Assembly (NCBI GenBank): GCA_030141605.1
Contig: JAQGDQ010000865.1
Location: forward strand, 5,981-69,980
DNA length: 64,000 nt
Source: Tubiluchus corallicola
Lineage: Eukaryota > Priapulida > Priapulimorpha > Priapulimorphida > Tubiluchidae
Direction of reading: 5' to 3'
Shown here: positions 1 to 64,000 of the stretch, piece after piece
Position numbering within the stretch: the first letter of the stretch is position 1
Layout: each line of letters begins with the position of its first letter
Made by a program: the position numbers and the translations under genes
The notes under the pieces: generated by a model
Database searches by the model: none
What the model saw: the letters and a program-made list of their open reading frames with translations, nothing else
Told to the model about the DNA's origin: nothing

Positions 1-1509
1 CTTGGCAAATTATTGCAAACACTCCGAAAGTCGTTGTGAGTTGGTTGCCTACAAGTTACTGTCTAGTGTGAACGCGTCGATTAGTTACTTAGCAAGTTTT
101 TCGCAGCGAGTAGAGAATTCAGGGTCAACTCGTGCTTACTGTTGGAGAGTAGATCACATATGTTTTATTCTCCAGTCTGATCATGCTTGCGAGTTATATC
201 TTACAAAAATTAAAAATTAATTTTTGACGAAAAAAATTGAAAAAAGCTTTTCAGTAACTGCAGTGTTTGCACTGTAAGAAAGTGCAGTATCAGTTGTGTG
301 AAATCAGCTAATGCAGAAAATTTCAGTTATCCAGACACAACACTCTGATATGCTTTTGCTTCAAGTTTACTCTATTTTTAAGCAGAAATTCCTGTTAAAA
401 GGTGAAACGGTCTTAATTTGTTCTTTGCTGATCGGTTGTTTTTTCCTGGAACGTTGTACAGCAAACAGCTCTCTTGAGCTTTAGCAAGCAGGCACTCAGT
501 AAATTAGTGTGTACGATCACGCAAGTGTACACCAGACTAAACTACTCGATAGGCTGAGTTCGGGTGACAGAAGAGGGCATGTTTTTCTTAATTTATCCAA
601 TTAACTCATTTATAAATGTTTAAACAAATAGCATTATTGGATAGTGCACATTCTCTTGAATAGAAAAGTAACTAATTTGTAATCATTTAGTTATGTCTGT
701 CCTGATACAGTAGTAGGAAAATTGTAGGTCTTGTAAGATCTATTTTGAATAGTGCGGTCCTGATGGAATTAAAGGAAAAATCAAGTTTTGCGCAAAACTG
801 GGTTTGTTTTCATTCTTGAAGAAAAAATGTTAGAAGGTTTGAGCAACAGTAGTCATGTAGTCATGAAGTTTGCAGCTTATGTCATAATTTTACGTCAATT
901 TGAAACCTGATTGGTTATGTGCAAGGTGACGGTGATTATAAATTTCTGTTGCATTTTTAAATGAGACCTTCTGTATGTTTTGTGTTGATTTCAAAATTTT
1001 TAATGTATTGGACTGCTGTCCGCTTTTAACGGAGGCAGGACGGATGGCACCGCGGCCCACACCGTGCGGCATGTCTCAATTAAGTCCTTCAACACCAAAC
1101 CAAAACAAAACCCGAATAATAGAGTCGAAATGACAGTTTATTACTACATATCACACCCCCAACAAGGAGCAGCTTACCTAGAAGAACGGAGTTTGCGGCA
1201 AAGCCTGTGAAATGTGAACAGAGCTGCAATGAAAGACACGACCACTGACGAGGGTCTACAGCAGACCTTCCCTTTTTATAAGCTCAGGTGTGCACGTGAC
1301 TAGTGGCTTTTCCTAACACAAGGTCAGAATACGAGTCTGTGCTAGATAAAGCCACGTTCACACGCACACCTGAGAAGTCTATGGTATTCCCCTGCCAGTA
1401 TTACATTTCATTTCAGCACAGCCCTGTAGTACACTATGTTAAAATGCACTGACTGTTGTACGAACCTTGACTTTTCATTTAACGTTTACTTTTTTGTTGT
1501 TGTTTTTAG
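1..1509. other. ACO1: ACO1 intron, partial (upstream side)
   Basis: No coding exon is recognised here; the preceding ACO1 exons lie outside the window. Positions 1-220 contain words (GTTACTGTCTAGTGTGAACG) that recur in reverse complement at 18950-19230, so this is probably part of a dispersed repeat. An LTR-like segment lies at about 1070-1406. The 72-codon frame at the left edge shows no protein family I know. Confidence 0.6.
1070..1406 (-). mobile_element. LTR-like segment (possible solo LTR)
   Basis: Read on the - strand it starts TGTAATACTGG, has a TATA-like CTTATAAAAAG about midway and an AATAAACTG polyadenylation-like signal near the end, and finishes in GACA. That layout resembles a retrotransposon LTR. 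I see no convincing target-site duplication and no second copy in the window, so the call is tentative. Confidence 0.35.
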
Positions 1510-1657
1510 TTTGACGCCGCGCGACTTTAACTCTTACGGCTCTCGACGCGGTAACGACGCCGTGATGATGCGTGGAACATTCGCTAACATCCGCCTGGTG
1601 AATAAGTTCATGGACAAGGCGGGACCGAGGACCATACACATACCCACCGGTGAAGAG
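1510..1657 (+). CDS. ACO1: ACO1/IRP1 coding exon (fourth from last)
   Basis: This exon encodes the segment [19 protein letters not shown] followed by [18 protein letters not shown] and ends TGEE. It is a near-exact match to the swivel-domain region of cytosolic aconitase / iron regulatory protein 1. The family interconverts citrate and isocitrate when it carries a 4Fe-4S cluster; without the cluster it binds iron-responsive elements in mRNAs. The [11 protein letters not shown] block belongs to the ligand-binding arginine region of the aconitase C-terminal domain. The acceptor is TTTTTAG at 1503-1509 and the donor is GAG|GTGAGC. One nt finishes the preceding codon and the exon ends in phase 0. 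The next exon continues in frame. The cytosolic rather than mitochondrial form is chosen because the whole C-terminus follows IRP1. Confidence 0.95.
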
Positions 1658-1752
1658 GTGAGCGAATACATTTCATTTTTTGTTGTTCTGTTTTTATTTT
1701 TTGATTCAATTAAATTCAGTTTCTTTTATTTGCTTCTTTCTTGTGAGTAATA

Positions 1753-2315
1753 CAGTGTTCTCTCGCTACTTCGCGGACTTGCTGTTTATCGCGGACTCGC
1801 TGTTTCGCGGTTTTTCAAAAATATTAATGTAAAATATTTATCGCGGTATTTTTGCTGTTTCGCGGGTTTTTGCGACTAAAGTATTTTTCGTGGCTAAAGT
1901 ATTTTTGCACATGCGTAGTACGTATTGTACAGTAATGTATAGATTTCATGAATTTTGCATAAAAAAAACACAAAATGTGTAAAAATATGTTAAAAATATT
2001 AAATCTAGCATTAAAAGAATATTATAAATTATAAGAAATTACCATTTACAGTAAATAGTGTATTTATTCGGCAGATGAAATGTAGTACTTGCGTCCGCTT
2101 GAGATGCTACTTGCCAACGTGAGATTGTACACAATTATGAACATTTAACTAAAGTTTTTTAAAAGATACATGTACATTATGGGAAAAGTTATTAAGGGAA
2201 TGGGAAAGGGTTATGTATAAGAGTGTGGGGAGGGTTTATAAAGACTTAATGTATAACTACTAAAATAAGTATAGCGTGGCGGGTGGGCCTGGAACGGAAC
2301 AGTGAGGGAACACTG
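1753..2315. mobile_element. Tigger/pogo-like non-autonomous DNA transposon
   Basis: Flanked by TA on both sides. The left end is CAGTGTTCTCTCGCTACTTC and the right end reads GAGGGAACACTG, its approximate inverse. The internal CGCGG-rich words (TATCGCGGACTCGCTGTTTC) recur at 39840-39911 in the opposite orientation. TA target duplication and the CAGT start are typical of Tc1/mariner-Tigger elements. No transposase frame is seen. Confidence 0.65.
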
Positions 2316-3078
2316 TATTAACATATGTACACTATATAAGCTGTTTCAATATATAGTTTAATAATCAATTAATAACTAATTAGAGGATCCAAAGGGTTGT
2401 GACTTGAATGTGTAAATTTTTGTAATTAACTAATTAAAACTAATTAATTAATAATAATTAATAACTAATAATAACTAATTAGAAATAAACGAGGGTTGTG
2501 CTACAATACATGCTCCACTCTCTCTCTTTTTTGCACTGTGATTTTTTTTAACTTTTTTATGTTTTTTTTGTTGGTTTTTCTGTGTTTAATGATTGTGTCA
2601 CTTTTCGAAATTCCAGAGTTTATAAGTTTATTTATTTCCACTCTGCATCTAACAGTTATAATAAAAATACAGATAATTTCACAGAAGTAAATATAAATAT
2701 AAATGCAATATTATCCAGAAATTACAAAAGAGATTCTTATGCAGCATATACATGTGCAAATTACATTACAGAATAATTTTGATGCATACAGTTTGAGCCT
2801 AAAAGCGTAGCTTGACAGGCCAAACTGTACGTGGAAATCTTAAATCTTAAAGAAGAGCTTAATAATTGCAATAATGATAATATATACATAAAAGTGGGGG
2901 AGGGAGTAGTGAATGAAAGATGAAATGGAGCAAGAACTGAGAAAAACTGTGATCATGATTATAAAGTGTTCAGTAACCTGTTGAGCATAGTCACGTTTTA
3001 TTAAGATTACTGTGGAAAAAGAATGCAGGTGATTACCATTATCAAACTGTGTTACTCTCAATACTTTTGAAATATTTC

Positions 3079-3303
3079 TTATTTAAAAGTTGAAAGGGAG
3101 TGACTACATTTTGAATTGTGGCTTAATCTATTCCATAGGATTGGTCCCATATAGCTAATGAAGTGTTTCTCCATATTTGTTCTATAACGTCTTGGTATAT
3201 ATTCATTATGTCTGGTATTGTATCTTTTTACATTTATCTTGACTTGATGTAAAAAGAAAACATCTTCCTGCTTCTTTGCTCGCGCTTTTACTTTTTCTGC
3301 CAA
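3079..3303 (-). mobile_element. LINE reverse-transcriptase C-terminal fragment
   Basis: The - strand encodes words such as YNTRHNEYIPRRYRTNMEKH, then FISYMGPILWNRL and SLSTFK. These match the conserved C-terminal tail found after the reverse transcriptase of many non-LTR retrotransposons (NTR...R.R....FSYRG..IWN.LP....SLS.FK). The piece is about 70 residues with no upstream RT domain, so it is a 5'-truncated remnant inside the ACO1 intron. Confidence 0.6.
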
Positions 3304-3954
3304 TAAGTTGTTTCAAAAGATGTGTCAAAAAGTCGTGCCTTTTTTCCAAAATAGATTTACTAATTATTTTATTTTTTATTTTTATATGTTTATGTATAAG
3401 TCATCGCAATTTTTTTACTTTTTATCATTGCAATGTGTACATTACATGAAAACAGTGAAAGAACTGAGTTTTAAGTGTCTGAACTATCACTACTGGTTTG
3501 TGATGCATCTCAGAATTAAAATTTCATTCGCCAAGACCATACCCAAACTCCAAACTTAGTATTAGCTAAATCTTGTGAGTTGTTTTTTCCCTTTAGTTCA
3601 CTTGAAAACGTTGGAAAACTTGCAAAATTAGTAGGAGGAAATTTGACAAATTTTTATCAATTATTTTCGATTTCTGCCACAAGGTGGCACTGTTAGCGTG
3701 GGTTAGATATATTTTTGTGCAAGTTTTTAATTGATTTGTACTTTTTCAACTCGTGCAGTGCTACGATTCACTTCATTCTCTTGTGTTTTGCAATTGTGAA
3801 GCAGCTAGCAAGAAACGAAAACTGTGTTTTGTGTCCGTTAAGCTTGCGTTGTACATGAGCTGCTAACACGCTACAAGCAAAATCAGCTCATTTGCTCACC
3901 GATGCGTAGCACACTACAAGCAGTTGTCGGGCCCGCTCCTTTATAAGCTGTCCG

Positions 3955-4091
3955 ATGAGTTTCATCGCTAACTCTGGTTTCTCTGCAGAACGCATAAATC
4001 TTTCGCCTTTTACTAAAGATTTCCGTGCAGAGGAACAAATTAATGAGTCTTTAATAATTTCTCTACGCCTTGCTCATCAGCAAGGTAATAA
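3955..4091 (+). other. Exon-like reading frame behind a TATA-like box, unassigned
   Basis: An ATG at 3955 opens MSFIANSGFSAERINLSPF and runs to LRLAHQQ, where a donor-like CAAG|GTAATA follows. A TATA-like CCTTTATAAGC lies about 20 nt upstream of the ATG. This could be the promoter and first exon of a transposon later cut by the hAT MITE at 4175, or chance. I do not recognise the protein. Confidence 0.25.
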
Positions 4092-4174
4092 TAATGAAAA
4101 TTATTTTATTTTTCCTTTTTATTATATTTTTGCGGTTACAGCTTAATGTTAATATTTATGTGTAACGTATGTGA

Positions 4175-4663
4175 CATGGGTGTGCAAATGATCTGACTAG
4201 CCAGGCCACATTAAACTTTCCTGCGGGCCACAGGCAGTTTGTTCAAGGAACCAAGTACAGAAAGGCCTAATAAGGATTTTTTGCATTCGACCTGCGTAAA
4301 TCATCACTACTACACTCAAGAAACTATTTTAGAAGTTATTTAAATTTATATTACAAACCATGTATTTTACTTTCAGGACAGATAGTGGGAATTTCATTAC
4401 AATGCATATTAGTAATGTGTATGACACAGTCTGTGTAGTACAGTGACATTAAGCTACAACCGTCTTGTAAGGGTTAATGGTATCCGATCTAGTAGAAAAA
4501 ACTACCTGCACTATCTTTGGGATCGTGGCACGGACTTCAGCTGAATACACTCAATTAATTGCCCGGGCCGCACTTTCGCTAGGTTAACAAATCTCTTCGC
4601 GGGCCGCACAAATTCTCTCGGCGGGCTGCAAGTGGCCCGCGGGCCGCAATTTGCACACCCCTG
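4175..4663. mobile_element. hAT MITE, family A copy 1
   Basis: The terminal inverted repeats are CATGGGTGTGCAAATG (left, one substitution from CAGGGG) and AATTTGCACACCCCTG (right). The flanks GTATGTGA and GTCTATGA agree at 6 of 8 bases, as expected for an old 8-bp hAT target duplication. It is nearly identical along its length to the copy at 18253-18735. The internal GCGGGCCGCA words are shared. No transposase. Confidence 0.75.
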
Positions 4664-5177
4664 GTCTATGACATGTTGTGACGTTCTTTATGCGTCTCTT
4701 CTTTCTGAATGTTTTCGCTTTTTCAATTTAGTGCGTTTTGCTAGCTATAATTTTGGTTGCGTTTTTGTTCACAAATTAAACTGGCAAAATGCAAAGGCAT
4801 TAACGGGTAAACGTTTGCAGATCTAACACACCACAAGCAATACTGAAAGGAAACGTTTGCTCACTTAAGACACCATAAATAGTTGTTGTTTTGAGAAGTA
4901 GCGAAAGAAATGTGTATTGCTTTGTACGACAACATCTCGTATCGGAAAGTAGCGAAAAATTCCAATTTTTAACATCATTATTAGCTATAGACTTTATTTT
5001 AATCAATCAATCAATCAATTTATTTCACTCCAGCAATGCATATACAATACATCAACATACAATATATTGAAACAAAAAGAAACAGTATAGGTAAAAAAAA
5101 CGTTGATGAAGTCAAATTAACCAAATAAAAGAGTTGCTGTATGACACCTTGAAAGCTTGGCTTGTTAGGGTGGCACA

Positions 5178-5850
5178 AATGAGTGAATGAAAAAATGGTT
5201 AGGGTTAGTAGACATGATGGAATGGAAAAAATAGTAAGATTAGGGATAGGAAGAAGGAAGGGAGGGAAGGATGAGTGAATGAAAGAACGGTTAGGGTTAG
5301 TAGACATGATGGAATGAAAAAATAGTATGATTAGAGATAGGAAGAAGGAAGGGAGGGGAGGATGAGTGAATGAACGAATAGTTAGGGTTAGTAGACATGA
5401 TGGAATGGAAAAATAGTAAGATTGGGGATAGGAAGAAGGAAGGGAGGAAAGGATGAGTGAATGAAAGAATGGTTAGGGTTAGTAGACATGATGGAATGGA
5501 AAAAATAGTAAGATTAGAGATAGGAAGAAGGAAGGGAGGGGAGGATGAGTGAATGAAAGAATGGTTAGGGTTAGTAGACATGATGCAATTGAAAAAATAG
5601 TAAGATTAATAATAGGAAGAAGGAAGGGAGGGAAGGATGAGTGAATGAAAGAATAGTTAGGGTTAGTAGACATGATGGAATGGAAAAATAGTAAGATTAG
5701 GGATAGGAAGAAGGAAGGGAGGAGAGGATGAGTGAATGAAAGAATAGTTAGGGTTAGTAGACATGATGGAATGGAAAAATAGTAAGATTAGGGATAGGAA
5801 GAAGGAAGGGAGGAGAGGATGAGTGAATGAAAGAATGGTTAGGGTTAATG
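5178..5850. repeat. Tandem array, about 92-bp unit, 7 copies
   Basis: The motif GGTTAGGGTTAGTAGACATG recurs at about 5198, 5289, 5381, 5473, 5565, 5657 and 5748. Each unit also contains GGAAGAAGGAAGGGAGG and GGATGAGTGAATGA. The telomere-like GTTAGGGTTAG occurs once per unit. The array lies in the first ACO1 intron of the window. Confidence 0.9.
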
Positions 5851-5859
5851 ACAACCGGG

Positions 5860-6420
5860 TTATACCATAGGCTAGTGGTAAAAATGACTTGCGTGAAAGA
5901 ATTATTACCACACAAACGCAATTTCACGCTCGCGCCACTAGTTTTTCGCTGTTACATGCATTTCGCCATTTGCTAGTTAGACTAGCACTAACGTATGTAT
6001 TTTGAAAAGGCATTACACAAAAACAGGTGCTGTACCTCTCAGTTCAGATGTGTTAGTTTCTGGCAAACTGCACATGTTCAACAGCTCATGCATGAGCAAA
6101 GCGTTAAATTTGAAATTTCAATCACCTTAAAACTTGCGTAGTTCTAGTACAGCTCACTAGTAGCACTGAACGTCAATTTTTGCTTTCAGGAACACGTGCA
6201 ACACGCTCGTGAAATGTTTTTGCTGTTGAAAATTATGTTAGTTTGTGATGTCCTCAATACTTGGGCTCGCCCGCCATTAATTAAGATTATTTAGTTATCA
6301 GAAATGCTTTTGCAGTACTAATTGTGTTAAAATGTATGCTTTTTATCGGACTTGAAAATGGGGTAGTATATGAAAAATCATTCGGTCTTCCTCTTAGTTT
6401 ACTTATATCAGTCAATAAAA
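5860..6420. repeat. Dispersed repeat family B, copy 1
   Basis: Contains GTGAAAGAATTATTACCACA, CAAAAACAGGTGCTGTACCT and GGGCTCGCCCGCCATTAA. The same words occur at 6750-6870 (part), 32870-33420 (reverse), 55180-55560 and 56020-56160. No terminal repeats or coding frame were found, so the class is unknown. Confidence 0.7.
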
Positions 6421-6881
6421 AAAATTGCTATTTTTGTGGAAATGTAAAGCAAATTCACTTAATCTTACAGATTATTTGGCAAAATCAGGTAATTCAACAT
6501 TTGCTAATGATTTTTTTTTATCGCTCTTAGATTTGCTTTAAATTCAAGAAAACAATGACTGGAAATTATAAGACGTCATTATCCAATATGGCAGCGATAA
6601 TTTGGAAAAAACGGTCACAGCATATAATAACGAGAGCACATAAACTATTTGTGGTGTGTTGCATCAGACATGTTACACCACGTAACGATAATACAGCTGA
6701 ACAACTGACCAAGACAACCAATGTATTGAAAGGAGAGCTAAACGATTATCTTAATTTTTTAATTATTAAAGATTATTTAATTATCAGAAACGCTTTTGCA
6801 GTACTAACTGTGTTAAAATGTGTACTTTTTATCAGACTTGAAAATGGGATAGTACATGAAAAATCATCCTGTCTTTCTTTA

Positions 6882-7090
6882 ATTCAATTCAATTCAATTT
6901 TAATTTATTTATCTCTTTATAATGCTACAATAAAACATGATTAATAAAAGAATCTCTAATAAGTTTTGGAGAATCGTTAAAATGTATAGATAGATCTAGA
7001 ACTAGAGAAAGGATAGCGAAAAGACTATAAAGTCACCTAGTCTGATATCCTTTACCGAATATAGATAAAATGATCTTTAGACACTGGTGG
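6882..7090 (-). mobile_element. LINE 3'-end-like segment
   Basis: Begins with (AATTC)n and has words resembling TCACCTAGTCTGATATCC further in. Similar layouts (short tandem tail, then a GTCA-CTAGTC/CGAGTC word) occur at 16326-16430 and 52430-52560. The shape fits 5'-truncated LINE copies on the - strand with a simple-repeat 3' tail. No RT residues are present. Confidence 0.35.
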
Positions 7091-8252
7091 GCATTAATGT
7101 TATCAGCTTAATTTAGGAAACGTTAGTAATTTTAAAACTATGACATTTGCTATATAATTAAGTAATCCAGAGAAAAGAATATACATGTAGTTTAATTAGC
7201 GGGCAACAAAATAAGGTCAATGTTGATTAAACTAAAAATTGCATTTAGATTTTATGTGAAATACAGGTGAAAATTGTTATGAAATGATAAAAACACTTTG
7301 GGTTAATAATGCTATTAATCAACAACAGGAGTTAAATACATTTTGATTTGAGTTCAACTTCATTATTTCTAGCGAATTGATTAAGAACAAATCTACTGAC
7401 TTGGACAATAATACTAAATAATATAATTCTCAATTATAATTAAAACCGATGATTATAAATTTTGCAAAGTTTGTGAACCTAGAAATTATAGAAAAAGCCA
7501 ATGAATTGCCTGCTTGTCTTGCCATATAACCATTTTTGGATGAAAAATATTAAAAGAAATTTCACAGTAAAAAAAGTTGGTTTTCATCACGTTTCTTTCT
7601 TTCATTAGCAGGTTTTTCGCGTAAGTTTTCATTTCAGTGTGTCCTACAATCAATGTCTGCCATATTCCAACAAAATATTGTAGTGTTTTATACGTCATTT
7701 CTATTAAAATAAATAAAAAAGGCCATTTTACAAATTTGCATTTAATTCTCTAGTTCTAGACTTTAGTAAACACAAAATCACGCATTAAATAAACCTAATT
7801 TGTTAATTTTACTAATTTATACGACGTTCTATCGAATTTATAAGATTGTCATTCATTAAACTAAAATGTTCAAAGTGATCAGTTCAATCAAATTAATACA
7901 AAATGATGTATTTACTTACATCGTACATCTCCATAAAGCAAATCTAGTGTTTACCAATATGTCTGACAAATTATCACTATCATACTGTGAAAAACTCCAT
8001 TTAAAGAAGCCTGTTAACGTCTACCAACTAACTCACTTGCTCAAGTAGAAACAGATCTGCACAGGTGAGTTACCGTGGTCACGTGACCAACGGGATACTT
8101 AGCGAAATTCCCTACACAGTGGTTTATTATACCTCAGTATTTTGGGCGTTTCTTTTCATCATTTATTTCAACTAAAAGTCGTTGTGTTGGTCACCCTGTT
8201 GTAGCAACATTGTATTTCGCGTTGTTGTTTATTTCGCTGTTGTTTTTTCTAG

Positions 8253-8375
8253 ATGGACATTTTTGATGCTGCCGAGAGGTACCGGGAAGAAGGACGTCCC
8301 ATTATTATCCTGGCCGGGAAGGAGTACGGTTCAGGCTCTTCTCGGGATTGGGCTGCTAAAGGACCATTCCTGCTG
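8253..8375 (+). CDS. ACO1: ACO1/IRP1 coding exon (third from last)
   Basis: The 41 codons [14 protein letters not shown]...[23 protein letters not shown] match the aconitase C-terminal domain. [12 protein letters not shown] holds the catalytic serine and a substrate-binding arginine of the family (the S..R of GxGSSR). The acceptor is TGTTTTTTCTAG and the donor CTG|GTATGT; both boundaries are phase 0. It follows TGEE of the preceding exon, as human IRP1 has GEILDVFDAAERY. Confidence 0.96.
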
Positions 8376-8855
8376 GTATGTTGGCTTGCAATGGCGAACG
8401 TTTTGATTTAACAATTATTCGCATGATCGTGTAAAACTTACTGAAGGTTTCCCATATTGTGTGACAAAAACTTAATTGATTAAACTCGCAAAATACACAA
8501 TAAGTGGCGCTTGCAATAATAGTAAAGTTAGGTTTTTTCACTGACTACGAAACGTGTTATTTTGTATTTTCCACGATAACAAAACTCAAACGTTGTCGTA
8601 ACTAAGGACTGAATTTTGCTAGCAACATCTGCGCGAAATTAATCTCCAAACTTTCTTGTAAAATGACTCCTTCACACCTGCCCACGTCTCACTCATTGCT
8701 TTATTGTTTTTTCTAATTCCACTTTTGATAAAATGTTTTAATATTACGTAGTGTTCCTGTAGTGAAATAAATTGCTTATTCGCTAGCTTACGCACCAAAA
8801 ACAGTTACGGCTGGCTGTTCTTTATATTGCACTATGGATTACAATTAGTGTGTGT

Positions 8856-9356
8856 CAGGGATGAGAATTTTCCGAGTTTTTGGAAGACCACTAGTGCCAT
8901 TTTGTAAATCGCATAAATTTGTTGAAAAATTTTTACGGACCTAGTGCATTATTTCACAAGCTGACCTCTAGATGGCAGACCGTCACTTTGTTTACATCAC
9001 GTACATCAGTGTAACCACGTGTATATCTCTATGTATAAAAATATAGAATCAATTGTGCGGAGTTATTTGAGTCAATTGCAGACAGTTTTTATATACTTTT
9101 GCATAGGAGCGGCCAGTACTTAGGCGTTTTTGAGACAATTAGGTATCATGTATCCTTGATAGTTGGGTATTTTAAATTATGCATGAAACAAGGTAATTGA
9201 TATTTTAAGTCCACTTAGAGGCTCTCTGTGGTCACAAAATTGCAATTTGTTGCTGGCTCCAAGGGGGCTTCCCTTGAACCCCATTGGGGGGCCTAGGTGG
9301 CCCCAAAACTCCCGGCCTGTTTCAGAGTTTTTTGCAATTTGTTATTCTCATCCCTG
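8856..9356. mobile_element. hAT MITE, family C, with perfect 8-bp TSD
   Basis: Ends are CAGGGATGAGAATTTTCC and GTTATTCTCATCCCTG, which are inverted repeats over at least 13 bp. Both flanks read GTGTGTGT, an 8-bp duplication typical of hAT, although the target is a GT run. Inside, around 8955-9010, lies a single relative of the 66-bp sequence amplified at 9895-11465 (GTCACTTTGTTTACATC). It sits in the 1.1-kb ACO1 intron. Confidence 0.8.
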
Positions 9357-9514
9357 GTGTGTGTCCTTTAAACGTTTGTTGTTTCTTTAGAGACTTTGTT
9401 TTAAATGCTTAAGTGACTTGGGTAGCTCTGCCACGTAATATAGAATAGTTTCATTGAATTTAAATAAAAAATTGTTAAAATATTCTCTAGAATTACGTTC
9501 TAAATTTGTTCCAG

Positions 9515-9700
9515 GGAGTGAAAGCCGTGATTGCTGAAAGTTATGAACGCATCCATCGTAGCAACCTGGTCGGCGTGGGCATCGTACCGCTGCAGTACCT
9601 TCCCGGAGAGTCCTCCGAGACCCTTAAGCTTACCGGGAAAGAGACTTACTCGATTCATATCCCCGAGAACTTAAAACCGGGACAGGAGTTGACCGTGAAG
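9515..9700 (+). CDS. ACO1: ACO1/IRP1 coding exon (second from last)
   Basis: Sixty-two codons: [20 protein letters not shown], then [19 protein letters not shown] and [26 protein letters not shown] is a signature stretch of the aconitase swivel domain, and PENLKP is shared with IRP1 near its C-terminus. The acceptor is TTGTTCCAG and the donor AAG|GTAAGA; both ends are phase 0. The following intron (9701-13405) contains two large minisatellites. Confidence 0.96.
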
Positions 9701-9794
9701 GTAAGAACGTTGTTATTTGTTTATTTATTTATTATTTATGCATACAAAGAAGACGTTAATGTAATATGGTCAAACAGGTCATTGCACTCATGTT

Positions 9795-11610
9795 TTTGTT
9801 TGCCGGACCTCGCTTTTAGGGATGTCGGAAAATTCGGACAAACTCTGGTCCATTAAAAAGTCCCAAATACTTCGGACACAGTCCGTTATTTCGTGAAGTG
9901 ACCGCTAGTTGGTGGGGCGTCACTTTCTTTACATCCAAGCAACGTGTAACGACACGTGTGTAGCTGACCGCTAGTTGGCAGGCCGTCACTTTGTTTACAT
10001 CCAAGCAACGTGTAAAGACACGTGTAGCTGACCGCTAGTTGGCAGGCCGTCACTTTGTTTACATCCAAGCAACGTGTAAAGACACGTGTAGCTGACCGCT
10101 AGTTGGCGGGGCGTCACTTTCTTTACATCCAAGCAACGTGTAACGACACGTGTGTAGCTGACCGCTAGTTGGCGGGGCGTCACTTTCTTTACATCCAAGC
10201 AACGTGTAATGACACGTGTGTAGCTGACCGCTAGTTGGCGGGCCGTCACTTTGTTTACATCCAAGCAACGTGTAACGACACGTGTGTAGCTGACCGCTAG
10301 TTGGCAGGCCGTCACTTTGTTTACATCCAAACAGCGTGCAATGACACGTGTCTAGCTGACCGCTAGTTGGCAGGCCGTCACTTTGTTTACATCCAAACAG
10401 CGTGCAATGACACGTGTCTAGCTGACCGCTAGTTGGCAGGCCGTCACTTTGTTTACATCCAAGCAACGTGTAACGACACGTGTGTAGCTGACCGCTAGTT
10501 GGCAGGCCGTCACTTTGTTTACATCCAAGCAACGTGTAACGACACGTGTGTAGCTGACCGCTAGTTGGCAGGCCGTCACTTTGTTTACATCCAAACAGCG
10601 TGCAATGACACGTGTCTAGCTGACCGCTAGTTGGCCGGCCGTCACTTTGTTTACATCCAAGCAACGTGTAACGACACGTGTGTAGCTGACCGCTAGTTGG
10701 CAGGCCGTCACTTTGTTTACATCCAAACAGCGTGCAATGACACGTGTCTAGCTGACCGCTAGTTGGCAGGCCGTCACTTTGTTTACATCCAAGCAACGTG
10801 TAACGACACGTGTGTAGCTGACCGCTAGTTGGCAGGCCGTCACTTTGTTTACATCCAAGCAACGTGTAAAGACACGTGTAGCTGACCGCTAGTTGGTGGG
10901 CCGTCACTTTGTTTACATCCAAACAGCGTGCAATGACACGTGTCTAGCTGACCGCTAGTTGGCAGGCCGTCACTTTGTTTACATCCAAGCAACGTGTAAC
11001 GACACGTGTGTAGCTGACCGCTAGTTGGCAGGCCGTCACTTTGTTTACATCCAAACAGCGTGCAATGACACGTGTCTAGCTGACCGCTAGTTGGCAGGCC
11101 GTCACTTTGTTTACATCCAAGCAACGTGTAACGACACGTGTGTAGCTGACCGCTAGTTGGCAGGCCGTCACTTTGTTTACATCCAAGCAACGTGTAAAGA
11201 CACGTGTAGCTGACCGCTAGTTGGCTGGGCGTCACTTTGTTTACATCCAAGCAACGTGTAATGACACGTGTAGCTGACCGCTAGTTGGCGGGCCGTCACT
11301 TTGTTCACATCCAAGCAGCGTGTAAAGACACGTGTAGCTGACCGCTAGTTGGCGGGCCGTCACTTTGTTTACATCCAAGCAGCGTGCAATGACACGTGTA
11401 GCTGACCGCTAGTTGGTGGGCCGTCACTTTGTTTACATCCAAGCAGCCCATAACGACACGTGTGTAGTTTGTATGTCAGCATGTTTAGTGGTTTACAGAC
11501 AATTATGCCGAATTATTTGAGTCAATTGTTAACAGTTTTTATATAGTTTTGCAGGCCCGTACTTAGGCATTTTTGAGACAATTAGATGATTGATTCTACA
11601 TTGCCATGAG
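9795..11610 (+). mobile_element. Tigger-like element with amplified interior
   Basis: The left part (GCCGGACCTCGCTTTTAGGG, TCGGACACAGTCCGTTATTT) and the right part (TATTTGAGTCAATTG, TTTTGAGACAATTAG) match the single-copy relative at 59175-60065. In this copy the interior 66-bp segment has expanded to about 24 units. A reverse partial copy lies at 34460-34900. Exact termini are not resolved. Confidence 0.55.
9895..11465. repeat. Minisatellite, 60-66-bp unit, about 24 copies
   Basis: The repeated words are GACCGCTAGTTGGCAGGCCG, TCACTTTGTTTACATCCAAG and CAACGTGTAACGACACGTGT. Two unit types alternate irregularly, one with CCAAGCAACGTGTAACG and one with CCAAACAGCGTGCAATG. Long open frames on the - strand are a by-product of the unit length. 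Confidence 0.95.
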
Positions 11611-11869
11611 TCTAATACATGGTGCCTACTATATTAGCTTAGTATCGGTAAATATGGACAGTCAGCAAATTATGGAACACTTTGATCAAAGTGAAATTGA
11701 TGGATTTTTAACCTCAAATTTTCGCAAACTCGACCTTCAAACAGCTCGGTTTCCGCGGTCACATACATCTCGTATCACTGAAAGAGCTTCCTAAATACCG
11801 TTTGCACTGAATGTGTAGCAATAATCCATAAAAAATATGGGTAAAAGTACAGAAAAGTACAGGTCTATA

Positions 11870-12112
11870 CACCCTCGATCTGACTCAACTTCGACTATAA
11901 GGGACGATTTTTTTCGGTCCGGAGGTGTCCCTTATATCCGAGGTTGAGCTTTAAGGGACATCGGATATAAGGGACGATTTTTTTCTGTCCAGAGGTGTCC
12001 CTTATATCCGAGGTTGAGCTATAAGGGACATCGGATATAAGGGACGATTTTTTTCCGGTCCCGAGGTGTCGCTTATATCCGAGGTTGACATCAGATTTAC
12101 TACAACAAGCGT
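11870..12112. repeat. Tigger-type terminal motif repeated three times
   Basis: ATATAAGGGACGATTTTTTT and GTGTCCCTTATATCCGAGGT recur three times with a spacing near 72 bp. The same motifs form the ends of the element at 41963-42628. The adjoining 11640-11870 is the reverse complement of 42110-42300, so this is a related but rearranged copy. Confidence 0.6.
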
Positions 12113-12130
12113 GGTTTATTCATTCATTTA

Positions 12131-13409
12131 GATAGTATAATTCAGCGTTCAAGTAAATGTACATCAATATTATGCTTTTACAGCTGTATAATTCAGCGTT
12201 CAAGTAAATGTACATCAATATTATGCTTTTACAGCTGTATAATTCAGCGTTCAAGTAAATGTACATCAATATTATGCTTTTACAGCTGTATAATTCAGCG
12301 TTCAAGTAAATGTACATCAATATTATGCTTTTACAGCTGTATATCAGCGTTCAAGTAAATGTACATCAATATTATGCTTTTACAGCTGTATAATTCAGCG
12401 TTCAAGTAAATGTACATCAATATTATGCTTTTACAGCTGTATAATTCAGCGTTCAAGTAAATGTACATCAATATTATGCTTTTACAGCTGTATAATTCAG
12501 CGTTCAAGTAAATGTACATCAATATTATGCTTTTACAGCTGTATAATTCAGCGTTCAAGTAAATGTACATCAATATTATGCTTTTACAGCTGTATAATTC
12601 AGCGTTCAAGTAAATGTACATCAATATTATGCTTTTACAGCTGTATAATTCAGCGTTCAAGTAAATGTACATCAATATTATGCTTTTACAGCTGTATAAT
12701 TCAGCGTTCAAGTAAATGTACATCAATATTATGCTTTTACAGCTGTATAATTCAGCGTTCAAGTAAATGTACATCAATATTATGCTTTTACAGCTGTATA
12801 ATTCAGCGTTCAAGTAAATGTACATCAATATTATGCTTTTACAGCTGTATAATTCAGCGTTCAAGTAAATGTACATCAATATTATGCTTTTACAGCTGTA
12901 TAATTCAGCGTTCAAGTAAATGTACATCAATATTATGCTTTTACAGCTGTATAATTCAGCGTTCAAGTAAATGTACATCAATATTATGCTTTTACAGCTG
13001 TATAATTCAGCGTTCAAGTAAATGTACATCAATATTATGCTTTTACAGCTGTATAATTCAGCGTTCAAGTAAATGTACATCAATATTATGCTTTTACAGC
13101 TGTATAATTCAGCGTTCAAGTAAATGTACATCAATATTATGCTTTTACAGCTGTATAATTCAGCGTTCAAGTAAATGTACATCAATATTATGCTTTTACA
13201 GCTGTATAATTCAGCGTTCAAGTAAATGTACATCAATATTATGCTTTTACAGCTGTATAATTCAGCGTTCAAGTAAATGTACATCAATATTGTGCTTTTA
13301 CAGCTGTATAATTCAGCGTTCAAGTAAATGTACATCTATATTATGCTTTTACAGCTGTATAATTCAGCGTTCAAGTAAATGTACATCTATATTATGCTTT
13401 TACAGCTGT
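12131..13409 (+). repeat. 51-bp minisatellite carrying the ACO1 splice acceptor
   Basis: About 25 almost perfect copies of a unit containing ATTATGCTTTTACAGCTGTA, TAATTCAGCGTTCAAG and TAAATGTACATCAAT. One unit near 12345 lacks 2 bp; otherwise only scattered substitutions appear, near the 3' end. The last unit runs into the final ACO1 exon: ATGCTTTTACAG|CTGT is both the repeat and the true exon boundary, and homology stops 4 nt inside the exon. Because 51 is divisible by 3, the - strand stays open for hundreds of codons; that frame is not a gene. Confidence 0.97.
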
Positions 13410-13516
13410 CGGATGGTCGCAGTTTTCAAGCAACATGCCGTTTTGACACCGATCCAGAGCTGGAGTACTTCCGCCACGGAGGCATCCTCAACTACATGAT
13501 ACGACAGATGCTCTAA
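13406..13516 (+). CDS. ACO1: ACO1/IRP1 last coding exon
   Basis: Thirty-seven codons, [20 protein letters not shown] then [16 protein letters not shown] and TAA. This matches the extreme C-terminus of IRP1 (human ends ...[13 protein letters not shown]). The acceptor TATGCTTTTACAG is the terminal unit of a 51-bp minisatellite, the only acceptor whose downstream frame continues the family sequence. Phase 0 joins it to LTVK of the previous exon. With the other three exons it completes the C-terminal domain of the protein. Residues upstream of LTPRDF lie outside the window. Confidence 0.96.
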
Positions 13517-13679
13517 TTGTTCTCCTCGTTTAGCGATTGTTGAATTTAAACCGATAATTTAACCTCGACGACAGTATTTTTTATAAAGTTGGATATTTTA
13601 TCTTCGGTGTAGCGTTGCCAGGTCATTTAATATCCATCTCTGTTCGGAAAAACATTTAGTTTGCTTTTGGCAGGATACT

Positions 13680-14072
13680 TTTGCTTCAACTGTTTGTAGT
13701 GTGCTAGTTTCGTTGTCAATGGAGCAATGAAATGCTGGCTTACTAAATGAAACTAGTTGTACTTAGGCATTGCTTCAACTGTTTGTGGTGTGCTTGTTTC
13801 ATTGTCAATAGATCAATGAAATGCTGGCTTACTAAGTGAAACTAGTTGTACTTAGGTATTGCTTCAACTGTTTGTGGTGTGCTAGTTTCATTGTCAATAG
13901 AACAATTAAATGCTGGCTTACTAAATGAAACTAGTTGTACTCAGGCGTTGCTTCAACTGTTTGTAGTGTGCTACATGTAGTTTCATCATCAAAAGAGTGA
14001 TGAAATAGTGACTTACTAAATGAAATAAGTTATGCTTGAACATTGCTTCAACTGTTTGTGGTGTGCTAGTTT
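13680..14072. repeat. 89-bp tandem repeat just after ACO1
   Basis: GCTTCAACTGTTTGTGGTGT recurs at 13683, 13772, 13861, 13950 and 14045 with companion words ATGCTGGCTTACTAAATGAA and CTAGTTGTACTTAGGC. It probably lies in the ACO1 3' UTR, given the distance to the next polyadenylation-like signal. Confidence 0.85.
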
Positions 14073-14844
14073 CTTTATGAATCTTCATGTTCCTTCATTG
14101 GCTTAAACTCAACCGTAGCGAACTTTATGTTATAATCAAAGTGTGATGCATTTACTTTACGAATTTGCTGCAAAAACATAAGTTTGGCTCACAGCTTGGT
14201 TGGTTTTTTTTTACAACTAAGAACTTGTATGGCTTTTAAACAATAATTTTTGCTCAAATGTGGAGCTTTGCTTCGTATAAAAAAACACAATAAAAAAGGA
14301 AAGACAGGATGTGTGAACCGGCATCAGGAATCCAGAAACAACTAAATGAAAACCGCAAAATGCAACAAGGCATATAAGTACAGTCACAACACACGATAAG
14401 AATAACAAAACGTCACAGTAACACCGATTTAAGAATACCAGAAAAAATGAGCAGTTCTTTCTCTTTATTGTGGTTTTTTCTTACTTGTTCTGTTCTCGTT
14501 TACTAAGAACTATCTCTGTATTATTCATTTTACATGCACGTGATACATTAAACTCGCATATGTGTTTAACTGATAGCTGTACGATACACAAGAAAATGTA
14601 CGATACACGAAAAAATATACGATACACGGCAGTATCAATACGCAGCTTTGCTTAGCTTGAATTTTTTGTTTAGACAACTTAACACTGTGATTTTTTTTGT
14701 AAGATAATAACTGATGTAAATTAGTTCGTTTAGCAGCTTGCTATGAAAAGCATTGAATATTATGATGTCTGCAATTGGCAGTGGAAGGCAGACAATTGTC
14801 TTGAGGTGAAGTAGTTTCCTGGGAATTCTTCTTCTTCCCAGCTT

Positions 14845-15200
14845 TTCCCTATTCGGGGTCGCCGTTGTGAATGAGTCTTCTCCACGCATTCCTGTTGTTG
14901 ACCATCTCTTCATTTATGTCTTCCCTTCCCACGTGATCTTCACCGACTCTTCTTTTCAGGTGTCCATACCATCGCAATCTTGCGAGGCTTCCACTACTTT
15001 TACTGTTCCTCTGATATTATTATTTCTAATTTTATCTCTTCTTGTTATTCCCACCATCCATCTCAACATCCTCATCTCCACCACACCCATTTTCTTCTCT
15101 TCGGTCTTCTTTAGAGAAGCTGCTTCCAGCCCATAGATTAGAGCAGGTCTGACCACTTCTTTGTGGACTTTCCCTTTAAGTCTCACCGACTCATTCATAG
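14845..15200 (-). mobile_element. LINE reverse-transcriptase C-terminal remnant, frameshifted
   Basis: The - strand reads NESVRLKGKVHKEVVRPALI, YGLEAASLKKTEEKKMGV, MRMLRWMVGITRRDKIRN and then, in another frame, RWYGHLKRRVGEDHVGR. These match the tail of a common non-LTR retrotransposon polymerase (K..VYK.VVRPA.LYG.E.W...K..E..L...EMRMLRWM.G.TR.D.IRN...RG...V and RL.WYGH..R). The change of frame between the last two blocks and the lack of upstream RT mark it as a decayed fragment. Confidence 0.75.
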
Positions 15201-15683
15201 AAGGTTTTGGCGCAGTTTTTACAGGCGGATGCCCTTCCTGACCCTAACCCTCCCTATTTATCCGGGCTTGGGACCGGCACTGAGTTGGGCTGGCTTAAGT
15301 AGTTTTCAGGGACTAATGCTGTTTTATAAAAACTGTTCTGATTGCATAATTGTCATGTATGTTGTAATTGAAGTTAGGACCACTGCTTTCTGGCTCTCTT
15401 GCTGTCTGTATGTAATAATTGTGAAACGTATGTAACGTAGTAGGAGTAGAAATTGTAATTCGTTGTTGGACTTTGTTGAAATCGTTTACGTGTGTTCGTT
15501 TGAAATCAAATTGATTCTCCGTCTTTGTTAAACTGACACTTGCTTTTATTTCAGCTTTGGTTTATTACTGGTTCTAGTTCCAAGATGGTTAATGAAATAA
15601 TATATTCTAGATGGTGATACTGACAAGGTGGCTTTTTTGTGTTTGTTCCTGTAAACTGTTACGGATAATTGAAACAAGTTTAA

Positions 15684-16144
15684 CCCTTTCATTCCCGTTG
15701 CATCCCGTGGGATACGAGAATATTTTCTGCTTTTAAAATTAATAAAATTTTAAAACTGAGAGTCATTTGATCTGTTAATAGTTATTTTGATTTAAGCCAA
15801 TAACAATAGACTAAAAATGGTGATAAAATGGCAAACTAGAAAATCTACATAGCATAAAAACTGCGCAAGGTACAGTACTCTAGAGACGACTTTGTACAGA
15901 TCAGTATAGCGTGCATACTAAATGTCTTAAATACTTTAAAAAATTATCAGCAGTTGCAAAATGAAGCACATTTTATGCTTCCATTGAATCCCAATGTATC
16001 CCGTGGGATACAGGCTATATTTAGCACGCGGGCACAGGTAGAAAAAAATAATTATTATGTGTAAACAAGATAGACATACTGAACAAAAGTACCAAGCAAA
16101 AAAAAAATTTTTCTTATTAAAAAAATAATTTGGGACTGAAAGGG
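15684..16144. mobile_element. piggyBac MITE, copy 1
   Basis: Ends are CCCTTTCATTCCC and GGGACTGAAAGGG, each flanked by TTAA (15680-15683 and 16145-16148). TTAA target duplication and CCCTTT-type ends are diagnostic of piggyBac. It is nearly identical to the copy at 31768-32223. An internal ATCCCGTGGGATAC palindrome occurs twice. No transposase. Confidence 0.9.
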
Positions 16145-16289
16145 TTAAGGTCGTTTAATTGAAACAAAGTTAGATAACATTGCGTAAAGTTTGAAAAATA
16201 ATCGAAGCATTCGTAGCGCACTCTCTTTGCTATAACTAAGCAAAGGTACAAATTACTTTGCATTGTCAATGAAATTTAAAATGCATTTT

Positions 16290-16560
16290 TTTGGTGAGTC
16301 AGTGGTGCACACTGGGTAGGCGAGTCTGATTCAATTCAATTCAAAGGTTTATTTATCTCTAATATAATATTTATAGCGCAAATACAACAAATTATGTAAA
16401 GTGTGTAGAGGTCATCGAGTCAGCCACCCCTTAAGACATTTCTGAGACATTTTACCAATTGGCGCAGACATTTTGGAGCAGTAAAAATTTCCTTTTCTAC
16501 TTCGGAAGCATTTTAAGTAAGTAAGCGCGATGCTAAGTGACATTACTTTGTGTGGAAAGC
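16290..16560. repeat. Dispersed repeat with nested LINE tail
   Basis: GGTGAGTCAGTGGTGCAC, then TTTTACCAATTGGCGCAGAC and GCGATGCTAAG match the words at 23570-23710 in the same order. Here they are separated by an extra (ATTCA)n segment at about 16326-16430 that looks like an inserted LINE 3' tail. Class otherwise unknown. Confidence 0.5.
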
Positions 16561-16988
16561 TTTTCAGGACATGATAAGTTGACTTTTTGCTGATATTCTC
16601 TTTGAAGAGCCATTCTTTATCGCATGACTATGATGCTACTGTTGCCATAACAACATTACAATGTTCAATAGAAAAATTTATTGCTATACGTAGAAGAAGT
16701 AATATGACACCTGAACGGTGTATGAAGGAATTTTACTGAATTATTTCATAAATAACAAGCTACATGCCATAAGACTTGTAATAATGCAACGTTGACGTGA
16801 TTTCATTTTATTACAAATGAAACAAGCGTCGTTTTAATTAGAAGCGCGTCATCCAAACGTGTTCAAAAGCTACGAAAATTCCTTCGAAACTTCAGAACTA
16901 CTGTAAATGACAGAAAGCGTATATCTCGGACAGAAACACTGGAGACAATGCTAGGAAAAACGCCGCGTTCTACAACTTGCTAAGCCAA

Positions 16989-17219
16989 TCACACACCAAA
17001 GCATCCGGAATCCCACCGTTTGTTTTGAATGTTCACTGGGTAGTAACAAAGCTTCTGTCGTCCAATCTCTATCTTCTTCACAGAAAACACAAAACGTGCC
17101 ATATCAAATTTATCTTTCAATGTTTTTAACCATATTTTCTCGTACGGCACATCGCAGCCATCAATGGCCGATTGCGGAACAGGTGCTAAAAAATTGAGAA
17201 GATCTGCCAGCACTTTTTG
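16989..17219 (-). other. Unassigned protein-like reading frame
   Basis: The - strand frame runs KVLADLLNFLAPVPQSAIDG, CDVPYEKIWLKTLKDKFDM, ARFVFSVKKIEIGRQKLCYY and ends WDSGCFGV before TGA. The composition looks protein-like, but I recognise no family. Directly upstream the frame meets two adjacent in-frame TGA codons (17223-17228) and then 31 further open codons containing VKPMMHQNVQHPEARKN. There is no good splice acceptor immediately before it. It could be a pseudogene, an exon of an unknown gene or chance. Confidence 0.25.
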
Positions 17220-18252
17220 GTTTCATCACCCATTGACAACACGCACGTTCTTCCTAGCTTCCGGATGCTGGACGTTTTGGTGCATCATAGGCTTCACATG
17301 AGCAAACTCCAACTGAATAGACTATTGCAATTGCAAAATGTCTACAAAACGTTTTCAACTAGAGCTAAGTCTAATGGCGCGTTAAAATTAGCGAGTTTTC
17401 CTTGCCAAGTAACTCAAAGCCTGCGATTTCGTGGCAACAGCAAGTTGCAAACAAGAGACAAAACTTACCACCGAAATCTCGCTGGCCCGAACACGCCATG
17501 TATAACGCCGTAACTTATTGCCAAGTTTTCAAAATTACCGCAATAGAACAGACGAAATAACAACTTCATATTACGTAACAAAATAAATTCTAACGATACC
17601 GTAATAAAAATATTTACAAATCTAACAAATGACAACATACATAATAAATATTTTACACTTTTGACGTGAAAGTCCGTTACGAAATATCTTATCAATGTAT
17701 ATCTGAAGTCAAATTAAATCTTTCATAATTTCAAAGCAAAAATCAATCACTGTAGCACAGTTATATTGCAGCTGTTTAGGTTGTACACTGTACAGATTCT
17801 AGCAAGCGGTGCAAACTTGACGCCCGCCTGTGTTAATCAGCATCAAGATTGCTCTCGTAACATGCATCTTTGCAAGACTACACAAATAGTTCTTCACATA
17901 ATCGAAGTCCAAAATAATTTTCAATAATCGAACCGAAATAGAAATAAATTTACTCGATTGCAAACTTAGTGAAAAACGTATCCGTCATTTTAATCAGCGA
18001 TGCCGCCGCAGAGCAAAAACACAATTTCATAGCACCACCTTTGGTCAGGTATTCAAAATTAAACACGCCATAAATTACTGACCTTAATTACCTCATTGTC
18101 ACCGTTAACGAATAATGAAAGCGAATAAGCGTAATTCATCTCCTACCTAATAGCAAATTAACAACAAAAACTGTGAGAAGAGCCTATATAATATAAACCA
18201 ACAAAAACTACAACTACTAGAAACATTAGGTGTTTACTACATAGCCTTACAC

Positions 18253-18735
18253 CAGGGGTGTGCAAATTATCTGACTAGCCGGGCCACATTAAACTTTCTA
18301 TCAATTCCTGCGGGCCACGGGCAGTTTGATCAAGGAGCAAAGTACAGAAAGACCTAATAACGATTTTTTTTGCATCCGACCTGCATAGATCATTACTACT
18401 ACACTCAATAAACTATTTTAGAAGTTATTAAAATTTATATTACAAACCATATATTTCTACTTTCAGGGCATATAGTGGTAATTTCATTACAATGCATATT
18501 AGTAATGTGTATGACACAGTCTGTGTAGTACAGTGACATTAAGCTACAACCGTCTTGTAAGGGTTAATGGCATCCGATCTAGTAGAAAAAACTACCTGCA
18601 CTATCTTAGGGATCGTGGCACGGACTTCAGCTGGATACACTCAATTAATCGCCCGGGCCGCACTTTCATTAGGTTGACAAATCTCTTTGCGGGCCGCACA
18701 AATTCTCTCGGCGGGCCGCAATTTGCACACCCCTG
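18253..18735. mobile_element. hAT MITE, family A copy 2, perfect 8-bp TSD
   Basis: The inverted termini are CAGGGGTGTGCAAATT and AATTTGCACACCCCTG. Both flanks read CCTTACAC (18245-18252 and 18736-18743), a perfect 8-bp target duplication. This defines it as hAT and also fixes the ends of the other copies at 4175-4663 and 56503. Confidence 0.95.
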
Positions 18736-19837
18736 CCTTACACCAAAATGATAACAAAGTTTCTCAATGTAACGATTAATAAAAACAGTTTACGACAATA
18801 CGAAAATTTCTGATTCGATCTGAGAAATGAATTCTTCCTTTTCTACACAATTTTAGCTAAGCAGCAAGATCGTACTACTTTCTCATCTTCTCAGTGAACT
18901 TGCCTTTAGATCCTATTGTTTACATGCAGTCTTACAGAGAGACCAGACTAGCGAGTTTTCTCTCCGTGTAACTTGCGAGAGAGTTGAAACTTGATGCGAG
19001 TAACTCAGCAAGGCGTTCACACTAGACAGTAACACACAGTAAGCGCAAGCTGGCACTCCTTTCTCTATTCACTGTCGAGAGTAACTCGTCGAATACCTGA
19101 GATCGGACGAGACAGTGAACCAAGTTTCGGCAACTCTTAGAGTGTACAATTTCTTGCCGACAGTAACTTGCAAAGCAGTTCACACTTGCAAGTTTGTGGC
19201 TAGAGAAAAAAACTCACTAGTGTGGACGTGCCATTATAAAGACCTCATATTCTCTTAAAGTGCTATGCACACTCATTTACTATACTTCACAACACAAAGT
19301 TTGACATAATTGCGTCCTGGCTATGCAAGGCATCCGAAATGGTCACCTCAACAAAACTAGAAAAACACTACCTGCTAAAAATGCATGATTTAGGGTCTAC
19401 TTTGCTCACCCGAAAGAAACCCTTGTCAAACTATTAGTTTAAATAAACCCCGGATGCTTCAAAACATTATCACAAGTCTCTTCTTTACATAATTAATTCT
19501 ATCAAATACTCGTACATGTACCAAAAAAATTCTAGCACGAAGTTGACTACCAATAAAACTCGACGTAAAAAGAGGAAATATCTTCGGATCAGCTCTCTTG
19601 TGATACGCTAGATAAATGGACAAACAATTTGAAAATTAGCTGTAGAAGTTTCCGAATTTTCTCCAGGTCACAGCGATTCTGCTCGTATCTTATCTACAAA
19701 ATCAAAAAAGCTAATCTCTTTCTCATCTTTCTCTCTCTTTCTCATCTTTCTTAACTTCTGGAAAAAACTGCTAGCTTCCTGTTTCGCGGGACAAAATTTT
19801 CCTTCTTTACTATTTCTGATGCAACTCGCTACGTCGC

Positions 19838-20776
19838 TTACGACTCTTGTACGCTCGTTTCCGTGACGATCGATTGCTCCACGTCGCTGCAGATGTCCTT
19901 CGCCACCAACCTGGATTGGGTGTCCGCAATCCACGACTCGATCCGGCGCTTGTCCATGATCGTCGGACGCTTGTTCGGCAACGCTTGACCGTCGAGTAGC
20001 AATTCCGCCGCGGCCGGCGGGACCGAATCCGCCGCGGGAGGTAGTAACTTGTCCTGTGCTTCGCGGTTCGTGTCTTTGTCTTCGGCGGCGGCGGGATGAT
20101 TTGAACCGGATTCGAGCTGCACGGCGCTTAACTTTAGAGAAAGCAAGTCTTCCGCACTTTCCTCGTGTATGGAATCGATGTGCATGCCTTGTAACGAGTC
20201 CTCCAGTTTACTTTGAGCACCTCTGATTAAATTACCGGATGAATCTTGCAACGTTCCTTGTTTTGCATCAGCTTTATCCGACCGACTCTCTTCCGGCCTC
20301 AAGGGGGCACTGCCCTCGAGTAATCCCGCTTGGTTCTCTTCATTGGCTTCTGATAAGCTTTCGTCTTTCGACGCGCCGGTGGGTGTAGTTGTGCTGGTGG
20401 GAGTGGCAGAGCTGGCGGGCGTCCTGTACGTCACGCTAGTGTTATTCAAAGCCGACAGCAAGTCCTTCTGCTGCAGAAAACTGGGAATGATCGACGCGGA
20501 ACCCACGAACGGCACCCGGGTTTCGTGACCGAGAGGAAGACGAGGAGGGGCGTCCGCCTCGGCCTCCGAGAGCGGGTAGTTCTCCGATATCGGTTCGGAG
20601 AGGATGCTGCTGGTGAAGGAGATGGCGCTGCAGGCGGAGGGGGTGCGGGAGTGACCCATGTGCATGAAGAGCTGCTTCTTTGCGATCTCGTTGGCTTCCC
20701 GTTCCACCTGAGCCACCATCTCTTGGTACGCTTTACGGGCACTCAGGGAAAGATCCATCAAATTCTTATAATGCTC
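19838..20776 (-). CDS. SECISBP2L: SECISBP2L exon 17 (last coding)
   Basis: This exon opens EHYKNLMDLSLSARKAYQEM, continues HMGHSRTPSACSAISFTSSI with LSEPISENYPLSEAE, and near the end has DKRRIESWIADTQSRL before TAG. Vertebrate SECISBP2L has matching blocks: ARKAYKDMV after the L7Ae domain, HMGHSRNPSAASAISF, VISEPISE and RIESWVSETQ. The middle of about 200 residues is low-complexity (Ser/Thr/Ala/Glu) and not conserved. The acceptor is TTCTAAATTCAG|GAG, phase 0. The coding part is unusually GC-rich (20500-20700) compared with its surroundings. Confidence 0.95.
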   Translation of the reverse strand, partial: EHYKNLMDLSLSARKAYQEMVAQVEREANEIAKKQLFMHMGHSRTPSACSAISFTSSILSEPISENYPLSEAEADAPPRLPLGHETRVPFVGSASIIPSFLQQKDLLSALNNTSVTYRTPASSATPTSTTTPTGASKDESLSEANEENQAGLLEGSAPLRPEESRSDKADAKQGTLQDSSGNLIRGAQSKLEDSLQGMHIDSIHEESAEDLLSLKLSAVQLESGSNHPAAAEDKDTNREAQDKLLPPAADSVPPAAAELLLDGQALPNKRPTIMDKRRIESWIADTQSRLVAKDICSDVEQSIVTETSVQES

Positions 20777-20944
20777 CTGAATTTAGAAAATAAACGGGAG
20801 GTTATTAATTCTGCAAAGGTAAAACACTTAAGTGAGTCTTTTAAGAGGCGACTACTGTATTTGTAAAAAAAACAATGGCTTCTTTAAGTCATACAGGAAA
20901 GGAAGAATTGGCAGTATATTCATTGGAACATCAAGTACTAATTT

Positions 20945-21219
20945 TACCAGACGGTTTAGTCTAGTGGTAATGCGTCTGCTTTCCGTCTGGGAGGTCGTGA
21001 GTTCAAACCAGCGGCCGGGTCATACCAAAGACTTTAAAAATGGTGCCTGCTTTGCCCTGCCTGGCGCGTGGTATTTAGGGTAAAAGTGGAGTAATAATAG
21101 TCTCTGTTATGTAGTTGTAGGTTGTTATTTACAGTCGGTGATAATAGCTCTTTGAGCTAATCTTAATTGTTGACCCAAAAGCCAACTTTAAATAAAGATT
21201 ATTATTATTATTGTTATTC

Positions 21220-21250
<31 letters not shown>
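20945..21250 (+). mobile_element. tRNA-derived SINE with (ATT)n tail
   Basis: The head TTTAGTCTAGTGGTAATGCG fits a pol III A box and GAGTTCAAACC a B box about 45 nt downstream, as in a tRNA gene, but the arms do not fold into a clean tRNA. A body of about 170 nt follows and ends in AATAAAG then (ATT)n at 21195-21250. That is the usual architecture of a tRNA-headed SINE. It lies in a SECISBP2L intron, antisense to the gene. Confidence 0.7.
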
Positions 21251-21561
21251 TAGAAGAAGCCATTCTGTGAGTCGTCGCTTATCAAACAAAAAACCCGACT
21301 CTGAACACTGCCAGTGTCACGTGCAAAAATTTTCCAATAAACACTCATTGTGCTTAGATTGTAAATAAACTTTACTGAAAAGAATGATTTTCCACATCAT
21401 TCAAATTCAAACTTTTTGCTGTGAACTGTTTATTGAATACGTTTTCCTGTTCACTGAATAAAACGATGATTTCAATACTTTTATTTCTGCTGTTATTACA
21501 TACATAAGTGAGGGTTTTCTAAACATATCCCTAACAACTTTTGTTTTCCACCAAGACTTAC

Positions 21562-21716
21562 TTCGCTCCCTTCATAATTGAAAATACCAACGACGCTGAC
21601 GGGCACGAGTTTCGAGCAAGCACGACCCAACGCCCGGCGACCAAGTGCGAATACGAACGGTACGTTCTGTTCTTGCGCAAGCCTGATTATATTGTGCAAT
21701 GCGTCGTCCAAACCAC
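21562..21716 (-). CDS. SECISBP2L: SECISBP2L exon 16, core of L7Ae RNA-binding domain
   Basis: Encodes GLDDALHNIIRLAQEQNVPF then VFALGRRALGRACSKLVPVS and VVGIFNYEGSE. This is the L7Ae-type fold that contacts the kink-turn of SECIS elements. The FALGRRALGR string follows SECISBP2L; vertebrate SBP2 has FALNRKALGR. The acceptor is TTACTTCGCAG and the donor GAA|GTAAGT. Two nt complete the glycine codon begun in exon 15, giving QSKGGLDDAL. Confidence 0.97.
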
Positions 21717-21870
21717 CTGCGAAGTAATGTAGACACATTAGACGCATCGTAAAACGTGTAATTAATGTTATTAGTTCTTTAGAGAAACTTTAATTGGTGA
21801 ATAATTTACAGTTATGTACAGCAGTGACTAAAAAGATGAAAACTGTTTAAAACTCGTCTGTCTGACTTGC

Positions 21871-21985
21871 CTTTTGACTGAATTCTTTCTAGATTTGGTG
21901 AAATGATCAGCAGCTTCAATTTTCGTAACTTAAGATGTTTTGTAACTTCCCGGAGACCCAGTACTATCCTACGCTTTGATCTTGC
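21871..21985 (-). CDS. SECISBP2L: SECISBP2L exon 15, L7Ae domain N-part, GC donor
   Basis: Encodes ARSKRRIVLGLREVTKHLKL then RKLKLLIISPNLERIQSK. It is the strongly conserved start of the SBP2 RNA-binding domain (family: RRRLVMGLREVTKHMKL). The acceptor is TTTTTCTTTGCAG. The only boundary that restores QSKGGLDDAL is AAAAG|GCAAGT, so the downstream intron uses a GC donor with an otherwise perfect consensus. Confidence 0.96.
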
Positions 21986-22080
21986 CTGCAAAGAAAAACT
22001 CATTAAGTTGTGGTGATTAAAAGTGTTTTATATATTGAGATGTTTACCATTTTGCTACAGCAGAAAATCCCCATGCTTGT

Positions 22081-22530
22081 CATCACCACCATCATCATCA
22101 TCATCATCATTGTTGTTGCTATCATCATCATCATTGTCGTTGCTATCATTATCATCCTCATCATTGTCATTGCTATCATCCTAGTCATTGTCGTTGCTAT
22201 CATCATCATCACTGTCATTGCTATCATCATCAACATCATCATCACAGTCGTTGCTATCATCATTGTCATTGCTATCATCATCATCATCAATATCATCATT
22301 GCCAGGGTAATCATCACCATCAGCATCACTATCATCACCGCCGCCACCACCACCATCATCATCATTATCACTATCATCATCACCTTCATCATCACTATTA
22401 TCATCATCACCATCATCATCACTATCATCATCACCATCATGATCACCTTCATCATCATCATCATCATCATCACCACCATCATCGTCATCATCATCATCAT
22501 CATCACCACCACCATCACCACAATACCACT
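22081..22530. repeat. (ATC)n imperfect trinucleotide array
   Basis: About 450 bp of ATC triplets with interspersed CATTGTCGTTGCTATC motifs, in the SECISBP2L intron between exons 15 and 14. The poly-Ile and poly-Met frames on the two strands are artefacts. Confidence 0.95.
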
Positions 22531-22666
22531 TCTGCTATAATTCTGCCAATATTCCATGAATCACTCTGCGCTTGTGCATCTGTAACCCATCGGTATGAAG
22601 CACCTAATTTTAATCTTTGCAGAGTCCATGTGAGAAGTAAATAAACCAGTCCCACTTAATCGATAC

Positions 22667-22772
22667 CTTTATTTTATCTTTATGGTACAACTTGTCTTGG
22701 AATCGAACCAGGTCCTGTAGCAACAATGTGCAGCAATTGTCTATGTTCTTATCCAACATTTGGGTGCAATAC
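22667..22772 (-). CDS. SECISBP2L: SECISBP2L exon 14
   Basis: Encodes YCTQMLDKNIDNCCTLLLQD then LVRFQDKLYHKDKIK. It matches the helical segment just before the L7Ae domain (family: YCNQVLCKEIDECVTLLLQEL.SFQER.Y.KDP). Acceptor TTTCTTTGTTGCAG, donor AAG|GTATCG. The first G completes the Glu codon split with exon 13 (RFRE|YC). Confidence 0.96.
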
Positions 22773-23756
22773 CTGCAACAAAGAAAGTTACGCGAACTGC
22801 TACAATTCTGTTCAATAGCGAGGAGCATGGAATTAGTATGATAAGACAGCTTAAAGCTGTTCCACAGTGGAAAACGTGTCAACAGAAAAATCTTAAAATC
22901 AATAATTCTGAAAGAAAACAAGCTTGGAATCGGAGAAACGTCGTCAGCATTCTTAAAACCTTTTGAGTTTTGTGCGCATTTTTAAATAACCATTTTCACC
23001 TTTTTTACCTGAATATATTTTACACAATCAAATATTTTAGGCTTGCGAATTTCTCTAATAAATAAAACCGTGGAGCTTTTGAAACACAGACAATATACCA
23101 TAGCATTGTGCCAAATAAAATTACACATAAACTTACGCATTGAATGTCACACAATTGTGTTAAATGGTGATAGCAACAATTAATTCAGGTGATGTCACTT
23201 TTTACATCATTTGTTTAGACGGGTACCAAGCTCTAAGTTGCATTCAGCATTGGAAACTTGTGCAAGTCACTTGACCAACTACCAGAGGGTGTAAAGACGG
23301 CACAGATTTCAAACAGTAATCACGAAATCATCTAACATTGTTAAAGCACAAGAATACAACACTTTTCATAGATAAAGTTTCATATAATTCATCTTGAAAT
23401 TTTGTTATCAGTTACATGGTCTTACTGTAGTCACTGGACCATACAATTACACTGAAGGTAAGTCTGCTAGTATAATGTAACAAGATTAGCACACACATGG
23501 CAGCACCTAACTACAATATACAAGTACCAACTTCCACACTTTATATCGTCAATAAGATCAATAATATGTTTTTGGTGAATCAGTGATGCACTCTGGGATG
23601 GTGGTGCTGTGCCATTTTACCAGGTGGCGCGAATGTTTTAAATTAGTAAAAAATTTTCTTTTCCAATTACATAAGTTTTTGAAACTGGTAAGCGGTATGC
23701 TAAGAAATATATTTTTTTACGGAAAGTTCGTTGCGATGTTAATTGCACACTTAAGT

Positions 23757-24320
23757 AGCAGCAGCAGCAGCAGTAGCAGCAGTAGTAGCAGTAGCAGCAG
23801 CAGCAGTAGTAGCAGTAGCAGTAGCAGCAGCAGTAGTAGTAGTAGCAGCAGCAGCAGCAGTAGCAGCAGTAGCAGTAGCAGCAGCAGTAGCAGCAGCAGT
23901 ACCAGTAGTAGCAGCAGCAGCAGCAGCAGTAGTAGCAGTAGCAGCAGCAGCAGCAGTAGCAGCAGCAGTAGCAGCAGCAGTACCAGTAGTAGCGCCGCTG
24001 CTGCTGCTGCTGCTGCTGCTGCCGCTACAGCAGCAGCAGCTGCTGCTGCTGCTGCTGCTGCTGCGGCGTGCTGCTGCTGCCGCTGCTGCGCGGTTGCGCT
24101 GCTGCCGCTGCTGTGCTGGCAGCAGCAGTACGAGTAGCAGTAGCAGGCAGTAGCAGCAGCAGTAGCAGCAACAGCAGCAGTAGCAGCAGCAGCAGCAACA
24201 GCAGCAGTAGCAGCAGTAGTAGCAGCAGCAGTAGTAGCAGCAGCAGCAGTAGCAGCAGTAGCACCAGCAGTACGAGTAGGAGTAGCAGTAGCAGTAGCAG
24301 CAGCAGTAGCAGTAGTTTTC
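23757..24320. repeat. (AGC/AGT)n-(GCT)n trinucleotide array
   Basis: About 560 bp of AGC, AGT and GCA triplets with an inner switch to GCT at 24000-24110, so part of the array is self-complementary. It lies in the intron between exons 14 and 13. Poly-Ser, poly-Ala and poly-Leu frames on all strands are artefacts. Confidence 0.95.
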
Positions 24321-24678
24321 ATACAGTGCCCTTTTAACGCTTGTATGCACCCAAGGAATATAATTTACGGAATAAGAATACATAAAATACATTAGCGATA
24401 GGCAACCTTTAATACTGTAATACTAATCATAATCACAATAACTCAGAACATGGAAAAAACAAAGCATCAACAATTTCTGCATCTTTCCCCCGCCCCCCTC
24501 CCCATCTAAATGTCTGCGGTTTTGATATAGTCAATGCTTGTGTCTTCTGCAACTATTGATGCAACACTTTGTTCAGAGGAGCTGATAAAATTGCTCTTTC
24601 TTCCCCTTTCAGCAGCAATCTCTGCAAGAAACGTGTAGAAATTTTACGAAATGTGTTGAGAATTTTATTCTAACTTAC

Positions 24679-24859
24679 TCTCTGAATCTGCGGCTGTGAA
24701 TCTGCATGCACACGATGTTCTTCTCCTGATTGAACCCGGGTATGTTGACGGTTTCATTATGCGACGGTAGCACCGCCTGTGATAGGGGCGTCATGGGCAA
24801 GGGCGTGGCTTGAGAGATGGGCGAGAAGTCTTCGGTGTCCTGAGTTTTTGCTACGCCAC
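24679..24859 (-). CDS. SECISBP2L: SECISBP2L exon 13
   Basis: Encodes GVAKTQDTEDFSPISQATPL then PMTPLSQAVLPSHNETVNI and ends MQIHSRRFRE. The family has SPMASSTITKIHSKRFREYC at this point; the SPISQATPLPMTPLSQ run corresponds to the SPYCMTPVSQGSP region. Acceptor TTATTCAG, donor AGAGA|GTAAGT. It splits the Glu codon with exon 14. Confidence 0.93.
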
Positions 24860-24984
24860 CTGAATAAGAAAAATGGATGAGAAGATGTGAAATAAAACAA
24901 CTCGAAAGGAAGTAAAACTGCTAAATGAGAATTGAAAACAGGACTTAGGTTTATTCAGTAGAGACAGGTAAAGCGGAAAAATAC

Positions 24985-25475
24985 CAGCAAAATGTTTGTT
25001 TGTAAATAATAAACAACAAAACAACTAAACAACTATAAACAACTGAAGAACTATAAACAACAAAACAACTATAAACAACTAAACAACTATAAAGAACTAT
25101 AAACAACTAAACAACTATAAACAACTATAAACAACTATAAACAACTAAACAACTATAAACAACTAAACAACTATAAAGAACTATAAACAACTATAAACAA
25201 CTAAACAACTATAAACAACTATAAACAACTATAAACAACTAAACAACTATAAACAACTATAAACAACTAAACAACTATAAACAACTAAACAACTATAAAC
25301 AACTAAACAACTATGAACAACTAAACAACTAAACAACTATGAACAACTAAACAACTATGAACAACTAAACAACTAAACAACTATAAACAACTAAACAACT
25401 ATAACAACTATAAACAACTACACAACTATAAACAGCTATAAACAACAAAACAACCATAAACAACTAAACAAAAAT
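24985..25475. repeat. ACAACTATAA-type tandem array
   Basis: Roughly 490 bp made of ACAACTATAAA and ACAACTAA units in mixed order, strongly strand-asymmetric (almost no G on +). It lies in the SECISBP2L intron between exons 13 and 12, so the transcript would be TTGTTTAG-rich there. Confidence 0.95.
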
Positions 25476-25707
25476 ACAAACCCCACACTGCTCATGGTAA
25501 TTTTTCAGGAAGACCAAACCAAAACATTTCATTCCACAGCTGATACTTAATTTTAGTACAAAGACAACAACAATCAGAGGAACATGCACTTTACACAACA
25601 AAAAGTTTAATAAAAGCATTTAAAAATAATTTCAATTCATCACATGAACACAGATAACACGTTTGCAGATGAGAAACTGAAACCAACTAAACTAGAAAAA
25701 AACTCAC

Positions 25708-25778
25708 CTTCAGAAGTCAATTCATTCTGCGCTGTCGCCTCTGAATCCCCGGCAACCCCGTCAGCAGAGTCGACAGAC
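25708..25778 (-). CDS. SECISBP2L: SECISBP2L exon 12
   Basis: A 71-nt exon encoding SVDSADGVAGDSEATAQNEL then TSE. The sequence is not itself diagnostic. Phase (G completes AAG; one G is carried on), the acceptor CCATTTTCTAG and the donor GAAG|GTGAGT make it fit exactly between exons 11 and 13. Confidence 0.8.
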
Positions 25779-26089
25779 CTAGAAAATGGTTAAAAGAAAA
25801 CCGGATGATTGTGTAAACATTAGTTTAGAATAAAGAATGTTCTAAAGTAGTGAAAATACAATAGCTTATTTTAAATCAAAGCTTGGATTAAATAATAATG
25901 ACCTCGGATATTCAAATTTCATTAAACTTTCAAAGCTACGCGTGGCTCAGTGAATCTACCCTTGATTGGCAACGGCGCCTTTATTTGCGTGGCCGACAAA
26001 TAGAAGGTGGTACCGTGATAAGCATGATCATGAACTGTAGTGTTAGTTTCTGACATCATATGATGTAAAGCCCATCTTTGTGACATCAT

Positions 26090-26215
26090 GCATTTAAACA
26101 GTACTGTAACACTTATGCAAATGTGCTTGATGCACAAGGTAAGACACCTGCCATTGCACAAATTATGGTTAGTTTGTGACGTAAGCAATAGCTGTGTTCG
26201 GTTGCCGTTAATAAA
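26090..26215. repeat. Single copy of the 125-bp unit amplified at 35.4-36.0 kb
   Basis: GGTTAGTTTGTGACGTAAGC and AGCTGTGTTCGGTTGCCGTT are the reverse complement of the unit repeated at 35403-36000. It shows that the 125-bp sequence is a dispersed repeat that was later tandemly amplified. Confidence 0.65.
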
Positions 26216-26657
26216 ATTTCTAAGCTAATTATTCAAATATATGAAACAACTGCTGACATTTATACGCAAGAAAATGTATATTTTGGACGGTAAATTAAAA
26301 TGAGATTGAGTCTAAACAATCATCTGGTTTTCCTTTAATATGTTAATGCAGAAGCCGTTTTCTTGCAACATAAAAACCCAGAAAACCAGACAAAATTACT
26401 CAATAATAAAATTACGTCAAAAATTAACCAAAGGAACTATGGCCAGGGTGGTTATGCACATCTTGGTAACTGGAACAGGACTGGGTTTAAGTACAGTACT
26501 GTTTTGGCACTTACCGGAACCGGACCGGTATTAGTATGGGTTTAAGAACAGTACTGTTCGGCACTTACCGGAACTGGACCGAAACCGAAAGCACTAGTTC
26601 CAGTACCGTAACCCTAGAACTACCAAAACGATATGTTGACCAAAATGCTGGACTTAC

Positions 26658-26842
26658 TTCTCAGTAGACAAAGTGCTGGTCATTTGTCCTGTAAGGGATT
26701 CCTTGAGCAAACGGGCTTTCTTCTTCTCTTCCCGCTCCTTTAAGATGATTTTCTTCAGCGGACTCGGCCGTTTCTTTGCCGGAGTTTCTCTCTCCTTGCC
26801 TCTCTTTGCCGGCGCCGTGCTGTCCAACGGATTAGCCGTGAC
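26658..26842 (-). CDS. SECISBP2L: SECISBP2L exon 11, SECIS-interaction motif
   Basis: Encodes VTANPLDSTAPAKRGKERET then PAKKRPSPLKKIILKEREE and KKKARLLKESLTG. The block KRPxxLKKxILKEREEKK is the conserved core of the SECIS-interaction domain, which acts together with the L7Ae domain in SECIS binding. Acceptor TTTTCGTACAG, donor GAA|GTAAGT; phase 0 in, 2 nt out. Confidence 0.95.
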
Positions 26843-28308
26843 CTGTACGAAAATGACCAGGTGAAAACAGTGTACGAAAACAAACAGCAACATAAAGTTG
26901 GCCATAGAAGATTTCCCACATTGTTTGATTGTACAGGGTGTTTCAAAAGCTTCCTTATATTTTAAAAATTAAAACAGCAATTATAAGAACCAAATAACAA
27001 ATTGGTTGCTGCGTCTACAACTTATAAGAATTTTTTGGCTTCAAATTTGTGGCAATTTTTGCACCTCTGGCATGAAAACAGAAGAAAACAGCAAAATTCA
27101 AACGTAGATTCATCAACTAAAGTTCTCAGTAAAATGATCCAGACATACTACATGTACTGGAAATCTTGCATTGGCGTGCTTGGCGGCCTTTGCTTCTTGT
27201 TGGCTTTGGCCACCTTGTGGTGATTTTTGGCCTAATCACGTGATCAATTTGATCTGGGTCAGAGGCCTACTGTGAAGTGAAGACGCGTCATAAGTTGATA
27301 AGACATTGTCGTTATCTGTTTACAATTGCTTATGATTTGGGGCTAATAACGTATGTATAACCTCTAATTACTTTAATAAACTTAAATTTACTTTAAAATA
27401 ACAGCTAGGTGTTAATAATATAACAGTGCAATAACTCTTAATTATGTAAAATTGACTTTTGGCTATTATTATTTTTTGTTATTTTTGGCAATTATTGCAT
27501 TTTAAATTACAATTAAAAATATTAAAATCACAACACAAAATATGCGCATAGAATGATTTGCTTAAAAATGTAAAAGAATTTTAATATTTTTTATCTCCCG
27601 CCAAACGAACGTCACTGCCGGCATATTTGAAAAAATGACGTAAGCTGGTGTCTGCTGGGCAGCGTGAATGCTGTGAAGGCAAGCTGTGTGAAGATACGCG
27701 TTGAGAAATTTCTACAGTTTGCTTAGAAGTTCCGTTATTCTAGCATTGTATTTAACTGATTCAACTGTGTTTATGTAAAATTAGTCATTTGATCAATTAT
27801 GACCAAGATTAAAGTGGTTACGTAGCTTTAACCTAAAGGATTATACCGTAAAATGTGTAAGTAGTATACATTAATTGCGTAAATGTAATTAATTTACAGA
27901 CTTTTGTTGACTTTCAGATACACATGTAAACTTGCGAGCATACAGTAGGTACCGGGTGGGTTACTTAGTTCATACAGATCGCTCTATAAGTCAAAAAAAG
28001 ATTGCTGAAGCACTTGGCAGAATAAGTGTTCATGTTGCACGGTAACCAGATGAAGCCATTTTTCGTCTAAAATGGGCGCACCCGAGCGTGAAGTGATCGC
28101 GATTTTAAATTGACTTTACTAATTACACGAGATGCTTATCACAGTTTTATTTCCGAAACTTTCTAACATTTTTCTCAAGTATTAAAATCCCGAGTTCAAC
28201 TTCCCGAGAGACTTGGCTTCTGCTTTAAGACATAATGCTTCATGCTACTATGAAGCCACACAAGATTGTTTAACCAAACGCAGGTAAATTATAGCAAATC
28301 ATCCTCAC

Positions 28309-28398
28309 CCTTCTGTCCTGCTTAGCCGCCGGCACTTGTGATTTCACTTCGGATTCTGCTTTTTCTTTCTCATGCTCTGCTTCTTCGAATTTCTTCTT
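28309..28398 (-). CDS. SECISBP2L: SECISBP2L exon 10
   Basis: A 90-nt exon, in phase at both ends, encoding KKKFEEAEHEKEKAESEVKS then QVPAAKQDRR. It lies between the LAALE block and the SID core, which in the family is Lys/Glu/Gln-rich linker. Acceptor TTTTTCGCAG, donor AGG|GTGAGG. Confidence 0.85.
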
Positions 28399-28450
28399 CT
28401 GCGAAAAACAACACACATATACTGATTCAACTGATTAATAATTAAAAAGC

Positions 28451-28791
28451 CGTAGAGAAAACCAGAAAACACGTCGTCAAATTAAACTAGTTTATTAAGC
28501 GAGAATTCTACAACACAAAAGTATGAAGGAACGCAAAATGTTTACAGTAAACGTGAAAATCTGGAAAACGTTTGAGTGTATCTGAAAATACAAATATACA
28601 AGAGAATGTGTAAGTGGCGTCCGTGTGAATCTGCGTGTCTGTCTCAGCGGCCTGCTTTGCCTTATATAGGGAGCCTGGGAACATTCTAGACGAGTCCTTC
28701 TAGAGCATTCTACATGGTAAGACGATCATTCTAATGGAACATTCTACAATGTTCTATGTAATTCTAATAGATGCCAGCGATCTCCGCAACA
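28451..28791 (-). mobile_element. Solo LTR, family L copy 1
   Basis: On the - strand it starts TGTTGCGGAGATCGCTGGC, has CCCTATATAAGGCAAAGCAG as a TATA region and CGCTTAATAAACTAG as a polyadenylation region, and ends near GGTTTTCTCTAC. It is highly similar to 63381-63715 on the + strand. No internal retrotransposon coding sequence adjoins either copy. It lies in a SECISBP2L intron. Confidence 0.7.
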
Positions 28792-29074
28792 GTTTGTTCC
28801 TGCACGGGAACCATATCCTAGATAATTATGTGAACACAAATTTTTGTTTTAGTGCAATCTTTTATCTCAAACACCAAGTGCTTTAGACAGTATTAACGTT
28901 GTTACTCTTGTTACACAGTAATGTTCATATTTATTGCAACATTGTTGTCAACATTGTTCAGCATCTGTCTCTAGCATTTTGCTCCCACTAGGGGAGAACA
29001 TATATCAGTTGTAAAACTGTGTATTTCAAACCCACATTCAATAAACTATGTTTGAACCAAATGCGACATTTGCA

Positions 29075-30475
29075 CTAGGTTAGGGTTAGTTATAGGGTGG
29101 GTTAGGGTCAAGATTAGTGTTGGTTTGGGTTACAGTTGGAGTTAGGGTTAGTGTTGGTTTTGGGTTATGGTTAGGTTAGAACTTCGTGTTGGTTTTGGGT
29201 TATGGTTAGGTTAGAACTTCGTGTTGGATCAGGGTTAGGGTTAGGTTAGAACTTTGTGTTGGATCAGGGTTAGGGTTAGGTTAGAACTTTGTGTTGGATT
29301 AGGGTTAGGGTTAGATTAGAACTTTGTGTTGGATCAGGGTTAGGGTTAGGTTAGAACTTTGTGTTGGATCAGGGTTAGGGTTAGGTTAGAACTTAGTGTT
29401 GGTTTTGGGTTAGGGTTAGGTTAGAACTTCGTGTTGGATCAGGGTTAGGGTTAGGTTAGAACTTTGTGTTGGATCAGGGTTAGGGTTAGGTTAGAACTTT
29501 GTGTTGGATTAGGGTTAGGGTTAGGTTAGAACTTTGTGTTGGATCAGGGTTAGGGTTAGGTTAGAACTTTGTGTTGGATCAGGGTTAGGGTTAGATTAGA
29601 ACTTAGTGTTGGTTTTGGGTTAGGGTTAGGTTAGAACTTCGTGTTGGATCAGGGTTAGGGTTAGGTTAGAACTTTGTGTTGGATCAGGGTTAGGGTTAGG
29701 TTAGAACTTTGTGTTGGATCAGGGTTAGGGTTAGGTTAGAACTTTGTGTTGGATCAGGGTTAGGGTTAGATTAGAACTTAGTGTTGGATCAGGGTTAGGG
29801 TTAGGTTAGAACTTCGTGTTGGATCAGGGTTAGGGTTAGGTTAGAACTTTGTGTTGGATCAGGGTTAGGGTTAGATTAGAACTTAGTGTTGGATCAGGGT
29901 TAGGGTTAGATTAGAACTTAGTGTTGGATCAGGGTTAGGGTTAGGTTAGAACTTTGTGTTGGATCAGGGTTAGGGTTAGGTTAGAACTTTGTGTTGGATT
30001 AGGGTTAGGGTTAGATTAGAACTTAGTGTTGGATCAGGGTTAGGGTTAGGTTAGAACTTAGTGTTGGTTGGGTTAGGTTAGGTTAGGGTTGGATCAGGGT
30101 TAGGGTTAGGTTAGAACTTAGTGTTGGTTTTGGGTTAGGGTTAGGTTAGAACTTAGTGTTGGATCAGGGTTAGGGTTAGGTTAGAACTTAGTGTTGGATC
30201 AGGGTTAGGGTTAGGTTAGAACTTAGTGTTGAATCAGGGTTAGGGTTAGATTAGAACTTAGTGTTGGATCAGGGTTAGGGTTAGGTTAGAACTTAGTGTT
30301 GGATCAGGGTTAGGGTTAGATTAGAACTTAGTGTTGGATCAGGGTTAGGGTTAGGTTAGAACTTAGTGTTGGATCAGGGTTAGGGTTAGGTTAGAACTTA
30401 GTGTTGGATCAGGGTTAGGGTTAGGTTAGAACTTAGCGTTGGATCAGGGTTAGACATAGGGTGGGTTAGGGTTAG
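29075..30475. repeat. 35-bp TTAGGG-rich minisatellite, about 40 copies
   Basis: The unit contains TTAGAACTTTGTGTTGGATC followed by AGGGTTAGGGTTAGG, so each 35-bp unit carries two TTAGGG telomere-type hexamers. A few units use GGTTTTGGGTTAGGG instead. The array lies in the 2.2-kb SECISBP2L intron between exons 10 and 9; the transcript there would be CCCTAA-rich. Confidence 0.95.
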
Positions 30476-30549
30476 TGCATTGTAATTGTAAACATTGCAA
30501 AGCAAGTTAAAAGTTTAGCTTATAAACAGCTACAGTGCATATACAATAC

Positions 30550-30710
30550 CTCTAGCGCTGCTATTATATTTCCAATGTCAAACTGAATCGGTTCCCGAGA
30601 CAATTTAGCTTTCCTCTTCTTCTGAGTGCTCGACTGCACGGTATCAGCTCTCTTCTCTTTCTTCTTCTTCTTTTTCTGCTTGCTTTTCTTTGCAAAGCCT
30701 TCAAGTGGTT
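30550..30710 (-). CDS. SECISBP2L: SECISBP2L exon 9
   Basis: Encodes EPLEGFAKKSKQKKKKKEKR then ADTVQSSTQKKRKAKLSRE and PIQFDIGNIIAALE. The last block matches the family motif PVQLDLGDMLAALE, and the Lys-rich stretch before it corresponds to a basic, nuclear-localisation-like region. Acceptor GATCTGTAG, donor GAG|GTATTG. Confidence 0.95.
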
Positions 30711-31013
30711 CTACAGATCAAACGGCACATCTCGTACAGCATGTGTTTAAGATTTAAACACAAAAAAAGTGAAAACTATTTTCGTAAATGTTTTTGTGTT
30801 GTAAACTCAATAACATTTAGGCTTTGTTAATTTGACATGATTTTTAACTATGTAAATTAAAACTTTTAATAAAGTTGTCAAGTTTTAACTATAAAAAAAG
30901 TTATTTTTAACTAATTACAAAATAAACACGATGATTAGTGTCTTCCACAATTCTGTATTTAAACTGTCAGTCACATCAGGTCACCATGGTAACAATGAAC
31001 TTACGAAACTCAC

Positions 31014-31131
31014 CTGTATCTGTTTGGCTGACGGATGCTGACACGTTCGTTGATGATGCTGCCGCTTCCTCAGACTTCTCTAATGAATTCCTTGCGGGCT
31101 GCAATAGTCCGGCCGCTGCACTAGCAGGTTT
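31014..31131 (-). CDS. SECISBP2L: SECISBP2L exon 8
   Basis: Encodes KPASAAAGLLQPARNSLEKS then EEAAASSTNVSASVSQTDT. Not diagnostic alone; phase fits both neighbours (one G carried to exon 9 to give GEPLEG). Acceptor TTCCTCCTACCAG, donor ACAG|GTGAGT. Confidence 0.8.
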
Positions 31132-31767
31132 CTGGTAGGAGGAAAGAAAGCTTGTTTGAAATGAACAGAAACAGGCGCCACGGTGAGGATCATGTACAGA
31201 ACCGTTTGAAATCGCAGAGATGTAAAATTCGCTGGTATTTGCATTACATAATTAAACCACATTGTCAGCAACAAATCTGTTGCTTCAGAGTTTATACAAT
31301 AATTATTGGAAAATATGAAAATTTGAGGCGTCATCCTATACAAGGAAGACAACATGCGATAATTGATTACACCATAATTTCAATACGAAACATTTTTTGT
31401 ACATTGTATAGTATAACTTGTTCTGCATCTGTCTAACATTTCGCTCCCACTAGGGGAGAACGTACATCAGTTGTAAAACTGTCTGTTTCAAACCTAGTCT
31501 GATGTTACATCTTCAACAAATTATGTTTAAACCGAACTCAAATTTAGTATGGATCCACTATTACTCCCAAATCACGCATCTTTTGAAGGGTGACGTTACT
31601 CTAGAGTATAACTGCAAGTGCATTCAGATCCCACGTTTGGCAAAACACATTTCTCAGATGCTATGGCCAGTTGTCATGCATTGGAGAAACCAGCAAGGAT
31701 AAATAAAGCATTTTATTCAGATTCATCAGTAGCAATGAAAATGACACGATGAGGCAAACTTGTTTAA

Positions 31768-32223
31768 CCCTTTCATACCCGTTGTATATGGGATACGAGA
31801 ATATTTTCTGCCTTTAAAATTGATAAAATTTTAAAACTGACAGTTATTTGATCTGTTAATAGTTATTTTGATTTAAGCCAATAACAATAGACTAAAAATG
31901 GTGATAAAATGGCAAACTAGAAAATCTACATAGTATAAAAAACTGCGCAAGGTACAGTACTTTAGAGACGACTTTGTACAGATCAGCATAGCATGCATAC
32001 TAAATGTCTTAAATACTTTAAAAAATTATCAGCAGTTGCAAAATGAAGCACATTTTATGCTTCCATTGAATCCCAATGTATCCCGTGGGATACAGGCTAT
32101 ATTTAGCACGCGGGCACAGGTAGAAAAAAACAATTATTATGTGTAAACAAGATGGACATACTGAACAAAAATACCAAGCCAAAAACTTTTTTCTTATTAA
32201 AAAATAATTTGGGACTGAAAGCG
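31768..32223. mobile_element. piggyBac MITE, copy 2, next to a splice donor
   Basis: Flanked by TTAA at 31764-31767 and 32224-32227, with ends CCCTTTCATACCC and GGGACTGAAAGCG. Nearly identical to 15684-16144. Its right TTAA starts within 20 nt of the intron edge of SECISBP2L exon 7. Confidence 0.9.
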
Positions 32224-32245
32224 TTAAGAAAGACGAGTCACTAAC

Positions 32246-32385
32246 TTGTTTTCCACGGACGGCGCTACTGTACGATATCCACGGTGCGGAGTTTTGTACA
32301 ACCGGAGCTCCCGTACTCAGCGGAGTCGATCCTACTAAACTCGGATACGAATCCTGATCGCTAATCGCAGGAACTTTATCTGCAT
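32246..32385 (-). CDS. SECISBP2L: SECISBP2L exon 7
   Basis: Encodes DKVPAISDQDSYPSLVGSTP then LSTGAPVVQNSAPWISYSSA and VRGKQ. In the family this region carries a short D..PxL motif in an otherwise disordered stretch. The donor CAA|GTTAGT is weaker than average and is followed 18 nt later by a piggyBac MITE. Phase: two nt complete His from exon 6; phase 0 out. Confidence 0.85.
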
Positions 32386-32869
32386 CTTAAACAAACATTA
32401 AGATTCTGATGATGCACGCAACAAGTGGAAAAAAAACAGGTTTGTACAGGAAAAAAACATGCTAATATCTACGAGTGTTGCAGTTAAAATAGATTTGCCC
32501 AATTTTAGGAAAATTGTATAAGTAGATAGGCTGAAATATAGAATGACTTTGCAACATCACAGGGTTCAAGATTCACCTATAAAACTATTTTTCATTTGTT
32601 CATTGTAAAGCTAAAACAAGTTCTCATTCGTCTACACTTTTGTGCTCAAGCATGGCGGCTATAATGAATTCCTAATCGTTAAACATGGTCGCAAGGTATA
32701 ACAGCAATCCAGGCATGCCATTGGTCAAAATTTTTGAATATAATATTAGTGCGCTCAGTCTACTAAGCAAATTAGATTGCTGAACAGCTATAGCATTGCA
32801 AATATAGTCAAGAGACTCCAGTAGACATGTAAAGTGGAAGACCTGATTTGTGCTAAAGTTGTTCACTTT

Positions 32870-33420
32870 GTATCAAAACGGATGTGTTTAAAGGAAGGCA
32901 GGATGATTTTTTATATATTACCCCATTTTCAAGTATGATAAAAGTATACATTTCAACATAATTAACACTGCAAAAGCGTTTCTGATAATTAAATAAGATT
33001 AAAAACTTGATTAACGGCGGGCAAGCCCAACTATTGATGACATCACAAACTAACATAATTTTCAACAGCAAAAATATTCCACGAGCGTGTTACACGTGTT
33101 TGCGAAAGCGAAAATTGAAGGACAGTGCCACTGTAAGATATTCAGTTTGTTGTACTAAAACTAAGCAAGTTTTAAAATAAAAATTCGTATTTCAAATTTA
33201 CTGCCGTGCTCACACGTGAGCTGCCGAACGTGCGTAATTCATCACAAACTAACACATCAGAACTGAGAGGTACAGCACCTGCTTTTTGTAAAACGCGTTT
33301 CCGAAATGCAGGCGCCAGCACACGTCTAACTAGCAAATGGAAAAATGCATGTAACAGCGAAGAACTGGAAATTGTGTTTGTGTGGTAATACTTCTTTCAC
33401 GCAAGTCGTTTTTTAAAAAA
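32870..33420. repeat. Dispersed repeat family B, reverse copy
   Basis: Reverse complement of 5860-6420 over most of its length (TTAACGGCGGGCAAGCCCAA, AGGTACAGCACCTGCTTTTT). It lies in the intron between SECISBP2L exons 7 and 6. Confidence 0.7.
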
Positions 33421-33581
33421 ATAGTAAGTTTCCCTTCGATATTTTAAAGAGTAGATTGTTTTAACGTGCAGTTTAAGATTGGGTCAGGTTTTGCTTTAAA
33501 TAAAAGACTCACAAAATCACCAAACAAAAAGTCAGCAAAAGTAGCAAATAAAGACAAGACTGTGACGTATAACAAACTTAC

Positions 33582-33892
33582 GTTCAACATTTGGCACGCT
33601 CTCTTTCTTCTCATTAATTATTTTCTCTGAATTATTTTTACTTTTATTCAAGTTCTCTCGCTGATTCTTCGTGAACGTCGGTTGCACATTACTAGCACCA
33701 CTAGCGCCATCTTCGTTCAAAACTTTAGGCGGCGTGGGACTGGTTTTCGGTGACTTAACGGCTGCGGCGAAGAGTTTACTGCCCGTTGCATACGCGTTTG
33801 GTACTGTACTTGGCACTTTGGAATCGTCTAAGAAATTTGGCTTCACAAATGAGGCTTTTGAAATCATGTCTCTTTGTCTCGACGCTGGCCAC
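33582..33892 (-). CDS. SECISBP2L: SECISBP2L exon 6
   Basis: A 311-nt exon encoding WPASRQRDMISKASFVKPNF, LDDSKVPSTVPNAYATGSKL, AAVKSPKTSPTPPKVLNED and ends KKESVPNVE. This is the disordered Ser/Lys/Asn-rich middle of the protein, poorly conserved among animals. Support comes from the open frame, the acceptor TGTTTCTGTTGACAG, the donor GAAC|GTAAGT and exact phase agreement with exons 5 and 7. Confidence 0.85.
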
Positions 33893-34061
33893 CTGTCAAC
33901 AGAAACAGCAACTTTAAGACTACAAAAACTTAAACTTATCGTTCAATACTTTGAATTAGTTACCCACACTCCACTCATAACATGGTTTGCCGGACAAAAG
34001 TGGGGACAGGTCGGTATGTATTTATCAATAGTAAGCTAATACAGTAGCCGCCATGTATTGT

Positions 34062-34350
34062 TGTCGGCATCCTTCTGTCTCGGAAGACAATGGAGTGTGC
34101 GCCAAGGGAGTCAGTTATTGATCACATTGATGGAGCTGCAGCGTCGACTGTGGCTGAGCAGTCCGATCCTTGAACGTCTCCAGGGTGCACGCCTGGACAA
34201 GGTGTATGGAGATCCCGAGTTGCCTAGACAACAGGACCCCTCTCTTCCTCGCTAGTCCAAAGGAAAGCGGAGTGATACGTTTGATACCAGGTTGGCTGCA
34301 GGAGCTGCCGGAGTCAGTGAGCATGCTGCACTGGTCCGCTTTAGAGCCGC
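34062..34350 (-). repeat. Second copy of the 5S-linked repeat body (headless)
   Basis: GCATCCTTCTGTCT, GACAATGGAGTGTGCGCCAA and TGGAGCTGCAGCGTCGACTG match 37462-37770 in order and orientation. The 5S-like head found at 37898-38016 is absent, so this copy is truncated. Confidence 0.75.
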
Positions 34351-34459
34351 CATGTATTAGACTCAAGGTAATGTAGAATGAACCACCTAATTGCCTCAAA
34401 AACATCTAGTACGGACCGCTCCTGGCATACAAGTTGCACAAGCATCCTTACACGCTGCT

Positions 34460-34900
34460 TGGTTGCGCTGATGTAATGATGTAAACAAAGTGGTGGCCCG
34501 CCAACTAGCGGTCAGTTCACATCTAGTACGGGCCACTCCTATGCAAAAGTATACAAAAACCATCGGCAATTGACTCAATTGCAATAACTCTGCACAATTT
34601 TTCCTTCACCTGCTTAAATAAGACACTTTTGTGTGACCAATGAGCTTTCACTATTTTACTTTGCCTTACTTCGCTTTTGTACACTATAATATACATAGAA
34701 ACAATTACTTCTGGTACAGTTGTTACTTGCTGCTTGGTTGTTACACTGATGTAATGATGTAAACAAAGTGACGGCCCGCCAGCCAGTGGTCAACTCACGA
34801 AATAATGGACTGGCTCTGTAGTATGTGAGACATTTTAATGTCCAGATTTTCTCCGAATTGCCCAATATCCGTAAAAGCGAGGTCCGGCAAACCGAGATAT
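34460..34900 (-). mobile_element. Tigger-like element remnant (relative of 59175-60065)
   Basis: GATGTAAACAAAGTGGTGGC and GATGTAAACAAAGTGACGGC are two reverse copies of the segment amplified at 9895-11465. ATCCGTAAAAGCGAGGTCCG at 34870 is the reverse of the left end seen at 9795 and 59175. Confidence 0.55.
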
Positions 34901-34984
34901 GAGGTGTCTTAAGATCGTGAACGGTCAAATTAACTTGCACTAGCGAAAGTCTTCACTGCATAATTACATTTAAAGTAGGCATAC

Positions 34985-35099
34985 CTAACATCAGTTGTAT
35001 CACATGACTGAGTACCGACTGAAGACACGGTTGATTTCACAGCAAACAACGGCGACCCTAACTCTTGCAGACTCTGCGTTTCCACTTGCGAGTTAAAAT
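34985..35099 (-). CDS. SECISBP2L: SECISBP2L exon 5
   Basis: Encodes FNSQVETQSLQELGSPLFAV then KSTVSSVGTQSCDTTDV. The SVGTQSCDTTD run may correspond to DASQQTDFPSD of the vertebrate protein. Acceptor TTTTGTTTTCAG, donor GTTAG|GTATGC. Phase: Asp codon shared with exon 4, Arg codon shared with exon 6. Confidence 0.8.
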
Positions 35100-35402
35100 C
35101 TGAAAACAAAAACAGAAGCCATCCTTTGAATAAAAATCTGCTTAGAAATAACTAAGCTTTGCTGCATGTACATCCTGACTCAATGCATGCAATTGCCCAT
35201 GTGGAAACACCCATCCATTCATTGAACATACATGGTGTTGTTTAACTTAACTGCTGAACAAACACTCTGACTCGTAGATAGCTAAAATGGTAAAAGGATT
35301 CATAGCTTAAAGGAAAACCCGATTAGACCCAATCTTGTTTTGATTTACTGTCGGTGAATATACATTTTCTTGCCTATAAAAATTGGCAATTGTTTCTATC
35401 TT

Positions 35403-36000
35403 GCAAAGTTAATTAATGGCAACCGAACGCAGCTATCACTTACGTCACAAACTAACCGCAGTTTGTACAATGGCAGGCATCTTCCCTGTGCAATGTGCAC
35501 GTTTGTGTAAGCTTGTCACATTAGCCTGCAAAGTTAACTAATGGCAACCGAACGCAGCTATCACTTACGTCACAAACTAACCACAGTTTGTACAATAGCA
35601 GGCATCTTCCTTGTGCAATGTGCACGTTTGTGTAAGCTTGTCACATTAGCCTGCAAAGTTAACTAATGGCGACCAAACGCAGCTATCACTTACGTCACAA
35701 ACTAACCACAGTTTGTACAATGGCAGGCATCTTCCCTGTGCAATGTACATGTTGTGTAAGCTTGTCACATTAGCGTGCAAAGTTAACTAATAGCAACCGA
35801 ACGCAGCTATCACTTACGTCACAAACTAACCACAGTTTGTACAATGGCAGGCATCTTCCTTGTGCAATGTGCACGTTTGCGTAAGCTTGTCACATTAGCC
35901 TGCAAAGGTAACTAATGGCAACCGAACGCAGCTATCACTTACGTCACAAACTAACCACAATTTGTGCAATGGTAGGCATCTTTCCTGCGTGTCAAGCATG
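35403..36000. repeat. 125-bp tandem repeat, about 5 copies
   Basis: GCAAAGTTAACTAATGGC recurs at 35403, 35528, 35653, 35777 and 35902, each followed by CGAACGCAGCTATCACTTAC and GTCACAAACTAACC. A single diverged reverse copy lies at 26090-26215. In the long intron between SECISBP2L exons 5 and 4. Confidence 0.9.
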
Positions 36001-36204
36001 TTTGTGTAAGCGAAGATGCCTCTGCCATCTGCTTTGGCGCAGTCCTGGGCCGGAATCCTATTCCCGTCAGGGTCGTCCAAGGAAAAAGAATCTGACGTCA
36101 GCGGGATTCGAACTTGTTTACTAGAGCAGGATTCTCTGCCTGCTTTCCTAGACCTACCAGCTAAATTAAGTACCTGGTGATGTAATGGAAGGAGAAAGAG
36201 GTGA

Positions 36205-36306
36205 AGAGACGGACTAGCCACCTCCCTCTCTGCCTCTCTGTCCTTCTTTCTCTCGACCTCTCTCTCTCTTTCTGTCTCTCTTTCTCTGTCTTATTCTCTC
36301 AGTCTA

Positions 36307-36354
<48 letters not shown>

Positions 36355-36482
36355 CCTCCCTCCCTCTCTCTCTCGCTTTCTCTCTCTCTCTATGTGTGTG
36401 TCTCTCCTTCTCTCTTTCTCTTTCTCTCACTCTCTCTATCTTTCGCTCTCTTTATCTCTCCCCCCTCTCTCTCTCTCTCTCT
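36205..36482. repeat. (CT)n polypyrimidine tract
   Basis: About 280 bp of almost pure C/T on the + strand with a 40-bp uninterrupted (CT)n at 36308-36350 and a CCCT block. On the SECISBP2L sense strand it is a purine tract. Confidence 0.95.
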
Positions 36483-37050
36483 CCATAAAACATATTATTG
36501 ATCTTATTGACAAGTAATTTAAATTTTTGCTTGCTTAATAAAGAAAGTGCACTACAAATGCTCTGATTACTTTTCAAACTTTTGCAATCTTATCTAAACT
36601 TGATTCAAACAACTTGCCGCTAAAATGGCTGCACCTAACGGTCATCGCGGGAGTTTATATTCACAAATTATGTATTGGGGCATCGTACATAGATACTGTA
36701 ACCACTTATCTGAATGCCAGATCAGTCTACTCTAGGGGGTCATTCTATTTCTTCTTCTAGTGTATGAAGCCAAGTCACTGCTAGAACAAACCAACCTGTT
36801 TGCACTTCAGCATCCCTATAAACTATTGTATACGACTCTGGCTTCTTTGCGTTACCGTACCGCCTCTGATGCCTGCTTCCGCCCCGGACGTCATGGTAAC
36901 CCTAGCAAAAAAACACATCACGATTATCAACTACTACGAAATGAGCAGTTTTGCAACAAACGATTAAGTTAAGCAACAGCAGACTCGGTCAGTGAACGAA
37001 TGACCGTTTGCCATACTTGCGTACATGCACGCATATGAGTAAGCACGATA

Positions 37051-37369
37051 CAGTCAACCCTCGTTAAACCGGACTAATTGGGGTGTGGGTGGTCGATTGT
37101 CCGATTTATCCTATATGCCTATATATGGTCTATATTATACAGGAATAATCACCTTAATAAGGCCTATATACATTGCACTATATACTATACTGTATATTAC
37201 TTTAAAATAGTTAACCTGTGAGGATAAAGAAATTATTGTACAGTTGGAAGGCCGTGTTGTGTTTAGCGCTCCGGCTCGGACGGAAATCGGTCAGTTTCCT
37301 TTACCATGGACGACGTCTGTCTTATCCGATATCCGGGCTAACGGGGTCCGGTTTAACGAGGGTCGACGG
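37051..37369. mobile_element. Tigger/pogo MITE with long inverted ends
   Basis: Left CAGTCAACCCTCGTTAAACC and right GGTTTAACGAGGGTCGACGG are inverted over about 24 bp with few mismatches, and TA flanks both sides (37049-37050, 37370-37371). The CAGT start and the AACC-GGAC words are typical of pogo/Tigger termini. About 319 bp, no coding frame. Confidence 0.85.
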
Positions 37370-37461
37370 TAGTTCTATGCAATTACATACGGATAAGTAT
37401 TATTGCTACTGACATCAAAACCGGGCCAAAAAACAACAATGTTAGACATGCTACACTGACA

Positions 37462-38020
37462 GATATTGAAATGTTGGCATCCTTCTGTCTTCGGAAGACA
37501 ATGGAGTGTGCGCCAAGAGAGTCAGTTACTGATCACAGTGATGGAGCTGCAGCGTCGACTGTGGCTGAGCAGTGCGATCCTTGAACGTCTCCAGGGCGCA
37601 CGCCTGGGCAAGGTGTATGGAGATCCTGAGTTCCCCAGACAACAGGAAGCCCCTCTCTTCCTCCCTGGTGTAGTCCGAAGGAAAGCGGAGCGATACGTTT
37701 GGCACCAGGTTGGCTGCAGGAGCTGCCGGAGTCAGTGAGCATGCTGCACTGGTCTGCCTTCGGAGCTCCACTCCTGATTTGGAAGGTTTACTCCTCTACA
37801 CATGGCCGTTGGGTCACTTGATCTCCTCCGCCCTCTAGCCGTTGGCTGCTTGTACAGCTCCTCTGCCTAGCGTCGAGATACAGTGTGGGCATCCCGCAAG
37901 CCTACAGCACCTGGTATTCCTAGGCGGTCACCCATCCAAGTACTAACCAGGCTCTATGTTGCTTAACTTCAGTGATCAGACGAGAACCGGTATTTTCAAC
38001 ATGATTTGGCCAGTCACTGA
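37462..38020 (-). mobile_element. 5S-headed composite repeat (SINE3-like)
   Basis: Read on the - strand, a 5S rRNA-like head (38016-37898) runs directly into a body of about 430 nt containing GCATGCTCACTGACTCCGGC and CTGCAGCTCCATCACTGTGA. The body recurs at 34062-34350. A 5S-derived pol III head joined to a repeated body is the definition of a SINE3-class element. The alternative is a repeat inserted next to a stray 5S copy. Confidence 0.6.
37898..38016 (-). rRNA. 5S rRNA-like sequence (SINE head or pseudogene)
   Basis: The - strand has ACCGGTTCTCGTCTGATCAC, then GAAGTTAAGCAAC, CCTGGTTAGTACTTGGATGG, GTGACCGCCTAGGAATACC and AGGTGCTGTAGGCTT. These are the A-box, intermediate element and C-box regions and the 3' half of animal 5S rRNA in the correct order. 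The 5' stem half (TGACTGGCCAAATCATG) pairs poorly with the 3' end, and no T-run terminator follows. It therefore looks like a derived copy rather than a functional gene. Confidence 0.75.
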
Positions 38021-38360
38021 CAGGTATAAATATATTATTATAGACCATTTTTTTATTATTTTTTATTTTATTTTGTACGATTATGTACAGACACATATTT
38101 ATATAACTATACAAAATATAACAGGAATTAAGTTAGCGTAAACACACACACAACAAAGAAAGAACTTAGTATGTGTAAACAATTTTTTTAAAATAAATTT
38201 TTTTAATTTCGTACATTAATGGCACATGAAAATATCGTTAGTTTTCACATATTCTTCACACATATTATTGTAAACACACATTAAAAGCATTAGTAACTAG
38301 CCTTTTTACATTCATGTTACCAAACCGCAAATATGAGCCATACTTTCTTCTAAAATGACA

Positions 38361-39243
38361 ATGACCATCGTTAGTTAGATACATTAGATACGTCGTTAGT
38401 TACATACATTAGATACGTCGTTAGTTAGATACATTAGATACGTCGTTAGTTAGATACATTAGATACGTCGTTAGTTAGATACATTAGATACGTCGTTAGT
38501 TAGATACATTAGATACGTCGTTAGTTAGATACATTAGATACGTCGTTAGTTAGATACATTAGATACGTCGTTAGTTAGATACATTAGATACGTTGTTAGT
38601 TAGATACATTAGATACGTCGTTAGTTACATACATTAGATACGTCGTTAGTTAGATACATTAGATACGTCGTTAGTTAGATACATTAGATACGTCGTTAGT
38701 TAGATACATTAGATACGTCGTTAGTTAGATACATTAGATACGTCATTAGTTAGATACATTAGATACGTTGTTAGTTAGGTACATTAGATATGTCGTTAGT
38801 TACATACATTAGGTACGTCGTTAGTTACATACATTAGATACGTCATTAGTTAGATACATTAGATACGTCATTAGTTAGATACATTAGATACGTCGTTAGT
38901 TACCTACATTAGATACGTCATTAGTTAGATACATTAGATACGTCGTTAGTTACATACATTAGATACATCATTAGTTAGATACATTAGATACGTCATTAGT
39001 TAGATACATTAGATACGTCATTAGTTAGATACATTAGATACGTCATTAGTTAGATACATTAGATACGTCGTTAGTTACATACATTAGATACGTCATTAGT
39101 TAGATACATTAGATACGTCGTTAGTTACATACATTAGATACGTCATTAGTTAGATACATTAGATACGTCATTAGTTAGATACATTAGATACGTCATTAGT
39201 TAGATACATTAGATACGTCATTAGTTAGATACATTAGATACAT
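38361..39243. repeat. 25-bp minisatellite, about 35 copies
   Basis: The unit is GTCGTTAGTTAGATACATTAGATAC with variants GTCATTAG and TTACATAC that occur in runs. It stops about 70 bp from SECISBP2L exon 4, on its downstream (intron) side. Confidence 0.95.
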
Positions 39244-39314
39244 ATCAAACAAAAGGTCTCGAACTAGTGTCATGCCATTGGGGGTTTTGGGGGCGAAAAG
39301 TCTCCAACTTATAC

Positions 39315-39522
39315 CTCTTTTTTCTGAAGAATGGGAATGGGCCATGGGTGGTGCCGGCGATGGATAGATAGCCCGTTTAGCGGTGGGCGTAGTAGGCATA
39401 TTTAGAATTTGCGAGAAGGCCACAGCGTCCCGCAACGGATGTTTTCCCAGATGTTTTTCAAACAGCATGCGGAAAAAATGTTTTGGCGGCACCTGGTGGG
39501 ACTCTCGAAAGGAGATATATAG
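39315..39522 (-). CDS. SECISBP2L: SECISBP2L exon 4
   Basis: Encodes LYISFRESHQVPPKHFFRML, FEKHLGKHPLRDAVAFSQIL, NMPTTPTAKRAIYPSPAP and ends HSSEKR. I cannot align it with the vertebrate protein, but it is open, protein-like, and joins exon 5 in the right phase (G|AT). The donor is AGAG|GTATAA. Two phase-0 acceptors are possible, after CTAAAGAG (end 39522, chosen) or after TCCCACCAG (end 39492), so the first ten residues are uncertain. Confidence 0.65.
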
Positions 39523-39839
39523 CTCTTTAGAAAGAGGAAGAACAGGGCTACACGATGACGTGGGCTATGTTTTAGGACACGTCCACCAAGAGGAGTACCG
39601 ACGAGTTAATTAGATGTTCTATTTTCCGCAATTTTCGCTTGGAAAACTGACGCAAAGCCATTGTTCCGACGTCATCCATTATACTCTGTCTGTAAACTTA
39701 TAGCTTTAATTCAGTAAAAGCTGCTGCTACTGGCTTTACGTTAGGTAAGTAAACAAACACTAGGTAGGATGTTCGCGTATTTTTGATTATGAGTAAATTT
39801 ATATGCAAAATTTTTGCGGGGCCTTTGCTAGTTTTACAT

Positions 39840-39911
39840 TAATATTTTTGAAAACCCGCGAAACAGCGAGTCCGCGATAAACGAACCGCGAAGTAGCGAG
39901 GGAACAGTGTA
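39840..39911 (-). mobile_element. Tigger-like element end (relative of 1753-2315)
   Basis: GCGAGTCCGCGATAAACGAA and CGCGAAGTAGCGAGGGAACA are the reverse complement of the left end at 1753-1830. The other end was not found, so this is a truncated copy. Confidence 0.6.
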
Positions 39912-39985
39912 GATGAAAATGTCATTGCTAACACCAGAAAGAATCAGCACAAACGACAATGTTAACTAGTGAAAACTGCACTTAC

Positions 39986-40047
39986 AGAAGGCTTGAAATT
40001 TGCTCCTCCGGGCTTTTTTGACTCCCCGAATTTAATTTTCCCATTGG
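39986..40047 (-). CDS. SECISBP2L: SECISBP2L exon 3
   Basis: Encodes NGKIKFGESKKPGGANFKPS with donor TCT|GTAAGT. The acceptor after CCGTAAAAACAG is the one that keeps phase with exon 2 (G|CC). A stronger-looking acceptor, TTTTTCCCTAG, lies 32 nt upstream (end 40079) and would add LPLFHVPVKTA, but it breaks the phase with exon 2. Either exon 2 ends elsewhere or the nearer acceptor is used. Confidence 0.55.
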
Positions 40048-40444
40048 CTGTTTTTACGGGAACATGAAACAGAGGTAAACTAGGGAAAAATCCTAAAAAA
40101 TCACAAAACGTTATAGTTAAAACAACACATGTTCATTAAAATTTTAATATACATGTTAAAAATCATGTGAAACATTTCAATTAGCTGCTGCTGTCATCAT
40201 CACTGGTAAATTTTTACAAGACTTACAACCAGTTTATACAGGCACAGCCTACAGTATAGAACATTATGCACTAATTATGCTGTTGACTAATTAGTGCATA
40301 ATTTACTGTATCAATTTCTTTTCTACAGGTCTGCTTAATCATTACCTATTTGGCACAATTAGTGCATAATCAAATATCTGTGCAACGGTCATCCGCTGTA
40401 TGCATTCTGATTGTTAAATTTACTGGCGTATATAATTTCTGAAA

Positions 40445-41360
40445 GCATTGTTAACGTTAAAGAGATGTAGCCATTGTTAACGTTAAAGAGATGTAGCCAT
40501 TGTTAACGTCAAAGAGATGTAGCCATTGTTAACGTTAAAGAGATGTAGCCATTGTTAACGTTAAAGAGATGTAGCCATTGTTAACGTTAAAGAGATGTAG
40601 CCATTGTTAACGTTAAAGAGATGTAGCCATTGTTAACGTCAAAGAGATGTAGCCATTGTTAACGTTAAAGAGATGAAGCCATTGTTAACGTCAAAGAGAT
40701 GTAGCCATTGTTAACGTCAAAGAGATGTAGCCATTGTTAACGTTAAAGAGATGTAGCCATTGTTAACGTCAAAGAGATGTAGCCATTGTTAACGTCAAAG
40801 AGATGTAGCCATTGTTAACGTCAAAGAGATGTAGCCATTGTTAACGTCAAAGAGATGTAGCCATTGTTAACGTCAAAGAGATGTAGCCATTGTTAACGTT
40901 AAAGAGATGTAGCCATTGTTAACGTTAAAGAGATGTAGCCATTGTTAACGTTAAAGAGATGTAGCCATTGTTAACGTTAAAGAGATGTAGCCATTGTTAA
41001 CGTCAAAGAGATGTAGCCATTGTTAACGTCAAAGAGATGAAGCCATTGTTAACGTTAAAGAGATGTAGCCATTGTTAACGTTAAAGAGATGTAGCCATTG
41101 TTAACGTTAAAGAGATGTAGCCATTGTTAACGTTAAAGAGATGTAGCCATTGTTAACGTTAAAGAGATGTAGCCATTGTTAACGTTAAAGAGATGTAGCC
41201 ATTGTTAACGTCAAAGAGATGTAGCCATTGTTAACGTTAAAGAGATGTAGCCATTGTTAACGTTAAAGAGATGTAGCCATTGTTAACGTTAAAGAGATGT
41301 AGCCATTGTTAACGTCAAAGAGATGTAGCCATTGTTAACGTTAAAGAGATGTAGCCATTT
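40445..41360. repeat. 26-bp minisatellite, about 35 copies
   Basis: The unit CATTGTTAACGTTAAAGAGATGTAGC is repeated with almost no change except a T/C alternation in GTTAACGT(T/C)AAAG and two ATGAAG variants. In the 1.6-kb intron between SECISBP2L exons 3 and 2. Confidence 0.95.
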
Positions 41361-41696
41361 TTTACTTTAATTGCAAGTGCTAAAATAAGAAAGTATTTGG
41401 GTGGTGCAGTAAAGCACCTGCTAAAAATCCGGTTTTCCCTCCAGCTGCTTATCTGTGGAATTTTCTGCCAGGAGACTGTTTCCCTGAGAATTAAAAACTC
41501 GCTGAATTAAAAAATAGCATCAATAGATGCCTTTCGTCAGCAGCTAATCAGCAAATTTTAATTCCTCAAAAATTAAACAAGTGACTGTTGCCTGTCTATA
41601 TGATTCAAAGTTTGAAAAATTAAAATGCTACTGTATAAATTTAATATATTTATTAAGTGGAATTATGTAAAAAATGAATAAATTCACAATGATAAC

Positions 41697-41881
41697 CTGC
41701 AGCAGGAAGAGGTGCAGTAGGTGTCTCTCCTAAAAGAGGCGACGGATACACGGAATTATAACCACGTAGGCAACTCTCGAATGCTTCCTCGCCAGGTGTG
41801 TACACTGCAGTACCTGCGCACGTTGGCGGAAAATTGTTGGGCAGTGGACCGTTACCTCTGCCAAATTTTGCCTTTTGAAAA
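41697..41881 (-). CDS. SECISBP2L: SECISBP2L exon 2
   Basis: Encodes FQKAKFGRGNGPLPNNFPPT, CAGTAVYTPGEEAFESCLRG and YNSVYPSPLLGETPTAPLPA. It is Pro/Gly/Tyr-rich, like the N-terminal quarter of vertebrate SECISBP2L. The acceptor TTTTGTATGTTGCAG gives T to complete Gly from exon 1 (GDPG|FQ). The donor is GCAG|GTTATC, a weak match. Confidence 0.75.
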
Positions 41882-41962
41882 CTGCAACATACAAAAACAA
41901 TTTTAAACAAATTTTGTATCCATGTGAATAAATTTATTGTCTTGTGATTATGGATTAACTTA

Positions 41963-42628
41963 CAGTCAAGCTCGGATATCAGGGACACCTCCGGACTGGA
42001 AGAAACAGTCCCTTACAGCTCAACCTCGGATATCACGGATACCTCGAGACCGTAAAATACCATCCCTTATATCCGATGTCCCTTATAGCCGAAGTTGAGT
42101 CAAACTGAGGGTGTACCTAGACCTGTACTTTTCTGTACTTTTACCCGTATTTTTATGGATTATTGCTACACATTCAATGCAAACGGTATGTAGGAAGCTC
42201 CTTCAGTGATGCGAGATGTATGTGACCGCGTAAACCGAGCTGTTTGAAGGTCGAGTTTGCGAAAAATTGAGGTCAAAAATCAATCAATTTCGCTTTGATC
42301 ATAGGGTCCCTTATAAGCAAGATAATTTACCTGGGTTTCTATTATGCGGAACGTGAAGATATCGTCCCTTATAACCGAAAGTCTCTTAAATCCGAGTACC
42401 TTATATACGAAGATTTTCACATAGGAAAAACGTTAGGAAAAATTGGGACCGGTGTTGATGGTCCCTTATAAACGAACGTGCCTTATAACCGAAAGTCCTT
42501 TATATCCGAGTAACTTATATATGAAGATTTTTATAAGGAAAATGTTACGAAAAATCGGGACCGGTGTTGATGGTCTCTTATAAACGAATGTGCCTTATAA
42601 GCGAGTACCTTATATCCGAGGTTGACTG
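41963..42628. mobile_element. Tigger/pogo non-autonomous element
   Basis: Flanked by TA (41961-41962, 42629-42630). Ends are CAGTCAAGCTCGGATATCAG and TATATCCGAGGTTGACTG. Sub-terminal TCCCTTATA words are repeated several times. The interior 42110-42300 matches 11640-11870 in reverse. It lies immediately on the exon-1 side of SECISBP2L exon 2, about 80 bp away. Confidence 0.85.
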
Positions 42629-42712
42629 TATGTTACCTTGCACCCCATGTATCTTACCGGCTGGCCGTTATCATTATAGTATTAGACAGAGCAGGTATCA
42701 TCAGACAATAAG

Positions 42713-43357
42713 CAGGGATGTTACCGAAACTGAAACTACAAACCGAAACGGAAATTTACGAAACTTAAGAAACCGAAACGAAACCGAACCGAAATCACAT
42801 TTGCAAAACCAACTGTTTAAAAAACTCTGAAACATGTAAAATAGTTTGTTTATTTATATTTGTCCGGACACAAGCTTGACGAAGAAGCTAGGCAAAAAAA
42901 TTCTAACCAAAAAAATAGAACAATGTTCACGGTTAAAGATATTCAAGGTTAAAAAAACTGACAAATTTTATTTTGTAAATATTTTGTCACCAATATTTTG
43001 TAAATTATAAAATTAAACTTGGTTTTATTCAAATTATGCTGTGATATTTCAGTTCATTGTGCCTGGAGACCTTAAAGCTTCACAGTCGTCAGCACTAAAG
43101 ATGTCCCGCATTGCTGTAAAAAGCATGCTACAAAGTTTTGATAAACGATATTTATGATTTATTTGAGTTATTTAAAACCAAAATTTTTCCACGATTTTTA
43201 ACATCTAGCAGAAAATGGGTAAGCTGGATAAATACTACTAAAACCTTGGAGAAATGCTTCGGAAAATTACCGAAAGCTTCAGCTACGAAACTTGATAATT
43301 TTTCACAAAAATTAATGTGCAATATAATGACAAACCAAAACAAAATCGACATCCCTG
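42713..43357. mobile_element. hAT-like non-autonomous element, family D
   Basis: Ends are CAGGGATGTTACC and GACATCCCTG, inverted over 9 bp. The 8-bp flanks ACAATAAG and ATAATAAC agree at 6 positions. CCGAAAC words cluster near the left end. A 77-codon frame at 43138-43371 (DIYDLFELFKTKIFPRFL) may be a transposase trace, but I cannot place it. Confidence 0.6.
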
Positions 43358-44359
43358 ATAATAACAGATAGCTTATTCATGGGGAATTAGTGAAGTTACA
43401 ACATGTCACTTATTGAATCTCCCTGTTTAATCGGGCATTTTTCACATATCCCTAATCTCCATTTCATGAGGATCATTTCGATACCAAGTTCATGGCTCTA
43501 TGTTATTTCTAAGGTGAGATAATTGAACTTGAGGTTGAAATTGAATTTCTAAGCCACGTTGAAGTTGAGGTGTAGGCTACGCAGTGAAAAACTTAATCTT
43601 GAGAAAACTGCTGTTAAAGTTAGTCATTGTTTTTGCCGCGTTTTCACAAAATACTTAGCAGCCACACTCTATGGACTTGACAAGAACACATTAAAGTTAC
43701 ATTTAAATCCAGTAGATGGCTCTTCCTGATGAAGATCTGGTCTTGTCAGCAAAAAAACCTGAAGCAAAATGACTGATTCCATGAGCCACTGTAGGAGTTC
43801 GAAATTACAAGTCTTCTTACAATTGCAGTACTAGTTTAGACAGAAAAGTGGTTAAGGAGTTTTAAAATTGGATTTTTAGTATTTTTTGGACATTTTCTTG
43901 ATAATTTGGCACTAGAATATAAAAGTCCACTATATATAGTGTTTGTTTTTATAAAAAGAAAAAACAAAAATTGACATTTGACCAAATTTCAGGTCATTCT
44001 ACTTTGAAGCACCATAACATAGTTTTAACTGGACGGTTTTGGTTTGCAAGCACACATGCAATTTACTAAAGTATTGAAAACTTATTAAAGCAGACAAAAC
44101 TTATTAATGTTGTCTTCTACTACAAATATTAGTATTGTGCAATTGGACAACTTCTTAACATACTTCCTATTGGACTATCCTGTACAAATAGATAATTTAA
44201 CACACTCTGGGCCACCCTGTATGAATTATAACCTAACTCAGCTTGAATCACCATGCACAAATGGGTTGCAATAAAACTCATTTTGGGCCACTCTGTACGA
44301 CAAATTGATAAGAAACTTAACTCACATTAAGGCACCTTCTAAAATGATAAAAAACTCAC

Positions 44360-44595
44360 CCTGGGTCACCCTGTACAAATGGGTAACAGCTCGTCATGTA
44401 CTTGGGTAAGCCAGAAAAGTGCGATGGCTGAGCAGTCGAGCCATCCTCAGTAACCGACTGAGCCGGCACCACCGCCGTTCTGACGCTGACGATTTCCTGG
44501 TTAGCAACCGGATGTTGGCATTGTTCTGACGTCGCATCCGAGCCGCCGAGCTGACGGGGGACAAACGGCTCGCAATCTGCTGACAACTTGTACAT
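44360..44595 (-). CDS. SECISBP2L: SECISBP2L exon 1 (N-terminus)
   Basis: Encodes MYKLSADCEPFVPRQLGGSD and, near its end, GLPKYMTSCYPFVQGDPG. Both blocks are family hallmarks: KLSAxxxPFVP at the very N-terminus and LPxYxTxCYPFVQ shortly after. The protein binds SECIS hairpins in selenoprotein mRNA 3' UTRs and recruits the selenocysteine elongation factor. The ATG follows directly on TTTCTAATTTAG, an acceptor, so translation may start here or in a further upstream exon. The donor is CAGG|GTGAGT. The 17 exons give about 1125 residues. Confidence 0.93.
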
Positions 44596-44809
44596 CTAAA
44601 TTAGAAAGAAGTACGGAGAAAATTAAAAGTAATGTGTTCGTATGTTTGATTTGCAATGTGCATGCTGGTAGGTTATTGCAAACTCTCTGACACTAACTGA
44701 ACATACTTGCAAGTTACTTGGCAAGTTAACCTGGCAAAAAACTTGCCATTCTGAATGTGTCATAAAATAAGGTGTGCATACATTTAGATACGTTGATCAT
44801 TTCGACAGA

Positions 44810-45360
44810 CGGCACTCCAGACACAAGGCTATTTTGACACATAGGTAATTTGGACACAAGATGATTTCGACACATAGGTAACTTGGACACATAGGACATT
44901 TACAAGGTGATTTCGACACATAGGTAATTTGGACACATAGGACATTTACAAGGTGATTTCGACACATAGGACATTTACAAGGTGATTTAGACACATAGGT
45001 AACTTGGACACATAGGACATTTACAAGGTGATTTCGACACATAGGTAACTTGGACACATAGGACATTTACAAGGTGATTTCGACACATAGGTAACTTGGA
45101 CACATAGGACATTTACAAGGTGATTTCGACCCATAGGTAACTTGGACACATAGGACATTTACAAAGTGATTTCGATACATAGGTAACTTGGACACATAGG
45201 ACATTTACAAAGTGATTTCGACACATAGGTAACTTGGACACATAGGACATTTACAAAGTGATTTCGACCCATAGGTAACTTGGACACATAGGACATTTAC
45301 AAGGTGATTTCGACACATAGGTAACTTGGACACATAGGACATTTACAAAGTGCAAAGTGA
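44810..45360. repeat. GACACATAGG tandem array (arm 1)
   Basis: About 11 units of roughly 45 bp containing GATTTCGACACATAGGTAAC and TTGGACACATAGGACATTTA. It lies 215 bp upstream of the first SECISBP2L coding exon. Its words occur in the array at 45660-46436 in reverse complement. Confidence 0.93.
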
Positions 45361-45659
45361 TTTGAATACATGATGATTTGGATGCGTAAAGCGAGTCTGC
45401 AAGTCCAAAAATATGTGAATATTAGGGCATCTTTTGCCAGCTTCTCTCAGCCCTGAGTAATCTTAGAAGTTGATAACTGGCATACTGTTAGAATGCAGGT
45501 GAAACTTGAAGCGTACTAATTTTTGGGTCAATCAATGTAAATTTGTTTTTTCATGATTTTTAAATATCCGCATACAGCAACTCAAGCAGCAGTCTCCCAG
45601 CACAATCAAATGAATTATCACTCATTACTTATTAACAAGAGATCAGTTAACAACAAATT

Positions 45660-46436
45660 ACGTATGTGTCCAAATGTCCCGTGCATCCAATGTCCTTGTG
45701 TCCAAAAACCCTATGCGTCCAATGTTCCATGTCTCCCAAAGTCCTATGTGTTCAAATGTTCTTGTGTCCAAACATCTTATGTGTCCAAATGTCCCTACAT
45801 CCAAACATCTTATGTGTCCAAATGTCCCTACATCCAAACAACTTATGTGTCCAGATATCACATGTTCAAATGTCCTTGTATCCAAACATCTTATGTGTTC
45901 AAATGTCCTTATGTCCAAACATCTTATGTGTCCAAATGTCCTTGTTTCCAAACAACTTATGTGTCCAAATGTCGTATGTGTCCAAATGTCCTTGTGTCCA
46001 AACAGCTTGTGTCCAAATGTCCTTGTTTCCAAACAACTTATGTGTCCAAATGTCGTATGTGTCCAAATGTCCTTGTGTCCAAACAGCTTGTGTCCAAATG
46101 TCCTTGTATCCAAACATCTTATGTGTCCAAATGTCCCTACATCCAAACAACTTATGTGTCCAGATATCACATGTGTTCAAATGTCCTTATGTCCAAACAA
46201 CTTATGTGTCCAAATGTCGTATGTGTCCAAATGTCCTTGTTTCCAAACAACTTATGTGTCCAGATATCACATGTTCAAATGTCCTTGTATCCAAACATCT
46301 TATGTGTCCAAATGTCCTTATGTCCAAACATCTTATGTGTCCAAATGTCCTTATGTCCAAACAACTTATGTGTCCAAATGTCGTATGTGTTCAAATGTCC
46401 TTGTGTCCAAACAGCTTGTGTCCAAATGTCAAAACC
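45660..46436. repeat. CTTATGTGTCCAAATGTCC array (arm 2)
   Basis: Irregular higher-order array built from GTGTCCAAATGTCC and AACATCTTATGTGTCC with variants for Ile/Phe/Val-like triplets. Two longer blocks (about 45960-46030 and 46015-46095) are near duplicates. All three + frames are open across it, which is a property of the repeat, not of genes. Confidence 0.93.
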
Positions 46437-46510
46437 CCTGTAATACTACAATACATTTACAAGTAGAGAAAAAATTACTATGCAAGGTTACACTACACGC
46501 ATGCACCCAC

Positions 46511-46525
46511 ACGCGCACACGCACG

Positions 46526-46561
<36 letters not shown>
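46511..46561. repeat. (CA)n microsatellite
   Basis: CACGCACGCACG followed by about 16 CA dinucleotides, directly after the arm-2 array. Confidence 0.95.
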
Positions 46562-46563
<2 letters not shown>

Positions 46564-47689
46564 ATAACTGCCTAGCATTTTAATAAAAAGCTTAAATTTT
46601 AATAAAAAGCTTAAAGGTCAAAGTAACTGCAGGTCAAAGTAGTTCCAAGGCTGCACATCACACAGCTGCCTCAGTCAATCAAATATTCATTCTACTACGC
46701 TATATTATACTACATATGAATACGCAATACTATAATCAGCAGATCTTTCAACATATACCTTCAAATTCTAGTAAATTAATTATTAATTAAATATTCGTTC
46801 AATTTCGCTCGACTTGAACATATAACTAACTACATTATTAGTCGATTACAATGGTCTTTTTGTGTCCTGTCCTATGCTGGTAACATATAGCTTATAATTG
46901 TAATTATTGTATTTGTCATCTCATTCTAATGAGATACATAGATTATGTCGTAAGGCACTCATTATTATTCATACGACTAAAATATTACAGCACTGAGATA
47001 AAAAAAATTACTACACGCAGTAAACATTTAAAACATTCATTGTGACCTGCAAACTAACCAGAAAGTACTTGTCATATGGATAACACTGCACACTAAAATT
47101 TATTAATATTAAAGATGAATGTCGTAAAAAAATCTGTTACCATACTGCACTGTACATGTAAAAACTGAAGCTAAATTTGACGCACTGTATTCATCAATAG
47201 ACATCTTTGGTCATCGTCTTTACATCTATAGTCAATAGCTTCTGATATTAACAATTAAAAATTAAAGTAATTACGATGATTAATGATGTAATGAAATAAT
47301 AATTAAGATACAGGATAATGTCTTCATTCACTGCGAGATGCAGCATTTCTCTATGAAATGGTCACGTGATAGTTAAAGATCATAGTCACCGAATAATCTG
47401 GTGTGAGTCAGAGACAGATTTTGGAGCTATTTTCGACAAAATGCTTTCATTTGAAGATTATATCAACAAAAATATAAAAAAGCTAAAGAGATAAATATGG
47501 ATTAAACAAAAAATATGGGGTTTTTAATTCTATGAGTGTACTTCACCCCTTAATCATGATTAGTAATTGCACGGCAGTATAATAACTAAATCTTTTACCA
47601 TGCTGACCCGTTATATGTTCATCTGTTTGTACTACAAAGTTCTTGTAAGAGCCCTTTCTTGAATTTTCTAGCTCAGTATGGCACCATCA

Positions 47690-48010
47690 ATAAATAAATA
47701 TATCAGTGAGCTCGAACAAATTTAAAGATATGCAACAAGAATTAAAGCACAGATTTAAAAGGACTGTCATCATTTTGACAAGGTTAAAGCTTTTGAAATT
47801 GCTAAAGCTCAAATTGCTTTACAGGAAACTGAGAGGCAGATGTCTGATAGAAGCTTATAAGATTTTAGTAAATATATATGATAGAGCTGCAAGCCCTTCA
47901 ATTGAGATTCAGAATAATCAATCACCAGAGGCCATTCAGATCATACTAAATCTATAGGACTGAGTTCCCTCAGAATTGTAGATTCGTGGAAAAGCTTACT
48001 TAATGATGTC
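47690..48010 (+). mobile_element. LINE reverse-transcriptase C-terminal remnant
   Basis: One frame reads SELEQI and then RYATRIKAQI, the next LYRKLRGRCLIEAYKILVNI with YDRAA. The family pattern is LExxQRRATRI followed by LxxRRLRGDLIEAYKIL. The order is right but stops and a frame change intervene, so it is a decayed copy. Confidence 0.6.
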
Positions 48011-49519
48011 ATATGTAGATGTCTCTATAAAACAGCTGGCAAACAATGGGCTGGGAATAGATATAGTCTTCGATTACAATGAGCCCTTCGAGGACAAATG
48101 CATTACTATACAATTTGGCTAAAAGATTACTATGCCAAAACAACAGAATGTAACATGAGGTAACTTAAGGAAGCTTTTCTCCAAGTACAGGCAGACTGTA
48201 AAGTGTTGAAATTGTAAAATGATATGGTCAGGCTGAAATCACCATTTCTAGATACACATTCACTTACCATGATTATTACTCACATGCTGACTGTTGGTCA
48301 AGGCAACAGCAGACAAAGAATACCAATGAGAGCTGTGCTGTAGTGCTGTGTGATTTTAAAAATTGTTCTGCATGCTTCATAGAAGACACACATGCAAATA
48401 TGCAGGCATACACACAAACAAGCACTCTTACATGTGCGCATATGCACACAACAAACACTTGTGACTTTGACAACAACAGCTAAAAACATATCTAATAATG
48501 ATAAATTAATAATGCCAAAATAATTTATTGTTATTAATATGAGATCTAATGTGGTTAGATGACAAACATCTGCTGTATTCAGGTCCGGGGGGCAGTTCTT
48601 GGGGCAAGACTAGCATGGTGGCAGTTGACAGAAGGCAGCAGAAAGGACTACTATGCTGCCTGGGTATAGGCTTGTCCAGAAATAAAATTGGCTGATGGTG
48701 GTGGTCACATGTGTTGGATTATATGAAGCCCCTTCTATGCAGTTCTCCATTGGTAATAAAGAGAAATCAGTAAATACTGTGACTGACAGGCAGGTGGCTT
48801 CAGTGGAAAAAGCTCAAACATCTCAGGCCATTCACGTAATGGGTCGTCATTTGGCTCTGGTAAGTCAGATGCAATAATGCAGCAGCCGTGCAATAGATGG
48901 AATTTGGCCATCAAAAAGATATTGCTACTTGGATGACAAGATCTTCGTCAGGTGAAGACATTATGTGATCTTGGACTTGGATAGGATGTGGTTTTTAAAC
49001 CAAAGCAAATGAAATCTGTGACAACTTTGATGATTTCTCTTGCAGGAGAGATGAAGAGAGCAGTAATGGCATGAAATACAATAAAAACTTGATCTTTTTC
49101 TTTGCCCTGTTGATGGCGTGGACTTCATGGCAAAATTTGGGATCAAGTCATCAGATGATGGTAGGTGAAGCCAATCCATACATGACTATTTCAAAATTGT
49201 ATGGTCGATAAATTGTGTGCGTTCAAGCTACAAATTACAGCATTAGGCTTGCCTTTACTTCTTCTACGTAATAGAATGGCTATTGGGTCAAATGACACCA
49301 TTTGACAGCAATGCTCATACATATTTTACAAAAAGTTTTGTACATTATACAACTTTCAAATTGTACTGATACAGTGAACGATGGCCAAAAAAGTGCGTTT
49401 GCATGAATGCTTGTGTGATGTGCATGTGCATAGTGCATAAAAATTAGGCAATATTTGCTAGAGTATTTGTGCTTGAACGTGCAATGCTTTTTTTAGAATC
49501 ACAAAGTACCAATTCAAGT

Positions 49520-49590
49520 GTAGGGATGATGACGGTGGTGATACTGATGACGACGATGATGACGACGATGATGACGACAATGACATCGAC
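49520..49590. repeat. GAT/GAC trinucleotide tract
   Basis: ATGATGACGGTGGTGATACT followed by repeated GACGACGATGAT words, about 70 bp. Confidence 0.9.
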
Positions 49591-50770
49591 CCCAATACTT
49601 TTAGAAAAAATTACAGTTACAGTATTTTTGTGAATTTAAATCATAATAAAAGTTTTTTCTGTAACAACACAACAATGTTTTGCATATTAGAAACATTGCT
49701 TTTATTTTCTTCTACTTTTCTTTCTTTTCTGCTTTCCCTTCCTCTTTTTTTCAATATTCTTTATCACTCTCACAAGTTTGCTAATACATCGATGAGAGAT
49801 GGTAGCAACAATAGTAACAATAGAAGTGGTTGTGATGTAATAACAATCATGCTATAATAACTCTGCAGTGCCTATAGCAGTAGCAACTTTTCATTTTACC
49901 AAAATATTCTTGCGTGCCAACTGGAATACAAATTGCATGGCAGTGAAGTGGTTAATTCTGTTCAAGATGATATGGGTGACAGTCTGGTTTGCAATGCACA
50001 GGAGTGTGATGGGATGATACTTGAAAGCCTGGGTGTGGACTATATCAACGGATCAAAAATTGTGTTTAAGATGATTAAGATGAATAAGATTAACATATTT
50101 GAATAGGATTTTCTTCCCGGTTAGCAAAAACTCAATTACGAGAAGTCTAAAAAGAGTATGTGGGAGAGCGAAGGCAGAGGCAGTTTTAGCTGTCATCACC
50201 TTCCTCATCTCTTCAGTGAAGCCATCATTTTTACAAGTTCGAAAGCATAATTTAAAAAAATGACCAAATCATGTAACTAGTTTTGATTTTCTATTGACTT
50301 GATTTATTAATATATCCTTATAAATTTAAATACTGATTATGTTTTAATATAAATTTATTAGAGTCTTTGCGTAAATTATAATGAACATTTGCCTTTGCTT
50401 TGTCGTTCATTTTCATAGACTGCTGTTTCATCACAGTCGATGGGTTACACCACTGTTCATAGGAACACTGGCGTTATACAGAATAGAATAGAATTATCAT
50501 AATCTAGTAGCTTCTAGCTATGTATCATGGGTTAATTTTGAGTGTCACGTTTTGTTCTGTATGTACATGAACACATTCGCATCGTATTATAGCAAATTAT
50601 AAAAAAAGCTAAAAAAACGGCCACTAAAAATAAAGTAAGATGAAACGAAGTTTCAGGAACCAAGGACTAGTTTGCATATAGGCAGAGTTGCCAGCTCGTT
50701 GACCTGTCATCAACTCCACACGTGAAATTGGTTTTGAAAACAAGAACGAAATTTCATTGATATCTCAATA

Positions 50771-51967
50771 ATGGTTGTACAACGAGCATCGCGCGTTGTT
50801 GTTGATTCAGGAGCTTTTATTAAGTGTTTGAATTTACAAAATTTAGGCGAAACTATTTACAGTACGAAAGAAGTGGTGGCCGAAATCAAGGATCGACAGA
50901 CAAGGCAACGTCTTCAAGTTCTTCCGTATGAATTAAATTTACAAGAGCCAGCGCCAGAATGCATTCATTTTGTAACAGAATTTGCAAAAAAGACCGGAGA
51001 TTATGCTTTCTTGTCTGCTACTGATATCAAAGTACTTGCGCTGACTTATCAGTTAGAGAAGGAAATCGTTGGTGTAGCTCATCTCCGAAACGAACCCTCC
51101 AAGACAGCTCAGGGATCAACTATCAAAGGACCTGTTAAAGATAATGTCGTTTTACCAGGTTTTTTTCACCCAACAAACGAACGGAACAAACCTAGTGCAA
51201 GCCTTGATGAGGTCTCTGCTGATCAGACAGAACTTTCTTGTGGTGAGGAAGAAAATGCCGAATCACTGTTGCAAAATACAGAAGCTACTCGAAACAAAGA
51301 CGAAGATGACCGCGGCGATTCTGAGCACAGCAGTGACAGTGACGAAAATGATGGTGGTGGTTGGATAAACAAATCTAATATTGAATCCGTTAAACTGCAG
51401 TCTGGAGAGGGTTACGGTCAGTCGCACGTTGAAGTTGCTTGTATAACTACCGATTTTTCCATGCAGAACGTGCTTCTACAGATAGGTTTACACGTGATGT
51501 CCGTAGACGGCATGCTTATCAATCAAATTAGAACTTACGTGTTGCGTTGTTACTCCTGTTTCAAGATCACGAAGATGATGACAAAAGCATTTTGTCCGAA
51601 TTGCGGCAATAAAACTCTAAAGCGCGTCGCAGCAACGTTCGAAGAGGACGGATCGGTCACGTATTACATTTCCAAACGGCCTATTAATGTACGAGGATCC
51701 AGGTATTCTTTGCCACTTCCACAGGGTGGAAAACATGGATTCAATCCCATTTTAACCGCAGACCAGCGAACTCCACATATGATGCCATCCAGGAAAGCCT
51801 TGGAGAAGACGAATGCGCTGGATCCCGATTACGTAGGAAAAGTATCTCCGTTTGCTATGAATGATGTGACAAGTCGGGCCGCTCAGTTGACGATGGGCAG
51901 TGGTAAAAAGAGAAACTGGATGCAGCGAAATCCTAATCAGACTCGCAAGCCACACAGGAAGAAGTGA
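50771..51967 (+). CDS. NOB1: NOB1, 20S pre-rRNA D-site endonuclease
   Basis: A 398-aa intact frame, against about 410 in human. The N-terminal PIN nuclease domain opens RVVVDSGAFIKCLN. Acidic residues likely to bind metal are D12, E38 and D85 (the last in LSATDIKVLALTYQ). Residues about 150-200 are an acidic, disordered insert. A zinc ribbon follows, with C260, C263, C275 and C278 in RCYSCFKITKMMTKAFCPNC. The C-terminus carries SRYSLPLPQGGKHGFNPIL and a basic end, KPHRKK. In the family this enzyme cuts the 3' end of 18S rRNA in late 40S precursors in the cytoplasm. No intron is present here, unlike vertebrate NOB1. The ATG at 50771 is the first in frame with the PIN domain. Confidence 0.97.
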   Translation: MVVQRASRVVVDSGAFIKCLNLQNLGETIYSTKEVVAEIKDRQTRQRLQVLPYELNLQEPAPECIHFVTEFAKKTGDYAFLSATDIKVLALTYQLEKEIVGVAHLRNEPSKTAQGSTIKGPVKDNVVLPGFFHPTNERNKPSASLDEVSADQTELSCGEEENAESLLQNTEATRNKDEDDRGDSEHSSDSDENDGGGWINKSNIESVKLQSGEGYGQSHVEVACITTDFSMQNVLLQIGLHVMSVDGMLINQIRTYVLRCYSCFKITKMMTKAFCPNCGNKTLKRVAATFEEDGSVTYYISKRPINVRGSRYSLPLPQGGKHGFNPILTADQRTPHMMPSRKALEKTNALDPDYVGKVSPFAMNDVTSRAAQLTMGSGKKRNWMQRNPNQTRKPHRKK

Positions 51968-54488
51968 AGAATTTGACATTCATTTTAAACAGATGTTATC
52001 TTATCGTTGATTAACATTAAGGCACATTCAACTAAAAATGTGTTGCCTATAGCAAATTACTGGGTTTCAGAAAATATTTGCTGTTACATAATGAAAGCTA
52101 TGCTTGCAGTTTCAACTTCTGACATTTTCATCAACTGTCAGTCAAGTTAGGTAAGACACTCACACGGGTTGACAATCTGGCGCATGTGCAATTAAAACTG
52201 TTTCACTTTTTGAACTGCGATGTTTGATTATATATTGGTATCCGTGCATGTAACTCTTATCAGATCAGCTGAACTTGTTATTTATGTTTAATGTTTACCT
52301 TATTTTGCCAATAGTTAGTTGTGCAAGTTGGGCAGCAAAAGTTGGATATTCTAAAACGTCGCAGTAGCGTAAAAAAATTTAACGTCCATGATATTTTCAC
52401 ACGTAAAACAGTGGCATAGACATCTACATAGACATAGAACATTTATTTTCTCCAATTAGTCAAACATCAAAAGTTTTTTAGATATTAAGTAATTATAATC
52501 ATGGAGAAGGGCAGGGAAGGATCATAGGGTCATCTAGTCTCTTGCCCTTTCTTATAAGTAGATTAGTCTATTAAAAATTAACAGTGATGCTGCAGATAAC
52601 AAAAACAAATAAGAAAAAAATAATAAAAACAGTATAAATGATACAAATTATCCAAAAAGAACTGAAAACAAAAAAATAATAAAGTTGGATACCAAAATCT
52701 AAACAAAACAATACAGTTATTCAGTAATTAAGATTATTATATGTAGTAGTTTCAAATGGGGTCTTATTAACAGGGGAATTTGACCAAGGTTAGTGAGTAA
52801 AGTTAAAAACTGAGAGTATGGAAAGAAAAAATAAGTATTAAAAAAGTTATATAGAAAAATTTATGAGAAAAAGTAAGTATGAGAAACAGCAACAATTATT
52901 TAGGAGATGAGGAGAAAAAAAGAAAAGAAAAAAAAAACCTGCTAGCTTGCTTATTAGTCTTACATGTTATGTACTACAGGTATATTCATTTAGTAAGATT
53001 TTTGCATATTTTTTGGAAGCAGAAAACGAGCTACCTTCCAAGGTGCCCTGGAATTGGTAACGATTATGCATTTCTGTGTTGCATTTTAAAAAGACATTTA
53101 TTCTTGTGATCATGTGAATTTGAAGAGAAGTTGAGAATTTTACGCGAATCTTGTTATCAAACCTTGTGTGTAAAAGTTGAATGATTTGTTTCACAGAGGT
53201 CTAAACTGTTGCCTGCAACATCTGCGTTATTTAAGAGGTGATTGTATAAGTATGACAAGTACATACTAAAGTTTTCAATAGTAAGTAAGTAAGTAAGTAA
53301 TTTTTTTTATTTTTCTCCATAAATTTACAATAATTTGACAATAAAATACAAACAAACATGGGAGAAAGGGTGGTGAAAAACCAAAGGTTATCAAGCCAGT
53401 CAACCACCCTTCTCAGAAAGGCAGCAAGCAAAAAGATGCTAATGACAGCAGACACAACTATTAAAAACACATAAACGTCCATAAATACAAAAAAACAAAA
53501 TTACAACAACAGCAAAAAACCAGTCTTTCCTAAATATAGCCAAACATTAAACATAGTCAATTATATATGGTTCAAAATAAAAGAGAATATTTTAATGTTC
53601 ATGGGTTCACTAAAGAATTATTAATCTTACTGACAAGATAAAGTAATTAATACTTTTGCTTAGTTAGTGAAGTCAAGTTGTTCTGATTATTGTTTGGACT
53701 CTGCCCAATGTTATCTGAATTTATCTGAAACGACTTGCCGACAAAATGGCTGCCCCTAGCGGTCATCCATGCCTTTTAAATCTTCAAGTTCTATACGATG
53801 TTACTGGCTATAAAAGCTCCATGCACAATAAAATAGCATGTAGATGATTTTTTAGTTTTCTGTAAGAGTAGGGGATTCTTGTCCTTTAAAAATACTTGAA
53901 TTATTGTTTTATTTTTGTACATGTTTAGCAAAATCATTGTGAAAAATAATTGTGAGTACCAATAATTCCGAATTAGTAATTGTATTTTTAATTTGTTTGC
54001 TGAAATGACCAGTTGGATAAATTTATTTATTTAATTCGTAATCAAATTCATCTTGTCACTCTTGTTCGTTATTACACAACAATATGTGTATTACTATCAC
54101 CATCATTATCATCGTCATATTTTTGTCCTCAATGACAACAGAATCAACATCAACAACATGGTGCTATTAATTAATTTATCCAATCAATCTCTCTCCTCAC
54201 CCCCACTCTTTTGCCTCTCATTCTTTTCTCTCTCCTCACTCTCGCGTAAATGAAGTATTATCTGTTCATGTAGCAATTTTATGCATATATAACATAGTTA
54301 TTTAATAACGGCTACTAGATGGCGCGACGGCGCCGCAAAGTCGCATGCTGAGGTGGCAACCCTAATTAATCCCATAAGCACATTTGTTATTGACATCTAT
54401 CTGGTGCACGTGTGTGGGAATGTGTATATTGAATATGTGTTAATAGTTAATAAAATTTGTTTTCTTTTAAATTTAATTTCTAATAAAA
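51968..54488. other. Intergenic region NOB1 to MPC2
   Basis: Holds the NOB1 3' UTR and the MPC2 upstream region. LINE-3'-end-like segments occur at about 52430-52560 and, starting with (AGTA)n, at 53281-53480. AAAATGGCTGCCCCTAGCGG at about 53745 recurs near 36622 and is therefore a dispersed repeat word, not a start codon. Nothing else is identified. Confidence 0.6.
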
Positions 54489-54573
54489 ATGTCATCTATA
54501 GGCAAAGGTTTAATTACTGTCTTAGACAGGATGGTGCCTGCCCGGTACTTACCAATGTGGAATCATGCAGCAG
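54489..54573 (+). CDS. MPC2: MPC2 exon 1
   Basis: Encodes MSSIGKGLITVLDRMVPARY then LPMWNHAAG. It corresponds to the amphipathic N-terminal helix of mitochondrial pyruvate carrier 2 (vertebrate LLDKVELxLPxKLxPLYNHPAG). MPC2 pairs with MPC1 in the inner mitochondrial membrane to import pyruvate. The ATG at 54489 follows AATAAAA and is the first in frame. The donor is GCAG|GTGGTT with one G carried over. A longer overlapping frame in another register is a shadow. Confidence 0.9.
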
Positions 54574-54935
54574 GTGGTTAAATTTTTATACTGGTTGGGA
54601 ATAGGATTCCTATTTTCAGGTTCCTCTAGCAAACTAAATAATAGTAAATAAAAGTACGTTCACTTTTGTCACCACTCTATCCTATTGGTTATATCACACT
54701 TGTGATGTAACCACTGTTTTTTATTGTTAATCTCTGCCCAGTCTGGGATTCTCGGTTGAAAATGCATATGATCCTTGTGTGCCACTATTGTCTGTTGCAT
54801 TTTTAAATCAGTAGTTAAATGATGATGCTGGTTTACAAATTTACCAAAGTGCACCACACAGATTACATATCGACTAAAATTTAATCTATTTCTATTTCTT
54901 GTTGAATTAAATGGCTTCTATCGTTTTTTTTGCAG

Positions 54936-54976
54936 GACCAAAAACCGTTTTCTTCTGGGCGCCTACATTTAAATGG
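54936..54976 (+). CDS. MPC2: MPC2 exon 2
   Basis: A 41-nt exon encoding PKTVFFWAPTFKW, the signature at the start of the first membrane helix of MPC2 (GPxTVFFWAPxxKW). Acceptor CGTTTTTTTTGCAG, donor TGG|GTAAGT. With exon 1 it gives NHAAGPKTVFFW. Confidence 0.97.
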
Positions 54977-55179
54977 GTAAGTCACAAATGCATTAATTCC
55001 TAGTCGATTAGAATATAAAATTTGTTATTACAAGCAAATGTGGGAAGTTACCGTAAAATTTAATTTTGACGTCTAGTATTTGAAATAATCTATAAGATAT
55101 CTTAAGCAAAACCAGGCCAATGTTAAACTGTAGGTTAAAACAACTAATTCTTTAAAATATTGAAAGGAAACATACTATT

Positions 55180-55560
55180 TTTTAAGGAATGCCTTACGTG
55201 AAAGAATTATTACCACACAAAGACAATTTCGCATTCGCGCCACTAGTTCTTTGCTGTTACATGCATTTGGCCATTCGTTAGTTAAACGGGCACTAGCACC
55301 TGCATTTGCATTGCACAAAAACAGGTGCTGTACCTCCCAGTTCAGATGTGTTAGGTTGTGATGTAGTACACACGTTCTATAGCTCGTGCATGAGTGCAGC
55401 GGTAAATTTAAAATTTGAATTTTTATCTTAAAACTTACTAGTTTATGTGCAATACATCGCATACCTTACAGTAGCACTGTACTTCAATTTACACTTTCGC
55501 AAACACGTGCGACACGCTTGTGGAAAATTTTCGCCGTCGAAAATTTTGTTAGTTAGTGAT
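55180..55560. repeat. Dispersed repeat family B, third copy
   Basis: GTGAAAGAATTATTACCACA, CAAAAACAGGTGCTGTACCT and TTAGTTAGTGATATAT follow 5890-6250 in order. It lies in the MPC2 intron between exons 2 and 3. A further piece (GGGCTCGCCCGGCATTGATT) follows at 56036 after an unrelated insertion of about 470 bp. Confidence 0.7.
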
Positions 55561-56254
55561 ATATATATATATATTAAATCTTTATTTGTCATTAAAATGG
55601 TTCACTCATTATAATAAAATTGAGTAAGCCTCAGCGTATGTTAAAATAACCACACTGTTCAAGACAAATGCGTCCAGTGCAGACTAAAAAAACTAAAGTG
55701 CAAAACTATATACAATAAATGAACATATTTACAAGCACCATATTAAAATATTTTTACAAAACAATATTACAAAAGTACATTAAATTTTACATGACATATT
55801 TTACACTATACATATACATTTGACATGACACAATTAACAGAAACATGCTTACATGCTTTACATTACATAAATTTCACTCATTACAGTTACACTATTTATA
55901 CATTTGACATTCTAAAACTAACATAACACATATTACATTACATAATTCTCTTAAAAAAATTTCATTTTTAATCGTTATATGGAGTCTGGGGCAGATGAAA
56001 GTTGAGTCTGTGTAATTAATATGTCATCAATAATTGGGCTCGCCCGGCATTGATTAAGTTTTTATTCTATTATATAATTATCAGAAACACTTTTTCAGTA
56101 TTAATTGTGTTAAAAGTTTTATCGGACTTGAAAATGGGGTAGTATTATTAAAAGTCGCCATGGCTTCTTTTAGTGTAGTTGATATATACATATTACATCG
56201 TTGTGTCGTCCTATCAACTAAGGTAGTTCATGGGATCCTACTTGCTTTTTTCAG

Positions 56255-56339
56255 GCTTTGGTAATTGCTGGCATTGGAGACTTGAGCAGACCGGCCGAGA
56301 AACTGAGTGTGACCCAGTCTACTGCATTAGCTGCTACGG
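56255..56339 (+). CDS. MPC2: MPC2 exon 3
   Basis: Encodes ALVIAGIGDLSRPAEKLSVT then QSTALAATG. It matches the helix 1-2 loop of MPC2 (GLxxAGLADMxRPAEKLSxxQSxxLxATG). Acceptor CTTGCTTTTTTCAG, donor ACGG|GTAGGG with one G carried over. Confidence 0.97.
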
Positions 56340-56502
56340 GTAGGGTGGTCAGATTTTAACAGAATTTCTTACGCCCGGGGTTAATTCATACTACTGCGTG
56401 TGTCTGCATGTATGCGTGCACGTAGAAACACCATTGTCATATCGTTGAAACTATGTCATAAGATCATAACCAGGTAGTATCGCTTGAGTTACTGCAAACC
56501 AG

Positions 56503-56760
56503 GGGTGTGCAAATTATCTGACTAGCTGGGCCACGTTAAACCTTCCCACAATTCCTCTTGGCTTGCAGTTTGGTCAAGAAGCCAAGAACAGTAGGAACCT
56601 AATAATGATTTTTTTGCATCCCGATCTGTTGCATCATTACTGCTGCCCAGAGGAAAGCTATTCTAGAAGTTATTAAACATTAAAAGCCACTGATATCAAC
56701 TTTTATGTCGGATATTGGTAATCTAATTACAATGCACATTAGTACTCGCTCTGATTCTGA
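56503..56760. mobile_element. hAT MITE, family A copy 3, truncated
   Basis: Starts CAGGGGTGTGCAAATTATCT exactly like 18253 and follows that copy for about 250 bp with more substitutions. The right terminus is missing. Confidence 0.75.
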
Positions 56761-57044
56761 TCTATAAGAACAGTACACCTGATGAAACGAAGAAACAGCC
56801 ACTGATTGTGGATGTGTAACAGGGTGTCTCAAACGTCATATTACACTTTGATTTCAAATTTTCTTTTAACATTTTTTCTAATCTCGGTAAGCTTTTACAT
56901 GAGTGAGGCTTTAGGCAGTTCTTTTTATTTATATTTGACGGGAACTCCGTTGCCATGGAGTAAAGAGAACCTGTTAAATTATGTTAAAAGCAGTAGATCG
57001 TAATAATTAATTATGTTCATAGATGCTCGTATGATGAAGCCTGT

Positions 57045-57400
57045 TAAGGAGTGGTGTCACGTGAGTACGTGATCCAGGAATTGAGGTGTCGGGGTTCCGT
57101 GCACGATATGTAAGGCGTGCAAGGCCTCCAGCTCAAGGAATTAGGCTGAGACTGAGTCTGGGAGCCGGAGCGTACAGATCAGGGGCTTTTGGCATTGCTA
57201 TCTATTATATTTATTGTGTTGATGTTTAATAAACGTGTCATTTTATAATCAGACTCTTCATAGCTTTACCATTCCTCAAGCTTCAATCAGCAGCTACACA
57301 CAACCAATACAACGCAATATCCACTATACTACGAAATTATTTTTACCTCATTGTGATGATTATCTGGGTGATGAAAAAGCTCTTCCTAATCACTCACCGG
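57045..57400 (+). other. Possible LTR-like segment
   Basis: TGTTAAGGAGTGGTGTCACG begins a GC-richer segment that contains a GATGTTTAATAAACGTGTC polyadenylation-like stretch about 190 nt later. The arrangement resembles an LTR, but no second copy, TATA box or duplication is evident. 57480-57860 shows nothing identifiable. Confidence 0.25.
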
Positions 57401-57859
57401 CTGTGACAGACTTTCTCGAAGCCAGATGCTCTGAAGCTGTTAGAGGTCCTTGAAGAACGTAGCAAAAACAGAGCAAAACCTACTAGCCTTTTCAGATCTT
57501 TCTCCAATCTGAGAAAAAGAAATCGCCCAACGCTCTAGTTTAGTTCAAGCGTAGCTATTTTCAAGCACTTTGTTTGGTTTTTTTCAAAAAGTATGGAAGA
57601 TGTGAAGTGGCACCCAGAACACTAATGCAGCCCTTCGTGTTACGGGGCTGTTGTAGTAGCCCCGGCTCCATTCACACCGCAAAGATCGTGTGGAGTAACC
57701 CTTTCCATTGATTACTGGATTCTGTTGAAAAGCCAATTAATTAGAATCAATTGAGCATAAGAAATCTAAGCAAACTAACAATGGTAATATGGAATTTGTT
57801 TGGCCACCTGTAAGGATGAACTTTGGACAGCGTTGACCACTGCAGTGACATAGTGGTAT

Positions 57860-58330
57860 GATGATGATGATAATGATGATGATGATGATATATCATTTAT
57901 TATGCCTCTATAATTTGCAGGCTCAGTACATCAGTATTAAAAATGAAACCATGTACATATATTAGTCATGCACATATATACTTGATGATGGTGATGATGA
58001 TGATGACGACGACGATGACGGTGATGATGATGATGATGACGACGACGGTGATGATGATGATGATGATAAATCATTTATTACACCTTTATTTGCAGGCTCA
58101 GTACATCAGTATTAAAAATGAAACCATGTACAGGTATTAGTCATGCACATATATACTTGATGATGGTGATGATGACGACGACGGTGATGATGATGATGAT
58201 GACGACGGTGATGATGATGATGTTGATAAATCATTTATTACACCTTTATTTGCAGGCTCAGTACATCAGTGTTGACAATGAAACCATGTACATATATTAG
58301 TCATGCACATATATACTTGATGATGATACA
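57860..58330. repeat. Compound array, 160-176-bp unit with (GAT)n core, 3 copies
   Basis: GCTCAGTACATCAGT begins copies at about 57920, 58096 and 58256. Each continues through ATGAAACCATGTACA and TCATGCACATATATACTTGA into GAT/GAC triplets. It lies in the MPC2 intron before exon 4. Confidence 0.9.
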
Positions 58331-58539
58331 TGGATATCATTCCCCATTTCAATGCCTGGCAGTTTTTTCAAACAGTTTTTTGCTTTTGAACAAATTCTTT
58401 CATTATGAATTTTCTATAAGTTAGAACCTGCACAGGCATTTCTAGTAAATCTTTAGTTTTGAGATTCTTAGGTTGAAAACAATTCTAAAAAACTGTCTCA
58501 GGTCTAGCAGATGGGCGAGAACACAGAGTTTTGTGATCA

Positions 58540-58620
58540 CAGACGGCTGATAGTGGTATAAGGCATCTGAAATGTAGGCAGAAGGTCCCAGGTTCAAATC
58601 CACCCTTACATTTCCCGTTT
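58540..58620 (+). other. tRNA-like pol III box pair
   Basis: GGCTGATAGTGGTATAAGGC resembles an A box, and CCAGGTTCAAATCC a B box about 40 nt later. No convincing cloverleaf forms, so it is probably a decayed tRNA-derived SINE head. Confidence 0.35.
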
Positions 58621-58942
58621 TTGAATAATTTCTAAATAATTATGAAATTCAATTTATTGCGCGTTTGTAGCATCATAATGATATGCCAAATTTTTAAATG
58701 GTATAGCGGGACGAGACGCTTAACCATTGGAGGGAGTTTTTTAACCACATTCAAGCATCAGCCAATGAAATAGTTGGAGAAACGTGGCAGATGAAACTGA
58801 CCACAATTAGTTTTTCTGGTGCTCACCCATCTGTTTACCACTTACCAGGTCCCGTGTTGCTTAGTTTTGCAGCCTAGCACACGCTTGTCCTATTCTGTCA
58901 CTTCTCTCTTACTTTTATTAAGACAAATATTACTTTTTATAG

Positions 58943-59054
58943 GTTGTATCTGGTCCAGGTATTCGATGGTCATCATTCCTAAGAACTATAACTTGTTTGG
59001 CGTCAATATTTTTGTCGCTGCGACCGGCCTCTTCCAGCTGTACAGGATTTTTCG
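58943..59054 (+). CDS. MPC2: MPC2 exon 4
   Basis: Encodes CIWSRYSMVIIPKNYNLFGV then NIFVAATGLFQLYRIF. This is the most conserved part of MPC2 (FIWSRYSLVIIPKNWxLFxVN and GxxQLxRI), covering helices 2 and 3. Acceptor ACTTTTTATAG, donor TTTCG|GTAAAA with CG carried over to exon 5. Confidence 0.97.
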
Positions 59055-59174
59055 GTAAAAATTTTTCCTACTATAAATTCCTATTCGAAAATGTGTCTGA
59101 TTTAAGCTCACCAGACTACTGCAATTATTGCCTATAGGAGCAAGTCTGCCATCTGTTTCTGCATACTTTCATAT

Positions 59175-60065
59175 CTGACCTCGCTTTTACGGATATTGGA
59201 AAATTGATACAAAATCTGGTCCGTAGAACTATGAATTTATTTCACACTTCAAAATACAATATCAAACAGATTAATAAACTTTAAATAAAATGATTTGAGT
59301 AGTGCGAGGTGAGTGTATGACCACACGGTCATTAACACACTCACCTTACTTAAATGAAAAATGATTATAGTTATGCATGCTTCTGTAGATAACTTAATGT
59401 AAATAAGGACGAAGTAAATGATGTAATAATAGCAATGGTATAAGAGCAATAAACCTGAAAGTTGAAAAAGGAAAACATAATATGTAATTACGATTTTGAG
59501 TAAGCCTTAAAGAGTGAAAATTTTTTTTAAATAGTTACGAATATGAATTATGTGATTATCTGTCAATGCACCACTTACTTGTATTACAATGCACCATATT
59601 GCTTACTGGAATATACAATGATATATATATATATATATATATATATACTCAAATTTAAGTGGGGGATGTATAATTTAATCTAGAAATAGAAATAGAATGT
59701 CCCGCTTGCTACGGACACAGTCCGTTATTTTGCGAGCTGACTGCTAGTTGGTGGGCCGTCACTTTGTTTACATCCAAACAGCATGTAACATAAGTGTACA
59801 TAAGCGACTCGCGTATGACTTGTATGTCAGTGTGTTTAGTGGTTTAATGTCAATTATGCAGAGTTATTTGAGTCAATTGCTGACAGTTTTTATATAGTTT
59901 TGCATAGGAGCGGCCAGTACTAGACGTTTCTGAGGCAATTAGGCAATTGATTCTACATTACCGTGAGTCTAATACACGGCGCCCACTGTATTAACTTAGT
60001 ATTGGTAAATATGGACTATTGGCAAATTCGGTGCGCCTCCGTTTTTGTCCGGCATAGCGAGATAT
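59175..60065 (+). mobile_element. Tigger-like element with single-copy core
   Basis: GACCTCGCTTTTACGGATAT at the left and TTTGTCCGGCATAGCGAGAT at the right. At 59735-59800 it has one copy of the segment that forms the 24-copy array at 9895-11465, followed by the same right flank (GAGTTATTTGAGTCAATTGC). It lies in the last MPC2 intron. Confidence 0.55.
59621..59647. repeat. (AT)n microsatellite
   Basis: Thirteen uninterrupted AT dinucleotides. Confidence 0.95.
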
Positions 60066-60375
60066 GAGTTTATTGGTTGTTTAAAGGAGTGAATGTATTA
60101 GGCAGATGGAAATCAAAAAATAATGAAATCAGTGGAAGCAAAGTCTGTCAACCCTTTACTTTGCCACATTTGCATTTCCTATCAGTTTAGCTGCAAAACT
60201 TGAACTTGTCTTTATCTTCGGATCTTCTAGAAAACAAGAGCTGGTCTGCAGAATACACTGCGACATCTGTTGCCAAGAAGCTATGCAAACATTGCTAATC
60301 AGCGTCATTTTGATAGTAATAGTTAGTTTTGTTAATTGGCTTTACTTTCAAAAGTAAAAATGATTTTTCTTTCAG

Positions 60376-60397
60376 CTACAGACAAAGTTTGGAGTAA
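60376..60397 (+). CDS. MPC2: MPC2 exon 5 (last coding)
   Basis: A 22-nt coding end: C completes Arg, then YRQSLE and TAA. The family ends RIWRYNQELKAKAHK, so RIFRYRQSLE is a shorter version. Acceptor TTTTTCTTTCAG. The five exons give 345 nt, 114 residues, slightly shorter than vertebrate MPC2. Confidence 0.88.
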
Positions 60398-60984
60398 TTC
60401 GGTTTGTAGCATTAGTCAGGATTTATGATGACGCAGAATCATTGTCTGTTACTCGAGATCCTCGAAACGTGTTCCTCAGGGCTTTAGTGTGTGACATTTT
60501 TCGAAACACTGTTATTTCAAGCTGTAAAAGTGTGAGATCACCGAGTGTCTGTACTGTGATATTAATCAGCCACAATAATCATTGTTTATTTTTCTAACTG
60601 ACCAGATTTCTACTTTATTGCGATGATGTAATACTGTAATTAGTAGTAATTTCGCTTATCAAGTAATTTTCGCATAATTTTAAATTGCCTAACAGCAGAT
60701 AATGATTATTATATATATTGTATGTTAATAATTGTAGAGTAGCACTCTGTGTCTTAAATACAGCAATATCTAGATGTAGCTAGGTGCTGTTTCACAGCTT
60801 TTCTGCTTGTCATAGTTTAGCAAACAGTTGCCGTTTGAGTGTTTGTACCAGTGGGGAAGTTGTATTTGTTGTCTGTGTTTGATAGCCGTTTTTTAAAATG
60901 CTTATAAAATGTTATTAAACGTTTTGTTACCAGAATTAATGCTTCTTTTGTGATTGTTTTGTGCCCACTGACCTCTGTGACCGG

Positions 60985-61195
60985 TAGGGGTGAGCATTCT
61001 CTACCAGAAAGCGAATTCAAATTGAACCGAATTTCAGTTTTTCGAACCTGAATCGAATTCGAATTGAGTTTGAACGATTTTTGTGCAGGTGATGATATTG
61101 TGGTTGATGTGCTGAATTATTCGAATCTATAATTTTAAGTGTGAATCGAATCTGAATGTTCGAATTCGATTCCGAAATTTCGATGCCCACCCATA
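60985..61195. mobile_element. hAT MITE, family E, perfect 8-bp TSD
   Basis: Ends TAGGGGTGAGCA and TGCCCACCCATA; both flanks read GTGACCGG (60977-60984, 61196-61203). The interior is rich in CGAATTCGA words. 211 bp, no coding frame. Confidence 0.93.
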
Positions 61196-62519
61196 GTGAC
61201 CGGTGTTAGAGGTTCGATGTGGACTAATTATTGCAAAGTCTCTTCATCATAATAATTATTATAGTGTTTAAGGGTTTTGTTTATAACTATCACAGTCGAT
61301 AGCAGCTGTCATATAGTGTGCATTTACTATCGTTGCATAACTTCGTCAACAAACAGTTGGTCAGCATGATGACAAGTCAAATAAAGAAGACAACTACAAT
61401 TGTTGAAAATTTTGATAGCGTAGTGATACATGGAAAATAAATAATTACTGACGACCTGGTGTGTGACGATGTCACAAATTAATAATTATTGCATAGCGCA
61501 ATGATTCCCTATAAGTTACGTAGATTTAGTGAAGAAAATGGAAGACAGTGAATTGCCTTTCAAATCTTAATAACTCAGCTGGCTGTGCGGCTTTAATGCT
61601 AAACCCTCAATTTGCTTTTAAAAATACTAACATTTGGCACACTTATGACATCGCCTGGCAAGACATTCCAGCAGGAAATAGCTCTTTCGGTGAAAAGTGG
61701 CTTCTAACGTTAGTATGATAGAAACCCTGGAACAGTTTCTTCAAAAGTCCACATAGGTCATAGCGACGATGAGAGTTAAAGTCCAAAAAAATCGAGAGGC
61801 ATAGTGATTGAGATTTTGTGACGTTCCGTATGAATAAAATCAGTTTCCTTTTCTGATTCTGAAGCGCTTTGGTGGAGTGAAACTTACGTCGTAGCAGGTG
61901 ATTCGTAGCCTTGAGTAGAATCCGTACGTCATATTTTCAACTTCGTACGTTTTGTTGAAAATTTCTGGGAATTTTTTGGCGTCAAAAGATATAGTTACTG
62001 TATTATTTCTGCGTTGTTTTCCGTGCCGACGAAATTAAATTACGTGTGAAAAGTAAAGACTTGGCGTGATGCGAAGATGAAAATTGTTGACATTAACGTG
62101 TCATTTTAAACAAATATGGTAAGCTAAAAAAATTCTTATTCACATGGTTTTATTATTATTCGTAACCAAGAAATGCCTTTAGGTTTTGTGAAAATCGACT
62201 TTACTATGTGTTTTCCTTAACGTATTAAGTATGTACTAATATCACTAGCACTACTAATAAATGAGCATCTAATACATTGTGCAGGTTTACTGGGTGGAAG
62301 TATGATAACTACCATGGCATAAGCTAAGACTAATTAAAAATTGAACGTGAAGACCAGAGTTGAAGTAATTATTAAATTTCAAATTATATTATGATAAGTG
62401 AATCCTAATTATAAGGGTACAGTGTGTGGCATAGTAGGGCTATTAGACGTTGTCGTTCACATGTACTTCTCTTTATTTCATTATGTCCCACGCTTATTTT
62501 ATTTTCCATACTATAGAAA

Positions 62520-62830
62520 AGAGATTATTCATTAACCTTCTAGAGGGTGTGCAGCATAGGGTGACCAGCATGATTGAAAATATGGAGGAAATGTCATATG
62601 AAGAGCGGCTTAGAAGATGCTCACTTACTTAGAGTTGAGCAGACATAGAGGAGACTTGATAGAAACGTATATAAAATTATGTATGGGTCAGGTGGCATTG
62701 AAAAGGGAAAAATGTTTCCCGTTACCGTTGAAGGATCGAGGTTAAGCACAACAGCTTATGGACCACTCCACTCCACCCTTCACATAATTAAAAATAAAGA
62801 AAATAGGTGGCGACACTGTACATAGCGTTG
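62520..62830 (+). mobile_element. LINE reverse-transcriptase C-terminal remnant, frameshifted
   Basis: One frame reads LLEGVQHRVTSMIENMEEMS then YEERLRRCSLT; the next continues LTYLELSRHRGDLIETYIKL and VALKREKCFPLPLKD. The family pattern is LExVQRRATKMxxxLxxLSYEERLxxLxLxxLExRRxRGDxIExYK. A frame change near 62625 disables it. Confidence 0.8.
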
Positions 62831-63380
62831 TTTAGACACCATTGTTAAAGGAAGTAGCGATATCACTATCTTTGTTTACCATAGGTTGACCTACGTCTAA
62901 AGACAGTTTAAATCATTTTTTCCAAAATTTGCTTCCTATTATGTATCTTACTGTTTGTTATTCATTGAATTATTGATAACGTTTTGTTTCTTTTAATGTA
63001 TTAATTGTGTATTTGTGTTGATGCGAAATAAGTAAACAATAAACACTGCGATCACAACACTTCCTGTTGCCACTGTGGCAACCCGGGATTTATATATTTT
63101 TCGGGATTGCATATCCAGCGTCTATCCAGACGAATCTTGAACGTTCAGAATCAGAGGCTTGAATAACAGTGTCAGGAAGCATGTTCCCTTCATTAATTAC
63201 TCACCTTGCAAATGTACGTCTCCTTTTGGGAACTGTTCTCTTCTTAATTTTGTAGGAGTAACCTCTGGGTGGAAAAATATTTTGCTGTTCATGGTTTCTG
63301 TATCTTTAAGGATACGAAATGTTTGAATTACGTCTCGTCTTGTCTTTACACTGGCAAATGATGGCAGAACCAGAGGACAC

Positions 63381-63715
63381 TGTTGTGGAGATCGCTGGCA
63401 TCCATTAGAATTACATGGAACATTGTAGAATGTTCCGTTACAATAATCGTCTTACCGTGTAGAATGTTCTGGAAAGGAACTTCTAGAAGCTTCTCGGGCA
63501 CGCTATATAAGGCGAAGCAGGCTGCTCAGACAGACACACGTAGATTTCGCATGGACGCCACTTACACATTCTCTTCTATACTTGTATTTTCAGATGTTTT
63601 GCAGATTTTCACGTTTACTGTAATCATTTCGCGTTCCTTCATACTTTTGTGTTGTAGAATTCTCGCTTAATAAACTAGTTTAATTTGACGACGTGTTTTC
63701 TGGTTTTCTCTATGA
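63381..63715 (+). mobile_element. Solo LTR, family L copy 2
   Basis: Starts TGTTGTGGAGATCGCTGGCA, has GCTATATAAGGCGAAGCAGG (TATA) and TCTCGCTTAATAAACTAG (polyadenylation), and ends near GGTTTTCTCTATG. Highly similar to 28451-28791 on the other strand. The sequence after it shows no clear primer-binding site. Confidence 0.75.
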
Positions 63716-64000
63716 CCCTTCCAAGAGAAACAAAACACAACAGACACTCTCTTAAAACTTACAAACCTAGAGCTAAATTGGATTGTAGCAAATATCTTTT
63801 TCCCGGAAAGTGTGTTTCACGGATAGAGAGTGGAATTTACTCCAATCTGAAATGCTAACGCTTTTTTAGTGAACAATTTCAAGAACAAGATAGATATTTA
63901 GATAAAGAAATATACGAAAGCTTGCTCCATTAACCTCTACCACTCTTATATTTTAAGAACAGCAGTTGTCAGTATGGTATGGTATGTATAATTTATTTCT

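Follow-up and report, generated by a model that had tools for sequence, protein, structure and literature searches.

The acceptor of the last intron of the ACO1/IRP1 gene is present in 25 tandem copies in the window, the 64-kb stretch of DNA analysed here, each copy carried by one unit of a minisatellite with a 51-bp period (Table 1). The proposal of the first-pass annotation, that the real last-exon acceptor was multiplied by a minisatellite, is borne out: the array holds 25 units, and the acceptor core is found in every one of them. Arrays of this kind have been described in lancelet genes as mirages, minisatellite-like duplications of intron/exon boundaries (PMC3087553), a class to which the first-pass annotation had not linked the array. 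We consider it probable, from the sequence, that the ACO1 array is a near-neutral boundary minisatellite of the mirage type and that the transcript is spliced mostly at 13406. A tandem duplication across the intron/exon boundary would have grown until the last ACO1 intron carried 25 copies of its 3' splice site, the array would have no function, and most splicing would join 9700 to 13406, since the real exon directly adjoins no other acceptor.

Table 1. Features of the ACO1/IRP1 gene and of the tandem array at its last intron/exon boundary (window coordinates)
Feature	Position	Strand	Remark	Evidence
ACO1 exon	1510..1657	+	ends judged by eye	tblastn
ACO1 exon, 41 codons	8253..8375	+		tblastn, splice dinucleotides
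Penultimate ACO1 exon, 62 codons	9515..9700	+	phase-0 end, donor GTAAGA	PDB match, tblastn
66-bp minisatellite, 24 copies	9899..11467	+	last ACO1 intron	TRF
70-bp tandem repeat, 2.7 copies	11896..12088	+	last ACO1 intron	TRF
51-bp minisatellite, 25 units	12135..13409	+	intron truly ends in the last unit; first 4 nt of the exon still homologous	TRF, unit-by-unit count
Unit 2, sample consensus unit	12186..12236	+	decoy acceptor 12233-12234	
Unit 5, 49 bp, 2-bp deletion	12339..12387	+	gives decoy 4 (exon start 12337) a different tail	
Unit 24	13306..13356	+	decoy with the same 62 nt upstream and 4 nt downstream as the real acceptor	
Unit 25	13357..13407	+	includes the true AG, 13404-13405	
Last ACO1/IRP1 exon, 36 codons and TAA stop	13406..13516	+		PDB match, tblastn

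The assignment of the last exon to ACO1/IRP1 is secure on sequence similarity: translated together, the last two exons match human IRP1 (2b3x, E 1.1e-39), 3sn2 (2.6e-39) and IRP2 (6vcd, 9e-29) in the PDB. A tblastn search with human IRP1 puts four ACO1 exons in the window, and the acceptor and donor dinucleotides at these exons are as expected. The upstream part of the contig consists of N, and the view of the gene is limited to the four exons in the window. The last intron is 3705 bp long, with tandem array making up 82% of its length. A full-length match to the U5 spliceosomal RNA (96.3 bits, model positions 1-117 of 117) lies at 3969-4086 on the plus strand, within an ACO1 intron. Downstream of the gene's stop codon, the first AATAAA is at 14289, and an 89-bp tandem repeat of 4.3 copies occupies 13681-14073 (plus strand) in the probable 3' UTR. 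A search of the assembly for PF00694 gave 11 matches, two being the ACO1 exons in the window; a second IRP1 gene was rejected after six of the other nine were compared with the ACO1 exons, the best reaching 52% identity in a bacterial-looking sequence (L026).

Introns, Noggin and IRP1 mark this as animal DNA, and the assembly probably includes bacterial contigs as well. Noggin gave one strong match in the assembly (E 5.6e-63) and phosphagen kinase six, the best of them like creatine kinase; contigs L022, L023 and L025-L030 are densely filled with long open frames and carry aconitases that look bacterial. Assembly searches returned no match for the GFP family or for innexin, with the positive controls of both also silent, and none for COX1; the lack of GFP matches, read beside its silent control, argues weakly against a lancelet host. 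The rest of the window includes a full-length 5S rRNA match (92.2 bits, 37899-38017, minus strand), NOB1 as one open frame of 409 codons (50738-51964, plus strand; human NOB1, 6g18, E 3.4e-109) and an exon encoding a domain of L7Ae type (PF01248, E 8.7e-7; 21499-21789, minus strand), which we take to come perhaps from a SECIS-binding protein 2 gene.

TRF delimits the array at 12135-13409 with a period of 51, 25.0 copies and 99% matches. The first-pass annotation had begun it at 12131; the array proper starts four letters later, and GATA at 12131-12134 is flank. Its unit length of 51 bp is correct for 24 of the 25 units and fails only for unit 5, which measures 49 bp, and the motif CAGCTGT, counted 25 times from 12181 to 13403, is accordingly spaced at 51 nt in 23 of 24 intervals and at 49 nt in one. 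The 15-nt core TGCTTTTACAG/CTGT, with the slash marking the boundary, is present in all 25 units and TATGCTTTTACAG in 24, and 21 units equal the 51-bp consensus exactly. Single-base variants comprise an A>G change in unit 23 and an A>T difference common to units 24 and 25, and the core check found the AG kept in each of the 24 decoys. Unit alignment also upholds the proposed stop of homology 4 nt inside the exon, the array ending at 13409 and the exon starting at 13406. Copies of the 51-bp consensus and of the acceptor cores are confined to the array within the 64-kb window, with none on the minus strand, and when positions 13300-13700 were searched against the whole assembly (343.5 Mb, 2344 contigs; very common words passed over), 13 of 13 matches fell at the array locus, contig C2183.

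To predict the products of the decoys, exon end 9700 was joined computationally to all 24 in turn. An early stop within the terminal exon resulted in 24 of 24 cases, as the first-pass annotation had expected of any decoy. Its further expectation of an invariable LYNSAFK tail before the stop holds for 23 decoys; decoy 4, which precedes the 49-bp unit, reads LYISVQVNVHQYYAFTAV and then a stop. Splicing at 13406 gives 36 residues and a stop, so the loss from a decoy-spliced product had been overstated at 37 residues.

The decoys had also been described as identical acceptors, which is true of the 15-nt core but not of a stretch of 20 intronic and 3 exonic nucleotides, where mismatches to the real site number zero in unit 24, one in 22 decoys and two in unit 23. 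Because the identity of unit 24, the only decoy with zero mismatch, reaches 62 nt upstream of the site and 4 nt beyond it, proximity alone must tell it from the real site, and judged by sequence a score limited to the 20+3 nt stretch cannot separate the two. The acceptor itself looks intrinsically weak, with a CTTTT tract and without a strict yUnAy branch-point motif, and probably depends on exon context. No strict yUnAy motif was found at -18 to -50 of the real site, and the nearest branch-point-like motif is TTCAA, with its A at -33, which every unit contains. AG dinucleotides lie at -31, -39 and -52 upstream of the real AG, and in each unit 29 nt without AG precede the acceptor AG. According to the available text of PMC1431707, splicing can pass over AGs within about 12-15 nt of a branch point; skipping of the AG at -31 would thereby be allowed. 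A local folding model gave the real AG an unpaired value of 0.21, lower than the 0.33-0.45 of the decoys, and dinucleotide-shuffle folding z-scores were -1.47 for one unit, -1.81 for two units, -2.86 for units 24-25 and -0.24 for unit 25 plus exon. We rejected the idea that RNA hairpins hide the decoys on the basis of these z-scores and of the local model, in which the real AG is less open than those of the decoys.

The edges of the array suggest how it may have arisen. At its left end the sequence is GATA/GTATAATTC and at its right end ACAGCT/GTCGG; both ends are accounted for by a 51-bp duplication running from one GT dinucleotide to another. The founding event would have been a tandem duplication of the intron/exon boundary through 2-bp microhomology, pairing the GT at 12135-12136 with the GT at exon positions +3/+4. 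Units 24 and 25 have T where units 1-23 have A; T would be the older base, one unit having mutated from T to A before its copies came to make up 23 of 25 units, with T retained in the pair adjoining the exon. Read from this one sequence, the identity of 21 units implies that they spread or were homogenised recently. Variants are gathered in units 23-25, and among the first 22 units only unit 5 deviates; the 5' edge unit is not divergent, and escape from homogenisation is seen at the exon side only. A mobile or viral source of the unit was rejected, as a 23-nt piece of it had no exact match in viral contigs or in the genome contigs searched.

Coincidence of an array with a splice site is unremarkable in this sequence. 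Counting tandem arrays of at least 100 bp with a period of at least 10, we found that 16 arrays cover 16.6% of the window, versus 8.9% of 121,847 sampled non-N bases from 15 loci elsewhere, and the array density of the host may exceed 8.9% given that some sampled contigs are bacterial-looking. When the arrays were circularly shifted against seven ACO1 boundaries placed to about 3 nt, a mean of 1.16 overlaps was obtained, with at least one in 56.6% of shifts; the observed number is 1. It is the 25 near-perfect copies that are striking, rather than the overlap with a splice site. A crude scan for further mirages in the window and the 15 sampled loci yielded six rows and established no second case. 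Apart from the array itself, the rows were a 160-bp repeat with an open frame at window position 58256, one each in L012 and L017, and two in L011; the open frame in L012 is itself repetitive, and that in L017 was not recognised by eye. The 160-bp repeat (57858-58325) has a unit with an acceptor-like TTTGCAG/GCTCAG, and no exon was recognised there.

The first-pass annotation had named three possible outcomes for the decoys: no harm, a load on splicing or an isoform switch. Under a load, a real share of ACO1 transcripts might use the 24 decoys, yielding a truncated and probably misfolded IRP1, so that IRP1 output falls and the array is mildly deleterious. The decoys are near-perfect copies, all lie upstream and are hence transcribed before the real site, and every unit brings both its AG-free stretch and its branch-point-like TTCAA. 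We nevertheless regard such a load on splicing as unlikely, because the available texts report regular splicing for lancelet mirages (PMC3087553, PMC3902484) and choice of the distal site in human CBS 844ins68 (PMC2630376), and growth to 25 units would be easier if the decoys were mostly silent. That the AG is intact in all decoys is not informative here, as the array looks too young. The precedents of the lancelet mirages and CBS 844ins68 likewise favour, by analogy, a harmless array. Against near-neutrality stand the larger number of decoys than in published cases, the indistinguishable unit 24 and the less open real AG in the folding model; were there leakage, unit 24 would be the likeliest decoy. 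An error of assembly, in which collapse or over-extension of a short repeat has made the array or its copy number wrong, is improbable. Assemblers miscount where units are identical, as 21 of 25 are here, the array is a single locus in one assembly and one haplotype, and the accounts available tell of misassembly, or of differences between assemblies, in published mirages (PMC3087553, PMC3902484). The ordered variants (the deletion in unit 5, unit 23 and units 24-25) nevertheless fit a real locus, as do the in-frame exon directly after the array and a window without N.

Regulated use of the decoys would have a different consequence, namely an IRP without its last 36 residues that is free of iron control, in a ratio tuned by array length. 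The stop falls in the terminal exon for all 24 decoys, and the loss is close in size to the 34 C-terminal residues whose deletion, in the available text, let human IRP2 resist iron-dependent degradation (PMC2267205). That result concerns human IRP2, however, and in the same text wild-type IRP1 and IRP1 without domain 4 were unresponsive to iron treatment, with disrupted structure among the authors' explanations; the near-identical units also suggest a young array and not a conserved switch. We therefore hold an isoform switch to be very improbable. More speculative still, and the least probable proposal that we entertain, is that by analogy the decoys might serve as a tunable bank of 3' splice sites, with an iron-unresponsive IRP lacking the last 36 residues and array length acting as an individual iron set-point; a truncated IRP isoform blind to iron is unlikely.

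If splicing is normal, as in the near-neutral reading that we prefer, the locus would be a natural experiment: splicing would pass over 24 near-perfect acceptors, including one that matches the real site over 66 nt, and take the 25th, and position, exon context or branch point as the mark of a 3' splice site could be tested within one intron. Mirage-type arrays would be more widespread than the published cases cited here if the host is no lancelet, and minisatellite-rich genomes should then hold many. If the decoys leak, an iron regulator would be truncated at its C-terminus.

We found no published report of the ACO1 array in the open-licence literature searched, and its closest relatives are the lancelet mirages. 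Those described in the available texts affect Adh3, the globin genes BflGb6 and BflGb9, TnC and PGBD5, the last added and TnC cited by PMC3902484 (PMC3087553, PMC3902484), with units of 10-160 bp across genes and, in BflGb6, six and three units in two haplotypes (PMC3087553). From Adh3 data and globin RT-PCR, the authors suggest no interference with regular splicing, adding that cryptic sites could be used (PMC3087553), and the Adh and TnC mirages are said to "not generate aberrant mRNAs" (PMC3902484). The ACO1 array shares with them, as far as these texts describe them, tandem minisatellite-like units that span an exon-intron boundary, splice signal included, and edge units that differ from homogenised inner ones; cluster-boundary units escape homogenisation in BflGb6 (PMC3087553), and in ACO1 this is seen on the exon side only. 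It differs in its 25 units, against six and three in BflGb6, such that 24 near-perfect decoys may act differently, in its higher identity, in having just 4 exonic nt per unit, and in a host that is probably not a lancelet.

Human genes offer further parallels within the texts available. CBS 844ins68, a 68-bp direct duplication of the intron 7/exon 8 junction, likewise yields an additional acceptor, with the distal site strongly favoured; the text of PMC2630376 reads "donor" and the title it cites reads 3' splice site. Unlike the ACO1 array, it is one extra copy rather than an array, and it takes in part of exon 8. The human CBS 31-bp VNTR c.1444_1467+7(16_21) is similar in having 16-21 units that, by notation, lie across an exon/intron boundary; by the same notation it spans a donor, unlike the ACO1 array, and its length polymorphism is documented. 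NAGNAG tandem acceptors also give a single intron several successive acceptors, but these are 3 nt apart and share one branch point, whereas the ACO1 array repeats complete sites every 51 nt. Judged by its sequence, the ACO1 array is thus an unusually large example of the known mirage class.
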